Below are positions 1 to 64,000 of a stretch of DNA of 64,000 nt, one piece after another. This DNA comes from Actinobacteria bacterium IMCC26077. Its GTDB lineage: Bacteria > Actinomycetota > Actinomycetes > Nanopelagicales > Nanopelagicaceae. The stretch lies in assembly GCA_002284915.1 (NCBI GenBank), contig CP015606.1, positions 124,001 through 188,000 on the forward strand, read 5' to 3'. Every line of letters begins with the position of its first letter. Within the stretch, counting starts at the first letter, position 1. The position numbers were made by a program, and so were the translations under genes. Below the pieces are notes generated by a model that saw only the letters and a list, made by a program, of their open reading frames with translations, had not been told where the DNA came from and made no database searches.

Positions 1-2
1 AC

Positions 3-689
3 TCGGCAATTAACGCTGGTTTTGGTTCTGCCGGTGAGCGATGCATGGCGATATCTGCAGTAGTGGTCGTCGAACCGGTTGGTGATCAACTGGTGGAAAA
101 GATTCGCGAACGGATGAAGAAACTTAAAACCGGTGATGGCACCAAAGGCAGTGATATGGGCCCTCTGGTCACCAAAGTTCATCGAGATAAGGTCGCCTCC
201 TACGTTGACGCTGGAGTCAAAGAAGGAGCCACACTCGTCGAAGATGGGCGAAATGCCACAGTCGATGGCGCAACTGAGGGCTTTTGGCTCGGGCCAACGC
301 TCTTTGATCATGTTCAGCCTTCGATGTCTATCTATAAAGATGAGATCTTCGGCCCGGTGCTCAGTGTGATTCGAGTTAAGAGTTATGAAGAGGGCCTAAA
401 TCTCATCAACTCACATCAGTATGGTAATGGCACTGCAATCTTCACGAACGATGGTGGCGCAGCTCGTAAATTCCAGAATGAAGTACTCGTTGGCATGGTT
501 GGAATCAATGTGCCGATTCCAGTACCGGTCGCTTACTACTCATTTGGTGGTTGGAAGAGCTCGCTCTTTGGTGATTCGCATGCACACGGAACTGAAGGCG
601 TCCACTTCTTTACTCGAGGTAAAGTCGTGACCAGCCGCTGGCTAGACCCTAGCCATGGCGGAATCAACCTTGGGTTCCCACAAAACTAA
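3..689 (+). CDS. mmsA: Methylmalonate-semialdehyde dehydrogenase (CoA-acylating), 3' part
   Basis: The reading frame is open from the window edge, so only the C-terminal 228 residues are visible. The catalytic-cysteine motif GSAGERCMA lies at the very start, with the Cys codon at 42-44. It is followed by the typical dMGPLV, EGFWLGPTLFDHV and KDEIFGPVLSV blocks of the aldehyde dehydrogenase fold. MmsA converts methylmalonate semialdehyde to propionyl-CoA with NAD+ and CoA in valine or myo-inositol breakdown. The C-terminal block around VPIPVPVAYYSFGGWKSSLFG is characteristic of the MmsA subfamily. The upstream part and operon partners lie outside the window. Confidence 0.93.
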   Translation, partial: SAINAGFGSAGERCMAISAVVVVEPVGDQLVEKIRERMKKLKTGDGTKGSDMGPLVTKVHRDKVASYVDAGVKEGATLVEDGRNATVDGATEGFWLGPTLFDHVQPSMSIYKDEIFGPVLSVIRVKSYEEGLNLINSHQYGNGTAIFTNDGGAARKFQNEVLVGMVGINVPIPVPVAYYSFGGWKSSLFGDSHAHGTEGVHFFTRGKVVTSRWLDPSHGGINLGFPQN

Positions 690-708
690 AGCGGCGCTAC
701 TAATGGTT

Positions 709-1719
709 TCAGCGCGTGGTATCCACCACGATTTTGAAAGCATTCTTATCGCTTATTAGTCGATCAAAACCCTTGCTAACTACCTCATCCAGCGCAATTA
801 CATCGGTAAGTAATGGTTTGGTATCAATAGCTGGTCCGGCCAGTAATGCGATTGCTGCCGCAACATCGACATCCCACATATGAGCTGCAGTGCCTTGGAT
901 TCGCTTCTCGCTTAGAACGAAATTGAGTAGATGAAAACTCTCTTCTTCGGGGCGGAAGCCAACAAGGACAAGAGTGCCAGCATTTCTGAGCTTCTCCAGT
1001 GATTTAGCAGTTGTTCCTTTGACACCGGAGCACTCGAGCAATGAATCAAATTCATCGCAGTGGGCCCACTCTTTTTCGATGAGTGGATTGAGCGTTTCGA
1101 ATCCCAGGCCTCGAGCTACCGCTTGTCGTACGGGATTTGGCTCATAAACGACTACTTGGGCTGCGCCAAAGGCTCGAGCAACTTGTGCAATCAACAGACC
1201 GACAGTGCCACCACCAGTAACGGCAACTTTCGTTCCTGGAATAGTCGGAACTTTGTTTAAGGCCCGCACTGCTACCGACATCGGTTCGGCGAACACAGCT
1301 ACATCCGCTGATACATGACTTGGCACCTCGATCCAACGGGTCGGATCAGTTGCCATGAATTCAGCCATACCGCCATCACACGTCAGGCCGATGCACTCAT
1401 AGCTCTTACAAATTCCCTCTTCGTGACGATCGCAGTAATAGCAATTACCGCAACCAACAATTCCATCGGGAACTACTAACGTTCCAGGTTTCAACTTTCC
1501 GAGTGGATCTTCAATAACACGTCCAAGATATTCATGGCCAATAATCATTGGCATTCGCATCTTTGGAATGATGACGGGACCGATCAAGTACTCCTCAAGA
1601 TCGGTACCGCAGATTCCTACGCGTTCCATCGCCACCAAAGTCTGACCTTCAGGTACCTGTGGCTTAGGAACCTCCTCGATCCGTAGATCTTTGGGACCAT
1701 GGAATCGTGCTGCGCGCAT
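709..1719 (-). CDS. Zinc-dependent medium-chain alcohol/polyol dehydrogenase
   Basis: A 336-residue MDR-superfamily enzyme. The N-terminal GroES-like half has the catalytic zinc region GICGTDLEE and GHEYLG, and a structural-zinc loop with four cysteines (CGNCYYCDRHEEGIC). The Rossmann half carries VTGGGTVGLLIAQ for NAD(P)H binding. The pattern resembles sorbitol, threonine and butanediol dehydrogenases; the substrate cannot be told from sequence. ATG at 1719 is preceded by GGAGG. It converges with mmsA, ends 19 nt from it, and lies downstream of the phosphatase gene on the same strand. Confidence 0.85.
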   Translation of the reverse strand: MRAARFHGPKDLRIEEVPKPQVPEGQTLVAMERVGICGTDLEEYLIGPVIIPKMRMPMIIGHEYLGRVIEDPLGKLKPGTLVVPDGIVGCGNCYYCDRHEEGICKSYECIGLTCDGGMAEFMATDPTRWIEVPSHVSADVAVFAEPMSVAVRALNKVPTIPGTKVAVTGGGTVGLLIAQVARAFGAAQVVVYEPNPVRQAVARGLGFETLNPLIEKEWAHCDEFDSLLECSGVKGTTAKSLEKLRNAGTLVLVGFRPEEESFHLLNFVLSEKRIQGTAAHMWDVDVAAAIALLAGPAIDTKPLLTDVIALDEVVSKGFDRLISDKNAFKIVVDTTR

Positions 1720-1730
1720 CTTGCCTCCGC

Positions 1731-2273
1731 TTAACTATTGAGAACTTGGAGCAGGCCTTCTACCGAATCTTCTACCATTTCGAGGACCTTTTCAAAGGCG
1801 CGCTCTGCGAGGCCGTAGGGATCGGGGACTTCCAACCTTTTTGCCTCAGCTCCGTTCGGGTCGATGTGGCTAAGCGCGGGATCAAATTGGCGGAGATAAA
1901 AAACCTTCTCGGCATCTGTCGAAGTTCGGGCGAGCTTCACAACGTTTTGGTAATTACTAGCATCCATCACCAGAATCAAATCTCGGTTGGAGTAGAAGTC
2001 GCTTGTAAATTGCTGCGCGACATGTTCGTAGTTGTAACCAGCCTTCGTCCACGTTGCTTCGGAGGAGAAATTCGGCCCCTCGCCAATATGCCACGATCCC
2101 GTTCCTGCGCTATCCACGAGAATGTTTAGTGAAGTTACCTCATTAGCCCGATTACTCAGGACTGCCGCTGCCATAGGCGAGCGACAGATGTTGCCAAGAC
2201 AGACCATACAAACGCGCAATTCGTTCTTTTCGCTGAGCTGTAAGCGTGCACGAACCTGTGCGACAAAATCCAT
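1731..2273 (-). CDS. Low-molecular-weight protein-tyrosine phosphatase
   Basis: About 180 residues from the ATG at 2273. Starts further upstream would overlap the divergent TspO gene. The phosphatase P-loop CLGNICRSP (C-x5-R-S) is near residue 29, and the acid loop VPDPYG is near the C-terminus. Both are diagnostic of the cytosolic LMW-PTP family (arsenate reductase-like fold), which dephosphorylates phosphotyrosine proteins. It ends 11 nt before the alcohol dehydrogenase start, so co-transcription is likely although the functions are unrelated. The target protein is unknown. Confidence 0.9.
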   Translation of the reverse strand: MDFVAQVRARLQLSEKNELRVCMVCLGNICRSPMAAAVLSNRANEVTSLNILVDSAGTGSWHIGEGPNFSSEATWTKAGYNYEHVAQQFTSDFYSNRDLILVMDASNYQNVVKLARTSTDAEKVFYLRQFDPALSHIDPNGAEAKRLEVPDPYGLAERAFEKVLEMVEDSVEGLLQVLNS

Positions 2274-2309
2274 AACGTAAAAGGTAGCGCACGCTGATAG
2301 ATTTGTGAC

Positions 2310-2780
2310 ATGGAAAGTTGGCGCACGGTTGCTGCGGTGTTGGGCATTGTTTTCGTCGCTATCTATGCCATCGGTTCCGGATTTTGGGTCAGCAGTAATT
2401 CGAGTTGGTATCTCTCGCTTAATCGACCGCCGTGGCAACCACCATCGTGGATATTTGGAGTCATCTGGCCATATAACTTCATCGTCATAGGGATTGCAGC
2501 GGTATCCGTCGCACGTACGCTCTCAAAATCGCTAGTGATGTCATGGCTAGCGCTTTTTGCCGTGAGCGTTATCGCAGCACTGCTCTGGTCATATCTTTTC
2601 TACATTCCACATAACCTTCTCGGTGCTGCTATCGCGCTACCGATTACCGCGTTGATCACAATCCCAATTACCATCATTACCTTTCGAGCGGGGCTTGGGA
2701 TGGGGCTGGCTTTCCTGCCCTATCAAATCTGGGTGATAGTGGCATCAACGCTATCGATTGGATATGCGCTTCGGAATTAA
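2310..2780 (+). CDS. TspO/MBR family membrane protein
   Basis: A 156-residue protein with about five hydrophobic helices. The aromatic signature WYLSLNRPPWQPPSWIFG after helix 1, and LPYQIWVIVASTLSIGYALRN at the C-terminus, match the TspO/peripheral benzodiazepine receptor family. Members bind porphyrins and sterols and are often linked to tetrapyrrole, light or stress responses. It is divergent from the phosphatase gene with a 36-bp gap, so the promoters overlap. The ligand is unknown. Confidence 0.88.
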   Translation: MESWRTVAAVLGIVFVAIYAIGSGFWVSSNSSWYLSLNRPPWQPPSWIFGVIWPYNFIVIGIAAVSVARTLSKSLVMSWLALFAVSVIAALLWSYLFYIPHNLLGAAIALPITALITIPITIITFRAGLGMGLAFLPYQIWVIVASTLSIGYALRN

Positions 2781-2788
2781 TTCGGAGC

Positions 2789-4387
2789 TTATGCAGTACG
2801 GCGAAGAACCCGACCAGGTCGCTTTCCTTTGTGCGTACCGTTATGAACGACAATCTCACCGTTAACGATGACAGCTGTAATGCCGTCGGGATAGACCTGT
2901 GGCTTTTGAATGGTCGATCGACTATCAACGGTGTCAGCGTTAAAGAGGACTAGATCTGCAAAATTCCCCTCTTTAATCTCGCCTCGCTTCTGAATATTGA
3001 AACGATCCGCGACTTTCTTCGTCATTTTGTGGATTGCAGTCTCCAAAGTGAGGGTGCCAAGTTCGCGGACATGGTGAGCTAAGTACTCGATATGGCCGCA
3101 ATATGGATGCTGCGATGATGTGACCTCAGAGAGTGCGCCGTGATCGGTGCTGGTGTATCCGTCAACACCGAGCGAGAAATCTGGATGCGAAATCATCTCT
3201 TTAAGATGTGCATCAGTGAATAGTTCGCCGACCATAATGAGGTTCAAACATTGCTCGCCTGCTGCCGCCATGATGTCGAAATAGCAATCCCACTCATCCT
3301 TCCCAAGAATCTCTGAGATTTGCGGGAACGAAAGCCCTTGTAGCTCAGGGAAGTTTGGCGATCCTTCAAGGTAGACGCGATGCCACTGACCTTTATGAAT
3401 AAAGCGCCAGTACCGATCACATTTGGTTCGCAACTCTTTTCGAGTTGCTTGATCAGCTGCTGCTTCGGCAATCGCCTTGGGACCAAGGTTGACCAAATCT
3501 CTCGGCAAGATTGCATACATGGCACCGATTCCTTCGCGGAAGGGAGTGGTGTCTGCAGTGATATCGAGCCCTTCTTTCTGAGCACTTTCCATGATGTCTA
3601 CTGCACGACGCCATGCATTCTCCGGCGCATTGGAATCATGACGAACATTGAAGTGCGAGATCTGCCCTCGGACACCGCCAGCTCGAGCGATATCTACAAA
3701 CTCAGTGATTGCGCCAAAAATCTCGGAATCTCTATTTCGCACATGGCTGGCATAGATTCCATCGTATTTTCCGACTGCGGTGATGATGTCCTTTAACTCA
3801 GCTGACGTTGAATATGCACCTGGCGCAAATTCCAAACCAGAGCTCATCCCGAGCGCACCGGCCTCCATGCTCTCTTCGATAAATTTCTTCATGCCTTTTA
3901 ATTGATCATCAGTGACTTTCTCTTCGCCCATGATTCCAGCGGCCAATCGCAAGCTGTTGTGGCCAATGAGAAATGCAAAATTGGTAGAAGTTTTGAAGCG
4001 TTCAACTTCAGCTAGATATTCGCCAAAGGTGCGCCAGGTGACTTCGCCGGTATAGGCATAGTTTCGAAGACGCTTCTCAGTAAATGAGATTGAGGCATCA
4101 GAGAGCGGGGCGCTGGAAAACCCACAATTTCCGACGATCTCTGTTGTGACACCTTGGTGGATTGAGCTCTCATTATCGGGATTGGTGTGAAAGGTGAAGT
4201 CAGAGTGGCTATGTGGATCGATGAAGCCAGGCGAGAGCGTCAAGCCAGTGCCATCTATCTCAACTTTTCCTTGCGCAACATTGCCAATCTGTGCAATCTT
4301 GTCGTCGATTATTCCCACATCAGCGACGAAACGCTTTCCGCCACTTCCATCGACAATTTGAGCTCCACGAATAGCAATATCAATCAT
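2789..4387 (-). CDS. N-acyl-D-amino-acid deacylase (D-aminoacylase), amidohydrolase superfamily
   Basis: About 532 residues from the ATG at 4387, preceded by an AGGGTGG ribosome site; a TTG two codons upstream is less likely. The metal-binding motif GFIDPHSHSD is near residue 60, and GNCGFSSAP follows; both are typical of D-aminoacylases and related N-acyl-D-glutamate deacylases. ASHVRNR and QISHFNVRH supply later ligands, and a small beta domain at the C-terminus (GEIVVHNGTH) closes the fold. Predicted reaction: hydrolysis of N-acyl-D-amino acids to a D-amino acid and a carboxylate. It is divergent from the MR/MLE gene across 57 bp. Confidence 0.9.
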   Translation of the reverse strand: MIDIAIRGAQIVDGSGGKRFVADVGIIDDKIAQIGNVAQGKVEIDGTGLTLSPGFIDPHSHSDFTFHTNPDNESSIHQGVTTEIVGNCGFSSAPLSDASISFTEKRLRNYAYTGEVTWRTFGEYLAEVERFKTSTNFAFLIGHNSLRLAAGIMGEEKVTDDQLKGMKKFIEESMEAGALGMSSGLEFAPGAYSTSAELKDIITAVGKYDGIYASHVRNRDSEIFGAITEFVDIARAGGVRGQISHFNVRHDSNAPENAWRRAVDIMESAQKEGLDITADTTPFREGIGAMYAILPRDLVNLGPKAIAEAAADQATRKELRTKCDRYWRFIHKGQWHRVYLEGSPNFPELQGLSFPQISEILGKDEWDCYFDIMAAAGEQCLNLIMVGELFTDAHLKEMISHPDFSLGVDGYTSTDHGALSEVTSSQHPYCGHIEYLAHHVRELGTLTLETAIHKMTKKVADRFNIQKRGEIKEGNFADLVLFNADTVDSRSTIQKPQVYPDGITAVIVNGEIVVHNGTHKGKRPGRVLRRTA

Positions 4388-4444
4388 GCGCAACCACCCT
4401 TTTTATTCTTGGCAAGACAGTACTGACTATCTATACTCTGTCAA

Positions 4445-5575
4445 GTGAAAATCACCGAAATCAGAATTGCAGGTCTTAGAGGCGCTACTCCTAAAGGTGG
4501 ATGGAGTGAAGAACTCGAGCCAGAGAATGTTGTCCATACGCTCGTTGCGATCCATACCGATGAAGGTCTAGTTGGAATTGGCGCAGTGTTCACCAGTGAC
4601 GAATTAGTTCGAGCATCGCTCGAAGTACTTAAACCCCTTCTCATCGGCGAGACCGCTCTCGAACCAGAGCGTGTGAGCGAGAAATTGCACCAGAACACAT
4701 TCTGGCTTGGTCGGGGTGGATCCATTACCCACACCATCAGCGGTATTGATATCGCGCTCTGGGATCTTTTTGGCAAAGTAACTAAGCAACCTATCGGTCG
4801 ATTCTTTGGTGGTCGTCTTCGCGAGCGCGTCATGCCGTACGCATCGCTGTTGATGGATGAACCGCCCATCATGCAGGCAAATTTACGGAATCTACTCGCA
4901 CAAGGTTTCCGCGCTTTCAAGATTGGTTGGGGCACCTTTGGTCGGATCAGCCCAGCTAACGATGAACTCCTCGTTCGAAGCGCGCGCGAAGCGATCGGCG
5001 ATGATTGCTTCCTTGCAGTTGATGCTGGTGGCTCCGACGCTTACTGGAAAGGTAGTTTGCGTTGGGCAATAAATGCCTCACATATGTTGGCCGAGTACAA
5101 CGTTGGCTGGTTTGAAGAGGCGCTCCACCCAGATGATCTCGAAGGTTTCAAAACCCTTCGTAAAGCTTCACCGGTGCCCATCTCCGGCGGCGAAGTACTT
5201 ACTCGTCGACAGAGTTTCATTCCATTTATCACCCAGGGTGCTTTCGACATCATTCAACCGGATGTTGTGAAGTGTGGCGGTATTAGCGAATGGCGTCGTA
5301 TCGCAAATATGGCAGAAGACCATGGCATTCAAATGATTCCGCATGGTTGGAATACTGCTGTGGGTCTTGCCACAGATCTCCAACTCTCTTCTGCATTCCA
5401 CCGAACGAACTTCGTCGAATATTGCACCGGCGCACCCTACGTTGATGACATCACCAAGAAGCCATGGGTGTTGGATAAAGAGGGAATGCTCGAGATTCCA
5501 AGTGGTCCTGGCATCGGTATCGAACTTGATCCAGCAAAGGTCGAGAAGTACAGCGGAATCAGCAATTTGATTTAG
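4445..5575 (+). CDS. Mandelate racemase/muconate lactonizing enzyme family protein
   Basis: A 376-residue enolase-superfamily protein starting at GTG. It has the N-terminal capping domain and an (alpha/beta)8 barrel. Catalytic elements visible include FKIGWG (barrel lysine), the metal ligands in AVDAGGSDA, WFEEALHPDD and PISGGEVL, the DIIQPDV strand and IPHGWN (general-base His region). The pattern is that of sugar-acid dehydratases such as galactonate dehydratase rather than muconate cycloisomerase, but the substrate is inferred only loosely. It probably shares a regulatory gap with the D-aminoacylase gene. Confidence 0.85.
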   Translation: MKITEIRIAGLRGATPKGGWSEELEPENVVHTLVAIHTDEGLVGIGAVFTSDELVRASLEVLKPLLIGETALEPERVSEKLHQNTFWLGRGGSITHTISGIDIALWDLFGKVTKQPIGRFFGGRLRERVMPYASLLMDEPPIMQANLRNLLAQGFRAFKIGWGTFGRISPANDELLVRSAREAIGDDCFLAVDAGGSDAYWKGSLRWAINASHMLAEYNVGWFEEALHPDDLEGFKTLRKASPVPISGGEVLTRRQSFIPFITQGAFDIIQPDVVKCGGISEWRRIANMAEDHGIQMIPHGWNTAVGLATDLQLSSAFHRTNFVEYCTGAPYVDDITKKPWVLDKEGMLEIPSGPGIGIELDPAKVEKYSGISNLI

Positions 5576-5576
5576 G

Positions 5577-5651
5577 TGGGGCCGCCTCCGGGATTTGAAC
5601 CCGGGACCTACGCATTACGAGTGCGTTGCTCTACCCCTGAGCTAAGGCGGC
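5577..5651 (-). tRNA. tRNA-Thr(CGT)
   Basis: Read on the minus strand it folds as a canonical cloverleaf: acceptor GCCGCCT pairs with AGGCGGC, D arm GCTC/GAGC, anticodon stem ACGCA/TGCGT with loop CTCGTAA (anticodon CGT), T arm CCGGG/CCCGG with loop TTCAAAT. CCA appears to be encoded at 5579-5577. The gene sits between convergent protein genes and is the only fully canonical tRNA in the window. Confidence 0.97.
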
Positions 5652-5655
5652 AGGC

Positions 5656-6300
5656 CTAATCGAGTCGGAAAGATCCAGTTGGCGTCGAGAAGTGCACGGC
5701 AAATATTCCAGTCTCGCCACCGTTTTCTGCTGGATCAACCCACTCTAAAGCGATTCCTGCAAATGCTGATTCGAAATCTTCGCCAATCCACTCACGCACT
5801 CGCTCAGGATCTCCAGCAATCTCTAACTTCTCAATCTTGGCGACTGCTTTAGCTTCCTTCGAAGGATGATCTTCGCTCTGCCATTCGATGAAGAATGGAA
5901 GTTGTCGATCTTCTAACGTGCCAAGCACACCAATCTGCTTCCAATTCAAATCGCTACCATCAGGTCGACGACGATGGCCATCAACGCTTTCACGACCTAA
6001 GCGTTCTTCGAATTTCTTAATGTCAGATACAGAGAGCACCCAGGTCAGTAAACCGCCACCATCTTGTGCGCGTTGCGAGACAACTTTTCCAAATGGAGAT
6101 GCATCTGCAGCTGGATGATCGAGCGGGCAAACAACCTCTAAATAACGTCCACCTTGTAGTGGAAGAGTGAAGTTGCGAGTTCCAAACCGTGGATGGATAC
6201 CGCCATCCATAAAGCCAGCACCAAGGCGCGAACCGATGCGCTGCACTTCATCGATGAGATGATCATGTGAAGCGACATATGAGATGTGATCTAGGTGCAC
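5656..6300 (-). CDS. VOC-like (glyoxalase-like) domain protein
   Basis: A 214-residue protein beginning MHLDHISYVASHDHL, with a potential metal His near the first strand, and RYLEVVCPLDHP further on (a glyoxalase-type E ligand region). The organisation fits the Glyoxalase_3 type of the vicinal-oxygen-chelate superfamily. Substrate and reaction are unknown; many such proteins are found next to housekeeping genes. It lies 4 nt from the tRNA gene and is the last gene of a minus-strand run. Confidence 0.72.
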   Translation of the reverse strand: MHLDHISYVASHDHLIDEVQRIGSRLGAGFMDGGIHPRFGTRNFTLPLQGGRYLEVVCPLDHPAADASPFGKVVSQRAQDGGGLLTWVLSVSDIKKFEERLGRESVDGHRRRPDGSDLNWKQIGVLGTLEDRQLPFFIEWQSEDHPSKEAKAVAKIEKLEIAGDPERVREWIGEDFESAFAGIALEWVDPAENGGETGIFAVHFSTPTGSFRLD

Positions 6301-6355
6301 GGGGTAAATCCTGCCCTATCCAAAGGGGTGCTAATTACCAGCCCAGATGGCAGAG

Positions 6356-7852
6356 CTACAGCGCGCAGCGAAGGGGGCGTTCGGGCAGCTCACCGGAGAG
6401 CAAGTAGGTATCGACCGCGCTATCTACACAGGTTGAACCGCGCCCATGGCCCGTATGGCCATCGCCATCGGCAGTTATGAGGAAGGCAGAGGCAAACTTG
6501 GCAGTGACCTCGGTGGCCCAGGCGTACGGGGTGGCCGGGTCTCGAGTTGTCCCAATCACAATGAAGTCCGGGGCGCCGCTGCCGGTTAATTCCACTGGCG
6601 GCCGAACTGGTGGATATGGCCAATAGTGGCAGGGCAAGGTTGACCACGCGATGTAAGGCCCGAAGTGTGGTGCGAAACTAGCAAACTTCTTCGCATCGGA
6701 GGCAAGGCGCTCTGGGCTTGCATCATCGGTGCGATCGAGACAATTCACAATGTAAGCAATCTCGTTCTCGTTTGATGGATAACGACCTTTCTTATCGCGA
6801 ACCACATAATCATCAACAAGATCAAATAAGCGCTCTCCTTCGCCACGATAGACAGCTTTGAGCGCTTGATTTAACTTAGGCCAACCAGTCTCAGAATCAT
6901 AAAGCGAAGCCACCATCGCTAATACAAATATTGAACCAGTTGCACTTCTGCCATCTTTGCCTGGCAGCGCTTTACTTCCTATTTGCTCTTGGATTTTGGT
7001 CACTTCGGCGCGCGCCTGTTCAAGTGTTCCCTGGAAGAAACAACTCTTCTTGGTGATGCAATCTTCAAGAAACGCATCCAGAGCAATCTCAAAGCCATCT
7101 GCTTGCGCTTTGTTTAATTCATTTGCGCTCAATTTGGGGTCGACTACCCCGTCAAGTACAAAGCGTCCCACATTCTTGGGAAACATACTGGTGTAAACCA
7201 GCCCCAGATAGGTTCCATAACTCTTACCGAGAAAGTTCAGCTTCTCCTCGCCGAGAACCTGGCGCATCAAATCCATATCTCGGACGACATCCACTGAGCC
7301 GAGGAACTTGAGCCGACTTCCCAACTTCTCTTCACATCGCGCTGCGAGTAACTTCGATGATTCTTCCAATGTAGACATACTCAGGCCATCAACTGGTGGA
7401 CCATTCGCCGCGACAAGTAGATCGGTCTCGCTATTTTTTAAGCATCGTTCGGCAGAGCTGCCACCAACGCCTCGTGGGTCAAATCCAATCAAGTCATAAG
7501 AGGCGAGAATCTCCTTACTCACGATGTACTCAGCGGCATATCCATACTCGACTCCAGAGGCGCCAGGCCCACCTGGATTAACGAGCAAAGCGCCAAGACG
7601 TTTCTTCGGATTAGTCGCTGGATACTTAACTAACGATAACTGGATACGTTCACCGCCAGGGTTTGCGTAATTGATCGGCACCGTGACATCAGTGCAGAGG
7701 AATGGTCCACCGCAGGAGAGCCAAATCAACTTCTGCTTCTGATAATCCGAGAGGCGCCATCCCCCACTATTTTGAGTCGTGATAAAAACTGCAATCGATG
7801 CAGCCATCGCCATCACCGATAGGAGAACTACTCGGCGTTTAGTAAGAAACAT
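6356..7852 (-). CDS. Secreted alpha/beta-hydrolase, tripeptidyl aminopeptidase (TAP) type
   Basis: About 498 residues from ATG 7852, one base after the holB stop. The N-terminus (RRVVLLSVMAMAASIAVFI) is a signal peptide or anchor. The nucleophile elbow GKSYGTYLG, the acid in GTTRDPATP and the C-terminal GHTGHGRGSTC give a Ser-Asp-His triad, with a TAP-like C-terminal domain. This matches actinomycete SlpD/E-type proteases that release N-terminal tripeptides or act as esterases outside the cell. From memory, the position behind holB is the same as in Streptomyces. Confidence 0.88.
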   Translation of the reverse strand: MFLTKRRVVLLSVMAMAASIAVFITTQNSGGWRLSDYQKQKLIWLSCGGPFLCTDVTVPINYANPGGERIQLSLVKYPATNPKKRLGALLVNPGGPGASGVEYGYAAEYIVSKEILASYDLIGFDPRGVGGSSAERCLKNSETDLLVAANGPPVDGLSMSTLEESSKLLAARCEEKLGSRLKFLGSVDVVRDMDLMRQVLGEEKLNFLGKSYGTYLGLVYTSMFPKNVGRFVLDGVVDPKLSANELNKAQADGFEIALDAFLEDCITKKSCFFQGTLEQARAEVTKIQEQIGSKALPGKDGRSATGSIFVLAMVASLYDSETGWPKLNQALKAVYRGEGERLFDLVDDYVVRDKKGRYPSNENEIAYIVNCLDRTDDASPERLASDAKKFASFAPHFGPYIAWSTLPCHYWPYPPVRPPVELTGSGAPDFIVIGTTRDPATPYAWATEVTAKFASAFLITADGDGHTGHGRGSTCVDSAVDTYLLSGELPERPLRCAL

Positions 7853-7853
7853 G

Positions 7854-9014
7854 CTAGAAGCGAACCTTGAGTAAGAGCGCCTCGAGCGCAAGCAGCGGTG
7901 CCACGTTGAACTTGAGAGATCGGCGAGTTGCCATGACCTCTTCCCACCGTCGCATCACCTCTTCAGGGGTAGCGGTAGCCGCTCGCTTTACTATCGTTTC
8001 GCGAAGGTGCTCGTTAATCAGCTCACGCTCACCAGCAACCCCCATCTGTACCGTAATCAGATCGCGATACGCGGTAGAGATATCCAGAAGAGCACGGTCA
8101 ATCGAGTCGCGCGTGGCACGCGTAATCCGGGATTTCTGCTCTTTCTCTAAATCTTTTAACGCTTTACTAGAACCAGCTGGTGCCTTCCCGGTAGCTCCAA
8201 CTCCTAACGCATTAGCAAGTTGCTCTCGCTCTGCCTCATCGCGTTCACTTGCTTCGCTCTCAGCCTCGGTGGCGGCAATCTCCATTAAGCGAGCTGCGCC
8301 AGCCATCGCACCTGCAACATCGTTGAGGTTTAACGCCATGGTGATGACTTCATCTCGACGAAATCGAGAATCAGGTTCCCGGACTAGAAAACGAGCTCGA
8401 CCAATATGACCTTGACTTGCTCGCGCAGCAAATTGCGCCACGCTCTCACTTACCTGCTCTTCACGTACCAATAACTTCGCTACCGCTTCTGTTGTTGGCG
8501 TCACTAACGCAATCTGTCGGCATCGCGAACGAATCGTTGGCAGAACATCCTCCACCGTCGGCGAGCAGAGAAGCCAAATGGTGCGCGCTCCCGGTTCTTC
8601 AATCGCCTTAAGTAGCGCATTAGCCGCGCTCTCGGTCAAACGTTCGGCATCTTCAATCACTACGACGCGATAGCGGCTTGAACTTGGTTCCCAGGATGCG
8701 CGCGAAATGATCTCCCGAACTTCATCGATTTTTAGCGATAGCCCTTCGGTGCGAATTACCTCTAAATCTGGATGCGAACTGCTCGCTACTAAATGACAAC
8801 TTTGACATCCACCACAACCGCCCTGATCGCAGAGCAAACTTCCAGCGAAAGCGAGTGCGACGTGCGAACGTCCTGATCCTGGTGGTCCAGTGAATAACCA
8901 TGATTGCACCATTGCTTGCGAACCATCAGGTTGAATGCCTGCCGAAATAGCGCGCTGCAGAATCTCGATGGCGCGCTCTTGTCCGATAATCGCGCCGAAG
9001 AGGGCCACCGCCAT
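7854..9014 (-). CDS. holB: DNA polymerase III delta' subunit
   Basis: A 386-residue AAA+ clamp-loader protein. Walker A is GPPGSGRSH near residue 42, followed by a zinc module CDQGGCGGCQSC, VIEDAERLTESAANALLKAIEEP (Walker B region) and the SRC sensor motif. As part of the clamp loader it helps place the beta clamp on DNA. Its ATG overlaps the tmk stop codon (TAATG), indicating translational coupling with the fused tmk gene. Confidence 0.94.
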   Translation of the reverse strand: MAVALFGAIIGQERAIEILQRAISAGIQPDGSQAMVQSWLFTGPPGSGRSHVALAFAGSLLCDQGGCGGCQSCHLVASSSHPDLEVIRTEGLSLKIDEVREIISRASWEPSSSRYRVVVIEDAERLTESAANALLKAIEEPGARTIWLLCSPTVEDVLPTIRSRCRQIALVTPTTEAVAKLLVREEQVSESVAQFAARASQGHIGRARFLVREPDSRFRRDEVITMALNLNDVAGAMAGAARLMEIAATEAESEASERDEAEREQLANALGVGATGKAPAGSSKALKDLEKEQKSRITRATRDSIDRALLDISTAYRDLITVQMGVAGERELINEHLRETIVKRAATATPEEVMRRWEEVMATRRSLKFNVAPLLALEALLLKVRF

Positions 9015-11005
9015 TACTTCCTCCGACTGGCTAGAAGGCTCTGCACTCTCGCTAGGACCTGTTCGGCAATTCTCTCAATAGATTCGGTGGCGTCAATCAC
9101 CAGGTACCGCTCTGGGGAGAAGGCCGCTAACTCAAGAAAGGTGGTTCGCACCCGCTCATGAAAGACCAATGGCTCACTCTCGAGGCGGTCTCGATCAGTA
9201 AAACGTGCAAATGCAGTCTCGGCCGGGACATCAAGGAGGATGGTCAACGATGGCGTGAGATTATTCGTTGCCCAACGGGAGATCCGAGCAATCTCTTGTG
9301 GCGCTAATACTCGCCCACCGCCTTGATAGGCAATGGATGAATCCATGTAACGATCACTAATCACAATCGAACCATCCATAAGTGCAGGTTTGACCAAGCT
9401 CTCGACGTGATGCGCACGATCTGCCGCGTATAAAAGCGCCTCGCTTCGCGGTGCGATTACTCCGGTCTCGTTGCTCAGCAGGATTTCGCGCAACTTCTTC
9501 CCAAGTGCAGTACCACCCGGTTCGCGAGTGACAATAACTTTCTCGCCAGCCTGTTCTAGTGCTTGTCGTAACTTCTCTACTTGAGTTGATTTACCAGCAC
9601 CTTCGCCGCCTTCAAACACAATAAAGAGTCCACTCGCAGCGAATGTGTTTCGAACGCCTAGTTCCCCGCGTAGCGCCGCCGAAATATCGCTAAATATGGA
9701 GATTCCTTTTCGATCGTCCATATGGCGGAACGAAATCACGCCAACGAGTGTGGCGATGATGCCAGCAATCAAAAGTGTTACCGATGCCCCGTTGTACTCC
9801 AAGACATTCTCACGGAAGCGATAGGTGTGTTCACCAATCGCTGCCGCGATTACCGGCGCAATCGCCAAGACGAGCACTAGGGTGATCCGAATGAGCGACT
9901 GTACGAAGGCAAATGTTCGGCCCCGTTTAGCGTCTTCGACCTCTAACCCGAGCATGGTGAAGCCAGAGACCCAACCGATTCCAGCAAAGAATCCAAGGAT
10001 GGTGACGATAAAGATCGCAAGTACCAAGTTTGAGATTAGAGCGAGAATCGAGAGCATGATGCCGGACATGGCTAAGGAGGCGCCAAATAATCGCTTCCGT
10101 GAGAATTGCGCGAAGATCTTTGGACCGAAAGCAATGCCGAGCGCTAAACCGGTAAATACCGCGCCAAAGAGAACGCCATAAGCTGCTTCACCACCGCCAA
10201 GGTCACCAACAAAGGTGCGCGCCAATCCAATGACTGCACCAGCGGCGATAAATGCGCCCAGCATTCCCAAAACTAAGCCGCGAATACTCTTTGATTTACC
10301 AACGAACTTCCAACCATCCCAGAGCGAGCGCAATATCCCGACCTGCGCTCCGCTATTTTCTGCAGATCCCCGCGGCAATTCGATGGAGAAAATCACCACT
10401 GCGCTATAGATAAAACTTAAAGCATTGATGTACAAGGCCATATCTACTGGATTGCTTTTGAAGAAAGAGATTCCTGATGCCAGCGCGGAGTTAAAGACAG
10501 CTAAGAAAGTGAAGAGTAGAGCGGCAATAGGCGCGGTGCCGTATCCCGCGAGAAGACTTACTTGGTTGGCACTCTCTAAATGATGACGAGGTACCAAGTT
10601 AGGTACCGACGCTTCCTTTGCTGGCGACCAGAAGAGCGTGATGGATTCAATGAGAATGGTCGCGATATAGAGCCAGAGCAAACTGCCAACGATTGGAATC
10701 GTCGCAAAGATGACGCCACGCAATATGTCGCAGACAATCATCGTTCGCTTCCGATCAAAACGATCTGCAATCACGCCAGCCAGCGGCCCAAGGATCACTG
10801 AAGGTAGAAGTCGGAAGATGAAGACACCTGCGATGGCAAAGTTTGCCTTCGCATAATCACCGCCTGCTAATTGCTGCGCCAGAGCGGTTGTTGCGAGAAG
10901 TCCAAGCCAATCACCCAAACTTGAGAAGGCCATAGATTGCCAGAGCTTGCGAAACGGTTTGATCGCAAGGACGCCTCTGATATCGCCTTGAAGGGTTGGC
11001 TCCAT
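9014..11005 (-). CDS. tmk: MFS transporter-like domain fused to thymidylate kinase
   Basis: A 663-residue two-part protein. Residues 1 to about 430 form a 12-helix MFS-like domain with the loop motif GVIADRFDRKRT. Residues from about 455 to the end form a complete dTMP kinase: P-loop FEGGEGAGKST, DR(Y/H) motif SDRYMDSSIAYQG and lid region DRDRLES. The kinase makes dTDP for DNA synthesis; the role of the membrane domain is unknown. Fusions of this type are known in other actinobacteria (memory of Streptomyces). Translation is coupled to holB, and topA ends 9 nt upstream. Confidence 0.93.
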   Translation of the reverse strand: MEPTLQGDIRGVLAIKPFRKLWQSMAFSSLGDWLGLLATTALAQQLAGGDYAKANFAIAGVFIFRLLPSVILGPLAGVIADRFDRKRTMIVCDILRGVIFATIPIVGSLLWLYIATILIESITLFWSPAKEASVPNLVPRHHLESANQVSLLAGYGTAPIAALLFTFLAVFNSALASGISFFKSNPVDMALYINALSFIYSAVVIFSIELPRGSAENSGAQVGILRSLWDGWKFVGKSKSIRGLVLGMLGAFIAAGAVIGLARTFVGDLGGGEAAYGVLFGAVFTGLALGIAFGPKIFAQFSRKRLFGASLAMSGIMLSILALISNLVLAIFIVTILGFFAGIGWVSGFTMLGLEVEDAKRGRTFAFVQSLIRITLVLVLAIAPVIAAAIGEHTYRFRENVLEYNGASVTLLIAGIIATLVGVISFRHMDDRKGISIFSDISAALRGELGVRNTFAASGLFIVFEGGEGAGKSTQVEKLRQALEQAGEKVIVTREPGGTALGKKLREILLSNETGVIAPRSEALLYAADRAHHVESLVKPALMDGSIVISDRYMDSSIAYQGGGRVLAPQEIARISRWATNNLTPSLTILLDVPAETAFARFTDRDRLESEPLVFHERVRTTFLELAAFSPERYLVIDATESIERIAEQVLARVQSLLASRRK

Positions 11006-11014
11006 GGGAAAAGC

Positions 11015-13594
11015 CTAGTCTTGGGTCGCGCGAGCGCGCTTCTCTGCGAGTAATTCCATACCGCGCTCAAGGGTAAGTAGCTCGACGATATCTCCGCGGC
11101 GCAAGGTCGCATTTGTCTCGCCATCGGTGACATACATCCCGAATTTTCCATCTTTCACGACAATCGCTTTACCGGTAACCGGATCGGGACCAAGATCTTT
11201 TACGGGGCCCTTGGCTACTCCGCGACCACGACGTTTAGGTTGCGCGTATAGCTCAAGCGCTTCTTCTAATGTGCAGGTGAAAATCTGATCCTCGCTCGCT
11301 AATTGCCGGGAATCTTTGCCGCGACGTAGATATGGACCATACGGTCCATTCTGCGCGGTGATCTCTTCAGTGGTATTTGGATCGACACCCACGGTGCGAG
11401 GTAATGAAAAGAGTTTGAGCGCATCATCGTATGTAACAGTATCCAACGACATCGTCGAGAAGAGCGATGCAGTTCGTGGTTTGGGCGCTTTCCCTTTTAC
11501 CTTCGGTTTATCTTCAGGAAGAACTTCAACAATGTACGGGCCGAATCGTCCAGTCTTTGCTACTAGAGGTAGGCCGCTCTCTGGATGTACACCAAGTTCT
11601 CGCTCCCCTGATGGTCGCGCAAAGAGTTCATGGGCTTTGGCAAGCGTTAATTCATCAGGTGCAAGATCTTCAGGAATATTTGCAATGATTCGAGCATCGC
11701 CTTCGCCCTTTTGCAGATAAGGACCGTAGCGACCAACACGGATTTCAATACCATCGCCTATGTTCATCGTGTTGACTTCGCGCGCATCGATTGCACCGAG
11801 ATCATCAGTCATTGCGGCAAGTCCTGGCATGCCATCGTGGCCGAAGAAGAAGCGCTTGAGCCAAGCGACGCGATTCTCTTCACCTAGCGCAATTTTATCT
11901 AGATCCTCCTCCATGCTTGCGGTGAAGTCATAATCAATCAACTTCGGGAAGTGTTGTTCAAGAAGCCCTGTCACTGAAAATGCCAAGAATGATGGCACCA
12001 GAGCTCGACCGCGCTTTGCTACATATCCGCGATCTTGAATTGTTTGAATCGTGCTGGCAAAGGTCGATGGACGTCCGACGCCCAACTCTTCTAGCTTCTT
12101 CACCAATGATGGCTCGGTGTAGCGCGCTGGTGGCTTCGTTTGATGTCCTTCACCGACAAAGCGAGTGACAGCCATGACATCGCCTTGTTTCATTGGCGGT
12201 AAGCGCATCTCAATCTCTTCATCGAGTTCGACGCTCTTCTCATCGACCACATCTTCGTACGCAGCGAGGAACCCGGGGAAAGTAACTACCGAACCATTAG
12301 CCCTAAAACCAGCGACTTTGCCCGCTTTCGTCTTTGTCTCTAGATCAACGCGCATCTGCATCTTCTTAGCATCAGCCATTTGGGAGGCAATCGTTCGCTT
12401 CCAGATCAAGTCATAGAGCGCGAATTCTTCACGCGTGAGTTCCTTCGCCAGTTCACCTGGAGTCTTAAAGACATCGCCTGCTGGTCGAATCGCTTCGTGT
12501 GCCTCTTGCGCATTCTTCGTCTTCCCGGTGTATACCCGTGGCGTATCTGGAAGGTAATCCCCACCATAGAGCGCTTTTACCGCGGTGCGCGCTGATTCGA
12601 TTGCTGATGGTGCCAGCGTCACCGAATCGGTACGCATATAGGTGATGTATCCATTTTCGTAAAGACGTTGCGCAACCCGCATCGTGAGCTGTGCGCCCCA
12701 ACCCAGGCGACTTCCAGCATCTTGTTGCATCGTAGAGGTGGTGAAAGGCGCTTTTGGTTTCTCACTTCGTGGAGATTCCTCAGTTGACTTAACAGTTAAT
12801 TCGCATCCCTCTAGAGAATCCACGAGCGCAAGAGCTTCGCTCTCCTTTAGCCAGAGTGACGATGATTTATCTTTTACTTTTCCATGCGCATCAAAATCAC
12901 TTGATGCTGCAAGTTTTGCGCCATCAAGAGTAAGTAATCGGGCATTGAAACCCATTGCACAATGTGCGGTGATGTCCCACCAATCGGATGGAACGAAAGC
13001 TTGGCGCTCACGTTCACGCTCAACCACAAGGCGCATCGCAATAGATTGAACCCGGCCTGCCGAAATCCGGGGCATGACTTTCTTCCAGAGCACTGGGGAA
13101 AGTCGGTATCCATAGAGACGATCGAGGATTCGACGGGTCTCTTGCGCATCAACGAGGCGTTGATCTAATTCACGAGTGTCATTCGCAGCGGCAAGAATCG
13201 CATCTTTGGTGATCTCATGAAAGACCATTCGACGGACTGGGACTTTTGGTTTGAGAATCTCGAGTAAGTGCCACGCAATCGCTTCGCCTTCACGGTCTTC
13301 ATCTGTTGCTAGATAGAGCTCATCGGCATCTTTGAGAAGAGCTTTTAACTCGGAGACTTTCTTCTTCTTATCTGGATTAATGACGTAGAGGGGCTCAAAA
13401 TCCTTATCGACATTGACGCCCTCTTTTGCCCACTTCTCTTTCTTCACATCGGCTGGAATGTCAGCAGCGCGTTGTGGGAGATCGCGAATGTGGCCAAGGC
13501 TCGCCTCGACCACATAATCGCTACCTAAGAATGAGCCTATTTTCTTTGCTTTTGCCGGGGACTCAACAATGACAAGGGTTTTCTTCTTAGCCAT
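11015..13594 (-). CDS. topA: DNA topoisomerase I
   Basis: An 859-residue type IA topoisomerase that relaxes negative supercoils. The TOPRIM start (TLVIVESPAKAKKIGSFLG), acidic DEDREGEAIAWH and active-site tyrosine in YITYMRTDS (near residue 320) are all present. The C-terminus lacks zinc-finger cysteines and instead has four repeats of the G(R/K)(Y/F)G(P/M)Y type, as in actinobacterial TopA. The ATG is preceded by GGGAGGT. The gene starts the topA, tmk, holB, TAP run. Confidence 0.97.
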   Translation of the reverse strand: MAKKKTLVIVESPAKAKKIGSFLGSDYVVEASLGHIRDLPQRAADIPADVKKEKWAKEGVNVDKDFEPLYVINPDKKKKVSELKALLKDADELYLATDEDREGEAIAWHLLEILKPKVPVRRMVFHEITKDAILAAANDTRELDQRLVDAQETRRILDRLYGYRLSPVLWKKVMPRISAGRVQSIAMRLVVERERERQAFVPSDWWDITAHCAMGFNARLLTLDGAKLAASSDFDAHGKVKDKSSSLWLKESEALALVDSLEGCELTVKSTEESPRSEKPKAPFTTSTMQQDAGSRLGWGAQLTMRVAQRLYENGYITYMRTDSVTLAPSAIESARTAVKALYGGDYLPDTPRVYTGKTKNAQEAHEAIRPAGDVFKTPGELAKELTREEFALYDLIWKRTIASQMADAKKMQMRVDLETKTKAGKVAGFRANGSVVTFPGFLAAYEDVVDEKSVELDEEIEMRLPPMKQGDVMAVTRFVGEGHQTKPPARYTEPSLVKKLEELGVGRPSTFASTIQTIQDRGYVAKRGRALVPSFLAFSVTGLLEQHFPKLIDYDFTASMEEDLDKIALGEENRVAWLKRFFFGHDGMPGLAAMTDDLGAIDAREVNTMNIGDGIEIRVGRYGPYLQKGEGDARIIANIPEDLAPDELTLAKAHELFARPSGERELGVHPESGLPLVAKTGRFGPYIVEVLPEDKPKVKGKAPKPRTASLFSTMSLDTVTYDDALKLFSLPRTVGVDPNTTEEITAQNGPYGPYLRRGKDSRQLASEDQIFTCTLEEALELYAQPKRRGRGVAKGPVKDLGPDPVTGKAIVVKDGKFGMYVTDGETNATLRRGDIVELLTLERGMELLAEKRARATQD

Positions 13595-13621
13595 ATTTAC
13601 CTCCCCGGCGCTAGCAAATAT

Positions 13622-13654
13622 CTCTGAACTGATTCAATGACATTGAATGCAGAG
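13622..13654 (-). terminator. Inverted repeat after hppA
   Basis: The hairpin arms are CTCTG and ATTCAATG on one side and CATTGAAT and CAGAG on the other, with a one-base apex. It lies 4 nt past the hppA stop and has only a weak T-rich tail on the minus strand, so it may terminate or simply stabilise the hppA transcript. Confidence 0.5.
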
Positions 13655-13658
13655 TTAT

Positions 13659-15917
13659 TTATACGAGCGCTGTCGCCTTCCGACGGCTGCGCACGAGCGA
13701 GAAGATGATGATTGCGAGCGCACCCAATGCGATGCCGATACGCGCGCCATCATTCCCATCAAGTGTGAGCGAGACGATTGCCGGAGTCACAAGAAGTCCT
13801 ACCAAGTTCATCACCTTGATAAGTGGGTTGATGGCTGGACCTGCGGTGTCCTTGAATGGATCACCAACAGTGTCACCGATGACAGTTGCAGCATGCGCTG
13901 CTGAACCCTTGCCGCCATAGACGCCATCTTCAACCATCTTCTTTGCGTTATCCCACGCGCCACCAGAGTTAGCAAGGAAGACCGCCATCAAGGTGCCCGT
14001 TCCGATTGCGCCGGCAAGGTATGCACCAAGTGCACCAACGCCAAGACCGAATCCAACCGAGATTGGTGCGAGCACCGCTAAGAGACCTGGCGTTGCAAGT
14101 TCACGGAGTGAATCACGAGTACAGATATCGACGACGCGACCGTACTCAGGCTTCTCGGTTCCGTTCATGATTCCAGGATGAAGCTTGAATTGGTTACGTA
14201 CTTCCATCACGACTGCACCAGCAGCGCGCGATACCGCGTTAACTGCAAGGCCAGAGAAGAGGAATACCACTGCAGCGCCGATGATGAGACCAACGAGGTT
14301 ACGTGGATCTGCGACGTTGAGGATTCCGGAGAACTCGACTGCGAGATTTGCTGCTGCCTTACCGCTCTCTTCTACAGCGTGCTTGATTGCATCTGTGAAG
14401 GAACCAAAGAGCGCAGTTGCTGCAAGCACGGCGGTCGCGATCGCGATTCCCTTAGTGATTGCTTTGGTCGTATTACCGACTGCATCAAGTGAAGTAAGGA
14501 TCTTTGCACCTTCACCATGAACATCACCGGACATCTCAGCGATACCTTGAGCGTTATCCGAGATTGGTCCGAAGGTATCCATCGCAACGATGACGCCAAC
14601 AGTGGTGAGCAAGCCGCAACCGGCGAGCGCAACTGCAAGGAGTGAGAGTACGACGATTCCGCCACCGAGTAGGTACGCGCCGAAGACACCTGCTGCGATC
14701 AGAAGCGCTGAATAAACAGCTGATTCGAAGCCAACGGAGATACCAGCGAGGATTACCGTCGCAGGTCCAGTTTGTGATGATGCCGCTACATCGTTTACTG
14801 GACGTCGACCAACTTCGGTGAAGAATCCAGTGAGCACTTGGATTGCTGCAGCAAGGACAATACCGATAAGCACTGCACCAAGTGCGAGCGTTCGTGGGCT
14901 GCCGCTTGCGCCAGCAATCTCTTGTGAAACGTTAGCAAATTGTGAGTAGCTGCTTGGTAGATAGATGAAAGTTGCAAATGCCACCAAGATCGCACTGACG
15001 ATTGCTGACATGAAGAATGAGCGGTTGATTGCGTTCATCGCATTCTTGTCAGTTGGACGTAGGCGAGTAAGGAAGATTCCAAGTACAGCGGTGAGCACAC
15101 CGATTGCCGGAACGATGAGCGGGAAGATCAGTCCGCTATCGCCAAATCCAGCGCGGCCCAAGATAAGTGCAGCAACAAGAGTTACTGCATAGGACTCGAA
15201 GAGGTCTGCAGCCATGCCAGCGCAGTCACCGACGTTATCGCCAACGTTATCTGCAATCGTTGCTGCGTTACGAGGATCATCCTCTGGGATTCCCTGCTCT
15301 ACTTTTCCAACAAGGTCTGCTCCGACATCTGCAGCCTTAGTGAAGATACCGCCACCAACGCGCATGAACATCGCGAGCATCGCAGCGCCAAAACCAAATC
15401 CTTCGAGAACTGCAGGTGCATCGGCTTTGTAAAGCACAACGACCAACGCTGCACCAGCAAGACCGAGACCAACAGTTAACATACCGACGACGCCACCGGT
15501 GCGGAATGCAATCTGCACCGAGCGCTCTGCGCTGCCATCACGTGCCGCTTCGGCAACGCGAACGTTTGCGCGAACTGCCAACCACATTCCTTGATAACCA
15601 ACGAATGCGGAGAATGCAGCACCGACGAGGAAGAAGATTGAACGTCCGATCCGGACATCACCATCTCCTGGGAGAGCAAGTAGTACGAAGAAGACGATTG
15701 CTACGAAAATCGAAAGCGTCTTGAATTGGCGCGTGAGATACGCAGCCGCGCCCTCTTGGACCGCAGCTGCGATCTCTTTCATCTTCGCAGTTCCTTCACT
15801 TGCGGCGAGCACTCGAGCGCGAAGGCCAAAGGCAACTCCGAGCGCTGCGATTGCGATCGCAAGGACTACGTAGGCGAGGGTCAGGTTTGAGCCGGCCACC
15901 TGGACAGTGGAAGTCAT
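13659..15917 (-). CDS. hppA: Membrane-bound proton-translocating pyrophosphatase, K+-independent type
   Basis: A 752-residue protein with about 16 hydrophobic helices. Substrate-binding motifs GGGIFTKAADVGADLVGKVE, DNVGDNVGDCAGMAADL and DNAKKMVEDG are intact. The diagnostic position reads GNTTKAITKG: lysine here marks K+-independent enzymes, whereas K+-dependent ones have GNTTAA. The enzyme couples PPi hydrolysis to proton export across the membrane. The ATG follows AAGGAGTATCT, and a structured leader lies just upstream. Confidence 0.96.
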   Translation of the reverse strand: MTSTVQVAGSNLTLAYVVLAIAIAALGVAFGLRARVLAASEGTAKMKEIAAAVQEGAAAYLTRQFKTLSIFVAIVFFVLLALPGDGDVRIGRSIFFLVGAAFSAFVGYQGMWLAVRANVRVAEAARDGSAERSVQIAFRTGGVVGMLTVGLGLAGAALVVVLYKADAPAVLEGFGFGAAMLAMFMRVGGGIFTKAADVGADLVGKVEQGIPEDDPRNAATIADNVGDNVGDCAGMAADLFESYAVTLVAALILGRAGFGDSGLIFPLIVPAIGVLTAVLGIFLTRLRPTDKNAMNAINRSFFMSAIVSAILVAFATFIYLPSSYSQFANVSQEIAGASGSPRTLALGAVLIGIVLAAAIQVLTGFFTEVGRRPVNDVAASSQTGPATVILAGISVGFESAVYSALLIAAGVFGAYLLGGGIVVLSLLAVALAGCGLLTTVGVIVAMDTFGPISDNAQGIAEMSGDVHGEGAKILTSLDAVGNTTKAITKGIAIATAVLAATALFGSFTDAIKHAVEESGKAAANLAVEFSGILNVADPRNLVGLIIGAAVVFLFSGLAVNAVSRAAGAVVMEVRNQFKLHPGIMNGTEKPEYGRVVDICTRDSLRELATPGLLAVLAPISVGFGLGVGALGAYLAGAIGTGTLMAVFLANSGGAWDNAKKMVEDGVYGGKGSAAHAATVIGDTVGDPFKDTAGPAINPLIKVMNLVGLLVTPAIVSLTLDGNDGARIGIALGALAIIIFSLVRSRRKATALV

Positions 15918-16005
15918 AGATACTCCTTGTTGTATTTCTCCTATTTACTCCATGGCGAGAGCCCGCTGGCGGGCATCGATGGAGTAGGCGGACAGAAACG
16001 TTTCT
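15918..16005 (-). promoter_or_regulatory. Structured hppA 5' leader with anti-Shine-Dalgarno arm
   Basis: On the transcribed strand the leader reads in order: palindrome AGAAACGTTTCT, TACTCCAT, an inner GCCCGC/GCGGGC hairpin, ATGGAGTA, then the ribosome site AAGGAGTATCT and ATG. TACTCC (15986-15981) can pair with GGAGTA of the hairpin (15951-15946) or with the identical GGAGTA of the ribosome site (15926-15921). That is the layout of a translational on/off switch. No known riboswitch class was recognised. Confidence 0.55.
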
Positions 16006-16055
16006 AGAAAAGAGTGTAAGGCGAGATTGGCGCCAAATTGGAATCGGTGGCGGAA

Positions 16056-16376
16056 TTAGGGGGCTGCGGAGCTGCTGCGAGGGTGATCTACCCCCTGCCA
16101 ACCAACGGGCATGGGTGGGAGCCCCTCGCCCCGCAGCAGAATCTCGCCCCCGCCAAATTCGCAGGTTATCGAGGAATTTAAGGCGACCATTTGGCAGGCC
16201 AAGGAGGCAGATCCACCCGCTCGAGCCATCGCGGCGAGGGCGAGCGCCTCAATTTTTCGGATCTCGGCGCGCCGCGAGGCTAGCTGGGCGATTTCGCTCG
16301 CCCCGAGTGCGCTCACACCTATTAATAGGAGAGCGAAGGTGAGGACCATTAGGGAGGCTCCGCCCCGTTCGTTCAT
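16056..16376 (-). CDS. Tad-locus small membrane protein (Rv3654c-like)
   Basis: 106 residues with one N-terminal hydrophobic helix after MNERGGAS, followed by a short extracytoplasmic part. This is the typical last gene of the actinobacterial secretion/pilus neighbourhood (TadE-like, Rv3654c type, by position and pattern). Its ATG overlaps the stop of the TadE gene (ATGA). It is probably a minor pilin or assembly factor. Recognition is based on context and the RGxAslmv-TM pattern rather than long motifs. Confidence 0.6.
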   Translation of the reverse strand: MNERGGASLMVLTFALLLIGVSALGASEIAQLASRRAEIRKIEALALAAMARAGGSASLACQMVALNSSITCEFGGGEILLRGEGLPPMPVGWQGVDHPRSSSAAP

Positions 16377-16690
16377 CGGTACCCCCGAGCGCTTGCGCTC
16401 GCCGCTCGGTACCGGAGCGTCACTACAAACTCACCCTCTGGCCCGTCGCCCCCTTCGCTGATCCAATAGCGAGCATCTGGCAGCGTCTTCGCTAATTCAC
16501 GATTGATTGCGCTACTGCTCTCATCGCGGATCACCGCCTGCACGATTCCCTCGGCAACATAACGAAGTCGCTCCGATTCGATTGCGTCTCCAAGAAAACG
16601 AATTCCCACAAGCGCCAGAGTGACAAGAAGCGGAAGCGCGACCACTAATTCAGCGGTAGCGCTTCCACGTTCTGATTTTTGTAAGTGCAC
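16373..16690 (-). CDS. TadE-like minor pilin
   Basis: A 105-residue protein starting at a GTG that shares its first base with the previous stop (TAGTG). The motif ERGSATAELVVALPLLVTLAL is a TadE-type N-terminus: short charged leader, conserved Glu and one hydrophobic helix. The remainder is predicted to be outside the membrane. Pseudopilins of this type are incorporated into or help to assemble Flp pili. Confidence 0.75.
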   Translation of the reverse strand: MHLQKSERGSATAELVVALPLLVTLALVGIRFLGDAIESERLRYVAEGIVQAVIRDESSSAINRELAKTLPDARYWISEGGDGPEGEFVVTLRYRAASASARGYR

Positions 16691-16869
16691 TAGAGCAGGA
16701 AGCTCGAGAGCGCTCTACGTAGTAGTTCACCGATCAATTGTGCAATGCTCTCGGAGCCAAGGAGTTTGTAAAGCACGCCAGCAAAGCCACAGGCAGCGAC
16801 AGTTGTTACCGCATACTCGGCTGTTGCAATTCCTAACTCGCCTGAGACCTCTTTAAATCGTTTAATCAC
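16690..16869 (-). CDS. Small Flp-type pilin (DUF4244-like), 59 aa
   Basis: This small gene starts at GTG 16869 and encodes MIKRFKEVSGELGIATAEYA, then a hydrophobic segment VTTVAACGFAGVLYKLL and an amphipathic tail ending RRALSSFLL. The GxAT-AEYA junction followed by a hydrophobic helix is the Flp/DUF4244 pilin pattern: a short leader cut before the helix with Glu at +5. It lies in the tad operon between tadC and tadE and is probably the major pilus subunit. Confidence 0.8.
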   Translation of the reverse strand: MIKRFKEVSGELGIATAEYAVTTVAACGFAGVLYKLLGSESIAQLIGELLRRALSSFLL

Positions 16870-16968
16870 AGAACATTCCTTTCATTGAGAAGTTGGGGAA
16901 CGCCAATCTTGGAACGTGGCGCGAGAATTTTGGAAACGTTATAAAAAGTTGGGGATGAAAAATTGATG

Positions 16969-17580
16969 TTAAAAGATGCGTAACGTTGCAAAGAATGAAT
17001 AGACGATTGGCCCGATGCCGCCAACGAGAAAACTCGGTAAAAAACATAAGCCGACTGGAAGCGCGAGCTTTACCGATAATGATTTAACGCGCTCTCGAGA
17101 GCGTCGCACCGTATTTTGATAACAGAGCGTAGCGGCGCGCTCGACAACTCCAGCGATAGAGCGCCCATCAAGCTGAGCCTTAGCAATCGATTGCGCAAGT
17201 AAGGCTAGCTGTGGATCCTCGTTAAGTACCGACCATGCCTGCATGGGCTCCGCGCCGAGAACGAGCAGCGAGTAAATCCGCTCAAGATCACGATGGAGCG
17301 AGCTTTTTAGTAGTGAAGTCACGTATGCGAGTGCGCTTAGAAGTGGTAGTCCTGCTCGAAGAGCCCCACTCAAAGCGGCGAGAAAAAAGAGCCCCTCGCG
17401 TTCACGAAGACGTCGTTCTTCAATAGCTGCTGCCGTCGGCAGAATGTCAACGACCCGCTTGAGCGCCCAATAGGCCAAAGGGATTAATGGAATCCACCAT
17501 CTGCCAAAGAAGAGGCAGGGAATTGTGGCGCCAACGAGATATGTGGCACGCGTGGATTTGCGCACTTTACTCGCGAACAT
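16969..17580 (-). CDS. tadC: TadC-like type II secretion F-domain protein
   Basis: About 203 residues from ATG 17580, which overlaps the tadB stop by 14 nt. It has two N-terminal hydrophobic segments, a cytoplasmic helical domain (GLPLLSALAYV, LDGRSIAGVVERAA) and a C-terminal membrane segment with LPVGLCFLPSFLVGGIGPIV. This is the T2SF fold of the inner-membrane platform on which the TadA ATPase works. A 100-nt gap separates it from the pilin gene. Confidence 0.8.
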   Translation of the reverse strand: MFASKVRKSTRATYLVGATIPCLFFGRWWIPLIPLAYWALKRVVDILPTAAAIEERRLREREGLFFLAALSGALRAGLPLLSALAYVTSLLKSSLHRDLERIYSLLVLGAEPMQAWSVLNEDPQLALLAQSIAKAQLDGRSIAGVVERAATLCYQNTVRRSRERVKSLSVKLALPVGLCFLPSFLVGGIGPIVYSFFATLRIF

Positions 17581-18052
17581 TGCTGATGATGCGCTCCGAC
17601 CAACGCCTACCAATCATCTGGAGCGCAATCGAAGTGAGAATCATGGTGATCGGAATTGGTGCAAAAAATCCTCGATCGAAATGGATGATTTTTGTCAGAA
17701 AAGCACCACCCAAAATAAGTGCTGGGAAGTAGGAGAGCAGAGTCAAAGTAGCGCGCGCTGGCGCAATCTCGATAGCAACTTCCCGCTCACGTTCAATGAG
17801 GAATTTTGTCTCGCGCACCAATTCTCCGAGCGCAGGCAAGAGCGGGATTCCCTGCGCAAAAGCTAGCTGGAAGAACTTCTCGATCTCAGTATCTCTGAGG
17901 GCTGGGTATCGATGGCGAATAAAACTCTGATGCAGCGATTGCCCATTCTCTCCATCGGCAATTACTGCCTCTAAAAATTCGAGGCGACGCTCTAATTCAT
18001 TTTTCGCGATAGGCCGCGTAATTGATTGAGGTAGTAGCCAGGTGCAGATCAT
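17567..18052 (-). CDS. tadB: TadB-like type II secretion F-domain protein (short)
   Basis: 161 residues with ATGA overlap after tadA. The protein shows the T2SF helical domain (LEFLEAVIADGENGQSLHQSF, ELVRETKFLI) and C-terminal hydrophobic helices. It is shorter than many TadB proteins, which have two N-terminal helices; here only a brief one (ICTWLLPQSI) is present. It is predicted to form the membrane platform together with TadC. Confidence 0.75.
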   Translation of the reverse strand: MICTWLLPQSITRPIAKNELERRLEFLEAVIADGENGQSLHQSFIRHRYPALRDTEIEKFFQLAFAQGIPLLPALGELVRETKFLIEREREVAIEIAPARATLTLLSYFPALILGGAFLTKIIHFDRGFFAPIPITMILTSIALQMIGRRWSERIISNVRE

Positions 18053-19026
18053 TTAGTTATCTCAGTGATTTCGGCGATCCGATTACCGATCCGCGCACCA
18101 ACAAGGTGAATAATGAGATCGATTGCGCTGGTATATAACGCCAAAGCTGCTTCGCGCGGAACGCCAGCAGTCATCGCAAGCGCCGCAATCCGGTTGGGAA
18201 TATCGCGCGATGAGTTCGCGTGGATGGTGGCACCGCTACCAGCATGACCTGTATTCAAAGCGAGAAAGAGATTGAGGACATCGCCGCTGCGGACTTCACC
18301 CAGAAAGATCCGATCGGGTTTCATCCGAAGCGCTTGTCGGATTAATTCGCGAATCTCAATCTCTCCTAAGCCTTCGCTATTTGGTTCCCGAGCTTGGAGG
18401 CGGAGCAGGTGGCTATGTCTTGCCTGAATCTCATGGGTATCTTCGATGACCAGTAATCGTTCCTCTGGTGCGAGCTGTTCGATGATGTACGAAAGGAGTG
18501 TTGTCTTACCACTGCCCGTTCCGCCTGAGATCAAGAAATTCTTTCGTTGATTGCCAATCAGATCGAGGACGCGCTCAAGTTGTACATCGTGGTGCAGTTC
18601 GCTCCGTTGTTGGTTCATCCGAATCGAAATATGCACACCGCCCTCCACTAACGGGGGTAGAAGCGCATGGAGTCGAATTCCACTTCCCAATTCGAGATCG
18701 ACTGCAGGATGTGCTTGATCAAAGTGCTTGCCCGCGCGAAGGGCCTGGGTGCGGATGTAATTAATGAGAGTACGTTCATCGATATCGAATGAGTACCGCT
18801 CCAGCTTCGTACCACGATTAATCCATGCACCTGATTGACCATTGACGAAGAAATCCGAGAAGCGCTCGCTGGCAATGAGTTCAGTAAAAGGGCCAAAACC
18901 AGTCGACCAATTGGTAAGGGAGAGCGCTTCACTCGCTACTTCGTCCTGTGATATCCAGGGAGCTCGCTGCATAAGTTGTGCGACGACATCCTCACGAATT
19001 TCATTAAGGAGCTCTTCTCTCATCAT
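18049..19026 (-). CDS. tadA: TadA/CpaF-type secretion ATPase
   Basis: A 325-residue hexameric ATPase of the VirB11/PulE class. Walker A is ISGGTGSGKTTLLSY, Walker B LLVIEDTHEI, then RPDRI-like MKPDRIFLGEVRSGD (Asp/His boxes) and GHAGSGATIHANSS. It powers pilin assembly. The ATGATGA start overlaps the tadZ stop. The N-terminal domain (DFFVNGQSGAWINRG) is typical of TadA. Confidence 0.92.
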   Translation of the reverse strand: MMREELLNEIREDVVAQLMQRAPWISQDEVASEALSLTNWSTGFGPFTELIASERFSDFFVNGQSGAWINRGTKLERYSFDIDERTLINYIRTQALRAGKHFDQAHPAVDLELGSGIRLHALLPPLVEGGVHISIRMNQQRSELHHDVQLERVLDLIGNQRKNFLISGGTGSGKTTLLSYIIEQLAPEERLLVIEDTHEIQARHSHLLRLQAREPNSEGLGEIEIRELIRQALRMKPDRIFLGEVRSGDVLNLFLALNTGHAGSGATIHANSSRDIPNRIAALAMTAGVPREAALALYTSAIDLIIHLVGARIGNRIAEITEITK

Positions 19027-19697
19027 CGCAGTAGCTCATTTACGACCTCGGTGAATTTTCGCTCATGTAACTTGCTCAGTTTTCGTGCGATACCAAGGCC
19101 TATTGCCAGTTGAAGTTCGATGGATTGTGGAAAGTGAAAGAGGATCGCGTCACTGATAAATCCAGCTATCACGCTATTGCTCTTGCCCCGAATAGAGCGC
19201 TTATTAATAATTGCCACAGTAGGTTTATGGATTTGGAAAAGGTAAGTAAGTCCAATGAGTGAAGGTAAGGTATTTTCAACGATGACTAGCGAATTCATAG
19301 TAGGTAATGAAAAGCTGGGATTGTCTATCAGGATGAGATCAAAATGATCGCTCAAATCGTTGAGCACAAATGTAAAGAGTTCGTGCGTTAACTCGGCGCT
19401 GCTTCTTTTAGTTAGTAAAGCGAAGCCAGCAGCGTTAAGGCGCGGGAGCGCCTCATCCACGAGGGATTGGCCAACGCGAAAGTCCTCCCAAAACGGAGGT
19501 TCACCACTGAGGATCTCGCGTAAGGGAGTTCGCTGATCGACCTCGACGAGCAAGGTGCGTAGCCCAGCGGCAGCTGCCGCCCGAGCCAAATGCACAGTGA
19601 TTGTGGTTGCGCCAACCCCTCCAGATGCAGCGAAAGTGCCCCAAATCCGTGGGGAGCGGAGTTGAGGCACGGGCGTGATTATCAGGAGTAATTCCAT
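19023..19697 (-). CDS. TadZ/CpaE-like ParA-type localisation ATPase
   Basis: 224 residues with a deviant Walker A, FAASGGVGATTITVHLARA, in which the usual lysine before the threonines is alanine, and a Walker B-like DLILIDNPSF. Atypical Walker A motifs are normal in TadZ and in the septum-site-determining-like proteins of the actinobacterial tad neighbourhood. It probably marks the pole or site of pilus assembly. It is the first gene of the operon and is divergent from the HAD gene. Confidence 0.8.
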   Translation of the reverse strand: MELLLIITPVPQLRSPRIWGTFAASGGVGATTITVHLARAAAAAGLRTLLVEVDQRTPLREILSGEPPFWEDFRVGQSLVDEALPRLNAAGFALLTKRSSAELTHELFTFVLNDLSDHFDLILIDNPSFSLPTMNSLVIVENTLPSLIGLTYLFQIHKPTVAIINKRSIRGKSNSVIAGFISDAILFHFPQSIELQLAIGLGIARKLSKLHERKFTEVVNELLR

Positions 19698-19775
19698 ATC
19701 GGCGCTGATTTGAGGAGCGCGCTGCGGAAAGAAGTGCGGTGGGCATACCAGTTAGTAATCGTTACGCTTCTATAC

Positions 19776-20585
19776 GTGAGTAAGAGCGCCGCCTTCTTCG
19801 ATCTCGACAAGACAATCATCTCGCGCTCCTCGCTCCTGGCCTTCACCAAACCATTTAATGAAGCAGGCTTGATCTCGCGTAAGCGGATGCTTAAGAACTT
19901 CATCGACCAGTATTTCTTCTCTAATTCCGGAGCGAACCATGCGCAGATGGAGAAGATGCGCCAAACCTTGACTTCGATGGTTACTGGTTGGGATGTTGAG
20001 CAGACCAAGAAAGTTATCGACCAATCGCTCCACTCTGCGATTGATCCGATGATTTACGACGAAGCCGCTGAGCTCATTGAGAAACATATTCGCGATGGCC
20101 GTGATGTGATTCTGGTTTCTACATCTGGTCGTGAGATTGTCGAACCAATAGGCAAGATGCTTGGCGCTACCGATGTGATTGCCACTGAAATGGAAGTAGT
20201 TGATGGCAAGTACACCGGCAAGGTTTCTTACTACGCATACGCTGAGCGGAAGGCAGAGGCGGTGCTTGCGATTGCGGAAAAGAATGGCTACGACCTTCAG
20301 AAATCGTTCGCCTATTCCGACTCGAGTACTGATATCCCCTTACTTTCGATTGTGGGTTTTCCTGCTGTCGTAAATCCTGATCGCGGATTACGTGCGCATG
20401 CTGAGAGCAATAATTGGCCGATCCTCCACTTCACCCGTCCGGTACCGCTCAAACAGAGATTTGCCGGGGTGCCACCCAAACCAGCGCTCGCTGCCGCTAT
20501 TGGCTTAGGCACATTGAGTGCCCTAATCTATTTTGTTAATCGAAGGAAGAACGCTGCAGGAGGTAGTACCAACAATGTCACTTGA
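19776..20585 (+). CDS. HAD-IB family phosphatase (SerB-like), C-terminal membrane anchor
   Basis: The GTG at 19776 gives [19 protein letters not shown]; an in-frame ATG 22 codons upstream would leave no promoter space beside divergent tadZ. HAD motifs: DLDKT (I), VSTSGRE (II), K in AERKAEAV (III) and [11 protein letters not shown] (IV). A helix near the C-terminus ([14 protein letters not shown]) may anchor it. The family includes phosphoserine phosphatases and lysophosphatidate-type enzymes; the substrate is unknown. The 3' end overlaps acs by 11 nt. Confidence 0.85.
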
Positions 20586-22524
20586 GAATCTGCTCTCGGA
20601 GAATCGCACCTTTGCTCCATCGCCCGATTTCGTAGCTGCTGCTAATGCAAAGAAAGAGATGTACGCGCACGCAGATAGCGATCGATTGAAGTTCTGGGAA
20701 GAGCAAGCGCGCTTCTTGCAGTGGGATACCCCTTGGAACAAGACCCTCGAGTGGGAGCCTCCCTTTGCTAAGTGGTTTATTGGTGGCAAGCTCAATGCAT
20801 CGGTTAACTGCCTTGATCGCCACGTCGCTGAAGGGCGGGGCGACCGCGTCGCGATTCTCTTCGAAGGTGAACCGGGCGATACCCGTTCACTCACTTATGC
20901 GCAGATGCTCACTGAGGTGAAGAAGACTGCCAACGCCCTGATTGAATTAGGAATCACTAGTGGTGATCGGGTGGCGATATACATGCCGATGATTCCTGAG
21001 GCTGCGATTGCGATGCTCGCCTGTGCTCGACTAGGTGCAATTCACTCGGTGGTATTCGGTGGCTTCTCGGCTGAGGCGCTTCTCTCTCGAATTCAAGATG
21101 CAGATGCGAAGGTAGTGATCACCGCTGATGGTGGTTATCGCAAAGGCGCTGCCAACGCGCTCAAGCCAGCCGTCGATGAGGCGCTTAAGGGCAAACAAAA
21201 CGTCAAGAAAGTATTGGTAGTAAAGCGAACCGGCCAAGATGTTGGGTGGGATGCATCGCGCGATGTTTGGTGGCATGAGATTGTCGAGCGGCAGAGCGCA
21301 GAACACACGGCAGAGAGTTTTGATAGCGAACATGGTCTCTTCATTCTCTACACATCGGGAACAACTGCGAAACCAAAAGGTATCTATCACACAACCGGTG
21401 GTTATCTCACTCAGGCAGCTTTCACCCATCGCAATGTCTTTGATGTGAAGCCAGAGAAAGATGTGTATTGGTGCACTGCTGATGTCGGTTGGGTAACTGG
21501 CCACTCGTACATCGTCTATGGACCGATGATCAATGGCGTCACGCAGGTGATGTATGAAGGCACGCCAGATTCGCCAACCAAAGGGCGGATGTTTGAGATT
21601 ATCGAGAAGTATGGCGTCACGATTTTGTATACCGCTCCGACATTGATTCGCACCTGGATGAAGTGGGGCGATGAGTTCCCGAAGGCATCGAATCTCTCCT
21701 CGCTTCGACTCCTCGGTTCCGTTGGTGAACCGATTAACCCTGAAGCATGGATGTGGTACCGCGAAATTATTGGCGGAAATCGTTGTCCGATTGTTGATAC
21801 CTGGTGGCAGACCGAAACTGGCGCGATCATGATCTCGCCACTTCCTGGCGTCACTGCAACTAAGCCTGGTTCGGCGATGGGCACCCTCCCGGGAATCAGT
21901 GCGAAAGTTGTCGATGACAACGCCAAACCAGTTGGCAATGGCGGCGGCGGGTACTTAGTGCTCGATCAGCCATGGCCTTCGATGCTCCGCGGAATTTGGG
22001 GTGAGCCTGAGCGTTATAAAGAGACGTATTGGTCGCGTTATGAGGGCCTCTACTTCGCCGGTGATGGCGCCAAGCTTGATGATGATGGCGCTATCTGGTT
22101 GCTCGGCCGCGTTGATGATGTGATGAATGTTTCTGGTCATCGCATCTCTACTACTGAGGTCGAGTCTGCCCTTGTCTCACACCCGGCAGTTGCTGAGGCA
22201 GCTGTCGTCGGTGCCAATGATGCGATGACTGGGCAAGCAATTGTTGCCTTCGTGATCCTTCGCGGTGGAGTGCCGAATGTTGGTGGCGAAGAGTTGATTC
22301 AAGAACTTCGTAACCATGTGGCAAAAGAGATCGGGCCGATTGCTAAACCAAAAAAGATTCTCGTTGTAGCTGAGTTGCCGAAGACTCGAAGCGGCAAGAT
22401 TATGCGCCGGTTACTTCGCGATGTCGCAGAGAATCGCGCCGTTGGCGATTCGACCACCCTTGCCGATCCGAATGTGATGAAGCTAATTTCGGAAGGGCTG
22501 CAGGCGGGTAAGAGCGAGGATTAA
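20575..22524 (+). CDS. acs: Acetyl-CoA synthetase
   Basis: 649 residues from ATG 20575, preceded by AGGAGG at 20559-20564. The adenylation P-loop [47 protein letters not shown] (hinge) and TRSGKIMRR (the acetylation-regulated lysine) are all present. It activates acetate to acetyl-CoA through acetyl-AMP. From memory, acs near the tad/crp/nth block is also found in Streptomyces. A strong terminator follows 10 nt after the stop. Confidence 0.96.
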
Positions 22525-22534
22525 ACAGATAATC

Positions 22535-22568
22535 AAAAAGACCCGGGGATTTCTCTCCGGGTCTTTTT
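22535..22568 (+). terminator. Rho-independent terminator after acs (hairpin A1)
   Basis: The arm AAAAAGACCCGG pairs with CCGGGTCTTTTT, giving a GC-rich stem with A and T tracts on either side, so it can work in both directions. A nearly identical hairpin (A2) occurs at 23983-24016, where no plus-strand gene precedes it. The two therefore look like parts of a duplicated unit. Confidence 0.9.
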
Positions 22569-22570
22569 AC

Positions 22571-22850
22571 TGTAACTCAGCTACTTAACCTTATCCAGGT
22601 TGTAGAGCATTTCTTCGACTAAGGATCTTAACTCTACACGATTACACATTCTCCACAAGCTTTTTCTATCAACACATTCAAATTATTAGGTGAAGGATGT
22701 CTACTCTTCGAGTTACTTTCTTATTGCGTCCCGCTGTAGCTCAATGGACAGAGCGCATCTTCGACTAAGACTGAGGTTGCGGGTTCGATTCCCGCCGGCG
22801 GGTCGCACACGAAACAACGTTGGGAGTTAGTCGCCCCTACGTTGTTTTTT
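22571..22850 (+). ncRNA. Candidate structured RNA cassette 1 (tRNA-like plus complementary hairpin)
   Basis: A protein-free 330-bp gap holds, in order: hairpin CTAC-AACC/GGTT-GTAG (22581-22605); an arm with the loop sequence CTTCGACTAAG (22613-22623); a small hairpin ACTC/GAGT (22703-22713); a tRNA-like cloverleaf (22730-22802) whose 9-nt loop TTCGACTAA repeats that sequence exactly 146 nt downstream; and a terminator-like hairpin B1 (22812-22850), stem AAACAACGT/ACGTTGTTT plus GGG/CCC, 9-nt loop AGTTAGTCG. TTAGTCG is fully complementary to CGACTAA of the tRNA-like loop. A second cassette repeats this design. Direction and promoter are inferred; no known RNA family was recognised. Confidence 0.7.
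22730..22802 (+). tRNA. tRNA-like element 1, non-canonical anticodon arm
   Basis: The acceptor CCCGCTG pairs with CGGCGGG (one G-T pair). The D arm is GCTC/GAGC with loop AATGGACA, and the T arm GCGGG/CCCGC has the canonical loop TTCGATT, so the tRNA elbow is intact. The anticodon arm is not normal: a bulged stem and a 9-nt loop TTCGACTAA (22760-22768) replace the usual 5-bp stem and 7-nt loop. CCA is not encoded; instead flanking TGCG (22725-22728) and CGCA (22804-22807) extend the acceptor helix. It is unlikely to work as an ordinary tRNA. Confidence 0.6.
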
Positions 22851-22900
22851 ACACGGAGAGTAATTGCGACATAAATCAGAAGAGACGATAGCTCATCGAT

Positions 22901-23944
22901 TTAGTAGCCGAGTTTGAAGGCTGCCACGATGTGTGGGGCGGCCTTCTTGTATAGCTCCTGGGTGCTGATGCCGAGCGATTTTTTAATGTTTGCATTGAAA
23001 GAATCGACTTTGATCTGGTTCTCCACGATTTTGCGGTAGCTATCGAATCCATAATTGGCGATAACCCACTCGTAAAGTAACTGCCCGACGGCGTACGAAG
23101 CTTCATGGACATCTTCGCGATTATTTCGATTCTCCATCAAGGTGAGCGCCTTTACGACCCCAGCTTCGCTCTTTAGTTCACTAAAGATCTTCACTTCGCG
23201 CTGATAGAGTTTTTCGCCGATGAAACTTCGATATAAGTCGAGATAGGCTGATCTACTTTTTGATGCGAGGGCAAATGAGATGGTATTCGCCGAGCCTTCT
23301 CGGAATGTAGGTGGCGAGTATTTGTCATACAGATCTGAACTAGGCCAGCCAAATTCGCGCCCAACATTGAGGTGATAATCCTGCACCACGTGGAAATACT
23401 CATGGGGCATGACCTGTACTGCGTACTTCCTTAGTGATTGAACAGTAGCTTTGCTATGAACAACTAAGCCAGCATGACCTTGCCAACCTTTTTCACTTTG
23501 CATATACCAAGCAGCTAAACCCAAATTGTGTTCTAGGCCCTTGCCTTGTTTCCAATCCGCAAACCACCTACCGAGATCGTCGAAGTATCGCCCAAGAATT
23601 GCATCTGCTTTGATTTTCTTCTCTTCTTTTTCGGTATAGAGATAGAGATTCATCACTTCTTCATTGGGAAAGAAGGTGGCGAAGAGTTTTGAGGAATACT
23701 CAATTTGCCCAACATATAACTTACGTAAGTCCTTGGGAAACGAATCGCTGATGTCATATTTGATTGTGAAGTTCTCAGAATTACCCTTATTAGCAGCGCT
23801 ACGGATTTTGTTGTAAGCCTTGGTCTTGGTGGCTTCATATATTTTCCGCTGACTCACGCTGGCGTGTGCGCTAGAACTTGCTAAGGTCGAAAATAAAAGT
23901 GCTACCGCCATAATTAGCCCACAGGATCGGCTACGGTTTCTCAC
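22901..23944 (-). CDS. Secreted HExxH protein, putative zinc metalloprotease
   Basis: The GTG at 23944 follows a TATACT box by six bases, suggesting a leaderless transcript; a GTG nine codons upstream is the alternative. A signal peptide (RSCGLIMAVALLFSTLASSSAHA) precedes about 320 residues. The motif MPHEYFHVVQD is an HExxH zinc site, and FREGSANT about 35 residues later supplies a likely glutamate ligand. The layout resembles gluzincin peptidases of unknown substrate. Similar proteins lie at 39936-40994 and 41288-42832. Two noncoding cassettes flank the gene. Confidence 0.7.
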   Translation of the reverse strand: MRNRSRSCGLIMAVALLFSTLASSSAHASVSQRKIYEATKTKAYNKIRSAANKGNSENFTIKYDISDSFPKDLRKLYVGQIEYSSKLFATFFPNEEVMNLYLYTEKEEKKIKADAILGRYFDDLGRWFADWKQGKGLEHNLGLAAWYMQSEKGWQGHAGLVVHSKATVQSLRKYAVQVMPHEYFHVVQDYHLNVGREFGWPSSDLYDKYSPPTFREGSANTISFALASKSRSAYLDLYRSFIGEKLYQREVKIFSELKSEAGVVKALTLMENRNNREDVHEASYAVGQLLYEWVIANYGFDSYRKIVENQIKVDSFNANIKKSLGISTQELYKKAAPHIVAAFKLGY

Positions 23945-23982
23945 CTTAGAAGTATATCGTTTGCCACTCACATCTGCCCATC

Positions 23983-24016
23983 AAAAAAGACCCGAGGATT
24001 TCTCTCCGGGTCTTTT
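23983..24016. terminator. Hairpin A2, near-copy of the acs terminator
   Basis: The arm AAAAGACCCG pairs with CGGGTCTTTT and the loop region matches hairpin A1 almost base for base. It lies about 40 nt upstream of the HExxH gene start (minus strand) and just before cassette 2, with no plus-strand gene to terminate. It may stop transcripts approaching from the right, or be the 5' part of the duplicated cassette. Confidence 0.7.
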
Positions 24017-24280
24017 CTTCTAGTAGCTCGTTTTTCCGAGCACCCCTTTGGCTAAGTGATAACAGGATACCTCGTGAGTGCTATTCACACATCACCAATA
24101 TGCACAGATTCTAATTTAAAAAACTTGTGCACTTCTTGAAGCACCTAAATTTCCATTTGCTCCCACGGTAGCTCAAGGGATAGAGCCTCCCCTTTGGCTA
24201 AGGGGTGGGTTGCGGTTTCGAATCCCGCCCGTGGGACGCAAACAAAAAGCGCTGGGAGTTAGCCACCCCAGCGCTTTCTT
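24017..24280 (+). ncRNA. Candidate structured RNA cassette 2 (paralogue of cassette 1)
   Basis: The same order as cassette 1 with different bases: CTTTGGCTAAG at 24046-24056; a hairpin GTGC/GCAC at 24127-24143; a tRNA-like cloverleaf (24162-24235) with loop TTTGGCTAA, the 11-mer lying exactly 146 nt after its upstream copy; and hairpin B2 (24245-24280), stem AAAAGCGCT/AGCGCTTTC-like plus GGG/CCC, loop AGTTAGCCA. TTAGCCA is complementary to TGGCTAA of the tRNA-like loop, so the variable triplets CGA/TCG in cassette 1 and TGG/CCA in cassette 2 covary. No open reading frame of note lies within. Confidence 0.7.
24162..24235 (+). tRNA. tRNA-like element 2, non-canonical anticodon arm
   Basis: The acceptor CCCACGG/CCGTGGG pairs perfectly. 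The D arm is GCTC/GAGC with loop AAGGGATA. The T arm GCGGT/CCCGC has a T-C mismatch at its inner pair, where functional tRNAs almost always have G-C; the loop is TTCGAAT. The anticodon arm is CCCC/GGGG with a 9-nt loop TTTGGCTAA (24193-24201). CCA is absent; flanking TTTGC and GCAAA can extend the acceptor with one bulged base. Confidence 0.6.
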
Positions 24281-24425
24281 GTTTGTAGAGCTCCCCATGA
24301 CTTGAGATTTTTAAGCTACCACATCGACAAAGCACCATAATATTAATGGAAGCTATTTATAAATTCACTTAGCAAAAGTAAACAGAATGTAATACGACAA
24401 GAATAAAATTACAGAGCGTGATGAA

Positions 24426-24995
24426 TTAATAGATTGAAGCGAGGAGTGTTTTCATCTCTTCGATTTCTGCGGTTTGCGATTCGATGATTGCCTTACCGAG
24501 GGCTGCTGCTTCTTTATTCTCCGAATCCACGACCATTTCGGCCATATCTATCGCACCTTCGTGGTGGGCGATCATTCCCTGTAAAAATAGCCGATCGAAT
24601 TCAACCCCTGTTGCCCGTTCAAGCTCGGAGATATCCCCTTCATCGAGCATTCCCATCATTCCGTTGCCATCGTTATCGAAATCTTCCATCATGTCGTGGC
24701 CCATATGTCCTGGGTCGCCGTTATCTTGCCAAAGTTTCATCTGTTCAATTTCAGGAGCTTGCGCTGCCTTGATCTTTCTGGCGAGCGCAACAATCTCCGG
24801 GTTCTCAGAGATTTCAATAGCTAAATCTGACATCTCAATAGCTTGTTCATGATGCGGGATCATCATGTTGGCAAACATCAAATCAGTACTCGAGAATTTT
24901 GCAGTATTGCTGGAGTTCTCGCTGCATCCTGCGAGTAATACAAAGGCAGCAACCATCGCGAAAACTACTTTTGCTACTTTCGAGGTGCGCTTCAT
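24426..24995 (-). CDS. DUF305 family lipoprotein
   Basis: A 189-residue protein with a lipoprotein signal (VFAMVAAFVLLAGC, lipobox LAGC). It has two copies of the DUF305 histidine motif: MIPHHEQAIEMSDLA and MIAHHEGAIDMAEMV. A Met/His-rich segment between them (HMGHDMMEDF and NGMMGML) could bind metal. DUF305 has a four-helix, ferritin-like fold and is often found near copper genes; the function is not established. The 430-bp region upstream of its 3' end contains cassette 2 and then AT-rich DNA without clear features. Confidence 0.88.
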   Translation of the reverse strand: MKRTSKVAKVVFAMVAAFVLLAGCSENSSNTAKFSSTDLMFANMMIPHHEQAIEMSDLAIEISENPEIVALARKIKAAQAPEIEQMKLWQDNGDPGHMGHDMMEDFDNDGNGMMGMLDEGDISELERATGVEFDRLFLQGMIAHHEGAIDMAEMVVDSENKEAAALGKAIIESQTAEIEEMKTLLASIY

Positions 24996-25020
24996 TCTGA
25001 TACTCCTTTACAAGAGCAAG

Positions 25021-25518
25021 CTAAGCGGATTGCGCTGTCAGTTTGCTCTCGATTGTGGAGATGAAATCTCCAATAACGCTGGGGCCGTGGGTAGAGATCG
25101 CTGTGATGATTGCGCTCTGGTCGGCTGCCTTCGAGATTGTTTCGCTTGGCAGGATTAGCGCGAGTTCGCCGAAAATCCAGATCAGCACCAATGTCTTTGC
25201 TAGATGTAGAACGACGCCTAACGCGGAGTCCACTGCCTTTAGCGGTTTCCATAAGAAATTCTTCCGGAACCACTTCGCAGCGCGCCCCAAAATGAAGTGT
25301 CCGGCAAAGGCGCCAAGCGCTACTGCGAGCGCGGTGCTCTGGATTCGCGATGAGGTGCTTGCGAAATTCGCGACGATCTCAGCGCCGAAATTAAGGCCGA
25401 GTAAGCCACCACCAACTAAGCCGATGAAGGAGAAGATCCCGGTGATGAGGCCGCTGCGATATCCGCTATATATGGAGTAAGCAAGGAGCGCGGCGAGCGC
25501 GATATCCAGGAAGGTCAT
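25021..25518 (-). CDS. CvpA-family membrane protein (MarP-like N-domain without protease)
   Basis: 165 residues from ATG 25518 (ATGA overlap with the NUDIX gene). Four hydrophobic helices with IYSGYRSGLITG and GLVGGGLLGLNFG are typical of CvpA. In mycobacteria the gene in this position (after crp, nth, NUDIX) is MarP, which has the same membrane part followed by a periplasmic serine protease; here the protein stops after the membrane domain. Either the protease was lost or this is the ancestral short form. Confidence 0.78.
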   Translation of the reverse strand: MTFLDIALAALLAYSIYSGYRSGLITGIFSFIGLVGGGLLGLNFGAEIVANFASTSSRIQSTALAVALGAFAGHFILGRAAKWFRKNFLWKPLKAVDSALGVVLHLAKTLVLIWIFGELALILPSETISKAADQSAIITAISTHGPSVIGDFISTIESKLTAQSA

Positions 25519-26147
25519 AGCTCTAACTCTACGGTGCGCTCCTGGTTCCATTCTCGTTCAAAACCAGTGTGATGGAGGAGCCGGTCGAGGATTCCACCAG
25601 TAAATCCCCAGATTCGCATCCCAGCGACATCAAAGGCTGGTCCGCGATAGCCACTGCGGTGGCGGAGCATGATCCGATTATCAGGATTGGCTAATTCATC
25701 GAGTGCAATCATCTCGGCACGCACGACCTCTTCGCTCTGTTCGGGAGTGAGTGGGTGTGGCTCGCGCCAGAAGCCAAGTATTGGTGTCACGTGAAAATTC
25801 GATGGTGGAATAAATAGTTGCGGCAACTCGGCGAGTACATCGACGCTCTCGCGCGCTAGGCCCACTTCCTCTGCACTCTCGCGTAGTGCAGCATCGAGTG
25901 CGCTCTCGCTACGTTCTAGTGCGCCCCCGGGGAATGATGGTTGGCCACTATGTGCGCGTAGCCCCTCTGAACGTAAGGTGATTAATACTTCAGGTCCCGC
26001 TACGCCTTCATGCAAGAGAATGAGTACTGCACCTTTTTTTGTTTGTTCGACATCGCTTCCTTTTGGGCGGATGTTGTACAGGAAAGAATCGTTACGTAAT
26101 CCATCGATGCGTGCATTGAATTCGTCGAGCCACTGCGGAACGCTCAC
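25515..26147 (-). CDS. NUDIX hydrolase, probable CoA pyrophosphatase
   Basis: 210 residues. The Nudix box reads G-G-A-L-E-x-S-x(5)-ALRESAEEVGL, with the RExxEE core intact, preceded by the EGLRAHSGQPSFPGG segment seen in CoA-diphosphatase types. It is predicted to cleave CoA or related nucleotide diphosphates using Mg2+. ATGA overlap joins it to nth upstream and to the CvpA gene downstream, so the three genes form one operon, as I recall for mycobacteria. Confidence 0.87.
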   Translation of the reverse strand: MSVPQWLDEFNARIDGLRNDSFLYNIRPKGSDVEQTKKGAVLILLHEGVAGPEVLITLRSEGLRAHSGQPSFPGGALERSESALDAALRESAEEVGLARESVDVLAELPQLFIPPSNFHVTPILGFWREPHPLTPEQSEEVVRAEMIALDELANPDNRIMLRHRSGYRGPAFDVAGMRIWGFTGGILDRLLHHTGFEREWNQERTVELEL

Positions 26148-26818
26148 CAGCGCTCCTTACTCTTTACTAACGCTTGCGCTAGTTGCGGATCACGCTCACC
26201 AATACCAAATGATGGGCAGAGCTTTGCTAACGGACAGGCACCGCATGCAGGTTTACGGGAGTGGCAGATTCTTCGCCCATGCCAGATCAATCGATGTGAG
26301 AGGTGGGTCCACTCTTTTTGCGGAATCAACTTCGCGACATCGCGTTCGACTTTTACTGGGTCTTCTTCTTTAGTCCACCCGAACCTGCGCGATAGTCGAC
26401 CGAAGTGCGTATCAACGGTGAGTCCGGGGATATCGAAAGCATTTCCTAATACGACATTCGCAGTCTTGCGTCCAACGCCAGGGAGTACTACTAACTCTTC
26501 GAGCACTGCAGGTACTTCGCCGTCATATTTGGCCATCAATTCCTGAGAGAGCGCTTTGATGTTCCGCGCTTTCGCGCGGAAGAAGCCAGTGGACTTCACG
26601 ATGCGTTCGATGTCAGCCAGGCGCGCACTGGCCATCTCTTTCGCACTCGGATATTTGGCGAAGAGTTTCGGTGTTACCGCATTAACGCGCTTATCGGTGC
26701 ATTGCGCTGAGAGAACGGTCGCGACGAGAAGTTGGTAAGGCGTAGCAAAATCGAGTTCACAGCAGGCATCTGGGTACTCCTTGCTCAAGATTTTGTAGAT
26801 CGCACCCGCGCTTGCCAT
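26144..26818 (-). CDS. nth: Endonuclease III
   Basis: 224 residues. The helix-hairpin-helix LPGVGRKTANVVLGNAF, catalytic Asp segment TVDTHFGRLSRRFGW (with the preceding Lys in the HhH) and the [4Fe-4S] cluster motif C-x6-C-x2-C-x5-C (CHSRKPACGACPLAKLC) are complete. It removes oxidised pyrimidines and nicks abasic sites in base excision repair. It is divergent from crp with a 56-bp gap and is the first gene of the nth-NUDIX-CvpA operon. Confidence 0.96.
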   Translation of the reverse strand: MASAGAIYKILSKEYPDACCELDFATPYQLLVATVLSAQCTDKRVNAVTPKLFAKYPSAKEMASARLADIERIVKSTGFFRAKARNIKALSQELMAKYDGEVPAVLEELVVLPGVGRKTANVVLGNAFDIPGLTVDTHFGRLSRRFGWTKEEDPVKVERDVAKLIPQKEWTHLSHRLIWHGRRICHSRKPACGACPLAKLCPSFGIGERDPQLAQALVKSKERW

Positions 26819-26874
26819 GCGCTTCAGGGTACGCGAAGTCGCGGTGGCAGATGATTCGCGGTAAGTTTGCCCTT

Positions 26875-27558
26875 ATGGACGCCATTGATACCGAGGTAAG
26901 GAAAGCGCCGCTCTTCATCGCACTCGATGATGAGTCTGCTCGCGCCCTCACCGCCTCGATGGATGAGGTCCGCCTCACCCGTGGCAAGGTCCTCTTCTCT
27001 GAAGGCGACCAGGGCGATCGCCTCTATGTCATCGTCGAGGGGAAGATGAAACTTGGCACCGTCAGCAACGACGGCCGCGAGAACTTGCTCTCCATCCTTG
27101 GCCCTGGCGATATGTTCGGTGAGCTCTCGCTCTTTGATCTTGGCCCGCGTGCATCGACTGCAACAGCGGTCACTGACGCCAGGCTCCTTGCACTAAAGAA
27201 CGAAGATCTCCAACAACTTCTCCGTACCCGACCAGAAGTCGCATTCCACTTACTGAAGTCGTTGGCGCAACGTCTACGTCGTACCGCATCAATTGTTGAA
27301 GATCTCGTCTTCTCTGATGTTCCAGGTCGCGTGGCTAAGGCGCTCTTGCAATTGGCGCATCGATTTGGCAGCCAGAATGATGAAGGGATTCACGTCAACC
27401 ACGATCTCACTCAAGAAGAGTTGGCGCAGTTGGTTGGAGCTTCTCGCGAGACGGTGAACAAAGCACTTGCTGATTTTGCAGGACGTAATTGGCTTCGCCT
27501 TGAAGCGCGTGCGGTCACGATTCTTGATGAAGAGCGTCTAGCAAAACGCGCGAAGTAA
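26875..27558 (+). CDS. crp: Crp/Fnr-family transcription regulator
   Basis: 227 residues from ATG 26875; earlier in-frame starts overlap nth. The N-terminal cyclic-nucleotide domain has the phosphate-binding cassette FGELSLFDLGPRASTATAV, where RxS-T-A fits cAMP binding. The C-terminal winged helix has the recognition region LTQEELAQLVGASRETVNKAL. It corresponds by neighbourhood to mycobacterial Crp (Rv3676) and is probably a global regulator. It converges with the metallophosphoesterase gene, the stops being 1 bp apart. Confidence 0.93.
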   Translation: MDAIDTEVRKAPLFIALDDESARALTASMDEVRLTRGKVLFSEGDQGDRLYVIVEGKMKLGTVSNDGRENLLSILGPGDMFGELSLFDLGPRASTATAVTDARLLALKNEDLQQLLRTRPEVAFHLLKSLAQRLRRTASIVEDLVFSDVPGRVAKALLQLAHRFGSQNDEGIHVNHDLTQEELAQLVGASRETVNKALADFAGRNWLRLEARAVTILDEERLAKRAK

Positions 27559-27559
27559 T

Positions 27560-29131
27560 TTACTTACACCACAACCACATATTTCGATCAGTAGTTTTTC
27601 CTGCAGTTGATAGAAAAGAATGTGGGCCTTGCTTATTTCGTTGCCAATCATTTGCCGCCAACTCTCGAGAGAATCCAGCGAGTCCAACCGGATCCTTAAG
27701 TTCTGCTGATGTTCCGGAAAAAACCACTGGACCAGCATGATCAATCATCGAAGTAGCAATTACAATTTCACCCTCCGCTGTCTCACAAATTTCAATTAGC
27801 CTTCCTTGCTGTGGCCAATCAATATGTGAAGCCGTCCTAATCTCCCAAAAACTATGGGTGCCATCTTCGCGAATTGCCCTGGAAATTTTGTTGTCATGAA
27901 GATGACCTGCAAACCAAAGCAGAATATTTGAATATCCGGATAGAAGTGATCTAATCTCTTTTTCCACTGCAGGTTTCGGTATGCCTTCCGGAACATAATC
28001 ATTGAATAGACACTTCAATGGGTGATGCGAAGCTATTACTACTAGTAGATCTTGAGATTCTTGAAGAATTGAATGTAACCAATCGAACTGTTGACGATCT
28101 ATTGAACCCTGCCAACCACCGAATGCATTCACGGTATCCAAACAGATTACTCTTACTCTGCTACCAAAATCACGATAGTAATAGGCGATGGTAGGTGATT
28201 GTGAATCCAATCCATGGTCATGGCCGCACTTGGTGTGGACTTTATTCCACTCTTCTATGGTTATCGCTGCCCGCGTATCATCGGGCGTCACCTTGCGCAC
28301 GTTCATATCATCAAGAGGCGGATAGAAAACAGGACCCACCTCACCATAACCCTCTAGTAACTGCTGTAAATCGAGATGTTCACCGATGCCTACAAGTTTT
28401 TGGTCGCCTACCAATAATTCGTTGAGCGTAGAATCTGGGGGATAACTTCCCTGTATCAGGGCATCATGATTACCATGTACAGCCAACCAATTGTGGCGTA
28501 ATCCCTCTGCGACAAATCGCTCTTCAGCAGCCGCACGTAACCCCTTGAAATGAGGGAATCCATGGAGCATATGTGGGCGATCTGGAATCTCTCCGGCTTC
28601 TGGTCCATCTGGATGATAATAGAATTGATCGTAATGAGCGCGAGTCCAAGAATGGGCAGCCTCCGAGAGTATTGCATGTCCACTCTTTGGATTAACTTGA
28701 CCGCCCTCTAAAATCGTGTGGTACCAGTCGAGCTCGTTCGCTTGGGCATTATCAATTACATCACCCGTTATGACCACCGAATCAATTGCATTACCGGTAG
28801 TTGGGCTGACGGGAATTGCATTTACTGCTCGAACCATCGCTTCAAACACTTGAGTACTAAGAAACTCTTGGGCGCGATAACTACCCACATAAGGCAACAG
28901 TTGAGAGAGTGGATTATCCGGATCAGCCATGCGATCGAGGTACTCAAGTCGAACCGGCGAGGCCGCATCACATATGTGAATGTCGCTCAAATGAATGAAG
29001 GAGGCAAGCGCCTTTACTCCCGTTGGTATTTGCCCCCCGAGTTCCTCACCCGCAGAAAATTGAAGATCGACCCATGGGGTGGGCCTACCGGAATGCATCC
29101 GGACTATCCGTCGCTCAAGTGAACTACCCAT
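27560..29131 (-). CDS. Large metallophosphoesterase of the calcineurin fold
   Basis: About 523 residues from ATG 29131, overlapping the ABC ATPase stop by 8 nt. Metal-ligand motifs: HLSDIHICD (DxH), VITGDVIDN (GD), VHGNHD, ASHHPL and FAGHLHDNK. Long insertions separate the motifs, as in the actinobacterial PPA1498-type family. It is the last gene of the putative aminophosphonate operon, so it may act on a phospho-intermediate there, but that is inference. A dozen upstream codons in the longer frame (to 29236) are not likely to be translated. Confidence 0.8.
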   Translation of the reverse strand: MGSSLERRIVRMHSGRPTPWVDLQFSAGEELGGQIPTGVKALASFIHLSDIHICDAASPVRLEYLDRMADPDNPLSQLLPYVGSYRAQEFLSTQVFEAMVRAVNAIPVSPTTGNAIDSVVITGDVIDNAQANELDWYHTILEGGQVNPKSGHAILSEAAHSWTRAHYDQFYYHPDGPEAGEIPDRPHMLHGFPHFKGLRAAAEERFVAEGLRHNWLAVHGNHDALIQGSYPPDSTLNELLVGDQKLVGIGEHLDLQQLLEGYGEVGPVFYPPLDDMNVRKVTPDDTRAAITIEEWNKVHTKCGHDHGLDSQSPTIAYYYRDFGSRVRVICLDTVNAFGGWQGSIDRQQFDWLHSILQESQDLLVVIASHHPLKCLFNDYVPEGIPKPAVEKEIRSLLSGYSNILLWFAGHLHDNKISRAIREDGTHSFWEIRTASHIDWPQQGRLIEICETAEGEIVIATSMIDHAGPVVFSGTSAELKDPVGLAGFSRELAANDWQRNKQGPHSFLSTAGKTTDRNMWLWCK

Positions 29132-30164
29132 TCGATACGAGCACCTCGTCTTCGTTAACCCGAATCTTGACCCGGATTCCTGGTGCAAATTCAGCTGACA
29201 TTCGGCTCGATAGTAATGAATGGACGATTGTGCCATCGTTCAACTGACAGATCACTTGAGACACCGAACCAAGGAAAAGTCGACTGATGACTTTTGCATC
29301 TGCATCTGACTCTGTACATTCAAGTTCAACAAATTCGGGCCGTATATAAACCAAGACACGGCCATCGGTGACAACTTCATTTTTTACCTTAAGATTCGCA
29401 CCGAAGACGGACACGCTCTTACCAGTTTTTGTTCCAGAGACTTGATTCATCAACCCTACGAAATTCGCTATAAAAACGTTTTTAGGATGATTGTAAAGAT
29501 CGTCAGGAGTATCAATCTGCTCTAATCTACCTTCATTCATGACGCCCACTCGATCTGATATTGACATAGCCTCTTCTTGATCGTGGGTCACAAAAAGCGT
29601 AGTCGTGCCAAGAGAAAGTTGAAGGCGTCGTATCTCTTCACGAAGATTACTTCGCACCTGAGCATCGAGAGCCGACAACGGCTCATCCAAGAGAAGAATC
29701 TCTGGCTCGAATGCGAGCGCTCGAGCTAACGCGACTCTTTGTTGTTGGCCACCTGACAATTGATGTGGGAAGCGTGCGCTTTGCGAATCAAGTCCGACCA
29801 AATCGAGTAATTCGTGAGCTTTCTTAATTCGCGCCGAGCGATCAACTTTACGCATCTGGAGTCCAAAAGCGACATTCTCCGCAACGGTCAGATTAGGAAA
29901 AAGTGAGTACGCTTGAAAGACCATTCCCATATTACGATGGTGTGCCGGAATTAAGGTGAGATCTCGAGATTCTAAAAAGATTGTTCCCGAATCCTGACGC
30001 TCCAGCCCTGCGACTAACCGCAATGCCGTCGTTTTACCGCATCCTGATGGCCCAAGAAGTGTAACCAATTCACCTCTAGCTACCTCCAGCGAGAAATTGT
30101 TTAAGGCTACTACATTCCCAAATTTCTTGGAGAGACCTTTTACTTTCAAATAGTTCTGCGACAT
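29124..30164 (-). CDS. ABC transporter ATP-binding protein (PotA/FbpC/PhnT type)
   Basis: 346 residues. Walker A GPSGCGKTTALRLVAGLE, Q-loop VFQAYSLFPNLTV, signature LSGGQQQRVALARALA, Walker B ILLLDEPLSALDAQ and H-loop VTHDQEEAM, then a C-terminal TOBE-type regulatory domain. It energises the two permeases just upstream; the 3-nt gap to the second permease shows one operon. The family serves iron, spermidine and 2-aminoethylphosphonate importers; the neighbours favour an organophosphonate. Confidence 0.92.
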   Translation of the reverse strand: MSQNYLKVKGLSKKFGNVVALNNFSLEVARGELVTLLGPSGCGKTTALRLVAGLERQDSGTIFLESRDLTLIPAHHRNMGMVFQAYSLFPNLTVAENVAFGLQMRKVDRSARIKKAHELLDLVGLDSQSARFPHQLSGGQQQRVALARALAFEPEILLLDEPLSALDAQVRSNLREEIRRLQLSLGTTTLFVTHDQEEAMSISDRVGVMNEGRLEQIDTPDDLYNHPKNVFIANFVGLMNQVSGTKTGKSVSVFGANLKVKNEVVTDGRVLVYIRPEFVELECTESDADAKVISRLFLGSVSQVICQLNDGTIVHSLLSSRMSAEFAPGIRVKIRVNEDEVLVSNG

Positions 30165-30167
30165 TGA

Positions 30168-30941
30168 TTACCTCTCGTTCTTACTTGACGGAGTGAGTAG
30201 CGATATTGCAGCTAGAAGTAGAAACGGAATAATCAAAGTCATCATGGAAATCGCTATAGCGCCCAGAAGGTTCTCTTGCGCTACAAAAGTCACCCACGTT
30301 GGGAAAGTATCCCAATGCAGCAGGACGGTCAGGGTGTACTCACCGAGAGATAAAGCGAATGTCAGTGCCACAGTAGCAAGCACCGCCGTGCGCGTAATGG
30401 GCACTATCACCGTAGTAATGGTCCGGCGCCAATTCGCACCAGAGCTTCGCGCTGCTTCGACCAATGTTTTGAGAGGGATTGCACGCAGACCAATATCCAG
30501 TGCTCGATATGCGTAGGGGAGCGAAAGAATGAAGTATAGAAATGGCAGTTCGAGGACAGTATTCTTCACGACATCCGGGAGGGCTAGCTGCGCACCCACA
30601 GCGAATGCAACGACTGGAATGACCAACGGCAACAGCGAAAGACCATCAATCCAGCCCTGTACGCGGGGCTTGGTCACGTGTATCCATGTTAGTAGTGGGA
30701 CTAGCACCATTAACGTAATAACTACTGTCAATGAAGAGAGCCAGAACGATCGAAGCGCGTAATAAACGAAATCTTCTTCACGGATTGCCCAAAGATAATT
30801 CTTAAAACTATACCCACCCTCTAAACCATTGCGAATCGAATATTCGAAAGCAGCGCCCATAGGCAAGAGAAAGAAGATTCCTAGCGACATAAGTACCACT
30901 ATCAAGGATAATTGCGAACGCACTTTACTCATGATGTCCAC
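30168..30941 (-). CDS. ABC transporter permease 2
   Basis: 257 residues with about six membrane helices. The EAA loop reads LVEAARSSGANWRRTITTVIVPIT, the site that contacts the ATPase. The 5' end overlaps the first permease gene by 13 nt. It forms the membrane channel of the binding-protein-dependent importer together with the preceding gene. Confidence 0.88.
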   Translation of the reverse strand: MDIMSKVRSQLSLIVVLMSLGIFFLLPMGAAFEYSIRNGLEGGYSFKNYLWAIREEDFVYYALRSFWLSSLTVVITLMVLVPLLTWIHVTKPRVQGWIDGLSLLPLVIPVVAFAVGAQLALPDVVKNTVLELPFLYFILSLPYAYRALDIGLRAIPLKTLVEAARSSGANWRRTITTVIVPITRTAVLATVALTFALSLGEYTLTVLLHWDTFPTWVTFVAQENLLGAIAISMMTLIIPFLLLAAISLLTPSSKNER

Positions 30942-31879
30942 CTTGCAACGCGTCGTTGAATGAGCAGGTAGGGCACAACCGCCAAAGCAGAGATAACGAT
31001 CATTACTACACCTAGGGCTTTACCAAGGTGTAACTGTGTTGCCGATACATTGCCATCCAGAAGTCCACCGATCTGGAGCGGCGTCAACGGGAAATTCCCG
31101 ACCGTGAGGGCATTCACTGTTGCATAGGCTGAGAAACCACTGGCAAACAGCAAGAGGAAGGAAGCAAGAAAACTAGGGAAAAGAATTGGTAATCCGACAT
31201 GTCGCCAATACTTGCTTCTGCTAGCCCCCAAATTGCTAGCCGCTTCTCGCCACTCTTTTCGGAGCGATGTAATTGCTGGTGAAAATACGATAATCATCAG
31301 CGGCAATTGAAAATATAGATAGACAATGAGCACACCTGAGAAAGTTGCCAGTGAAAATTGGTTTGCGTAAAGATCTATGCCCACATATTTTAGAGCCACT
31401 GTGATGAAACCTTGAATACCCAACGCAGCGGTAAACATAAATGCCAGTGGTACTCCACCAGTGTTTGCAAGCACTCCATTTAAAGCTGCAATGACTCGGC
31501 GAATTTTCACACTACCTTTGATCTCAAGAAAGTAGGCTGCAATCGCACCCGGTATAGCCCCCATTAGAGCTGATAGGAGCCCTAGTTTTACGCTGTTCCA
31601 AAAACCTTGGTTATATGGTTTGGAGAATGCTGTCACATAATTGCTGATCGTAAAGGTGTTCTCGTTAGAGAGAAATGAGACGTAAACAAGGGCAGCAATG
31701 GGATAGATAAAAAAGAATCCAAAAATGAGTATGAAGGGAAGAAGAGGGATAAACGTTAGAAGTGCTGGATGAATAGTGGCTCCCCGTGTACTCGGAGCGC
31801 CACTATTCGCTTTTCCAGATTCCTGGACCACTAACGACACTGGTTTACAAACTTGCCCAGCTTGCAATGACCTGTTCAC
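30929..31879 (-). CDS. ABC transporter permease 1
   Basis: Up to 316 residues from GTG 31879. The 35-nt overlap with the binding-protein gene makes the GTG at 31840 an alternative start; neither has a clear ribosome site. About six helices are present, with an EAA-type loop EWREAASNLGASRSKYWRHVGLPIL. It pairs with permease 2 as a heterodimeric importer core. Confidence 0.86.
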   Translation of the reverse strand: MNRSLQAGQVCKPVSLVVQESGKANSGAPSTRGATIHPALLTFIPLLPFILIFGFFFIYPIAALVYVSFLSNENTFTISNYVTAFSKPYNQGFWNSVKLGLLSALMGAIPGAIAAYFLEIKGSVKIRRVIAALNGVLANTGGVPLAFMFTAALGIQGFITVALKYVGIDLYANQFSLATFSGVLIVYLYFQLPLMIIVFSPAITSLRKEWREAASNLGASRSKYWRHVGLPILFPSFLASFLLLFASGFSAYATVNALTVGNFPLTPLQIGGLLDGNVSATQLHLGKALGVVMIVISALAVVPYLLIQRRVARWTS

Positions 31880-33062
31880 GTGCCGACAAGACGTCAGCGA
31901 TACTTGGAGGTCCTACAACTTTTGCAGAAGCAGGGACTTCAAAATTGAGAAGTGAAGGCAAAAGCAAGCCCTTTTTCTTCATAGCTGCTGACATGATTGG
32001 ATCCGCACCTGATTGCTGCCAGTAGTTTTGACCACCTTGTAATAGTGCAAATAGTTTGGCTCCAGGGAGGTTAAGGTCTGCTTCGGATAACGTTGCCGCA
32101 GTTTTTCCCTTGTTTTGCGAGTACAGGAATTCTTGCCAAAGACGGGCGTTTGCGCAATTGGGCGCTTTCGCATTAACTGCATTGATATATGGTGGAGCTT
32201 GCAGTACGAAATCAGTTGGATAGGCGAACTTCAAACTTAACCCAGCTTGTGCTGCCGCTGGAACCACGCCAAGGGCGCTGAAGTCCCACATGAACCCAAC
32301 TTTTGCAGCTCCGGTCAAAAGATTTGCCGAATTAACCTTTACCAATGGAGCGGAAGACTTCAAAGTCTTGAAGAGAGCTAACCCTTTTGAGACATCTGCA
32401 AGGTCCTTGTCGCCACCGTTACCAATACTTGCGGCAAGAACAGACATAAATGCTTGGTTCGATGACGTTGGGTCTCCTGTAATTCCTACTACTCCTTTGT
32501 AAGCTGGATTAGAGAAATCCGTTGCCTTAGTCGGCACGGCTCCCACAGATGTGTTGTACACGATTGCTAGTTTCCCGCCGTAATTTCCATACCAGAGGCC
32601 GTTTTTATCCTTGGATACTGCTGGGATATCGTTCCAATTGATCACTTTGTATGGTGCAGAAAGCGGAGTTCCCCCTGGAGGTGTTAGCTGTGGAACAACA
32701 AGTGGTCCAATGTCGATGGAGTCCGGCTGCTTTGGTTTAGGAGCAGTTTTCATTGTATCAATCTCATATTGAGATGATCCATCTGGATTGTCTACTGTAA
32801 TTTTTACTTGGAAAGCCTTCTCATACGCATCCATCATGGCACCATAATTAGCCCAGTCCCGAGGAATCGTGATGAGGTTAAGCTTTCCCTCTTTCTTTGC
32901 AGCGGCGACTAGCTTGTCCATGCCACCAGCCTCTTGAACATTCTGTGCCATACAAATATCTACTTTTTTAACTTTTGGTTTAGAAGCTGCTATCGCGGGA
33001 GTTGCGACCAATCCAACGACGATGCCGGCTACCAAAGGAAAAAGGATTTTTCGTGAGCGCAT
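31845..33062 (-). CDS. ABC transporter substrate-binding protein (family 1, PhnS/FbpA-like)
   Basis: About 405 residues from ATG 33062. A signal peptide (KILFPLVAGIVVGLVATPAIAA) has no lipobox Cys, so the protein is probably exported or bound by other means. The mature part shows the bilobed family-1 pattern: EGKLNLITIPRDWANYG, DSIDIGPLVVPQL, GLWYGNYGGKLAIVYNT and YKGVVGITGDPTSS. It presents the substrate to the permeases; an (amino)phosphonate is inferred from the adjoining HAD and FAD enzymes. It is the first gene of the transporter part. Confidence 0.88.
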   Translation of the reverse strand: MRSRKILFPLVAGIVVGLVATPAIAASKPKVKKVDICMAQNVQEAGGMDKLVAAAKKEGKLNLITIPRDWANYGAMMDAYEKAFQVKITVDNPDGSSQYEIDTMKTAPKPKQPDSIDIGPLVVPQLTPPGGTPLSAPYKVINWNDIPAVSKDKNGLWYGNYGGKLAIVYNTSVGAVPTKATDFSNPAYKGVVGITGDPTSSNQAFMSVLAASIGNGGDKDLADVSKGLALFKTLKSSAPLVKVNSANLLTGAAKVGFMWDFSALGVVPAAAQAGLSLKFAYPTDFVLQAPPYINAVNAKAPNCANARLWQEFLYSQNKGKTAATLSEADLNLPGAKLFALLQGGQNYWQQSGADPIMSAAMKKKGLLLPSLLNFEVPASAKVVGPPSIADVLSAREQVIASWASL

Positions 33063-33166
33063 CAATTCTCTCTACCTTTCTTTTAGGGTTTCTCCCCACA
33101 CTGAGGCAAACCTTCATGCATTCGACACCCTGCCTTGTGCCAGGAAATAACTCGTTACTAAGGGAT

Positions 33167-33185
33167 AGATGGTGGATGACCATCT
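33167..33185. promoter_or_regulatory. Inverted repeat upstream of the transporter operon
   Basis: AGATGGT and ACCATCT form a perfect 7-bp inverted repeat with a 5-bp spacer (GGATG) in the 208-bp gap between the HAD gene and the binding-protein gene. Position and symmetry suit a dimeric repressor site for the transporter part of the operon. No regulator gene is adjacent. Confidence 0.4.
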
Positions 33186-33270
33186 CCTAGACAATTGGAA
33201 AAATCTGTGTGTACGAAAATAACTTCGCGTTCACTTAAAGGTCTCAGAAATGACTTTTATGAACACTTAC

Positions 33271-33936
33271 CTAACTTAAATCTGCAACAGAGTTAATAAT
33301 TGACGTTGCACCTGATGCGATAAGTTTTGCATCGCGATGTGCCCCGGTCCGAACGCCAATTACTTGCCCCGCTCCAAATGCGACTCCAGCTTCCATGTCA
33401 GCCTGCGTATCGCCAATGACAATTGAGTGATTTGGAGTCGAAAGCGAGACCTGGCGGGCAAGATGCTCGAGCATCGCGGGAGATGGTCGCCCTCGTCCGG
33501 CCTCTTCAGGAGTTGAAGAACAATCTATGAGGGCGGACCACTCCAAGGCTTGAATGATGGCATCGAGTATTCGTTTGCTGAAACCAGTAGTTACACCCAC
33601 AGCTATTCCTGCATTATTGAGATGGTAAAAGAGCTGCTCGGTTCCTGGGATCGCCTTGATCTCGCCCTTCTCTACCTCTGCCAAATAGGCCTCTTCAAAT
33701 AGCGTGGTTGCTCTTCGCGCCTTCTCGATATCGCCGAAGAGGTCGGTAAAGACCTCAATCTTAGAGCGACCCATCGTTTCATTGGCATACTCAAGCCACT
33801 GATTTCGTCGCTCCTGCCAATTTTCCGGTTGACTCTCTTCGAAAGCGCTTTCGAAAGCTCGCAGCACCACTCCATCATCATTGACAGTTGTTCCTGCCAC
33901 ATCAAAAGCGATTAATTCATAATTTTTAAATTCCAT
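33271..33936 (-). CDS. PhnX-like HAD hydrolase (phosphonatase family)
   Basis: 221 residues from ATG 33936 with a GAGGGAG ribosome site. Motif I FDVAGTTVND resembles phosphonoacetaldehyde hydrolase (DxAGT) rather than DxDGT phosphatases. In the cap, MGRSKIEVF aligns with the PhnX segment holding the Schiff-base lysine, and the lysine is present. Motif II VTTGFSKR and motif IV VIGDTQADMEAG follow. Predicted reaction: C-P cleavage of phosphonoacetaldehyde or a close analogue. It overlaps the FAD oxidoreductase gene by 11 nt. Confidence 0.83.
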   Translation of the reverse strand: MEFKNYELIAFDVAGTTVNDDGVVLRAFESAFEESQPENWQERRNQWLEYANETMGRSKIEVFTDLFGDIEKARRATTLFEEAYLAEVEKGEIKAIPGTEQLFYHLNNAGIAVGVTTGFSKRILDAIIQALEWSALIDCSSTPEEAGRGRPSPAMLEHLARQVSLSTPNHSIVIGDTQADMEAGVAFGAGQVIGVRTGAHRDAKLIASGATSIINSVADLS

Positions 33937-35062
33937 CGCCGCTCCCTCTTTGTATCCAGTCAAATGTTTGCTCCGCTATTGCTGGTGCAAGCGAATTACC
34001 TCGACCTCCCGGACCTGTCACGGCAATCACATTAGGGAATATGAAACGCCGGTCAACAATTTCCCCATCGATTCGCTGGCTATATATCCCATCCCACCTT
34101 CGCACAATGGGGGGCAACGTCTTGCCAATCAATGAGCTTGCTACCTCATGGAGATACTCATAGGGCCGCTCATCTAATGTGAATTCAAAGGGGGTTTCGT
34201 ACTCATGAGTATCCCCTATCGTCAAGGTTCCATCGCTTCTTTGAACGAGTAACAACTGCATGTGCTTTTCCGAGGCAATTGGGGCTTGCATAGGTAGCGT
34301 TGCAAGATTTGTTTCAGCATACGCTGGGTAATAACGCAATGAATCTCCATCCGCGATAGAGGTCGTAAGTTTCTCGGGAAATACATCTGTACTCATCATC
34401 TGTAGGCGTACTTGACGAATTGGAGCGGCAGCGAATTCATTCTTGAATAAGGTCTGATGATCCGCTCCCGGACAAAGAATGAGAAGATCCCCCTCAAAAA
34501 TTTCATCAGAGTCGCTGATGGCTTGTACATATTCGGCCTTGGGCGTGATCGATTTTATCTCTACGCCACTTCGCCATCTGTATTTTGGTTTTTTTGATAG
34601 TCCCGCTCGCAGGGATGTAAGAACGGTGGCGGGTTCAACGGTGGCATCTAGTGGACACCAAAGCGCGGCAAGAAATGCCCCTCGAACCGCTGGATTGACC
34701 CGTTGGGTTTCTCTCTTATCCAACACGCTCCACTGCCGAATGTCGGCATCAACTTTCTTAAGGCATTCCTCTAGGATTGCCACTTCCATCTCATTCTTGG
34801 CGAGAGTGAGTGAACCATTGGGATTAAATTCCATGGCCGGGAACTCCAGCGACAGTTCTTCCCACATTAAGCGGGCGCGAATCGCTTCATCTAACTCCAG
34901 ACCTGCTCTCCGCCCACTTACCCATATCAGACCAAAATTCCTTACCGATGCGCCACGCGGGAGGAGATCGCGCTCTACGTGAATCACATCATGTCCTAAT
35001 TTTAGGGCTTGCCAAGCATGCGTGGTTCCGAGAATCCCGCCTCCTACCACTATTGTTCTCAT
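33926..35062 (-). CDS. FAD-dependent oxidoreductase linked to phosphonate breakdown
   Basis: 378 residues from ATG 35062. The N-terminal dinucleotide fold RTIVVGGGILGTTHAWQALKLG binds FAD; GASVRNFGLIWVSGRRAG and the C-terminal VIAVTGPGGRGNSLAPAIAEQ fit the DAO/GlyOx superfamily, subgroup TIGR03364, often encoded beside PhnX-like HAD proteins. Known relatives oxidise amino- or N-methyl-aminophosphonates to an aldehyde. The 11-nt overlap with the HAD gene supports consecutive steps. It is the first gene of the operon, with a 170-bp gap upstream. Confidence 0.82.
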   Translation of the reverse strand: MRTIVVGGGILGTTHAWQALKLGHDVIHVERDLLPRGASVRNFGLIWVSGRRAGLELDEAIRARLMWEELSLEFPAMEFNPNGSLTLAKNEMEVAILEECLKKVDADIRQWSVLDKRETQRVNPAVRGAFLAALWCPLDATVEPATVLTSLRAGLSKKPKYRWRSGVEIKSITPKAEYVQAISDSDEIFEGDLLILCPGADHQTLFKNEFAAAPIRQVRLQMMSTDVFPEKLTTSIADGDSLRYYPAYAETNLATLPMQAPIASEKHMQLLLVQRSDGTLTIGDTHEYETPFEFTLDERPYEYLHEVASSLIGKTLPPIVRRWDGIYSQRIDGEIVDRRFIFPNVIAVTGPGGRGNSLAPAIAEQTFDWIQRGSGDGI

Positions 35063-35230
35063 GATTTGAGCATCGTTCAAAAAAATGGATTACGTACATA
35101 TTGTGGGTGAACTTAGAGAAAAGTTTCGTTGACAAATCACTTGTCAGTGAGCTAGCGCTCGATGGCAAAAGCCCTTGAGTACTTTCTTGTACTTTCCGGT
35201 CAGAATCTAGGGGCTATTGTGGGCAAGCTC

Positions 35231-35695
35231 TTACTTCAGCGAAACGACGACCTCAACCTCAACAGGGGCATTGAGTGGCAATTCGGCAACGCCCACCGAC
35301 GAACGAGCAGCGCGCCCGGCCTCGCCCAACACATTGATAAAGAGCTCGCTTGCGCCATTCACAACGCCAGCTTGATTGGTGAAACCAGGGGCGCTATTAA
35401 CGAAGCCAACGGTCTTTACGATCTGCGTGATCTCATCGAGATCGCAGACCAACGAGAGGGCGGCCAACACATTCAAACCACAAATCTGTGCGAGGGCATA
35501 TGCCTCTTCGACAGTGACATCGCTACCAACTTTGCCGGTTTTCGAGATCTTGCCATCAACAGTTGGCAATTGACCTGCAGTGAAAACTAATTTGCCATCG
35601 CGCACAGCAGGGACATATGCAGCAACCGGAATCGCAGCAATCGGCAACTCCAACCCGAGTTCCGCAAGGCGTGCTTTTACTTTGTCGTGTGCCAT
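35231..35695 (-). CDS. RidA/YjgF family protein
   Basis: 154 residues from ATG 35695; its ATG overlaps the DUF4177 stop (TAATG). Typical RidA features: LVFTAGQLPTVDGKI, LNVLAALSLVCDLDEITQIVKTVGFVNSAPGF and RSSVGVAELPLNAPVEVEVV, with the Arg that binds the enamine carboxylate. The family deaminates reactive enamine/imine intermediates from PLP enzymes. This is the longer actinobacterial form with an N-terminal extension (RLAELGLELP). Confidence 0.9.
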   Translation of the reverse strand: MAHDKVKARLAELGLELPIAAIPVAAYVPAVRDGKLVFTAGQLPTVDGKISKTGKVGSDVTVEEAYALAQICGLNVLAALSLVCDLDEITQIVKTVGFVNSAPGFTNQAGVVNGASELFINVLGEAGRAARSSVGVAELPLNAPVEVEVVVSLK

Positions 35696-35859
35696 TAGGC
35701 GATCTCCCTCTTCATGTAAGCAACTAGCGCATCTCCGCCGCCTGGAGCAGGAACAACCTGCACCAACTCCCAACCATCAGATCCCCAGGTATCGAGAATC
35801 TGTTTTGTAGCGTGGGTCAGTAGCGGAACAGTTGCGTACTCATATTTAGGATTGCTCAT
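35695..35859 (-). CDS. DUF4177-like small protein, 54 aa
   Basis: A 54-residue protein beginning MSNPKYEYATVPLLTHATKQ and containing DTWGSDGWELVQVVPAPGGG. The Y-E-Y-x-T-V start and the GxDGWELVxV centre are the DUF4177 hallmarks. It overlaps ridA by one base and is coupled to it; I recall the same pair in other actinobacteria. The function is unknown. Confidence 0.8.
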   Translation of the reverse strand: MSNPKYEYATVPLLTHATKQILDTWGSDGWELVQVVPAPGGGDALVAYMKREIA

Positions 35860-35904
35860 GGCCAGATTCTATCGTGCGTCTGTAGAAACAGATAATCTCA
35901 ATTG

Positions 35905-37140
35905 CTAGACGAGGATGCCGCGGAGAGCGAAAGCTCCTGCTACTCGTTTCACAGCAAGGACGAATGCTGCGGTGCGCAAATCCACCAAATGTAGCTTCGA
36001 CTCCCGATACACATCAGCGAACGCCTTAGCCATTCGGCTATCCAACTCACTGCGAAACTTCTCGATGGGCCAGGAGTACTGCTGAATATTCTGAGTCCAC
36101 TCAAAATACGAACCCATTACTCCGCCGGAATTAGCTAATATATCGGGGACGATTATCGACCCTCTGTCACGGAGCACCCAATCCGCATCTGCGGTCGTCG
36201 GTTGGTTTGCACCCTCAATGATGTACTGCGCATGGATTTTATCTACATTCGAACTCGTAATGACCCCTCCTAGTGCTGCCGGAATCAGCACCTCGCATCG
36301 TTGCTCCAAAACCTCTGCAGAGTTGGTTTTGTCGTAGGAGGGGACATCACGGATCGTCTTGTATTTCATTATCTCTTCAACGTTTATGCCATCTGGATGG
36401 ATAATGCCGCCGCTTACATCAGCAATCGCGATTACCTTGAATCCCAGCTGTTGGCATACAAGTGCAGTGAATCTACCGACGTTGCCAAAACCTTGAATGA
36501 CAACGCGTGCGCCTTTCACCTTTTCGCGATTCTCCTCTAACGTAGCGGCGGCAATCATCGCTACTCCGCGACCTGTTGCCTCTTCGCGACCGGGGGCTCC
36601 GAAGAGTTCGACAGGTTTACCCGTAACACAAGCAGGTTGAAATCCCTCAAGGCGGTGGAACTCGTCCATCAACCAGGCCATCGTTCGCGCATCCGTACCC
36701 ATATCTGGGGCAGGGATATCGCGTTGATGACCTAGGACATGGTGGATGGAACGAGTCCAGCGACGGATGATTTCCTCACGCTCGAGATCGGTCAATGTTG
36801 AAGCATCGACCGTCACCCCACCTTTTGCGCCACCGAAAGGGACATCAATCAGCGCGGTTTTCCATGTCATGAGGCTTGCGAGGGCCCGCACCTCATCGAG
36901 ATCAACATCTTGGTGAAAGCGAATGCCTCCCTTACGAGGCCCGCGTGCACTTGAATGTTGAACACGGTAACCGGTGAGCACCTCAACGTCGTCGCCTCTG
37001 CGTAAGGGGATGGAAACAACGACTTCGCGTTCACACTGTTGTAGCGCCTGCACAACTCCTTCTTTCAACCCGAGAATGGCACCAGCTTGGCTGATCTTTT
37101 CATTCACTTCGTCGAAAGCCGAACGCGTTGATGTACTCAC
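35905..37140 (-). CDS. Glutamate dehydrogenase (Glu/Leu/Phe/Val dehydrogenase family)
   Basis: 411 residues from GTG 37140. Catalytic/substrate segments KGGIRFHQDVD, MTWKTALIDVPFGGAKGG and PAPDMGTD are followed by the Rossmann motif VIQGFGNVGRFTA with an acidic residue after strand 2 region (VIAIADVSGG), fitting NAD+ preference. It interconverts glutamate and 2-oxoglutarate plus ammonia. It is divergent from corA across 123 bp. Confidence 0.93.
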   Translation of the reverse strand: MSTSTRSAFDEVNEKISQAGAILGLKEGVVQALQQCEREVVVSIPLRRGDDVEVLTGYRVQHSSARGPRKGGIRFHQDVDLDEVRALASLMTWKTALIDVPFGGAKGGVTVDASTLTDLEREEIIRRWTRSIHHVLGHQRDIPAPDMGTDARTMAWLMDEFHRLEGFQPACVTGKPVELFGAPGREEATGRGVAMIAAATLEENREKVKGARVVIQGFGNVGRFTALVCQQLGFKVIAIADVSGGIIHPDGINVEEIMKYKTIRDVPSYDKTNSAEVLEQRCEVLIPAALGGVITSSNVDKIHAQYIIEGANQPTTADADWVLRDRGSIIVPDILANSGGVMGSYFEWTQNIQQYSWPIEKFRSELDSRMAKAFADVYRESKLHLVDLRTAAFVLAVKRVAGAFALRGILV

Positions 37141-37263
37141 AAGCGCGATTCAAAGTGAGCGAGGCTAAATCTGCGTAGTAGTTCTACGACTCTAGAGTTA
37201 AGAATAAGTGAACTCTTCGGCTGGTAGTTTTCGGACATATGCCGGCAAGTCATACTTAGGACC

Positions 37264-38235
37264 ATGATTATCGACTCCGCGCTCTACACCTCAGGTCACC
37301 GAGTCCACGAAGTGGATTCGCTCAAGGCTATCGAACGAGTAAGCCACCAGAGTGATTCGTTCGCCTGGATCGGACTCGCCGAGCCAACAAGTAGCGAGCT
37401 CGAGCAAGTACTTGGATCGTTCTCCATCCATGAGACTGCAATGGAAGATGCCGTGAGCGCGCAGCAGCGCGCAAAGTTGGAGGAAAACGGCGAAATAATC
37501 ACTTTTGTTATTCGCACGGTTTTTTATGACGATACAAAGAGTTCAATCTCAACTGGAGAGTTAATCTGTTTCATTCACCCCGACTTCATCATCATCGTCC
37601 GACATGGCGATGGCGCTCCCCTCATGACTGTGCGGAGTGAACTAGAACACCGATCTGATTTTCTAGCTCTGGGGCCATTTGCGGTGCTCCATGGCGTGCT
37701 CGATAAAGTAATTGATGAATACACCAAAATTGCGTCGGAGCTTGAGAAAGATGTAATTGCTATTGAGAATGAGGTTTTTTCCGAATCTCGTAAGACTCAC
37801 TCCAAAACAATCTACTCGCTCAAGCGCGAGGTGATTGAGTATCGCCATGCGATCGAACCTCTCATCCTCCCTCTACAACGGCTGGTATCCGAAGGAAGAG
37901 CGCATTTTCCCGAGGCGCTCCGCCCCTTCTATCGGGATATCTCTGATCAGTTAGCAAAATCTTGTGAGCACGCTCATGGAATGGATTCACTCCTTACTGC
38001 GGCACTTCAGGCAGATTTAGCGCAGGTGCAGGTGCAGCAAAATAACGATGTGCGACGCGTATCTGCCTGGGTTGCCTTAGCCGCCTTCCCCACGATGGTT
38101 GCTGGTATTTACGGGATGAACTTCGATCACATGCCCGAGCTGCGCTGGCGTTTTGGCTACCCGCTCGTTCTTGGTGGACTTTTTGGAGTGTGCGCTTTTC
38201 TTTACTACAAGTTCAAGAAGGCAGGGTGGTTGTAA
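37264..38235 (+). CDS. corA: CorA-family magnesium/divalent metal transporter
   Basis: 323 residues. A large cytosolic N-domain precedes two C-terminal membrane helices with the selectivity loop YGMNFDHMPELRW (GMN motif plus MPEL). Pentameric channels of this family import Mg2+ and sometimes Co2+ or Ni2+. The 3' end overlaps the convergent YqeY gene by 23 nt. Confidence 0.95.
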   Translation: MIIDSALYTSGHRVHEVDSLKAIERVSHQSDSFAWIGLAEPTSSELEQVLGSFSIHETAMEDAVSAQQRAKLEENGEIITFVIRTVFYDDTKSSISTGELICFIHPDFIIIVRHGDGAPLMTVRSELEHRSDFLALGPFAVLHGVLDKVIDEYTKIASELEKDVIAIENEVFSESRKTHSKTIYSLKREVIEYRHAIEPLILPLQRLVSEGRAHFPEALRPFYRDISDQLAKSCEHAHGMDSLLTAALQADLAQVQVQQNNDVRRVSAWVALAAFPTMVAGIYGMNFDHMPELRWRFGYPLVLGGLFGVCAFLYYKFKKAGWL

Positions 38236-38677
38236 GCGCAGCTTTCACTGCAGCAGAGACCGCGCCACCATCAGCGCGTCCAGCAATCTTCGGCGCGAGC
38301 ACCTTCATCACTTGCCCCATACCGGCAGGTCCGCTGGCACCAGTCTCAACAATCGCTTCTTTGATCATTGCATCAAGTTCAGCAGCAGTTAATTGTTGTG
38401 GCAGGTAGCGCGCGATGATCTCGCCCTCGGCTCGCTCCCGCTCAGCGCGATCAGCGCGCCCAGCAGCGTCAAATGCCTCTGCAGATTCGCGTCGCTTCTT
38501 CGCCTCACGCGCGAGCACCTGAATAATCTCAGCCTCGTTCAACGTCTTCGCTTCTTTACCAGCGACCTCTTCATTAGTAATCGCAGTGAGTGCAAGACGG
38601 ATCGTCGCCATGACAATCTCATCCTTCGCACGCATCGATTCAGTGAGGTCGTGTTGTAGCGTCTCTTTCAAGCCCAT
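38213..38677 (-). CDS. GatB/YqeY domain protein
   Basis: 154 residues from ATG 38677. The YqeY pattern is clear: LKETLQHDLTESMRAKDEIVMATIRLALTAI, EIIQVLAREAKKRRES and the C-terminal MGQVMKVLAPKIAGRADGG. The domain resembles the tRNA-contacting tail of GatB; its role is unclear. It lies divergent from the phosphoesterase with a 36-bp gap, as I recall for actinomycetes. Confidence 0.92.
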   Translation of the reverse strand: MGLKETLQHDLTESMRAKDEIVMATIRLALTAITNEEVAGKEAKTLNEAEIIQVLAREAKKRRESAEAFDAAGRADRAERERAEGEIIARYLPQQLTAAELDAMIKEAIVETGASGPAGMGQVMKVLAPKIAGRADGGAVSAAVKAALTTTLPS

Positions 38678-38713
38678 GGGGCGATTCTCGCATATTTTCC
38701 CTACCATTGAGAC

Positions 38714-39538
38714 ATGATCACGCTCCACGAGGTCGAACTCCCGCTTCTTGCCTCGGGTGAGCCGATATCAATTCTCCATCTCTCTGATCTACATGTGACC
38801 CCGAAACAAAAGGGCAAACTTGATGACCTTCGCGAACTTGCTACCTACGAGGTTGATTTCACTATCGTCACAGGCGACTTCCTCGCACATCGCGATGCTG
38901 TTCCGCATGTTCTTGATGCGCTCGATGGACTTCTTGCTCGCCCGGGTGCATTTGTTTTTGGTTCTAACGATTATTACGCGCCTAAACTTAAAAATCCGCT
39001 CTCGTACTTATTTCCCGATAGGGGCGTGCGTAAGTTAGGTGATGAACTCCCCTGGCAAGAGTTGCGCGATGGATTAAGTTCTCGCGGTTGGATTGATCTC
39101 AATCAAAGCAAAGTACTCATTACCCTCAAGGGGCATTTGGTTGAATTGCGCGGTACCGATGATGCGCACCTTGATTGTGATGATTATTCGTTAGTTGCCG
39201 GAGCAAAGGATGCACGCGCTGAACTTTCAATTGGAGTTACCCATGCTCCTTATATACGCATTCTCGATGCGATGGCTGCCGATGGAGTGGATGTGATCTT
39301 CGCTGGCCATACTCACGGTGGTCAAGTGCGCCTTCCCTTGCCTTCGTTGATGGGTGGTTCACGGGCTTTAACAACTAATTGTGATCTGCCAACATGGCGT
39401 TCGCGTGGGTTGTCGGTTGAGGATGGGAAGTCTTGGCTTCATGTATCGGCTGGGATTGGAACGAGCCCTTTTGCACCGTTTCGTGTGGGCACTAGGCCTG
39501 AAGCGAGTTTGGTGTGTTTAGTACCCGATAACTCTTAA
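38714..39538 (+). CDS. YkuE-like metallophosphoesterase; 3' end is an island attachment site
   Basis: 274 residues with calcineurin-type metal motifs HLSDLHV, VTGDFLA, FGSNDYY (Ser in place of the usual His-preceding Asn pattern GNHD/E), VTHAPYI and FAGHTHGGQV. The last codons GAT AAC TCT TAA lie inside the 12-bp core (39529-39540) shared with tRNA-Lys(CTT) and with the other ends of the island, so the integration point is the stop codon and the protein is not truncated. The substrate is unknown; relatives act on phospholipid or nucleotide phosphodiesters. Confidence 0.88.
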   Translation: MITLHEVELPLLASGEPISILHLSDLHVTPKQKGKLDDLRELATYEVDFTIVTGDFLAHRDAVPHVLDALDGLLARPGAFVFGSNDYYAPKLKNPLSYLFPDRGVRKLGDELPWQELRDGLSSRGWIDLNQSKVLITLKGHLVELRGTDDAHLDCDDYSLVAGAKDARAELSIGVTHAPYIRILDAMAADGVDVIFAGHTHGGQVRLPLPSLMGGSRALTTNCDLPTWRSRGLSVEDGKSWLHVSAGIGTSPFAPFRVGTRPEASLVCLVPDNS

Positions 39539-39573
39539 TCACCGGGTCGGGGGTTCGAGTCCCTCACAACCCA
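39529..39573 (+). repeat. Island left attachment site carrying the 3' half of tRNA-Lys(CTT)
   Basis: Starting with core TAACTCTTAATC (39529-39540), the sequence continues as the 3' half of a tRNA-Lys gene: anticodon CTT in CTCTTAA, then variable loop, T arm GGGGG-TTCGAGT-CCCTC and acceptor strand ACAACCC plus A. The 5' half is absent; upstream bases belong to the phosphoesterase gene. The core recurs at 50229-50241 and 60413-60425. Confidence 0.85.
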
Positions 39574-39660
39574 CAATTGGCTGTAATAGGTGGAGTATTC
39601 GCCGAAATACGGCGGTGTATCCACCAAATTAGATAAGGAATTACAGCCCAACAGGGTTGT
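39566..39660. repeat. 95-bp imperfect inverted repeat next to the left attachment site
   Basis: Nested arms: ACAACCC/GGGTTGT (39566-39572 with 39654-39660), TTGGCTGTAAT/ATTACAGCC-AA, GGTGGA/TCCACC (39589-39594 with 39620-39625) and CGCCG/CGGCG around an apex near 39607. It could form a long hairpin in DNA or RNA. It may be a terminator, a MITE-like remnant or part of the element's attP. Confidence 0.6.
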
Positions 39661-39712
39661 ACTCCGACATCCAGTTCTGATCTTGACCAATTGCTACAGA
39701 AATTGGTGAGAG

Positions 39713-39853
39713 ATGTTAGTTCATGAGTATTTAGATCAAGTAATTGCAGCAAGACCATATAAGTATTCAACTAAACAGACATTAGTTAAAGACATTAAAC
39801 GTATGGGTATTTGGGATTTAGATATATCTCAAATCAATTCAGGCCTAATCTGA
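39713..39853 (+). pseudogene. Short ORF resembling a tyrosine-integrase N-domain fragment
   Basis: 46 residues: MLVHEYLDQVIAARPYKYST, then KQTLVKDIKRMGIWDLDISQ and a stop. The pattern of a SAM-like core-binding domain (EYLD-x-VI, stretch with ST-x-x-x-LVKDIKRMG, ILDIxQI) is similar to integrase N-domains. No catalytic domain follows, so it is probably a remnant of the integrase that brought in the left part of the island. AT-rich DNA surrounds it. The assignment is tentative. Confidence 0.4.
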
Positions 39854-39935
39854 GACGATGAGCATTGAATCAATCTCAGCCAAAGGATTATTAGTCGCTA
39901 AGAAGTTACATCTCAGTGCATGCGGGTAGTGTGAT

Positions 39936-40994
39936 CTACCAGCCGTAGTTAAGGGTCTTGAGGTAGGCGCGCAGCTGTGCGAAGAATTCTGTAGTTGAAA
40001 TTTTATAGACTTGTTGGAAGGCTGTTTGGAAGTCACTTCCGTTACCAATGACTCTAATTACTTCCAGGACATCGTTGAGGGTGTGGCCCTTCATTATGAG
40101 GTACTCATTCATGAGTAGACCAAGGCCGTATTCACATCCATTGTTATTTCCAAACCCTTCCGCATCAAGGCTTTTCTCCCATTTCATAAGCGCTGCTTCG
40201 CATTGCGATTTATCTTTAGCGCTACGCTCTACTTTTTGGGCTGCCCCGTAATTGGCGAAGGACTTGCGATCTTCGAAGTGAGTTAAGACGATGCCCATGC
40301 CAACGCTTGCAGATCCTTCACGAAGCCAATCTGGCACTTTTGCAAAATTCTCTCTCTGTAGTTCTTGTTGGTAGAGGTGGAAGAACTCATGTCCACCTTG
40401 CACCAGCATGGTGTTGTGCATGAGGTCGTCATTGCGAACGCTGATTGCTCGCCAGACTGCTGTCAGGCGACAGCTTGCTCCCCCTTGATTTGGGCTCAGC
40501 CACGACATACAAGGGTCGACATCTTTGAGTTGGCCTTTGACCCAGTCACCGTCTTCGCCGACGATCCATTTGGGTGTGTAGCCAAGCGACATAAGTTGTT
40601 CATACACGCTAAATGCATATTGGGCATTTGCGCTCATGCGAATGACAGCTGGATCAGTCGGTGATTGCAGGATGCTGTTGATAGAAGGTGCGTTCTTTAT
40701 TCTGGTGCTGACTAACTTGGCGCCATATTCATCGACAGCTTTAAAGCGGGATGCATCTTTGCCATAGATTGCAAAGGCGTGGCTCTGTGAAGTTTTTGGG
40801 TTGCTGACTGCGACTCCCTTGTTCCAGGTGAGCTTCTTGCCAGATTTTATGCAGGTGTATTTTTTGCCAGAGACCACGGCACTGGCTTTTAGTTTTGGGC
40901 ACTTATCTCCCGCTTTAACCGCAGCCGATGCGGGAAGGGCAGGGAGAAGAGTCATCAAAAGACCAAGGACAAGGGCGCAGCCCCTATATTTCAT
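39936..40994 (-). CDS. Secreted HExxH protein with Cys/Trp repeat
   Basis: 352 residues. The signal peptide (ALVLGLLMTLLPALPASAA) is followed by a short module AGDKCPKLKASAVVSGKKYT with a second Cys and KLTWNKG, a repeat I associate with surface proteins of freshwater actinobacteria. The catalytic-type motif GGHEFFHLYQQ (HExxH) and WLREGSASVGMG about 30 residues later form a likely zinc site. It belongs to the same general class as the genes at 22901 and 41288. Substrate unknown. Confidence 0.7.
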   Translation of the reverse strand: MKYRGCALVLGLLMTLLPALPASAAVKAGDKCPKLKASAVVSGKKYTCIKSGKKLTWNKGVAVSNPKTSQSHAFAIYGKDASRFKAVDEYGAKLVSTRIKNAPSINSILQSPTDPAVIRMSANAQYAFSVYEQLMSLGYTPKWIVGEDGDWVKGQLKDVDPCMSWLSPNQGGASCRLTAVWRAISVRNDDLMHNTMLVQGGHEFFHLYQQELQRENFAKVPDWLREGSASVGMGIVLTHFEDRKSFANYGAAQKVERSAKDKSQCEAALMKWEKSLDAEGFGNNNGCEYGLGLLMNEYLIMKGHTLNDVLEVIRVIGNGSDFQTAFQQVYKISTTEFFAQLRAYLKTLNYGW

Positions 40995-41159
40995 GACGGA
41001 ACCATATCTATCTCGACCATGGAATTCATCATTTTGGTAAATTCCATGCCCAAATCCATCCTAAATCTATTCAAAATCTAGTATTTGTCAGACCCCATCC
41101 CTAATATGGGTTGTGGATCAAGATCAATTGAATCCATATGTGGCCTATGAAAATATGTA

Positions 41160-41181
41160 GTTCGAGTCCCTCACAACCCAC
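41160..41181 (+). repeat. 22-bp direct repeat of the tRNA-Lys 3' end
   Basis: Identical to 39553-39574: T loop TTCGAGT, CCCTC, acceptor strand ACAACCC and AC. A GGGTTGT at 41108-41114 lies exactly where the 5' acceptor strand of a 73-nt tRNA-Lys would be, but D and anticodon arms are not recognisable. The repeat pair brackets the remnant integrase and the HExxH gene. Apart from this, the 294-bp gap (40995-41287) shows nothing else. Confidence 0.75.
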
Positions 41182-41287
41182 TTATGTAAGTGAATTCGAG
41201 TTCTATGTCCAAACCTTGGATGTAGATCAAACCCTTGAATAGTGGATATATCTGCCAAACCTTTAAACAAAACTTATGCCTTGATTT

Positions 41288-42832
41288 TCAAAGCATCTTT
41301 GATCCCCAATATGCCAGGTAAGGAGTTAACTTTTCGTAGAATGTCGAAACTTCAATACCAAAAGTGGATAAGAAGTTTGCTTTCCAATCTTTGGAACTTT
41401 TGAAACTTGACATGAATGCTGCAATTTTCTCTTGGCCATATGAAGCAGTAAGTGCTTCAAATGCAAGACCACCCAATAAATAACAACTGCTTGGACTTCC
41501 TCCACCTCCAGGATTCTCAATTGCTTTGAATAGCGCAGTTATTTTCTCCGTAGAACCTTCGGCCATGATCTTTGGAAGAGTGCGAGCATTCTGTGGGTTT
41601 CCTTTATCTCGGTCATAATTATAAGTTTGACCTACAAACATGCTTAGTCGCTCTTTTCCATTTGGATCTTGCAGCGAATAACCCACTGCATTTCCATAAA
41701 AGTGGGCCATGCCCTCTGTTATCCAACATGGAGAGTAATCTGGAAGGGAGTTGTTGAAATATTGGAAAAAGTGAGTGTATTCATGAGGGCCTGTTTGCAG
41801 ATTACCCAGCCCCTGCCCAGTTGCTAAACATTGAATATTTGTATAAATCCCATTAGGTCGACCACCAAGTGCAAATCCACAACTATTTTGAGTAATCATT
41901 AGAGTAATTGATTGATACATCATTGAGTTAAGTTGTTCTGAAACTACGATTTTTTCAGCCCAGTCCGAATCCTTCTCACTTACATAAATGAATCTAACTT
42001 TCTCTGGCATGAAGTAAGGGCTCCAAAGTCCTGCAATACGATCAATCCCTAATTTCTCATCAGACAAACGTTGTGAATCAACTCCTGGACCTACTATGTA
42101 GGTAATATTTAACTTTGAAGAATCAAATTTTATTATCCGATCATTAACTTCCTTAAATGCAACTAAAGAAGTCCATATCGGGTCAAGGTTATCAATCGTA
42201 ATTTTGTTCACTGGACCTGTTGGTGTTGGTGTTGGTGTTGGTGTTGGTGTTGGTGTTGGTGTTGGTGTTGGTGTTGGCGTTGGCGTTGGCGTTGGCGTTG
42301 GCGTTGGCGTTGGCGTTGGCGTTGGCGCAGCACCACGTAGAACTTCACCAAAGATCTCTTTATCCCCCACAGCAATAGTTATCTCAGCTTTGCCCTTTGA
42401 TGTGATTGTGAAGCTGTAGATGCCGCCCTGAGCAACTGCGCTATAGCGAGACAGATATAAATAGTTTGTCTTGCCAAAAGGCTCAAAGAACTTACTACGC
42501 TCTGTGAACTTCACCGTAACAGAAACGCCGCTGGGTGAGGTTATAACAAGTACTGGCAAGGCACTTGTGCGCAAAGCATTCTCTGGCTTTTTATCAACGA
42601 TCAGGTATTGAACATTGAGCCCATCGCCTGCTTTGAATTGGCCGCGAAAGGCTTTCTTTTGTCCGCTCTTTGTAAAAGATGCTCTAATTGCAAAAGAGAT
42701 GGTGCCATCAACTAGAAGTGGTCCTTTGGAAGCGGTTGTGTCAGTATCTAATAAAACAACTGGTTGATGTGCTCGGGCAGCACCGCTGCCAATAAGAAGG
42801 AAAACTAGAAGAGCTGCTAAAAGTTTTCTCAC
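41288..42832 (-). CDS. Secreted HExxH protein with proline-threonine linker
   Basis: About 514 residues from GTG 42832, giving signal peptide RKLLAALLVFLLIGSGAARA. An N-terminal beta-rich domain (about 150 residues) is followed by a (PT)n linker of some 35 residues encoded by hexanucleotide repeats, and then a peptidase-like domain with GPHEYTHFFQYF (HExxH) and CWITEGMAHFYGNA (Glu ligand). The layout suggests an exported, surface-attached zinc hydrolase with a flexible stalk. Long upstream extension to 42928 lacks a start signal and overlaps the DoxX gene. Confidence 0.7.
   Translation of the reverse strand: MRKLLAALLVFLLIGSGAARAHQPVVLLDTDTTASKGPLLVDGTISFAIRASFTKSGQKKAFRGQFKAGDGLNVQYLIVDKKPENALRTSALPVLVITSPSGVSVTVKFTERSKFFEPFGKTNYLYLSRYSAVAQGGIYSFTITSKGKAEITIAVGDKEIFGEVLRGAAPTPTPTPTPTPTPTPTPTPTPTPTPTPTPTPTPTPTGPVNKITIDNLDPIWTSLVAFKEVNDRIIKFDSSKLNITYIVGPGVDSQRLSDEKLGIDRIAGLWSPYFMPEKVRFIYVSEKDSDWAEKIVVSEQLNSMMYQSITLMITQNSCGFALGGRPNGIYTNIQCLATGQGLGNLQTGPHEYTHFFQYFNNSLPDYSPCWITEGMAHFYGNAVGYSLQDPNGKERLSMFVGQTYNYDRDKGNPQNARTLPKIMAEGSTEKITALFKAIENPGGGGSPSSCYLLGGLAFEALTASYGQEKIAAFMSSFKSSKDWKANFLSTFGIEVSTFYEKLTPYLAYWGSKML
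42219..42327. repeat. Hexanucleotide tandem repeat encoding Pro-Thr stalk
   Basis: About 18 units of GTTGGT, changing to GTTGGC for the last third, read on the minus strand as ACC/GCC-AAC (Pro-Thr codons). Two homogeneous blocks of variants suggest expansion by slippage in two steps. Confidence 0.95.
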
Positions 42833-42842
42833 GGGTAAAGCG

Positions 42843-43271
42843 CTACCTGAGCACGCCGCCTCTTGCACCTTTAAACACCTGTGACCGCTCTTTCCACGCC
42901 CCCGTTGACCATAACGCCCAGATAACAAGTAATGGTTGAAAGAGCAGACGTATAAAGCGTGCTCTATCGCTATCTAAACCAAAGGCATCAACGTGGTTTA
43001 CGTACTGAGAGATATTTCCCCAAAAGATTGCCACAAAGAAAGCTGCAACTACCCAACCCACAACAACCCTGTATCGCCACAAAAAGATCAGCGATAAACC
43101 TAAAACAATCTCAACCACCCCAGAGGCCAGGACAACAAAATCTGCAATTGATTTCAAGATCGTTGGCACTTGTGCCTGAAACTCAGTGCGATTTGTTGTT
43201 AAGTGCCCGATGCCTGCATAGGCAAGTGCTGACCCAAGAACTACTTGTGGGATGCGCTGTGCGATCTTCAT
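42843..43271 (-). CDS. DoxX-like membrane protein
   Basis: 142 residues from ATG 43271 (six codons after a weaker start). Four hydrophobic helices with VVLGSALAYAGIGHLT near the N-terminus, EIVLGLSLIF and FWGNISQYVNHVDAFGLDSDRARFIR, matching DoxX family proteins. Members are associated with quinone or thiol redox reactions; the role here is unknown. It lies 10 nt before the HExxH gene and next to a DCC-type protein, and both redox-linked families fit together. Confidence 0.75.
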   Translation of the reverse strand: MKIAQRIPQVVLGSALAYAGIGHLTTNRTEFQAQVPTILKSIADFVVLASGVVEIVLGLSLIFLWRYRVVVGWVVAAFFVAIFWGNISQYVNHVDAFGLDSDRARFIRLLFQPLLVIWALWSTGAWKERSQVFKGARGGVLR

Positions 43272-43311
43272 GTGGCTAGTAAACACCATAGGTATTTAAC
43301 TCAACCTTGTT

Positions 43312-43659
43312 TTAGCGCTTCAATAGATAGGAAAGCAGCTTTACTGGCACAGAGTTTCTATTTTTCGCCACCCACTTATAAGAACTGCGCCCAATAGGTC
43401 CTGAAAGAGTAATGAGGGCAGAGAGAACTCTGTTTCCTCTCACTTTTAGTAAGTAAGCCACTGCCCCAGCACCACTTAACTGTTTGGTGCCTGTTACAAT
43501 AAATACCTCACGGGAGCACTGTTCTAAGCTCAGCCCAAACTGTGAAAGATCTGCGCTGTGAAAATCCAGCGCTGTGATTTCAATCTTCTTTTGCAGCCAG
43601 TAAATTGAGTTATTGCATAGTTCACATTTTCCATCGAAAATAACGCTTATCTCACTCAT
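43312..43659 (-). CDS. DCC-family thiol-disulfide oxidoreductase-like protein (DUF393)
   Basis: 115 residues. The family hallmark is the N-terminal DGKCELCN (D-x-x-C-x-x-C) after a hydrophobic strand (ISVIFDG), then the central segment of GAVAYLLKVRG. These small thioredoxin-like proteins are called YuxK or DCC and are often linked to DoxX-type membrane proteins, as here. The physiological substrate is unknown. Confidence 0.85.
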   Translation of the reverse strand: MSEISVIFDGKCELCNNSIYWLQKKIEITALDFHSADLSQFGLSLEQCSREVFIVTGTKQLSGAGAVAYLLKVRGNRVLSALITLSGPIGRSSYKWVAKNRNSVPVKLLSYLLKR

Positions 43660-43720
43660 GGGTGACCTCTTTCACAGTTAAATTCTAACTCACGTAGAGT
43701 CAAAAGCTTCTGTAGAATCT

Positions 43721-44188
43721 ATGGATATGGGAGCCAGTGAATTAGATCCAATTAAGCGCTTTGATATAAAGCTGATTAATTTTCTCAACACAGTAAGTTT
43801 GCCTGCCCTGAGAATCTCACTAGGAGTCATTTTTATTTGGTTTGGTTTGCTCAAAGTATTTGGTGAGAGCCCAGCAAATGATCTGATAACTAAGACTGTC
43901 TATTGGTTTAACCCAGATGTTTTCATCCCCATCTTGGGGCTTTGGGAGGCTGCTATTGGCATCTGCTTGTTAGTTCCATTCTTTAACCGCTTAGGGCTAT
44001 TTCTTCTTGCCCTTCAAATGCCAGGAACTTTCTTGCCGCTCATTCTTCTGCCTGAGGTATGTTTTATATCTTTCCCATTTAATTTAACTCTGGAAGGCCA
44101 ATACATCGTCAAGAACTTAGTCTTAATAGGAGCAGCTATCGTGGTGGGAGCAAGGCTGACCCCCATGATGAATGAGAAGAAGTACTAA
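43721..44188 (+). CDS. DoxX-like membrane protein 2
   Basis: 155 residues with four helices: LRISLGVIFIWFGLLKVFGE, FIPILGLWEAAIGICLLVPFF, LLALQMPGTFLPLILLP and KNLVLIGAAIVVG. This matches DoxX/DUF417-type proteins. It has a TAGAAT box just before the first ATG, so the ATG at 43727 could be a leaderless start. Divergent from the DCC gene. Confidence 0.72.
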   Translation: MDMGASELDPIKRFDIKLINFLNTVSLPALRISLGVIFIWFGLLKVFGESPANDLITKTVYWFNPDVFIPILGLWEAAIGICLLVPFFNRLGLFLLALQMPGTFLPLILLPEVCFISFPFNLTLEGQYIVKNLVLIGAAIVVGARLTPMMNEKKY

Positions 44189-44254
44189 TTAGTTCTTTTT
44201 CTATCACACACTACGCAGCATGAGTAATACCATGTGCTTCTAGTTTCTGCGCTA

Positions 44255-44908
44255 TTACTTCTTCTTTGTAGCAACTGCAATTGCCTTCTTTAAATCTAGA
44301 TACTCCTCACAAGAACTGCCGCATAAGCGCTTGAGCTTGGCTAAATTTTGTTGAGCAAGTGTTACCTTCTTTTGAATTAAGAAAAGCTCGCCTTGATATT
44401 CAAGTGCGCCGAGATGATTGGGATCAATCTTCAACGCCTTGATGTAGTAAAGACCTGCTTGGCTGTATTGACCCAATTTGCGTGAGGCAAAACCTAATAA
44501 ATTATTAACATCAGCGTTATCAACAACCACTCGATCCACTCTCTTTAACTCAACTAAAGCCTGACGGTAATTCTTGGCAGATACCAAGGAGCGACTAAGG
44601 GCCAACTCATCGACCACAACTGTTGGTGTGGGAGTTGGTGTGGGAGTTGGTGTGGGAGTTGGTGTGGGAGTTGGTGTGGGAGTTGGTGTGGGAGTTGGTG
44701 TGGGAGTTGGTGTGGGAGTTGGTGTGGGAGTTGGTGTGGGAGTTGGTGTGGGAGTTGGTGTGGGAGTTGGTGTGGGAGTTGGTGTGGGAGTTGGTGTGGG
44801 AGTTGGTGTGGGTGCAACAGGTGTGCCAGTATCTGCTGCATGCACGGTGGCAACTTGAGAAAGTGAAATTAACAGTGCTAGTGCACAGGTACTAATACGT
44901 TTTCTCAT
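44255..44908 (-). CDS. Secreted proline-threonine-repeat protein with TPR-like domain
   Basis: 217 residues. A signal peptide ([19 protein letters not shown]) is followed by a (PT)n stretch of about 63 residues and a C-terminal domain with two tetratricopeptide-like helical repeats ([20 protein letters not shown] and [20 protein letters not shown]). The repeat is encoded by 12-bp units. A flexible stalk joining a TPR domain to the outside suggests protein-protein contact. Function unknown. Confidence 0.7.
44622..44811. repeat. 12-bp tandem repeat array (about 16 copies)
   Basis: Unit GTTGGTGTGGGA repeated without visible errors through about 190 bp, encoding Pro-Thr-Pro-Thr on the minus strand. 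Perfect identity points to recent expansion or gene conversion and predicts length variation between strains. Confidence 0.97.
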
Positions 44909-44927
44909 AACAAAGTTTAAGAGCTGC

Positions 44928-45077
44928 TTAGTTGTTCTTCACATACTCAGCTGCATGAGGAAAGCCATTTTCTTCTAGCTTTTTGACAAGATCAGCCTTC
45001 ACAGCGGCAACAACTTTATGTGTTCCATTGCAGTTCTTCTCAGGATCTGTGGTGTAACCACATGCACAAGCGCCCAT
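44928..45077 (-). CDS. CDGSH-like iron-sulfur mini-protein, 49 aa
   Basis: This small gene encodes [20 protein letters not shown] followed by a helix ending HAAEYVKNN; a GAGGAAAA ribosome site precedes the ATG. The array C-x-C-x2-T-x6-C-N-G-T-H is close to the CDGSH [2Fe-2S] signature (C-x-C-x2-S/T-x3-P-x-C-D-G-S/T-H), with the Pro shifted by one, one extra residue and N for D. It is likely a small redox or Fe-S carrying protein. Nothing was known to me of this exact version. Confidence 0.55.
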
Positions 45078-45147
45078 AATTTTCCTCTTTTAGGTAGTTG
45101 TTTGGAATTAACTTCAGTAATGACTGGCTAGGTGATACTCATATTCT

Positions 45148-45264
45148 CTAGCCGTTCACCGGAACTGATTCAGGCACTGTCACCGGCTGCGGCATTGCAG
45201 GAGCAGGTTGATCTTCGCGCTCACGTCGAACTTTGCGCTCTGGTTCTCCTATTTCAGCCATCAT
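45148..45264 (-). CDS. Short hypothetical protein, 38 aa
   Basis: An ORF starting ATGATG with upstream AAAGGGGG encodes MMAEIGEPERKVRREREDQP and a Pro-rich tail. It has no hydrophobic segment and no recognised domain. The good ribosome site is the only support, so it may not be a real gene. The rest of the 310-bp gap around it has no clear feature. Confidence 0.35.
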   Translation of the reverse strand: MMAEIGEPERKVRREREDQPAPAMPQPVTVPESVPVNG

Positions 45265-45399
45265 TGGCCCCCTTTCTCCCGTTGGCCCAAGAATAGCAAG
45301 GAGGCTTAAAAACTGCGGAGTGAAATTATCTGCCGCTATCTGGGGGCCAAGACGTGACTACAAGATGAGCAAAACTGGCCTTGGGTGTTGGATGTAGGC

Positions 45400-46179
45400 A
45401 TGGACGTGAAGCGGGCCAAACAGGGATTTATCAAATTTATTCGTATCTATCCCTTCATAGCAGTGGGTCTGCTCGTGCTTGCTTATCTCGTAGGAGGCTT
45501 TAGCCAAACAACAAAGCCCCTAGTACCAAGGGCAATCGTGATGGGGCTCTTTTACGTTCTCATTGGGGTGATTCCGGTAGTTATCACCATAATTTTTGTT
45601 GCAATTGGAATATCTGAAGATCGTTCCAGAGCTCGGAATCTAAAAAACCCCATCAATTTTGGGCAGGAAGATCCCTTCACCCTTGCGCATGAAAAAATGT
45701 GTGGATATAAAGTTGTTGCACTTAGTGGAGAGAATCCAACATTTACTGGCATTACCGGAGATACATATAAAAAAGATGATAACGCCATTTGTAGGCAGTT
45801 CCCAGAGCATATTCCACCGGCCAGCGGGTGTGAATGTGGTTTTTACGCATTTAAAAAACGCAGTGATGCTCAGTTTGAATTATCCATGCATCCTGGTCTT
45901 TTTTTAATTGAGGTTGATTTATTTGGTATCGGATTTTCTCATAAGTACGGCTATCGGGCAGAGAGTCAGCGGGTTAATTCACTCATCCTTGCCAAGGGAT
46001 GCACGCGATGCAAAATTCTACCTCCTCGCGTTTTTGTAAGGAGCTTTAGACTTGGCACTGGCAATAACACCTGGTGGCAATGGTCAGCGCGCTGCTGGGT
46101 ATGCGCAAAAAATATTAAAGCAGCAGATAGGTTGACAATCGAGCAGATGAGTTCGCACTTGCAGGTAATGATCACCTAA
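45400..46179 (+). CDS. Hypothetical membrane protein with Cys-rich C-terminal region
   Basis: About 259 residues from ATG 45400. Two N-terminal helices (FIAVGLLVLAYLVGGFSQ and VLIGVIPVVITIIFVAIGI) anchor a soluble part with cysteine pairs CRQFPEH-CECGFYAF, GCTRCKILPP and CWVCAKN. The spaced CxC/CxxC pairs might bind zinc or an Fe-S cluster. No family recognised. Confidence 0.5.
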   Translation: MDVKRAKQGFIKFIRIYPFIAVGLLVLAYLVGGFSQTTKPLVPRAIVMGLFYVLIGVIPVVITIIFVAIGISEDRSRARNLKNPINFGQEDPFTLAHEKMCGYKVVALSGENPTFTGITGDTYKKDDNAICRQFPEHIPPASGCECGFYAFKKRSDAQFELSMHPGLFLIEVDLFGIGFSHKYGYRAESQRVNSLILAKGCTRCKILPPRVFVRSFRLGTGNNTWWQWSARCWVCAKNIKAADRLTIEQMSSHLQVMIT

Positions 46180-46268
46180 AAGCCTCAATAGGATCCTTAC
46201 TGCTTCAACATGACGCGCCTTAGCATCAGCGTTATCCTTAAGCCTTACCCATCCAAGGAGTCTTATAG

Positions 46269-46805
46269 GTGTCAAGTAAAGCTCTAAAGCTTGAATTACT
46301 CGCCTGCAGCGCCAGCAGGGATGAAGACAACAGCGCAATTCATGCCACACCAACTCTGATTTCCTCGCCTTTGAGAGGAATAATTGCGCTGTGCGTGATG
46401 GTGCTAGTACTCAGTGGCTGTTCACAAAAAGCGGCATTTGAAGAGTTAGCCGATGGCGTGTGTAGTAGTGAGCAGGCCCAGTTAATAGAGGCACACATTT
46501 CAGCTCAGATAGATGCTATAGCTAAACAAGAGTGGAAGTTGGCCTACTCATATGCCTCCCCTGGCTTTAGATCTGGTGTTGAGATTAATGAGTTTATTTT
46601 CATCATTGGTGGGCGCTATGGGATGCTCGTTGAAAATCAGGGCTATGAGTTCAATGCCTGCACTATTGCTAATGAGAAGATTTCTCAGCAGGTCGCAGTG
46701 AGCAGCAATGGGCAGGTCACTAACCTGACCTACCTCCTCTCTGTGCAAAAGCAAGTACTCGGCGTTGACTCTGCCGCTCTATCCGCGCCCAAGTTAGAGG
46801 CCTAA
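46269..46805 (+). CDS. Putative lipoprotein, unknown function
   Basis: 178 residues from GTG 46269. The hydrophobic LRGIIALCVMVLVLSGC ends in a lipobox Cys at residue 52, so a later start such as TTG 46371 (Leu35) may be the true one. The mature part (about 127 residues; ISAQIDAIAKQEWKLAYSYA, FRSGVEINEFIFIIGG) resembles DUF4864-type export proteins. Its function is unknown. Confidence 0.5.
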   Translation: MSSKALKLELLACSASRDEDNSAIHATPTLISSPLRGIIALCVMVLVLSGCSQKAAFEELADGVCSSEQAQLIEAHISAQIDAIAKQEWKLAYSYASPGFRSGVEINEFIFIIGGRYGMLVENQGYEFNACTIANEKISQQVAVSSNGQVTNLTYLLSVQKQVLGVDSAALSAPKLEA

Positions 46806-46969
46806 GGTCTTACGTGCGCACAAGATTGAAATACCCTATTAAAAATACTCATCAGGCTCTTAATCACAAATTGCTTCACAGGCCCAGTGTGCCTGTGAAG
46901 CACCAGTGAATTCTTAGACTTGATATCTTTTCCCCTTTCACCTCACAGATTGTGAGTTAATCTTTCGTA

Positions 46970-47841
46970 ATGAAAAGGACTCTGCCGCTAGCCATCATTA
47001 TCACTATGGTTGCGCTGTTTTTTTCTCCGATAGCGCCAGCTGGGCTGCACCAAAGCCATGTCCCACAAAGGCCTTTCCTCATTTAACTAACTCTGCTGGA
47101 GCCGGTGCTGCCTATAGCAAGCCCAGCATTTCAGTAACCTGCACCAAAACCGAACTACAAGTGAGCTCCAATGGAATGATCAGTTTTGCTTTTGAACAAA
47201 AAACGCCTAATGCGCTCAATGTTGCGAATTGGAACTGGTTAGTCCCCTTAAACCCCGTTAAGGCCACATCTGCAACCACTATTAGAAATGTTCTAGGAAC
47301 CTTAGGCTTCACAGTCAGTGGTCTGCCTATCTATGGACCAACTGAGGGTCAACAACCAGCAGCTCAAGCTTTTGGTGATCCTGTTTATAACAAGATCCTT
47401 GATCAGTGCGGTGGTCACACAGGCCCAGGCCGTGAATACCACCACCATGCAATTACTCTGATAGATCCATGCAACTTATCTAAGCAAAACATTCTGGGTT
47501 ATGCCTTAGATGGCTTCCCCATCTACACCACACTGGGATGTGTTAATAAGAAATGTACTAAAACAGCGACAATGAAATCTGGTTATGTTAAAACCGGTGA
47601 TCCCACAACAAATACATGGGATGCCTACACATACACGGCAACTAAATCCACCACCACCTTAGATGCCTGTAATGGGCGCACACAACCCGATGGAACATAT
47701 GGTTATCACGTAACAACTAACTTTCCCTACATCATCGGATGTTTTACTGGCACCGCAACTCTTCCTAAGGGCCGAGCAGGTGGACCTATGCCACCTATGG
47801 GTGGACCTATGCCACCTATGGGTGGACCTAGTAAGCCGTAG
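46970..47841 (+). pseudogene. YHYH-domain secreted protein with frameshift in the signal peptide
   Basis: ATG 46970 starts a signal peptide (KRTLPLAIIITMVALFFS), but the frame ends at a stop soon after, whereas the mature coding frame (AAPKPCPTKAFPHL onward, to 47841) is intact and +1 shifted. The break is at a run of seven Ts, 47018-47024; one more T would restore one protein. The mature part has the YHYH pattern: GREYHHHAITLIDPCN, YALDGFPIYTTLG and GYHVTTNFPYIIGCF. A 21-bp unit repeats at the C-terminus (MPPMGGP). It may be a real frameshift, slippage or a sequencing error. Confidence 0.7.
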
Positions 47842-47892
47842 AAGTAAAAGTCCATTCACGCACTTTCACTGCCTTAAGAAGGTAGCGGCGCA

Positions 47893-49341
47893 GTGAGCCC
47901 ACGGTCTAGATTTGCACATGTGACCACCTATGCCAATCGTGCATTTGATACACCTCGCCCCGCGGAGTATCCAGGCATTCCAGCGCCCATCTTTCGTCGC
48001 AACTGGCGCGCACAACCTGAACTACCTGGGCCCCATCCCCTCTTATCGGATTGGTTGACTCTTACCTTTATTAGAAACACCCCACAGTTTCTCTCTAAGA
48101 TGCAAAAGCGTTATGGAGATACCTGTGCCTTTTACTTATCTCGCAGATTATTTATAGGAGTATTTTCAGCAGAAGCAGTCCATCAGGTAACCGTTGCCCA
48201 GCAGCACAACTTTGTTAAAGGCGTTGGCTTTGCGCGCATGCGCAAAGTATTAGGTGAAGGCCTGCTCACTAATGAAGAGCCAATCCACTTAAATCACCGC
48301 CGCCTGATGCAGCCACCATTTCACCATGGAATTCTAGATTCCTATGTTGCCATCATGCATCGACTAGTCAATGAACACATCAACAGATGGGATGGCAAAA
48401 GCTCTGTCAACTTAGCTCCGCAGATGATGGCAATTACTCTAGAGATTGTTAGTCAATGTTTATTTGGCCTTGAATCATCCAAATACACAGCCCAGATCGC
48501 TCACTCCATGGAGATTGCAATCGATCGAATCGAGCGCACGATGTTGCCGGGCTTAGAGCGCTTTGATAAATCACCGCTTACATACTTCGTCGCCTTTGAA
48601 GAGGCTGCCAATCAACTGGCAGATATTGCAGAGGAGATCATTCAAACCCGCATTGCTAGCAACACTACTCACAGTGATGATCTACTCGGTATTTTGCTTC
48701 AAATGCAAGATCACATCTCTATGGAACATATCCGCGATGAAGTTCTAACACTGATTCTGAGCGGTCATGAAACCACTGCAAATGTTTTAACCTGGGCATT
48801 TTCCTATATGAGCAATAACCCCCAGGCAGCAGCACATCTTGCCAAAGAGGCAGACCAAGCGCTGTGGATTAAAGAGAAGAGAGTGCCAACATTTGGCGAG
48901 CTTGAAGCATCATCGACCTTTGCTACGGCTGTTTTAAATGAGACTCTGCGACTTGCGCCCCCTGTCTGGGTATCACCACGTATTGCACTTAAAGATTGTG
49001 TTATCGATGGAACACCGGTTCCGGCAGGTGCCCATGTGTTAATTAGCCAGTTTGTAACACAGCGCCTAGATAAATACTTCACACAACCCAACACCTGGAA
49101 CCCATATCGCTGGATGGATCCACACTTTGAAAGCTCACTTCCCCGTGGTGCCTACTTCCCATTTTTGGCAGGTAGCCGCAAATGCCTAGGAGAGTCCTTT
49201 GCACTTGCAGAATCACGGCTTATTTTGTTATTAGTTGCCCATAAGTTCCACACCTCTAACCACATGCCTAAAGCACAGCCCCGCACTACCTATAGGGCAA
49301 AGGGTGTTGTTCCAACAGCGCTCAAGGCACGTAGCGCATAG
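47893..49341 (+). CDS. Cytochrome P450
   Basis: 482 residues from GTG 47893. Heme motif FLAGSRKCLGESFA (F-x2-G-x-R-x-C-x-G) near residue 430, I-helix LTLILSGHETTAN (proton-relay Thr), K-helix ETLR (LNETLRLAPP) and meander region NPYRWMDPHFE. Class I soluble-type bacterial P450 without fused reductase, resembling CYP110-like sequences in broad pattern. The substrate is unknown. A methyltransferase gene follows, so the two may modify one small molecule. Confidence 0.93.
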   Translation: MSPRSRFAHVTTYANRAFDTPRPAEYPGIPAPIFRRNWRAQPELPGPHPLLSDWLTLTFIRNTPQFLSKMQKRYGDTCAFYLSRRLFIGVFSAEAVHQVTVAQQHNFVKGVGFARMRKVLGEGLLTNEEPIHLNHRRLMQPPFHHGILDSYVAIMHRLVNEHINRWDGKSSVNLAPQMMAITLEIVSQCLFGLESSKYTAQIAHSMEIAIDRIERTMLPGLERFDKSPLTYFVAFEEAANQLADIAEEIIQTRIASNTTHSDDLLGILLQMQDHISMEHIRDEVLTLILSGHETTANVLTWAFSYMSNNPQAAAHLAKEADQALWIKEKRVPTFGELEASSTFATAVLNETLRLAPPVWVSPRIALKDCVIDGTPVPAGAHVLISQFVTQRLDKYFTQPNTWNPYRWMDPHFESSLPRGAYFPFLAGSRKCLGESFALAESRLILLLVAHKFHTSNHMPKAQPRTTYRAKGVVPTALKARSA

Positions 49342-49489
49342 TTTTCAACCACCGCAGCCATGGTGTGTGAGGCAAGTGAGTTCTTTGCTTGCGCCTTAAC
49401 CTATTCCAACTCCTCTTTTTAAAAGATTCCATGGAATAATCTGCCAATGCGCCAGAGCCTGATCCACCCACATCGACACGTGGGTTCTC

Positions 49490-50164
49490 ATGGATAAGAA
49501 CCTTGAAAACGCTGGCATCGACTACTTCTCTTCCCTTTACGGTGCCACATCAGATAAGGGTGAACCGCAACAGACAGTCATTGATAAATGGCGCGACTTA
49601 TTAATCGCAAAGGCCTATCGCACATACAGCAGCACAGATCTATCCCAATCCGATGTTCTAGATGTTGGTTGCGGCTATGGCTGGCTACTCGATGCCTTTG
49701 AAGGAGCACGCTCACTTTCGGGTATAGATATTGCCCATCACGCTATTGAACAAGCCAGCAATCGAATGCCTCAGAGATATTTTAAACAGGCCAATCTTCA
49801 AGATCCGATTCCATTTACTCATAGCTTTGATCTCATTCTTGCCATCAACGTCATCGAACATCTGAGTAATCCAGAAGCGGGAATCACATCAATTGGCAGG
49901 GCCACAAAACCGGGCGGCATCATCATCGTTCACCTACCAACAATCACCAACTGGTTTACCGAGTGGGGCTATAGCAAGCTCTATGACTCAGATCCCACAC
50001 ATATCTATCGCCCAACGGGTCAAAGAGTGCGAGAGCTCTTTGAACAAGCAGGGTGTGAAACCCTACGTGACTCATACCTTCCACACTTCTTACCCGCACT
50101 CACCAAGATCTGGCCCATCCACCCGGCCTACTTGGCAATCTTTCGCAAAACTACCAACGCCTGA
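49490..50164 (+). CDS. Class I SAM-dependent methyltransferase
   Basis: 224 residues. Motif I LDVGCGYGWLLDAFEG, motif II LSGIDIAHHAIEQA, FDLILAINVIEHL (motif IV) and KPGGIIIVHLPT (post-motif). It belongs to the UbiG-like Methyltransf_11/23 type; the acceptor is unknown. It is separated from the P450 by 148 bp and from the integrase by 316 bp, which contain the second attachment core and no other feature I can name beyond AT-rich sequence. Confidence 0.85.
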   Translation: MDKNLENAGIDYFSSLYGATSDKGEPQQTVIDKWRDLLIAKAYRTYSSTDLSQSDVLDVGCGYGWLLDAFEGARSLSGIDIAHHAIEQASNRMPQRYFKQANLQDPIPFTHSFDLILAINVIEHLSNPEAGITSIGRATKPGGIIIVHLPTITNWFTEWGYSKLYDSDPTHIYRPTGQRVRELFEQAGCETLRDSYLPHFLPALTKIWPIHPAYLAIFRKTTNA

Positions 50165-50228
50165 AACGAACTACCGCCATCCCACATCGACACACCTTGA
50201 ATTAATCGGCTAACAAATGCCCTGTCCT

Positions 50229-50241
50229 TTAACTCTTAATC
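50229..50241 (+). repeat. Internal attachment-site core (13 bp)
   Basis: TTAACTCTTAATC, identical to 60413-60425 and, over 12 bp, to 39529-39540. It lies 240 bp upstream of the integrase start, the usual place for attP/attL of a tyrosine recombinase. It divides the island into a left part (39.5-50.2 kb) and a right part (50.2-60.4 kb). Confidence 0.75.
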
Positions 50242-50480
50242 CGCAAGAGGTGACTGAAGGACTCTTAGCCAAGTACTGAAAAGTTCAACTTTTGAACGGG
50301 AAAGTACACGTAATAGTCCTAGCAGACATCACTAAAAAAGATTGAGTAGTAACAAGGTAGTAACGCATTTGGATGGGAATAAAGCGCTCGCCGTTTTAGT
50401 TCTACTACCCAGGTGTTGTGAAAAGTCGAATGGTTCGATCTCGGGGGAAGCGCAATACTCTTAACGAGAGGTAAAAGAGA

Positions 50481-51656
50481 GTGAATAACTCCCCCGCATC
50501 AGGCAAAAAAGTATCTAATAAGCCTAAGAGAGCCAATGGCCGAGGCAGTATCTATCAGATAACAAAATCAAATGGCAGGAAAGTTTGGAAAGCTGCCATT
50601 AAAGATATCAATGGCAAGCTGAGAACTAAGACCTTTTCTAAACAGTCAGAGGCAGAAGACTGGGTTGCAGACCAAAGACGAGCACGCGACCTTGGTGAAA
50701 ATACCTACGCTACCAATCCAAAGATGACCGTGGAAGAGTTCTTGGTCGGCTGGGCCAATACCCAATATGGGCCAGACCAAGAAAGCACCCAGCGTTCCTA
50801 CCTTAGTGTCATCAAAAATCACATTGCACCTGCTATCGGCAAGATAAAGGCTGCAGAGTTAAATACAAAAACAGTAGAAAGTCTGTTTCGTGACATGCAT
50901 GCTAATGGATTTGGCGCTGGGACCATAAGAATTACGCGTGCAGCGCTATCTGCAGCCTATAACGATGCAGTGCGCTTAGGGGATTTAGTGCGAAACCCAG
51001 TACGTAATACAAAGATGCCAAATGTCACCGCAAGGGTCACGAAACCACTTCCCCGTAATGATTGGGAAAAGGTCTATTTAGAAGCAATGAAAAATCCACG
51101 AATGCATGCGCGCATTGAGATTGCCGGTATGTTGGGCCTTCGCCCAGGAGAGGCTCTAGGACTTAAATGGTCCGACTTAAATGCGGATGAATGCACACTC
51201 CTCATCGAACGCCAGGTCCAAAGAGCAAAAGGCAAGGGACTCATTCTCAAGGCGGTAAAGCAAAAGACGGCAAGAACTTTACGGATTAGCCAAGAGACGG
51301 TTCGTATCCTCTTAGTGCACAAGCGCCATCAGGCATTGAATAAAGCAAAGTGGATTGAAGATAATGACCTAATCTTCCCTAATACGGTCGGAAAGCTTGG
51401 AGACGAGAAGAGTGACCGATTGGCCTTCAAGAATCTCCTCACTGCAGCGGGAGTCCATGATTGTCAGCTATATCAACTACGCAAGACTGCATTCACGGCA
51501 TTGGCTGGACAGACTGACCTGAAAACACTGATGGAGTTTTCTGGACACACGCAGGTATCTACTGTTATCGGGAATTACGTATTTGCTACGAGTGAATCAA
51601 TGAGGAGTGCGATCAGCGGAATGGACCGTTTACGTCCCGGAGGCAATGGAAATTAA
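50481..51656 (+). CDS. Phage-type tyrosine integrase
   Basis: 391 residues, GTG start with AGAGGT ribosome site. N-terminal arm-binding (GRGSIYQITKSNGRKVWKAA) and SAM-like core-binding domains (VEEFLVGWANTQYG) precede the catalytic domain: Arg in AGMLGLRPGEALGL, Lys in AVKQKTARTL, box II YQLRKT, GHTQV and Tyr in VIGNYVFA. The first box II residue is Tyr where most integrases have His. The 3' end overlaps the convergent RM gene by 4 nt. It probably catalyses recombination at the TTAACTCTTAATC core. Confidence 0.93.
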   Translation: MNNSPASGKKVSNKPKRANGRGSIYQITKSNGRKVWKAAIKDINGKLRTKTFSKQSEAEDWVADQRRARDLGENTYATNPKMTVEEFLVGWANTQYGPDQESTQRSYLSVIKNHIAPAIGKIKAAELNTKTVESLFRDMHANGFGAGTIRITRAALSAAYNDAVRLGDLVRNPVRNTKMPNVTARVTKPLPRNDWEKVYLEAMKNPRMHARIEIAGMLGLRPGEALGLKWSDLNADECTLLIERQVQRAKGKGLILKAVKQKTARTLRISQETVRILLVHKRHQALNKAKWIEDNDLIFPNTVGKLGDEKSDRLAFKNLLTAAGVHDCQLYQLRKTAFTALAGQTDLKTLMEFSGHTQVSTVIGNYVFATSESMRSAISGMDRLRPGGNGN

Positions 51657-54403
51657 AGCAATGATTCAACGGACGCTTGAGCATACAGTTTAAATAATAT
51701 GCTCAATAGTTCTGCATCCGATGGATTGTTTTTTAGCCCGATAATCTTTTGTACATTAACATCTAGTTTTCCATGAGCTTTTAGAAGTTCAAGTGGCATC
51801 AACGCAGGATCATAGAGATCTCCAAGATTTACATCTTTGAATTTTTCTCTTATTCGCAACACTTCTTCTGCTAAACCCACCAACTCTGAATGCTGGTCAC
51901 TACTCAAAGTAGGAAAAGGGAATGTGTTGTAAACAGAAGACGAGGATATTTGGTAGTCGCTCTTCATTCGACTTGAAACCGCCTGTACCCAGACTGTAAA
52001 GGCGCGACTTTCCAATATTGCGAAAAGTGATAAATCGTCACTTGAAATACTGAAGAGCGCATTGTTCAGAATTACATCTTTAGGAAGTATTTCGATGGGG
52101 ATGTATTTCCTCTTCTCAGATGACACGCTCGGAACAGCGAAATAATTCTGATTAGGCTGGGTAATTGTTTCAAAAAGCGATGGCCTATTCGCCGCCGCAC
52201 CCTTAGAACTGGTAGCTGCAAGTCGCTCCTCAAGAACTTTTGATACTCGAAGTTTTAAAACAGGAGAAGCCTTAAGGTCATTCGGGCTTGCGTCAACTAA
52301 CCATAAACAGAATCTAGTTCCGCGTTTGTTCAATAGCTCCTCAGCTCCAACAAGTTCGCGCAAATACTTTGCCGCTACCGGGTCTGTTTTTTTAATTTTT
52401 TCTGCCTCTTCAAGTGAGATATCCGAGAGGTAGCCACCATCTCGGGGCTTATTCCCGCTAGACATAATTGGCGTAGCCGAATTTAATGGTTTTCTTCTAG
52501 AGCCAACTAGCACTTCTTCACCATCAATCAGATATGCATTGATGTGCTTGCATGAATTCGCAATTGGATTACTTCTTGGAGACTCATAAGTCCAGAGTCT
52601 TTTTTCATTATACTTTCCTTTTTTAGAAATCCCTATAACTACGCAATGCACTGCTGCTTGCCCACTGCTCTCGTTGTTCCAGGCGAAAGTTCTGTGAGCG
52701 AATGAAATTTCTACTCTATACTGATTAAGCATTTGCCAAATAACAGATGGCTGGTCCCCCTGAGTTATAGAATTTGTTGAAACAAAAGCAAATTCACATC
52801 CAGACTTTTGAACCTGTTGAGCTGCAAGGACAAACCAGTTTGCAACAAAATCAACTAAAACGCTCCCCTTAAAATTCTGCCAAACAATAGATTGACTCTC
52901 CTTTTGCTCTTTGGATTGTAGCCGCGTGCCAATGAATGGTGGATTACCCAGAATATAGGTTGACTCATCTATGGGAACTGCTGATTCCCATTTCATTATT
53001 AAGGCATTTTCATTAATTATATTTGCTGCATCTGAGATAGGAAATCGATTTGGCGTTGCTCCCGTAATTCGTTCAAGTCTCAAATTCTCTTGATGGTCAG
53101 TTAAAAATAGGGCCATCCTTGCCACTTGTGCAGGCCATTCCTCAATTTCTATTCCATAGAACTGATTCAATGTAATAGACAAACCCATTGAACCGTCTAA
53201 TTGCATGGAGTCTTGACTACCCTCTAGATTATTTAGGCGAACAATGAGTTCTAGTTCCAATTGCCGTAGATGGCGGTATGAAACTACTAAGAAGTTCCCA
53301 CAACCGCACGCAGGGTCAAATATTTTGATTTTAGCTAAGTCTTGCCGCAATTTTTTAAGTTCTTTCTTATTATCCCAAGCCGCGGCTAGCCTTTCTTGTA
53401 ACTCATCCAAAAAGAGTGGGTAAACAATCTTGTTGATGTTCTCTTCGGATGTGTAGTGCTCTCCTAGCTCTCGACGAGCCTCCTTATTCTTGATAAGTTG
53501 AAAGAGAGAGCCAAATATTGTCGGATTTATTGTGGTCCAGTCATAGTTGGCAACGTCGACCAAGGCTATTCGCATTTTTTTATTGAATTCAATAACAGAT
53601 ATCTTCTCTGAAAAAATTCCTCCGTTGACATAAGGGAATGGCTTGAATTCATTCCCAAGTTCCTTGGACCGCTTATCTTCGGGAGTATTTAATACGTCAA
53701 ACAGACTATCGAGCTTTGAGCCAACATCACTTCCATCTTCCTTAGTGCCCATAACCAACTTGAGAAATGTATTTTTTTGCCACATTCCCGTGTCGTCACC
53801 GAAGAGAAGGAAGAGGAGGCGGATGAGGAAGATGCTCGTTTCGTGCCCTTCAAACCCATGGTCTTCAAGTTCTAGATAAAGGTTTGCCATCAATTTTGCT
53901 GCTACCTGGTCAACCGTAATTTCTTCTTCAGAAATGCGGGTTCGATTACCCGAGATTATTGCTTCAAAGCGATGAATGTTTTCAGGCAGCTTGGAAAGTG
54001 GGAAGTCGTGCGTTCTATTGAGGGCAACATCAATTAATCGGAAGTTGAGAAAGTCAGAGATGATGATTGTCTTTGGTCGATACCCTGGTGGAAGGCTCAA
54101 CCAATATCCACGAGCTTGGAGTTCTGCCTTATCTAGATTCTCTCCAGCAGATTTATGTTCGATGAGGGCAACGTTTTTCCAGTAGACGTCTATGTATTCC
54201 TGGTTGCCACTAATGGTGCTCTTGACGCGCTTTTCATACTCAATGCCAGCAATCTCTTCATCATCGACCCCGCAGAGTGCGCGAAAGAAATCACTCCAGA
54301 ATCCACGGGCATGCTGCTTCTCATCTGTATAGCTCTTCCACTTATCTGCGAAGGCGGCAGCGGCATTCCTGGATAGTTCTGGGGTCTTTAGCTCAGTTGC
54401 CAT
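51653..54403 (-). CDS. MmeI-like Type IIL restriction-modification enzyme (endonuclease + adenine methyltransferase)
   Basis: 916 residues, the size of MmeI (about 919). The N-terminal PD-(D/E)xK nuclease is IDVYWKNVALIEHKS, matching the D-x9-E-x-K spacing of MmeI, followed by a helical region. The methyltransferase motif I is FDPACGCGNFLVVSY and motif IV ILGNPPFIG (NPPF, N6-adenine type). The C-terminal part is the target-recognition domain (around NLGDLYDPALMP). One protein therefore both cuts at a distance and methylates its site. The start is ATG 54403. Confidence 0.85.
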   Translation of the reverse strand: MATELKTPELSRNAAAAFADKWKSYTDEKQHARGFWSDFFRALCGVDDEEIAGIEYEKRVKSTISGNQEYIDVYWKNVALIEHKSAGENLDKAELQARGYWLSLPPGYRPKTIIISDFLNFRLIDVALNRTHDFPLSKLPENIHRFEAIISGNRTRISEEEITVDQVAAKLMANLYLELEDHGFEGHETSIFLIRLLFLLFGDDTGMWQKNTFLKLVMGTKEDGSDVGSKLDSLFDVLNTPEDKRSKELGNEFKPFPYVNGGIFSEKISVIEFNKKMRIALVDVANYDWTTINPTIFGSLFQLIKNKEARRELGEHYTSEENINKIVYPLFLDELQERLAAAWDNKKELKKLRQDLAKIKIFDPACGCGNFLVVSYRHLRQLELELIVRLNNLEGSQDSMQLDGSMGLSITLNQFYGIEIEEWPAQVARMALFLTDHQENLRLERITGATPNRFPISDAANIINENALIMKWESAVPIDESTYILGNPPFIGTRLQSKEQKESQSIVWQNFKGSVLVDFVANWFVLAAQQVQKSGCEFAFVSTNSITQGDQPSVIWQMLNQYRVEISFAHRTFAWNNESSGQAAVHCVVIGISKKGKYNEKRLWTYESPRSNPIANSCKHINAYLIDGEEVLVGSRRKPLNSATPIMSSGNKPRDGGYLSDISLEEAEKIKKTDPVAAKYLRELVGAEELLNKRGTRFCLWLVDASPNDLKASPVLKLRVSKVLEERLAATSSKGAAANRPSLFETITQPNQNYFAVPSVSSEKRKYIPIEILPKDVILNNALFSISSDDLSLFAILESRAFTVWVQAVSSRMKSDYQISSSSVYNTFPFPTLSSDQHSELVGLAEEVLRIREKFKDVNLGDLYDPALMPLELLKAHGKLDVNVQKIIGLKNNPSDAELLSILFKLYAQASVESLL

Positions 54404-54412
54404 GATGACTAA

Positions 54413-55687
54413 TTAAACGTCACTAGGAATAAGCGACTCTGAGAACTCTTCCTCTATATAAGATATTTTCTGATGCTTGAAGCTCACAAAATCATCTGGG
54501 CCTAACTCAGTTAGGCTCGAGAAAGGTATGAATCGACAGGAGTCTCGAAAGGGTTTTTTCATCTTAGTAAAAACTGGTCTGTTAACTTGGTTAAATACCT
54601 CCACCTCGCGAGAATCTGGTGCAACTAGATAGCAATTAATCTGAAAATTTGGTTGTAAGGAAAGTAGGTCAGCCATTCTTAAAATGCCTGAGTAAATTGA
54701 TGTCGTACTCTCTATCTCGAACGCTCCAACTACAGCATCATCATCAATCCAGAGAACGTCAATATTCTTAATTACGCGCATCATGGTCGGAATTAAGCCA
54801 AGGTTAAGTTGCTCAACCAGAGGTACAATTTCATTAATTCGTTTATCTTCGTATGTCTTACTTCGGTCACTTGCAGGTATATGGACTTTGAATCCCATGG
54901 CATGGCCCAATTGAGAAAGTATCAGTTGTACTCTTGTATGTTCAGTTCCTGTCTTTTCTGTAGATTCAATAACTCCAGAAGCTTCGGTTTCAGATGGCAC
55001 AGTTACTAGTACCCCTGTTTCAGTCTCTACAGTTTGGTACCCAGATATTGAGTAAGCGCGAGGAGGTAACGGACGAGAAACTGGCTTGGCGTTTGCATCT
55101 TGAATCAGCTTCTCCACCTGTGTGCCATCTTCAACTGGCCACTGATTTAAAGAACCTAGGAAAAGTGTTCCCCAGCTAGATGGTTTTATATTTGCCATTA
55201 CTGAGTATTTGTAGATATCAGGTTTAACATCAGGGGAAATCTCTGGTTCACACTCGAGGATAATTTTCACAGGAATGCGGCTTGGATACAGATTGTCTTG
55301 CCAGATTCTATTTTTTTCATCAAAATCTAAATACGGGGTGGCCGTAATCTCCAAAACACCTATCCATCTTGACGCACCCACTAAGTAACAAAGAAGTCTG
55401 TCGCCTACTTGCATTTTGCTGCACCGAGCATGGCGATGCTCACTTTGGCCAGAGATAGTGCCACCCTGGACCTTGAATTCTTGCCAACTCTTGTGGGTGA
55501 ACAAATTGGTGAAGTACTTCATGAACCCAAGATACTTCAACTCTGGAATATCCCCTAGGGGTGGCTCAACTACACCCCACCCCTTAAAGCGCTCCCATCT
55601 AATAAGCCTGTCGGATGGTAGCCATGGGCGGGTTATGGAATTGAAGGCAGTAGCCCTATCAGATGTATTTAAATATAAAGTAGCCAT
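54413..55687 (-). CDS. EVE-domain protein with nuclease-like C-terminal region
   Basis: About 424 residues from ATG 55687. The N-terminal half contains an EVE/PUA-like module: MQVGDRLLCYLVGASRWIGVLEIT and flanking aromatic residues. EVE domains read modified cytosines or similar bases. The C-terminal half has DVLWIDDDAVVGAFEIESTT followed by SIYSGILRMADLL, which resembles a restriction-endonuclease-like core but with E-x-E instead of E-x-K, so nuclease activity is only a guess. It lies 9 nt before the MmeI-like gene and is presumably translated before it; it may act as a modification-dependent partner. Confidence 0.6.
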   Translation of the reverse strand: MATLYLNTSDRATAFNSITRPWLPSDRLIRWERFKGWGVVEPPLGDIPELKYLGFMKYFTNLFTHKSWQEFKVQGGTISGQSEHRHARCSKMQVGDRLLCYLVGASRWIGVLEITATPYLDFDEKNRIWQDNLYPSRIPVKIILECEPEISPDVKPDIYKYSVMANIKPSSWGTLFLGSLNQWPVEDGTQVEKLIQDANAKPVSRPLPPRAYSISGYQTVETETGVLVTVPSETEASGVIESTEKTGTEHTRVQLILSQLGHAMGFKVHIPASDRSKTYEDKRINEIVPLVEQLNLGLIPTMMRVIKNIDVLWIDDDAVVGAFEIESTTSIYSGILRMADLLSLQPNFQINCYLVAPDSREVEVFNQVNRPVFTKMKKPFRDSCRFIPFSSLTELGPDDFVSFKHQKISYIEEEFSESLIPSDV

Positions 55688-55735
55688 TTTTCCCCACAAT
55701 TGAGAGCGATAACTTTTTCAATTTCACTTGTGTTT

Positions 55736-56054
55736 TGGGGGTTACCGAAAATCACTATTTCTGGGGCTTTTAAAGGAACCTTTAAAAGATGAAGAGAAAC
55801 AAACCTTCATAACACATACCCCTATGTGTGTCAGTACAGCAGTGAGGCATCTATGGCTTGTAAGTGAATAGGGCGGTTACTGATTGTGTGTAGTTCCTTA
55901 TTAACTAATGGGGGTTACCTATATATGTATGTGCGGTAGTGGGGGGTGCGGTAATAGAGATATAGATAGTAGTAAGAGTGAATAGGGATGAAGTGATAGC
56001 AGGTATAGCCAGTATGTCTCTTAGCTGTTTATTACAATGGGGTACTAGTACCCC
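55736..56054. promoter_or_regulatory. Control region with repeats between the RM genes and the HTH gene
   Basis: The 440-bp gap (55688-56128) has two copies of TGGGGGTTACC (55736-55746 and 55909-55919), a perfect inverted repeat CTTTTAAAGG-AA-CCTTTAAAAG (55767-55788) and a perfect 16-bp palindrome GGGGTACTAGTACCCC (56039-56054). These are candidate binding sites for the adjacent HTH protein or for a copy-control/excision factor. No gene was found in the gap. Confidence 0.55.
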
Positions 56055-56128
56055 ATTCGTTTGATAGTCCTATTAGATACCAAATACTTAACACTGACAG
56101 CATCTCTTTAATCTGGAACCATTAATAG

Positions 56129-56362
56129 ATGGAAAATCCGTGGGACCAACCTAAGACTTCTTATACTCCTGGTGAAGTCGCTGCCATGTTCGGGGTTAAG
56201 ACTAAGACTGTCTATGCATGGCTATCTCGAGGTGAGATGCGGGGGAACAAGAATGGTTATTTTAGATTTATCACAATCCCCCAGATACAGGAGTTCATTA
56301 GAAACCGTAAGAACCCCGACAAGGTAGACATGACTTATGCCAATGGACCTGTTCGTTATTAG
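56129..56362 (+). CDS. Small MerR/BldC-type HTH protein, possible excisionase
   Basis: 77 residues: TPGEVAAMFGVKTKTVYAWL (HTH), then SRGEMRGNKNGYFRFITI wing and QIQEFIRNRKN helix. This size and pattern is that of excisionases/recombination directionality factors and BldC-like regulators. Its position 4.5 kb from the integrase and beside the palindromes supports a directionality or regulatory role. Its ATG is at 56129. Confidence 0.72.
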   Translation: MENPWDQPKTSYTPGEVAAMFGVKTKTVYAWLSRGEMRGNKNGYFRFITIPQIQEFIRNRKNPDKVDMTYANGPVRY

Positions 56363-56414
56363 GTAGGTAAGAATGCTTGCAAGCATCTGTAAACCTGGTT
56401 GTTTCCGCGCTTAT

Positions 56415-56424
56415 GGGGTACCCC
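56415..56424. promoter_or_regulatory. Palindrome GGGGTACCCC downstream of the HTH gene
   Basis: A 10-bp perfect palindrome sharing half-sites with the 16-bp palindrome at 56039-56054. It lies 31 bp upstream of the next small gene and may be a second operator for the same protein. Confidence 0.45.
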
Positions 56425-56454
56425 GTAAGGCAGTAGCCTAAGTAGAATAATCAC

Positions 56455-56658
56455 ATGAAGCGAATGGTCAAAGCCTTATTTGAATTGGCCAAGTCTGTTG
56501 TTGCTAGACCCGTAAAACAAACTAAAAAAGGACCTAACAAGCTTCACTGGACTAAGTTTGATAAGCCATTTGAAGAAATGACGGAAGTGGAACGTAGGGC
56601 AGCAGCGGAGCGCCTTGCGGATGAAATGCTGGGTGTAATTAAAGACCAGGAGAAATAG
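56455..56658 (+). CDS. Short basic hypothetical protein, 67 aa
   Basis: MKRMVKALFELAKSVVARPV opens a basic N-terminal half (KQTKKGPNKLHW), then an acidic helical part (EEMTEVERRAAAERLADEML). No known domain was recognised. The gene is closely followed by a convergent membrane gene (4 bp apart). It could be a DNA-associated or regulatory small protein. Confidence 0.5.
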   Translation: MKRMVKALFELAKSVVARPVKQTKKGPNKLHWTKFDKPFEEMTEVERRAAAERLADEMLGVIKDQEK

Positions 56659-56662
56659 CTAC

Positions 56663-56938
56663 TTAATTTGTACGTTGAGCCCAGTCTATTTCAGGTAGAT
56701 ACGCGACTCGATGTGCAATACGAAATATAAAAAAGATTCCGTAGAAAGGAATCGCCGCGAAGAAGCAGTCAAACCACCGGTATCCCACCTTTGGTGCCAT
56801 GAAACCCAGGAAAGCCAGAATGACAAGGACGCTAATTCCTCCTTGGTAATCAGGAGAGCTCGAGGCCATGATTACTTCCATAATCATCGCGGCAACGTAG
56901 ATGCCTACCACTATCGCAATTGTCTTAAAGGTTCTCAT
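56663..56938 (-). CDS. Small membrane protein, 91 aa
   Basis: Three hydrophobic segments (TIAIVVGIYVAAMIMEVIMA, GISVLVILAFLGFMAPKV and FAAIPFYGIFFIFRIA) with short linkers. Its ATGA overlap with the upstream coiled-coil membrane gene indicates co-translation. No family recognised. It is the last gene of a three-gene minus-strand set. Confidence 0.6.
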   Translation of the reverse strand: MRTFKTIAIVVGIYVAAMIMEVIMASSSPDYQGGISVLVILAFLGFMAPKVGYRWFDCFFAAIPFYGIFFIFRIAHRVAYLPEIDWAQRTN

Positions 56939-58122
56939 TCTTCAGTTGACCAATCGGGCATTTTCAGACTTGGCGGCTCAAACCTGCGTGACTTGGCATT
57001 TGGTGAGTCAGCGCGCTGACGAATATTAGTTCCCCAAAAAGCTTGAGCGCGAGCTTCTACCTTCTTTTTAATATTGACTATCTCAGCCGAATACTCCAGA
57101 ACCAACTGCTTCTCTTTTTGTGGTGCCGACTCTAATGTTGACGTTATGTTGTCAATTTTATTAATGAGAGCTTCGCGCTTTTTTCGTAACTTTTCCAGTA
57201 TTTTCATGACTCTTTTTTGTTCACCTCGCAAATGGGAGTAGTGAAAATACTCTCCAAGCGTGGCAACAACTATCAAGGCTAATTGAAGGAATAGGAAGAG
57301 TGCAAAAGCCCAAGCATAGGTCAGCGCCGCGTCATAGCCCTGAACAACTATAGGACTTGACTGTTCAACAGTTCCTCCAACTAAGTCCGAGTTTAAACCT
57401 GAACCAACATCACCAGGCAGGATGCTTGAACCGCTTGCACCTAAATCAACGGATGCAGTCCCATCCTCGGTTGTGAATTTCTTGGCACGTAAGTGAGACA
57501 GTGAAGTTACGAGACCGATGATGAAAACACTGCAACTTAGAACTGTTGGTAAAACCCACCTCTGCAACAATCGCTTCTTGTCATCATTTCTCTTTAAAAC
57601 TAAACCAAGTAAGTATGAAAATGAAACCGTCATAGCACTGGCTGCAAAAGTTGTCAGAATAGCTACTATCTGGGCATCCCCAAATAGCGTCTCAAATGCA
57701 GGATAAGTAATAACTAGTTCACCAATTATCGTGACAAGAATTATCGGATAATAAAAGACGCTAGACAGGAATCGGCGGTCGGTAATTCGTGAGGCTTGGC
57801 TTTGATTCTCAGTACCCAGGTATTCGTCAGATAGCCTTTGGCGCAAGTCTTCTGTGACTGCTATATCTTTTTCGGTATCTAATTGAGACTGCAGTAATTC
57901 AGCTTTTTTGGCTTTGAGTTGACCATTTTGCAATGATAGATTTGTAAAAGCTGCATTTAACGATTCTGTTGTTTGAGCAAAATGTTGTTCTCCAATAGTG
58001 GCTAATTCTTCCAAGAATGGGCTGTGAGGGTGTTCGGCTTGGAGCTCTGGCAAGCCTTCGCGGCCATCCAAACGCCCTGTTTTACGACTTAATCTTGCCG
58101 ATGGAAGTTTATCGATTTTCAT
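56935..58122 (-). CDS. Multi-helix membrane protein with flanking coiled coils, unknown
   Basis: 395 residues. Residues about 50 to 100 (ATIGEQHFAQTTESLNAAFT and QLKAKKAELLQSQLDTEKDI) are helical/coiled; four membrane helices follow (SVFYYPIILVTIIGELVITY, AILTTFAASAMTVSFSYLLG, WVLPTVLSCSVFIIGLV, YAWAFALFLFLQLALIVVAT). A second coiled coil (VMKILEKLRKKREALINKID) is at the C-terminus. A Gly/Ser-rich extracytoplasmic loop separates helices 3 and 4. It is not a family I know; the shape resembles a membrane-embedded sensor or scaffold. Confidence 0.6.
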   Translation of the reverse strand: MKIDKLPSARLSRKTGRLDGREGLPELQAEHPHSPFLEELATIGEQHFAQTTESLNAAFTNLSLQNGQLKAKKAELLQSQLDTEKDIAVTEDLRQRLSDEYLGTENQSQASRITDRRFLSSVFYYPIILVTIIGELVITYPAFETLFGDAQIVAILTTFAASAMTVSFSYLLGLVLKRNDDKKRLLQRWVLPTVLSCSVFIIGLVTSLSHLRAKKFTTEDGTASVDLGASGSSILPGDVGSGLNSDLVGGTVEQSSPIVVQGYDAALTYAWAFALFLFLQLALIVVATLGEYFHYSHLRGEQKRVMKILEKLRKKREALINKIDNITSTLESAPQKEKQLVLEYSAEIVNIKKKVEARAQAFWGTNIRQRADSPNAKSRRFEPPSLKMPDWSTEE

Positions 58123-58137
58123 GTTGAGCCCCCCCTG

Positions 58138-59184
58138 TTATCCATTCTGGCCGAAACTACTTAGTGATTTAAATTCTGAAGTAGGCAATTCCAAACCTTT
58201 TTGAGTCCAAAAGCAATCCCAGAACTCTCTAAGTGGCGGATAAAGTGCCTCATTGGATGCGGTAGCTCGACCGTTTTTTTCTCTTTGCTCGCCTAATCCA
58301 TAAATTGTTATTTTAAATAGTGACTTCTTGAAGCCAGATGAGGTTGATGAGTATTGCTTGCTAAAAGCACAAGCGTCTGATGGTGACATCCCAACTAATT
58401 TCTTTTTCAAATCTACAAGTGAGGTTTGGTGAATCATGTCTGATACAAAATTTAGATGCACGCGTTTATATCTCTCTAACGAAGTCGAATTACGAGCTAC
58501 ATCTTCAAGCTTTCTTATTGTGCCCAGCACATCTGTTCCTGTAGTTTTCTTCGTTGGTGTCTTGCCAGTGAAGGCCTCCAAGTTTGCTTGCACCATTGAA
58601 AAACGGGCACGTACCCTAAGAGCAATTGTGCAGACATTCGTATTCAAACTCTTGAAGCTATTGCCACTTAACCCAGGGTTTCTAAGGGCCTGATAGGCGA
58701 CTGACATGCAGTTAGATGGGCTTAAGCCTTGATAATTCATGAGTTGACTCCATAAGCCACTTCGTTCTCTTAACTTACCTAGAACCAGTAGCTGGTTACT
58801 CTTTCCTTTAATTGCTCTAACAGACGTCCAGAGAGCAGCATCATCCTCCTCAGTGAAAAGAGGGAGACTTGAGCTATTTGCCTCGGAACCTCTAATAGGA
58901 ATCCATTGGTAATAGGAAGAGGCGGGGATTCCCTTTTCGGCATCAGAAGCAACGTAGACGTTTGCAATATTCGTTCTCACACTTTCCAAGCCAGTCATTA
59001 CAATTTCACCATCTACCGAGCCCGAAAGGTCCAGTAAGTAAACAGAAAGCTCTTTTGAAAAGATAGGGGACTTATCTATCGTATTACTAAAAAAAGAATC
59101 TCCGTGCGCTTCAATTGGGTTAACCACCGAAAGGGCGAGTACTACCACCGAAATTAAGTACTTAAACTCTTTGTTGAGAGACAT
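58138..59184 (-). CDS. Secreted vWA-like protein with DxSxS motif
   Basis: 348 residues. A signal peptide (YLISVVVLALSVVNPIEA) is followed by ELSVYLLDLSGSVDGEIVM: DLSGS is a MIDAS-type metal site (DxSxS) of von Willebrand factor A domains. HLNFVSDMIHQTSL later may supply the third metal contact (D-x-x-H). Four Cys pairs suggest disulfides outside the membrane. It begins the membrane-protein operon and is divergent from the nuclease gene. Its function is unknown. Confidence 0.62.
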   Translation of the reverse strand: MSLNKEFKYLISVVVLALSVVNPIEAHGDSFFSNTIDKSPIFSKELSVYLLDLSGSVDGEIVMTGLESVRTNIANVYVASDAEKGIPASSYYQWIPIRGSEANSSSLPLFTEEDDAALWTSVRAIKGKSNQLLVLGKLRERSGLWSQLMNYQGLSPSNCMSVAYQALRNPGLSGNSFKSLNTNVCTIALRVRARFSMVQANLEAFTGKTPTKKTTGTDVLGTIRKLEDVARNSTSLERYKRVHLNFVSDMIHQTSLVDLKKKLVGMSPSDACAFSKQYSSTSSGFKKSLFKITIYGLGEQREKNGRATASNEALYPPLREFWDCFWTQKGLELPTSEFKSLSSFGQNG

Positions 59185-59251
59185 GGTGACAATTATGTCT
59201 GGTGTTAACCCGATAGGGAACCCTTCATGGATAAACAGCTACAGTTGGGTA

Positions 59252-59947
59252 ATGCCTAAGTACAAAATCGTAGCAACTAGTCTCCTTGCCCTCCTCTTAG
59301 GGATGAGCACCGCCTCCGCCGCTGGAGTCCAGGTCACTCGCATTAATGATGGGGACACTCTGACCCTCGCAACGGGTGAAAAAGTCAGATTTGTACAAAT
59401 TGATACCCCTGAGATTTCCCCTGCTGAGTGCTACGGCGCCGAAGCCCATAAAGCATTAGTCAGCATTATTGGTAAGTCCCCAGTAATCCTGGAGTCTGAT
59501 TCGGTATCCGATGACAAGGACCAGTTTGGTCGCATTCTTAGATACGTAAAGGTTGGCAAAGTCAACGTGAATTTAAAGTTGGTGGAAATAGGTGCAGCAA
59601 CGCCCTATTTCTACAAGGGCGAGAAAGGCAAATACTCCGCTCAACTTCTAAAGGCAGCACAAAATGCCAAGGCGAAGAAAATTGGGCTTTGGAAGATGTG
59701 TCCAAATACGAAGTTGGAACCTCTCAAACCAGCAACAACAGGTTCTGGTGTTGCGAGTCCTATGACAACTACAAAGGCAACAACAAATGCAATGTGTGAC
59801 CCTAACTATTTGGGGTGCATACCGCCATATCCTCCAGACCTAGATTGCACGGACATTAAGCGAATGGGATTGGCACCAATTCGAGTTATCGGAGTAGATG
59901 TTCACAAATTTGATGGTGACGGTGATGGAATTGGCTGCGATAAGTAG
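59252..59947 (+). CDS. Secreted thermonuclease-type nuclease with calcium-binding tail
   Basis: About 231 residues from ATG 59252; a longer frame from 59171 overlaps the divergent gene. A signal peptide (IVATSLLALLLGMSTASAA) is followed by an SNase fold: VTRINDGDTLTL, VRFVQIDTPEI (active-site Arg/Asp region), QFGRILRYVKVG and IGLWKMC. The C-terminus has an Excalibur-like calcium loop DGDGDGIGCDK after paired cysteines. It is predicted to degrade extracellular nucleic acid. Confidence 0.88.
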   Translation: MPKYKIVATSLLALLLGMSTASAAGVQVTRINDGDTLTLATGEKVRFVQIDTPEISPAECYGAEAHKALVSIIGKSPVILESDSVSDDKDQFGRILRYVKVGKVNVNLKLVEIGAATPYFYKGEKGKYSAQLLKAAQNAKAKKIGLWKMCPNTKLEPLKPATTGSGVASPMTTTKATTNAMCDPNYLGCIPPYPPDLDCTDIKRMGLAPIRVIGVDVHKFDGDGDGIGCDK

Positions 59948-60283
59948 CTATCTAATTCTTTTGTAAGGAACTCCTGCTTGGACCAATCGCGGGTATCCGA
60001 CTTGGCTCCATGGGTGTGGCTGTGCTGCAACAAATGAAGTCCAAAGTTCGGCTGCAATTCCGTAATACTCATAGGTATACCCGTTATTAAATTGAACTGT
60101 CATAGTCATCGAATTTGCGTCATAGCCAGCGGCCCGAACGTTGTCAGATTGAATAGAAATGAGTTGGCCATTTGTACCCACAACGGTTTGGACTTCATCT
60201 TGTGGGCTGGATGCAGGTTCACTTGAGTGCCCACAACCTGACAGGAGTCCAACCGAAATGAGTAGTAGAAACACGCGCTTCAT
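59948..60283 (-). CDS. KTSC-domain lipoprotein
   Basis: About 111 residues from ATG 60283: MKRVFLLLISVGLLSGC has a lipobox (LSGC), then a short linker and a KTSC domain (SDNVRAAGYDANSMTMTVQF and TYEYYGIAAELWTSFVAA), the pattern of the small domain found alone or fused to phage-type proteins. It converges with the nuclease gene (adjacent stops). Its function is unknown. Confidence 0.75.
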   Translation of the reverse strand: MKRVFLLLISVGLLSGCGHSSEPASSPQDEVQTVVGTNGQLISIQSDNVRAAGYDANSMTMTVQFNNGYTYEYYGIAAELWTSFVAAQPHPWSQVGYPRLVQAGVPYKRIR

Positions 60284-60412
60284 GTTTGGAGGGTAGCAAC
60301 GAGGTAGCAACGCGGATAGTCATTTCGATACGAAATCTGGTCATTAAGCGTTTACTAGGCTTATTACATGCGGTAGTGTGCGCGATTAGTAGTGCGTAAG
60401 ACCTTACTTCCG

Positions 60413-60425
60413 TTAACTCTTAATC
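60413..60425 (+). repeat. Island right attachment-site core (13 bp)
   Basis: TTAACTCTTAATC, matching 50229-50241 exactly. To its right, after ATCAGGTAGCAC and GTGCTGAT (a weak hairpin), the convergent SDR gene begins at 60457. No tRNA-Lys sequence continues to its right, so the right flank is chromosomal. Confidence 0.75.
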
Positions 60426-60456
60426 ATCAGGTAGCACTTTGGTGCTGATCCTTCAA

Positions 60457-61239
60457 TTACCCCCGTTGTAAATCGAGGGTATCTGTGGCTTCTGGGCTAA
60501 GCGCCAAGTAGCCGCCATCCACCGCTAAGTCGGCACCCGTAACAAAACTTGCATCAGGGCTTGCTAACCATGCAACTGCCGCGGCCACTTCATCAGGTTC
60601 GCCACAACGGCTCATCATGGAGTAACGCCCCCAGATCGGTTCCCACTTTGCACGGTCGCCCTCTGCTGCTTGATCGAGAGTTTCTGTCCAAATCCACCCA
60701 GGACTAACCGAGTTGACGCGAACGCGGTCAGTTGAGAGATCGAGAGCTTGGCATTTTGTTAACTCAAGAAGCGCACCTTTCATCGCGTTGTATGTCCAGC
60801 GACCTGTTTGCGCGCGATGTGCAGAGATACTTGCAATATTCACTACCGCTGGATGAGTGCTTTTGCGTAGTTGAGAGAGAGATTCCACAACAAGATTCGC
60901 TCCGGCAAGGAGATTCACTTCGAAGGTCTTCTGCCATTGCTCGCGGCTTGCATCGACTCCTGAGAGTAAGAAGACGGCAGCATTGTTTACCAAAATATCG
61001 AGTGAGCCAGTTTTGCTTGTTGCTACTTCAATTGCCTTGGCGCGAACTTTCTCATCACAAATATCTCCAGCGACAACATGGAGATTCGGGTTATTGAGGG
61101 TGCTCTCCATATTTTTAAGTAAATCGGAGTTGAGATCGACAGCTACGACTGCTATTCCGTCTTTAAGGAATCGTCGAACGCATGCAGCGCCAATACCCGA
61201 GGCGCCTCCGGTGACTATCGCTGTTCGCTTGCTACTCAT
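60457..61239 (-). CDS. Short-chain dehydrogenase/reductase
   Basis: 260 residues. The cofactor motif VTGGASGIGAA, NNAAVF, active-site Ser region NIASISAH, catalytic YNAMKG (Y-x3-K) and PGWIWT are all present; an acidic residue after strand 2 (AVDLN) favours NAD(H). This is a classical SDR of the glucose/3-hydroxyacyl dehydrogenase type; the substrate is not predictable. It lies just outside the right island end. Confidence 0.93.
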   Translation of the reverse strand: MSSKRTAIVTGGASGIGAACVRRFLKDGIAVVAVDLNSDLLKNMESTLNNPNLHVVAGDICDEKVRAKAIEVATSKTGSLDILVNNAAVFLLSGVDASREQWQKTFEVNLLAGANLVVESLSQLRKSTHPAVVNIASISAHRAQTGRWTYNAMKGALLELTKCQALDLSTDRVRVNSVSPGWIWTETLDQAAEGDRAKWEPIWGRYSMMSRCGEPDEVAAAVAWLASPDASFVTGADLAVDGGYLALSPEATDTLDLQRG

Positions 61240-61258
61240 CTCGTCAATCTCCCTTGGT

Positions 61259-61618
61259 TTAGAAAGCGCCTAAATTGAAGTACGCGGTGAGTTCAGTGAA
61301 TTTATCGTTCTTGCGCTTCATGATATTCACACCACTTAAGTTAAGTACGCGCCCATCAGGTGCGGTTAACTTGGCGCTCCATTCGACTGTCCCCTCGTGC
61401 TCATCACCGTATGAGCGCATCACTTCGACAGACAGTCCGGGATAAGCGGCGGCGCTATTCTCGTAGAAGGTTCGGATTTGATCATGACCAACAAGTACGA
61501 ATCCATCTGGGCCGGTCCACCGTGCATCCTCGGAGAAGAAGGAGAGAATGGCATTGATGTCTCGACTCTCTTCGGCTGTCCAATATGCCCGCGCAAGTCT
61601 GGTTAATTCGTTATCCAT
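61259..61618 (-). CDS. SnoaL/NTF2-like fold protein
   Basis: 119 residues from ATG 61618 with GAGGAG upstream. The pattern LARAYWTAEESRDINAILSF, FSEDARWTGPDGFVLVGHDQ and SAKLTAPDGRVLNLSGVNIM is typical of the small SnoaL-like alpha-beta cone. Such proteins are isomerases, hydrolases or ligand-binding stabilisers. It is close behind the SDR gene (19 nt), so both may act on the same compound. Confidence 0.75.
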   Translation of the reverse strand: MDNELTRLARAYWTAEESRDINAILSFFSEDARWTGPDGFVLVGHDQIRTFYENSAAAYPGLSVEVMRSYGDEHEGTVEWSAKLTAPDGRVLNLSGVNIMKRKNDKFTELTAYFNLGAF

Positions 61619-61728
61619 GAGGTTGCTCCTCTTTCCACTCAGCCATAAATGAATCGTGAGGAAGCGTACCTGGAGCGAAATTGAGTAGCAATGACCAATA
61701 TTAGGTAGGACGCAACCGAAGAGCTTCA

Positions 61729-62952
61729 CTATTTTGCTATCGTGTAATGCACCACTTTCTTATCGATGTGTTGACGCCATGAGGAGAAACTTCGCAGCGA
61801 TGCACTCTTCGGTAATCTGAACCACGGGTAAGGGTGCACCTCGGCCAAATTCCCATACTTACGGAACGACGGCACTGGTGCGAAGGTGACTGCCACATCA
61901 TGCGCTTCTGTAAAAGCAACAGGATCTCCCAAATACACACGTAGATCGCGGCGAGCGCGCAAATCCATGAGCGTCTGGAGATAGAAACCAATCCGGCGTG
62001 AACTTAATTGCAACTTTCGTAACGCATCCTCGTTGAAAACAAATGCCACTAGAAGATCAGGATTAGCTGCCAGCGCAGCGTCGTCGTCACCTAAAGAATC
62101 AATGGTCAAGAGAACCATTTCTGGTTGTCGATTCTTGATTGGAGTAGTCGGCCCTGCAGTGCTCGACAGGTTGGGGTCGGAATCAAGGAGCGGTTCCCGA
62201 TCAAGTTGGTGAGGTGATATCTCATCGGGGAAATTCTCGATGGGGCAATTTCGATTTAGCGGACATTTCGCACAGAGGCCTGGTGCTCGCTTTTCTACCT
62301 GCCATCGTGCAAATCCATAAGGTTTCCCGGTGCCTGCGCCAACGGTCCACTGCCAGCCAAGAAGATTTGCAGCACGAGAGCCATCAATTAGTTCTCGGAA
62401 CATCCGTTCTTGCCCAGGCAACCAGCCGATGTTGTTTCGGACAGTCCAGTGCGAAGCAAGCCACATACGAGTCTGATTCACTAACCATCCGTCTTGTTCC
62501 AACTCAGTCACGACAGCATCAATGCAGGCCATCTCGCGATTCCAACCATCGCCTTCGTTACTCCAATTGGCTTCAAAGCGAAGGTTAGAAAATAGCCGCG
62601 TTCCTAAACGCGCGTAGAGATGGCGGGCATACTCTTGCCAATACAACTCATCCCGGAATTTCTCGCGATCCTTGTAAGGCGCGCTCTTGACTGCCTCGTG
62701 TACTTGCTTCAAGGTCAAGATGTTGTGTCGAATATAGGGAGAGAGCACACTTGCGCCGCGCCTATTCTTAGGAAGCACCTCAGAACGACGGTCGGCGTAG
62801 TTCGTAATGTCTAAATGGGCTAACGCGTGGTTGGCTGCGCTTTGTCCGCCTGAGATAGAACTCAGTCCGAGTTCACCTGAGTAGAGACCCTTGAACTCTT
62901 GCTCAATTATCGCAAGCGGTTCGAGATCTAGATTGATTTCTTTGTAAGTCAT
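61729..62952 (-). CDS. Photolyase/cryptochrome-like protein with apparently permuted domains
   Basis: 407 residues. The N-terminal two thirds contain the FAD-binding helical domain of photolyases: FRDELYWQEYARHLYARLG, MWLASHWTVRNN, ANLLGWQWTVGAGTGKPYGF. A cysteine cluster CAKCPLNRNC follows. The last third (DDDAALAANPDLLVAFVF, SSRRIGFYLQTLMDLRARRD, LRVYLGDPVAF) looks like the alpha/beta Rossmann domain that in ordinary photolyases is N-terminal. Function: probable light-dependent DNA repair or light sensing; the order is inverted. Confidence 0.75.
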   Translation of the reverse strand: MTYKEINLDLEPLAIIEQEFKGLYSGELGLSSISGGQSAANHALAHLDITNYADRRSEVLPKNRRGASVLSPYIRHNILTLKQVHEAVKSAPYKDREKFRDELYWQEYARHLYARLGTRLFSNLRFEANWSNEGDGWNREMACIDAVVTELEQDGWLVNQTRMWLASHWTVRNNIGWLPGQERMFRELIDGSRAANLLGWQWTVGAGTGKPYGFARWQVEKRAPGLCAKCPLNRNCPIENFPDEISPHQLDREPLLDSDPNLSSTAGPTTPIKNRQPEMVLLTIDSLGDDDAALAANPDLLVAFVFNEDALRKLQLSSRRIGFYLQTLMDLRARRDLRVYLGDPVAFTEAHDVAVTFAPVPSFRKYGNLAEVHPYPWFRLPKSASLRSFSSWRQHIDKKVVHYTIAK

Positions 62953-63005
62953 AGTGCATCACATACTAGATGGCTTACCTGAGTTTCTTTCCCCTATGCA
63001 CTGGG

Positions 63006-63134
63006 CTACTCGTCCTGAAAGTCGCCCCCGCGACCTGTCATTTTGCCGCGAGGCTTCGATGGATTTTCGTAGCGATACAAAGTCAACAAGATTAAAACTC
63101 CGAAGAGTACGAAGATGACAAATCCAACTACCAT
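63006..63134 (-). CDS. Short membrane protein, 42 aa
   Basis: A small gene from ATG 63134 encoding MVVGFVIFVLFGVLILLTLY followed by a basic tail (RYENPSKPRGKMTGR). One hydrophobic helix. It starts 2 bp after the next gene's stop, fitting an operon. No known family. Confidence 0.55.
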   Translation of the reverse strand: MVVGFVIFVLFGVLILLTLYRYENPSKPRGKMTGRGGDFQDE

Positions 63135-63136
63135 AG

Positions 63137-63511
63137 CTACCCCAGAACGCTCCAGATTACTAGCGCAAAGATAACCAAACCAAAGCCGACCATTGCCACT
63201 ACGGTGAGTGAGAGAAGTTGTTGTGATGACGACACTTTCTTGGCGATTGCAGAAGATTTAGATTCCTTTCCAAGATCTTGAACCAATGCTTGTGCTTCGC
63301 GAATTGCAGCGTATTGCGAGACGATGGCGAGAAATCCTGTGACTGCTGCAACAGCAATAGCGAGATATTTCGCAGCATCTGATGCTGAGGCAAACGTTCC
63401 TTGTGCTACAAGCACCATGATGGCAATGAGCACGAGTGCAGGCGAAATCTGCGCCATGATGATTTGTGTGCGCTTTGTATTCCAGAGTTTTAGTAGGTCT
63501 TTCTCATCCAT
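63137..63511 (-). CDS. Hypothetical membrane protein, 124 aa
   Basis: Three hydrophobic helices: QISPALVLIAIMVLVAQGTF, LAIAVAAVTGFLAIVSQYAA and LLSLTVVAMVGFGLVIFALV, separated by a charged helix (REAQALVQDLGKESKSSAIA). Unknown function; co-transcribed with the 42-residue protein. A short cytosolic N-terminus DEKDLLKLWNTKRT is basic. Confidence 0.6.
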   Translation of the reverse strand: MDEKDLLKLWNTKRTQIIMAQISPALVLIAIMVLVAQGTFASASDAAKYLAIAVAAVTGFLAIVSQYAAIREAQALVQDLGKESKSSAIAKKVSSSQQLLSLTVVAMVGFGLVIFALVIWSVLG

Positions 63512-63665
63512 GAGTGCTCCTTATTGGGGAGGCTAGCGCCTCCAATGCCTATATGATACGGGGTATTGGGTGATTTACCTGGTTTATCTGCGCTCTGGGG
63601 GTGGTCAAAGTGGCGGATAAAACTTATAGTGGCGTGGTGTTCTAGAGCAGAGTCCGAGGTCAGTT

Positions 63666-64000
63666 ATGAATCAGCGCACAGTATTGCCGAGCAGAGTGGT
63701 CGACATCGCCGAAGACTCCATGCATGCGCTCCTTGGTGTTGGCGTCTTTGTTGTTGCATTGATCTCCACCTATCAAGGCGTTGCACGGTTACTCCAATCT
63801 GAACGGATCTATCCCGAAGGTGCGATTCGCGCGATTAATGACCTGCTCTTTGTCATCATCTTGCTTGAAATCCTCCGCACTGTGATTGGCCGCTTTACCA
63901 GCGGTTCCTACCAGCTGGAAAGTTTCTTGGTTATTGGAGTGATTGCATCTGTCCGAAGCATTCTGACTGTCGGCGCAACTTTGACTCTTGGTAGCGACAT
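63666..64000 (+). CDS. PsiE-like membrane protein, 5' part
   Basis: Open from ATG 63666 to the window end (111 codons seen). Hydrophobic helices (VFVVALISTYQGVARLL, INDLLFVIILLEILRTVI) and the segment SGSYQLESFLVIGVIASVRSI with following TLTLGSD fit the PsiE (phosphate-starvation-inducible) family. The C-terminus is outside the window. Its regulation is not shown by the sequence. Confidence 0.7.
   Translation, partial: MNQRTVLPSRVVDIAEDSMHALLGVGVFVVALISTYQGVARLLQSERIYPEGAIRAINDLLFVIILLEILRTVIGRFTSGSYQLESFLVIGVIASVRSILTVGATLTLGSD

Follow-up and report, generated by a model that had tools for sequence, protein, structure and literature searches.

The closest described systems to the locus analyzed here are the T-box, the antisense control of ColE1-type plasmids, and the CreTA toxin-antitoxin. 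A T-box recognizes a tRNA in trans, both by its specifier loop and at the NCCA end, and controls a downstream gene; RNAI and RNAII of ColE1, which are transcribed from the two strands of one DNA segment, control a replication primer. In plasmid control of the ColE1 type, pairing sets which copies interact (on compatibility, see PMC9458437). CreTA, a type VIII, RNA-RNA toxin-antitoxin whose modules are diverse in sequence, consists of two small RNAs. One of them, CreT, acts on the tRNA supply by sequestering a tRNA through its mini-ORF and is itself not tRNA-shaped; the other, CreA, serves as a crRNA-like guide with which Cascade represses the promoter of the toxin (PMC8501985). Here, we report on two cassettes in a 64-kb window, the whole stretch of DNA that was analyzed (bases 124001-188000 of a 1.55-Mb single-contig genome), each of which is likely to encode a pair of divergent small RNAs, namely, a tRNA mimic with a kissing terminator and the antisense RNA that controls it, with both transcripts being predicted. 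Nanopelagicaceae, probably the family sampled in this study, are streamlined actinobacteria that are abundant in freshwater.

RESULTS

A tRNA fold with an extended acceptor helix

The cassettes and their relatives were described by two covariance models, R1 for the tRNA-like together with its hairpin, with all five strong copies of the source genome in the training set, and R2 for the antisense RNA, with antisense RNAs 1 and 2 of the window among its training members; structure and covariation statistics were drawn from 119 distinct tRNA-like sequences from relatives. The cloverleaves recognized in the initial annotation proved to be real: tRNA-like 1 (22725-22807, + strand) and tRNA-like 2 (24157-24241, +) reached 48.2 and 43.4 bits with the Rfam tRNA model (RF00005), both above its cut-off of 29, and ARAGORN called them tRNA-Val(GAC) and tRNA-Ala(GGC), respectively. 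Their R1 scores were 113.6 and 102.8 bits, both as R1 training members. The anticodon loops had been described as 9 nt long, and their sequences were as claimed (TTCGACTAA at 22760-22768 in tRNA-like 1, between a D arm and a T arm, and TTTGGCTAA at 24193-24201 in tRNA-like 2), but a normal 7-nt loop closed by a weak 31-39 pair fits each of them equally well. What had been overlooked was the acceptor helix, which spans 12 bp in both copies rather than 7.

Across the 119 sequences, 91.8% of the pairs of the structure were kept, compared with 33-47% for slid versions; this alignment was fitted to R1, which favors the nested helices and spares the kissing helix described below because the latter is not part of the model. 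The 12-bp acceptor helix was 95.6% paired, with double changes in 11 of the 12 pairs, including the pairs that extend the standard seven. The D arm was nearly invariant (92% mean pairwise identity; A after GG in 112/119), and the anticodon stem was the most variable part, with 38% mean pairwise identity and only 70% of its positions paired. The triplet at the anticodon position was mostly GAC or AAC, and the closest body in the source genome, tRNA-likes aside, was that of a tRNA-Arg. Taken together, comparative sequence strongly supports the tRNA fold and the 12-bp acceptor helix.

The calls by ARAGORN and Rfam would suit ordinary tRNA genes, or tRNA pseudogenes, that happen to lie beside chance hairpins. 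The genome, however, holds separate tRNA-Val(GAC) and tRNA-Ala(GGC) genes outside the cassettes, and the two cassette copies are therefore extra. As a group, the tRNA-likes depart from a functional tRNA gene in the 7-bp acceptor stem, the usual G1, and the normal 3' end: acceptor position 1 was A in 62, G in 48, and C in 12, thus A or C in most, and the bases 3' of the acceptor were mostly CGC, not CCA. The covariation along all 12 acceptor pairs, the hypervariable and incompletely paired anticodon stem, and the cognate antisense copy described below likewise argue against this reading, which we regard as extremely improbable. A search of Rfam matched the tRNA-likes to no family other than tRNA. 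Judged by its sequence, the tRNA-like is no ordinary tRNA, and the annotation of such genes as tRNAs by tRNA finders is a warning.

A kissing helix between the anticodon loop and the terminator loop

A terminator hairpin lies after each tRNA-like, with a loop sequence as initially reported. In hairpin 1 (22813-22850, +; loop AGTTAGTCG at 22825-22833), TTAGTCG (22827-22833) pairs with CGACTAA (22762-22768) of the anticodon loop, and in hairpin 2 (24245-24281, +; loop AGTTAGCCA at 24257-24265), TTAGCCA (24259-24265) pairs with TGGCTAA (24195-24201). The motif CTAA-N(40-68)-GGGAGTTAGNNNCCC occurred twice in the window compared with 0.00 expected from shuffles. The covariation between loop and hairpin was no accident of two copies: the 7-bp helix was 95.2% paired in 15 hand-picked relatives, with five of the seven pairs doubly changed, and a check in the wider set of 119 distinct relatives gave 87.3% paired positions and double compensatory changes, again in 5/7 pairs. 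When whole loops were shuffled among relatives, the paired fraction was 0.813 compared with 0.875 observed, and 0/1000 shuffles reached the observed value, a test that, like the other shuffle tests among relatives, overstates significance because the relatives share ancestry and the tests ignore the tree. The helix was also evident in the 41 relatives that carry no antisense copy (0.854 paired compared with 0.779 shuffled, 0/1000).

Two parts of the original description had to be modified. The CTAA/TTAG half is not constant, since CGAA/TTCG is common in relatives, and a minority of relatives break the helix (e.g., T.C at pair 43-117 in 13/119). Five or fewer of the seven kissing pairs were formed in about one copy in six. 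Comparative sequence thus strongly supports a cis kissing helix between the tRNA-like and its terminator hairpin, with exceptions. In genus g4 (L022 [G098], 481-1614; L354, 14648-14783), reading by eye hinted at a possible variant pairing, in which a segment following the tRNA-like has its complement in the variable region instead of the anticodon loop.

A predicted antisense RNA gene on the other strand, upstream of the tRNA-like

The upstream part of each cassette, which had escaped the initial annotation, repeats the 5' strand of the anticodon arm plus the loop, with matches at 12/15 and 14/15 nt, and looks like a gene for an antisense RNA that diverges from the tRNA-like. The predicted antisense RNA 1 (22531-22623, - strand; R2 62.0 bits, E 1.3e-13, as a training member of R2) would begin with CUUAGUCGAAGAAAUGC, antisense to tRNA-like 1, and continue through a hairpin and GAGUUACAG, antisense to the D arm CUGUAGCUC, into a bidirectional terminator-like hairpin, AAAAAGACCCGGGGATTTCTCTCCGGGTCTTTTT (22535-22568). 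The predicted antisense RNA 2 (23980-24056, -; R2 63.5 bits, E 5.2e-14, likewise a training member) would carry CUUAGCCAAAGGGGUGC at its 5' end, followed by a hairpin and a bidirectional terminator (23984-24018). A possible third antisense RNA (24243-24306, -), which was read by eye, is weak, and was missed by model R2, has CUCAAGUCAUGGGGAGC at its 5' end, a -10 box TAGCTT at 24313-24318, and no adjoining tRNA-like; its 3' end is the reverse of the preceding terminator, and a similar segment occurs in G002. The two units flank a gene (22901-23971, -) for a 356-aa protein with a weak match, below the curated cut-off, to DUF5700 (putative zinc peptidase).

In relatives, the opposite strand shows the same layout of a TAnnnT box, an antisense segment, a variable part, the motif GAGYUACA, complementary to UGUAGCUC of the D arm, and a terminator-like hairpin, with runs on both sides in 44 of the 54 hairpins found by a simple scan. 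A cognate copy matching at >=11/15 within 230 nt upstream was found for 78/119 distinct tRNA-likes, a match that scrambled controls (first set) rarely reached. The antisense segment paired with the anticodon stem at 93.1% of positions (54.1% shuffled, maximum 60.5) and with the anticodon loop at 95.1% (80.4% shuffled), percentages that are raised by the selection of upstream copies for likeness to their own tRNA-like. The transitions among the differences between antisense and target were G.U-tolerant in 42 cases and intolerant in 12 (p 5e-5), an excess that fits antisense pairing because RNA pairing predicts differences that leave G.U. Re-pairing of the upstream copy with the 3' anticodon strand of the tRNA itself was considered and rejected as the source of this bias, since at sites with C in the copy and T in the tRNA-like, the 3' partner was more often A (13) than G (7).

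Predicted duplexes averaged -44.7 kcal/mol for cognate and -30.7 kcal/mol for non-cognate combinations, and the cognate tRNA-like ranked first for 30/43 antisense RNAs; at all seven loci with more than one pair, every antisense RNA favored its own tRNA-like. In the window, antisense RNA 2 was predicted to bind tRNA-like 2 at -46.5 kcal/mol compared with -30.0 kcal/mol for tRNA-like 1, and the cognate match of cassette 1 was weak (about -30 to -32.0 compared with -29.2 kcal/mol for tRNA-like 2). Orthogonality is imperfect in the window and also in L353, both of which contain some tRNA-likes predicted to bind the antisense RNA of another unit equally or better. Cognate complementarity that coevolves, as antisense control would require, was nevertheless found, and comparative sequence strongly supports the cognate antisense match. 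Of its two partners, the antisense RNA matches the anticodon arm better than the terminator loop does.

Pairing of the two genes is not obligatory: no upstream antisense copy was found for 41/119 tRNA-likes, and some antisense genes lack an intact mimic. The tRNA-likes without an antisense copy include those of L277, L319, L326, L335, L337, and L340, several of which sit shortly after a stop codon. Some upstream parts (L348 and L324) carry two tandem antisense segments with a -10-like box before each, and in L345 (G095:C1, 16332-16780), an antisense gene is followed by a glutaredoxin-like gene in the place of the tRNA-like and then by a terminator with the loop TTTAGTCA. Such solitary antisense genes, together with the ability of the conserved GAGYUACA to pair with many tRNA D arms, would be consistent with an antisense RNA that is a genuine regulator in trans of mRNAs or tRNAs, with the tRNA-like serving as its sponge or decoy. 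We consider this unlikely, as the targeting segment varies copy by copy and the full tRNA core, the 12-bp acceptor helix, and the kissing terminator exceed the needs of a sponge.

Promoter signals and the number of transcripts

Antisense RNAs 1 and 2 are preceded by the -10 boxes TAAGAT (22625-22630, -) and TATCCT (24064-24069, -), respectively, which are supported by sequence and family statistics; a TAnnnT box lay 5-16 nt before the antisense 5' end in 72/78 relatives compared with 17.9 in shuffles. On the + strand, a -10-like box TTACTT (22713-22718), weak relative to the consensus TAnnTT, precedes tRNA-like 1, and TAAATT (24146-24151) precedes tRNA-like 2. The consensus TAnnTT was present about 7-12 nt before the acceptor helix in 111/119 relatives compared with 13.9 shuffled, and it was kept in all 41 tRNA-likes without an antisense copy. 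The two -10 boxes are strongly supported by comparative sequence, while promoters and terminators remain predictions. Together, they point to transcription in both directions from each cassette: to the left, an antisense RNA of ~70-95 nt, and to the right, an RNA of ~125 nt that comprises the tRNA-like and its terminator and starts at the acceptor helix. The cassette had been proposed to be one RNA of 250-300 nt; the kissing helix does join the tRNA-like to its hairpin, but the cassette as a whole is probably not one such RNA.

These signals also bear on the idea, put forward in the initial annotation, of a single cis-acting RNA switch that uses the loops of the tRNA-like and of the terminator as a sensor or a T-box-like attenuator. 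The covariation of the kissing helix even where the antisense copy is missing is in keeping with such a switch. However, a -10 box lies immediately before the acceptor helix, the upstream part contains a leftward promoter, and the genes after the hairpin are convergent or unrelated. The T-box-like scheme itself found no backing, as neither the gathering nor the permissive Rfam search returned a T-box match and no downstream regulated gene was apparent, with the next genes in the window convergent and the neighbors in relatives varied. A cis-acting switch is, in our estimation, very improbable.

About 60 nt before the acceptor helix (-70 to -45), 89/119 relatives carry a TTATnCACA-like box compared with a shuffled mean of 0.7. 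The window copies, TTCTCCACA (22649-22657, +) and ATATGCACA (24098-24106, +), are degenerate versions of this element. The 6.5 kb around dnaA (L448, G000:C1:281500-288000) contain TTATCCACA twice and TTTTCCACA once, and both are absent from the 64-kb window. The box resembles these DnaA-box candidates of the genome and is compatible with a candidate DnaA box.

Distribution and mobility of the units

The source genome contains five strong R1 copies (>100 bits; best ordinary tRNA, 58.5), two of them in the window and three at 193.0-194.7 kb, as well as a degenerate one at 190.7 kb. At the presence threshold of E <= 1e-19, R1 matched 115/296 family genomes in 12/17 genera, and complete genomes without such a match exist; the order-level search sampled only the family of the source and added nothing beyond it. 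In a class sample of 247 genomes, matches outside the family came one per genome at 74.6-84.4 bits; these were rejected as family members and taken as ordinary tRNAs because the two that were read are both tRNA-Arg. The pair of tRNA-like and antisense RNA was not found outside the family in this sample or in viral contigs. Tighter tRNA-like patterns had no match in the viral contigs, and when all contigs, viral and genomic, were scanned for the hairpin motif, the matches were mostly due to chance.

Between acs and a DUF305 gene, the source genome has two units together with the putative-peptidase-like gene, and the corresponding sites in G003 and G004 are empty, lacking the whole unit, bidirectional terminator included. 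The absence of this terminator from the empty sites indicates that it belongs to the cassette and not to acs. G002 (L359, G002:C2) carries one unit after acs with TTAATTAGG at both sides, a sequence that occurs once in the empty sites and may mark the insertion. Arrays of two or three units were found in G302, G003, and G022.

This gain and loss of units, the G002 unit between its repeats, and the direct and inverted repeats formed by the copies of the anticodon arm could point to an element that works at the DNA level, with the arm copies as recombination sites or as targets of an RNA-guided protein. Against this, the G.U-type asymmetry and the compensatory helix changes fit RNA pairing, no recombinase was seen by eye beside the units, and Cas1 was absent from 296/296 family genomes, with other guided proteins still possible. 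A DNA-level role is thus no less improbable than the cis-acting switch. We also considered whether the repeated anticodon arms might represent an integron or attachment sites but, given the G.U asymmetry and the promoter signals, did not retain this interpretation.

DISCUSSION

Our preferred model is that of an antisense-controlled tRNA mimic. Both RNAs would be made, the rightward one starting at the 12-bp acceptor helix, folding as the mimic, and ending in a terminator hairpin that kisses the anticodon loop through its own loop and may shield it in this way until the antisense RNA invades. The first 15-17 nt of the leftward RNA would be antisense to the 5' strand of the anticodon arm and the loop of its own partner, and its GAGYUACA would be antisense to the D arm, such that pairing would unfold the mimic; binding may then silence or destroy it. 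Hypervariable specificity could keep the copies in one cell from cross-reacting. With a tRNA-Arg-like body and a Val-like anticodon triplet, the mimic may act on the translation machinery and have to be restrained, as in an RNA-only toxin-antitoxin, and a mimic that acts on this machinery and is kept in check is the most likely purpose. The identity of the effector partner, the toxicity of the mimic, and the relevance of the DnaA-like box we infer only.

A more specific form of this explanation takes the antisense RNA as an antitoxin, arrays of mostly orthogonal pairs as addiction modules, and the mimic as the toxin, which could occupy, for instance, a synthetase, EF-Tu, the ribosome, or a tRNA-processing enzyme. 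The patchy presence, the arrays, and the precise empty sites would agree with this, as would the predicted preference of antisense RNAs for their own partner within a genome and the existence of antisense genes without an intact mimic. Mimics without antisense often have another possible safeguard, an upstream segment of 8-12 nt complementary to the 5' strand of the acceptor (15/41 copies without antisense compared with 1/78 with it). However, many mimics without a cognate antisense gene keep an apparently intact promoter, and their toxicity is conjectural, so that we entertain the toxin-antitoxin form only tentatively. Broader still, and rather doubtful, is an RNA-only addiction or defense module that combines a tRNA-shaped effector, a kissing lock, a private antisense RNA, and many largely orthogonal pairs, possibly linked to replication through a promoter with a DnaA-box-like site.

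If the model of an antisense-controlled mimic holds, these units constitute an RNA family that is absent from Rfam 15 and found in a whole family of streamlined actinobacteria, and the same anticodon loop would be contested by two helices, a kissing one in cis and an antisense one in trans. Whether a tRNA mimic can be an effector and whether an antisense RNA can unfold a tRNA fold become testable questions, and a further one is how many separate RNA-RNA specificities originated in one lineage. No description of such a pair was found in the literature covered, with most subscription papers outside that coverage.

Comparison with known systems places the cassettes among several of them. They share with ordinary tRNAs (RF00005) and tRNA-like structures the cloverleaf, the D arm with GG, and the TTCRANT T loop, and they differ in the 12-bp acceptor helix, the mostly missing CCA, the hypervariable anticodon arm, and a terminator of their own that kisses the anticodon loop. 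Recognition of an anticodon loop by RNA next to a terminator is reminiscent of the T-box (PMC4919913), whereas its specifier loop, NCCA-end recognition, and downstream control were not found for the cassettes. As in CreTA, there are two small RNAs, here predicted from promoters and terminators, in modules that are diverse in sequence; unlike in CreTA, the match covers the transcribed D arm and anticodon arm rather than a promoter, and a tRNA-shaped RNA stands in place of the CreT mini-ORF; the search for Cas1 was negative in all 296 family genomes. As with RNAI and RNAII of ColE1, the pairing between sense and antisense RNAs would decide which copies interact, but here complementarity between the two RNAs is limited to local stretches, their genes are separate and divergent, and what is targeted is a tRNA mimic that carries a terminator. 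The antisense principle is old; the novelty lies in its being directed at a tRNA mimic, in the kissing terminator, and in the diversification of cognate pairs.
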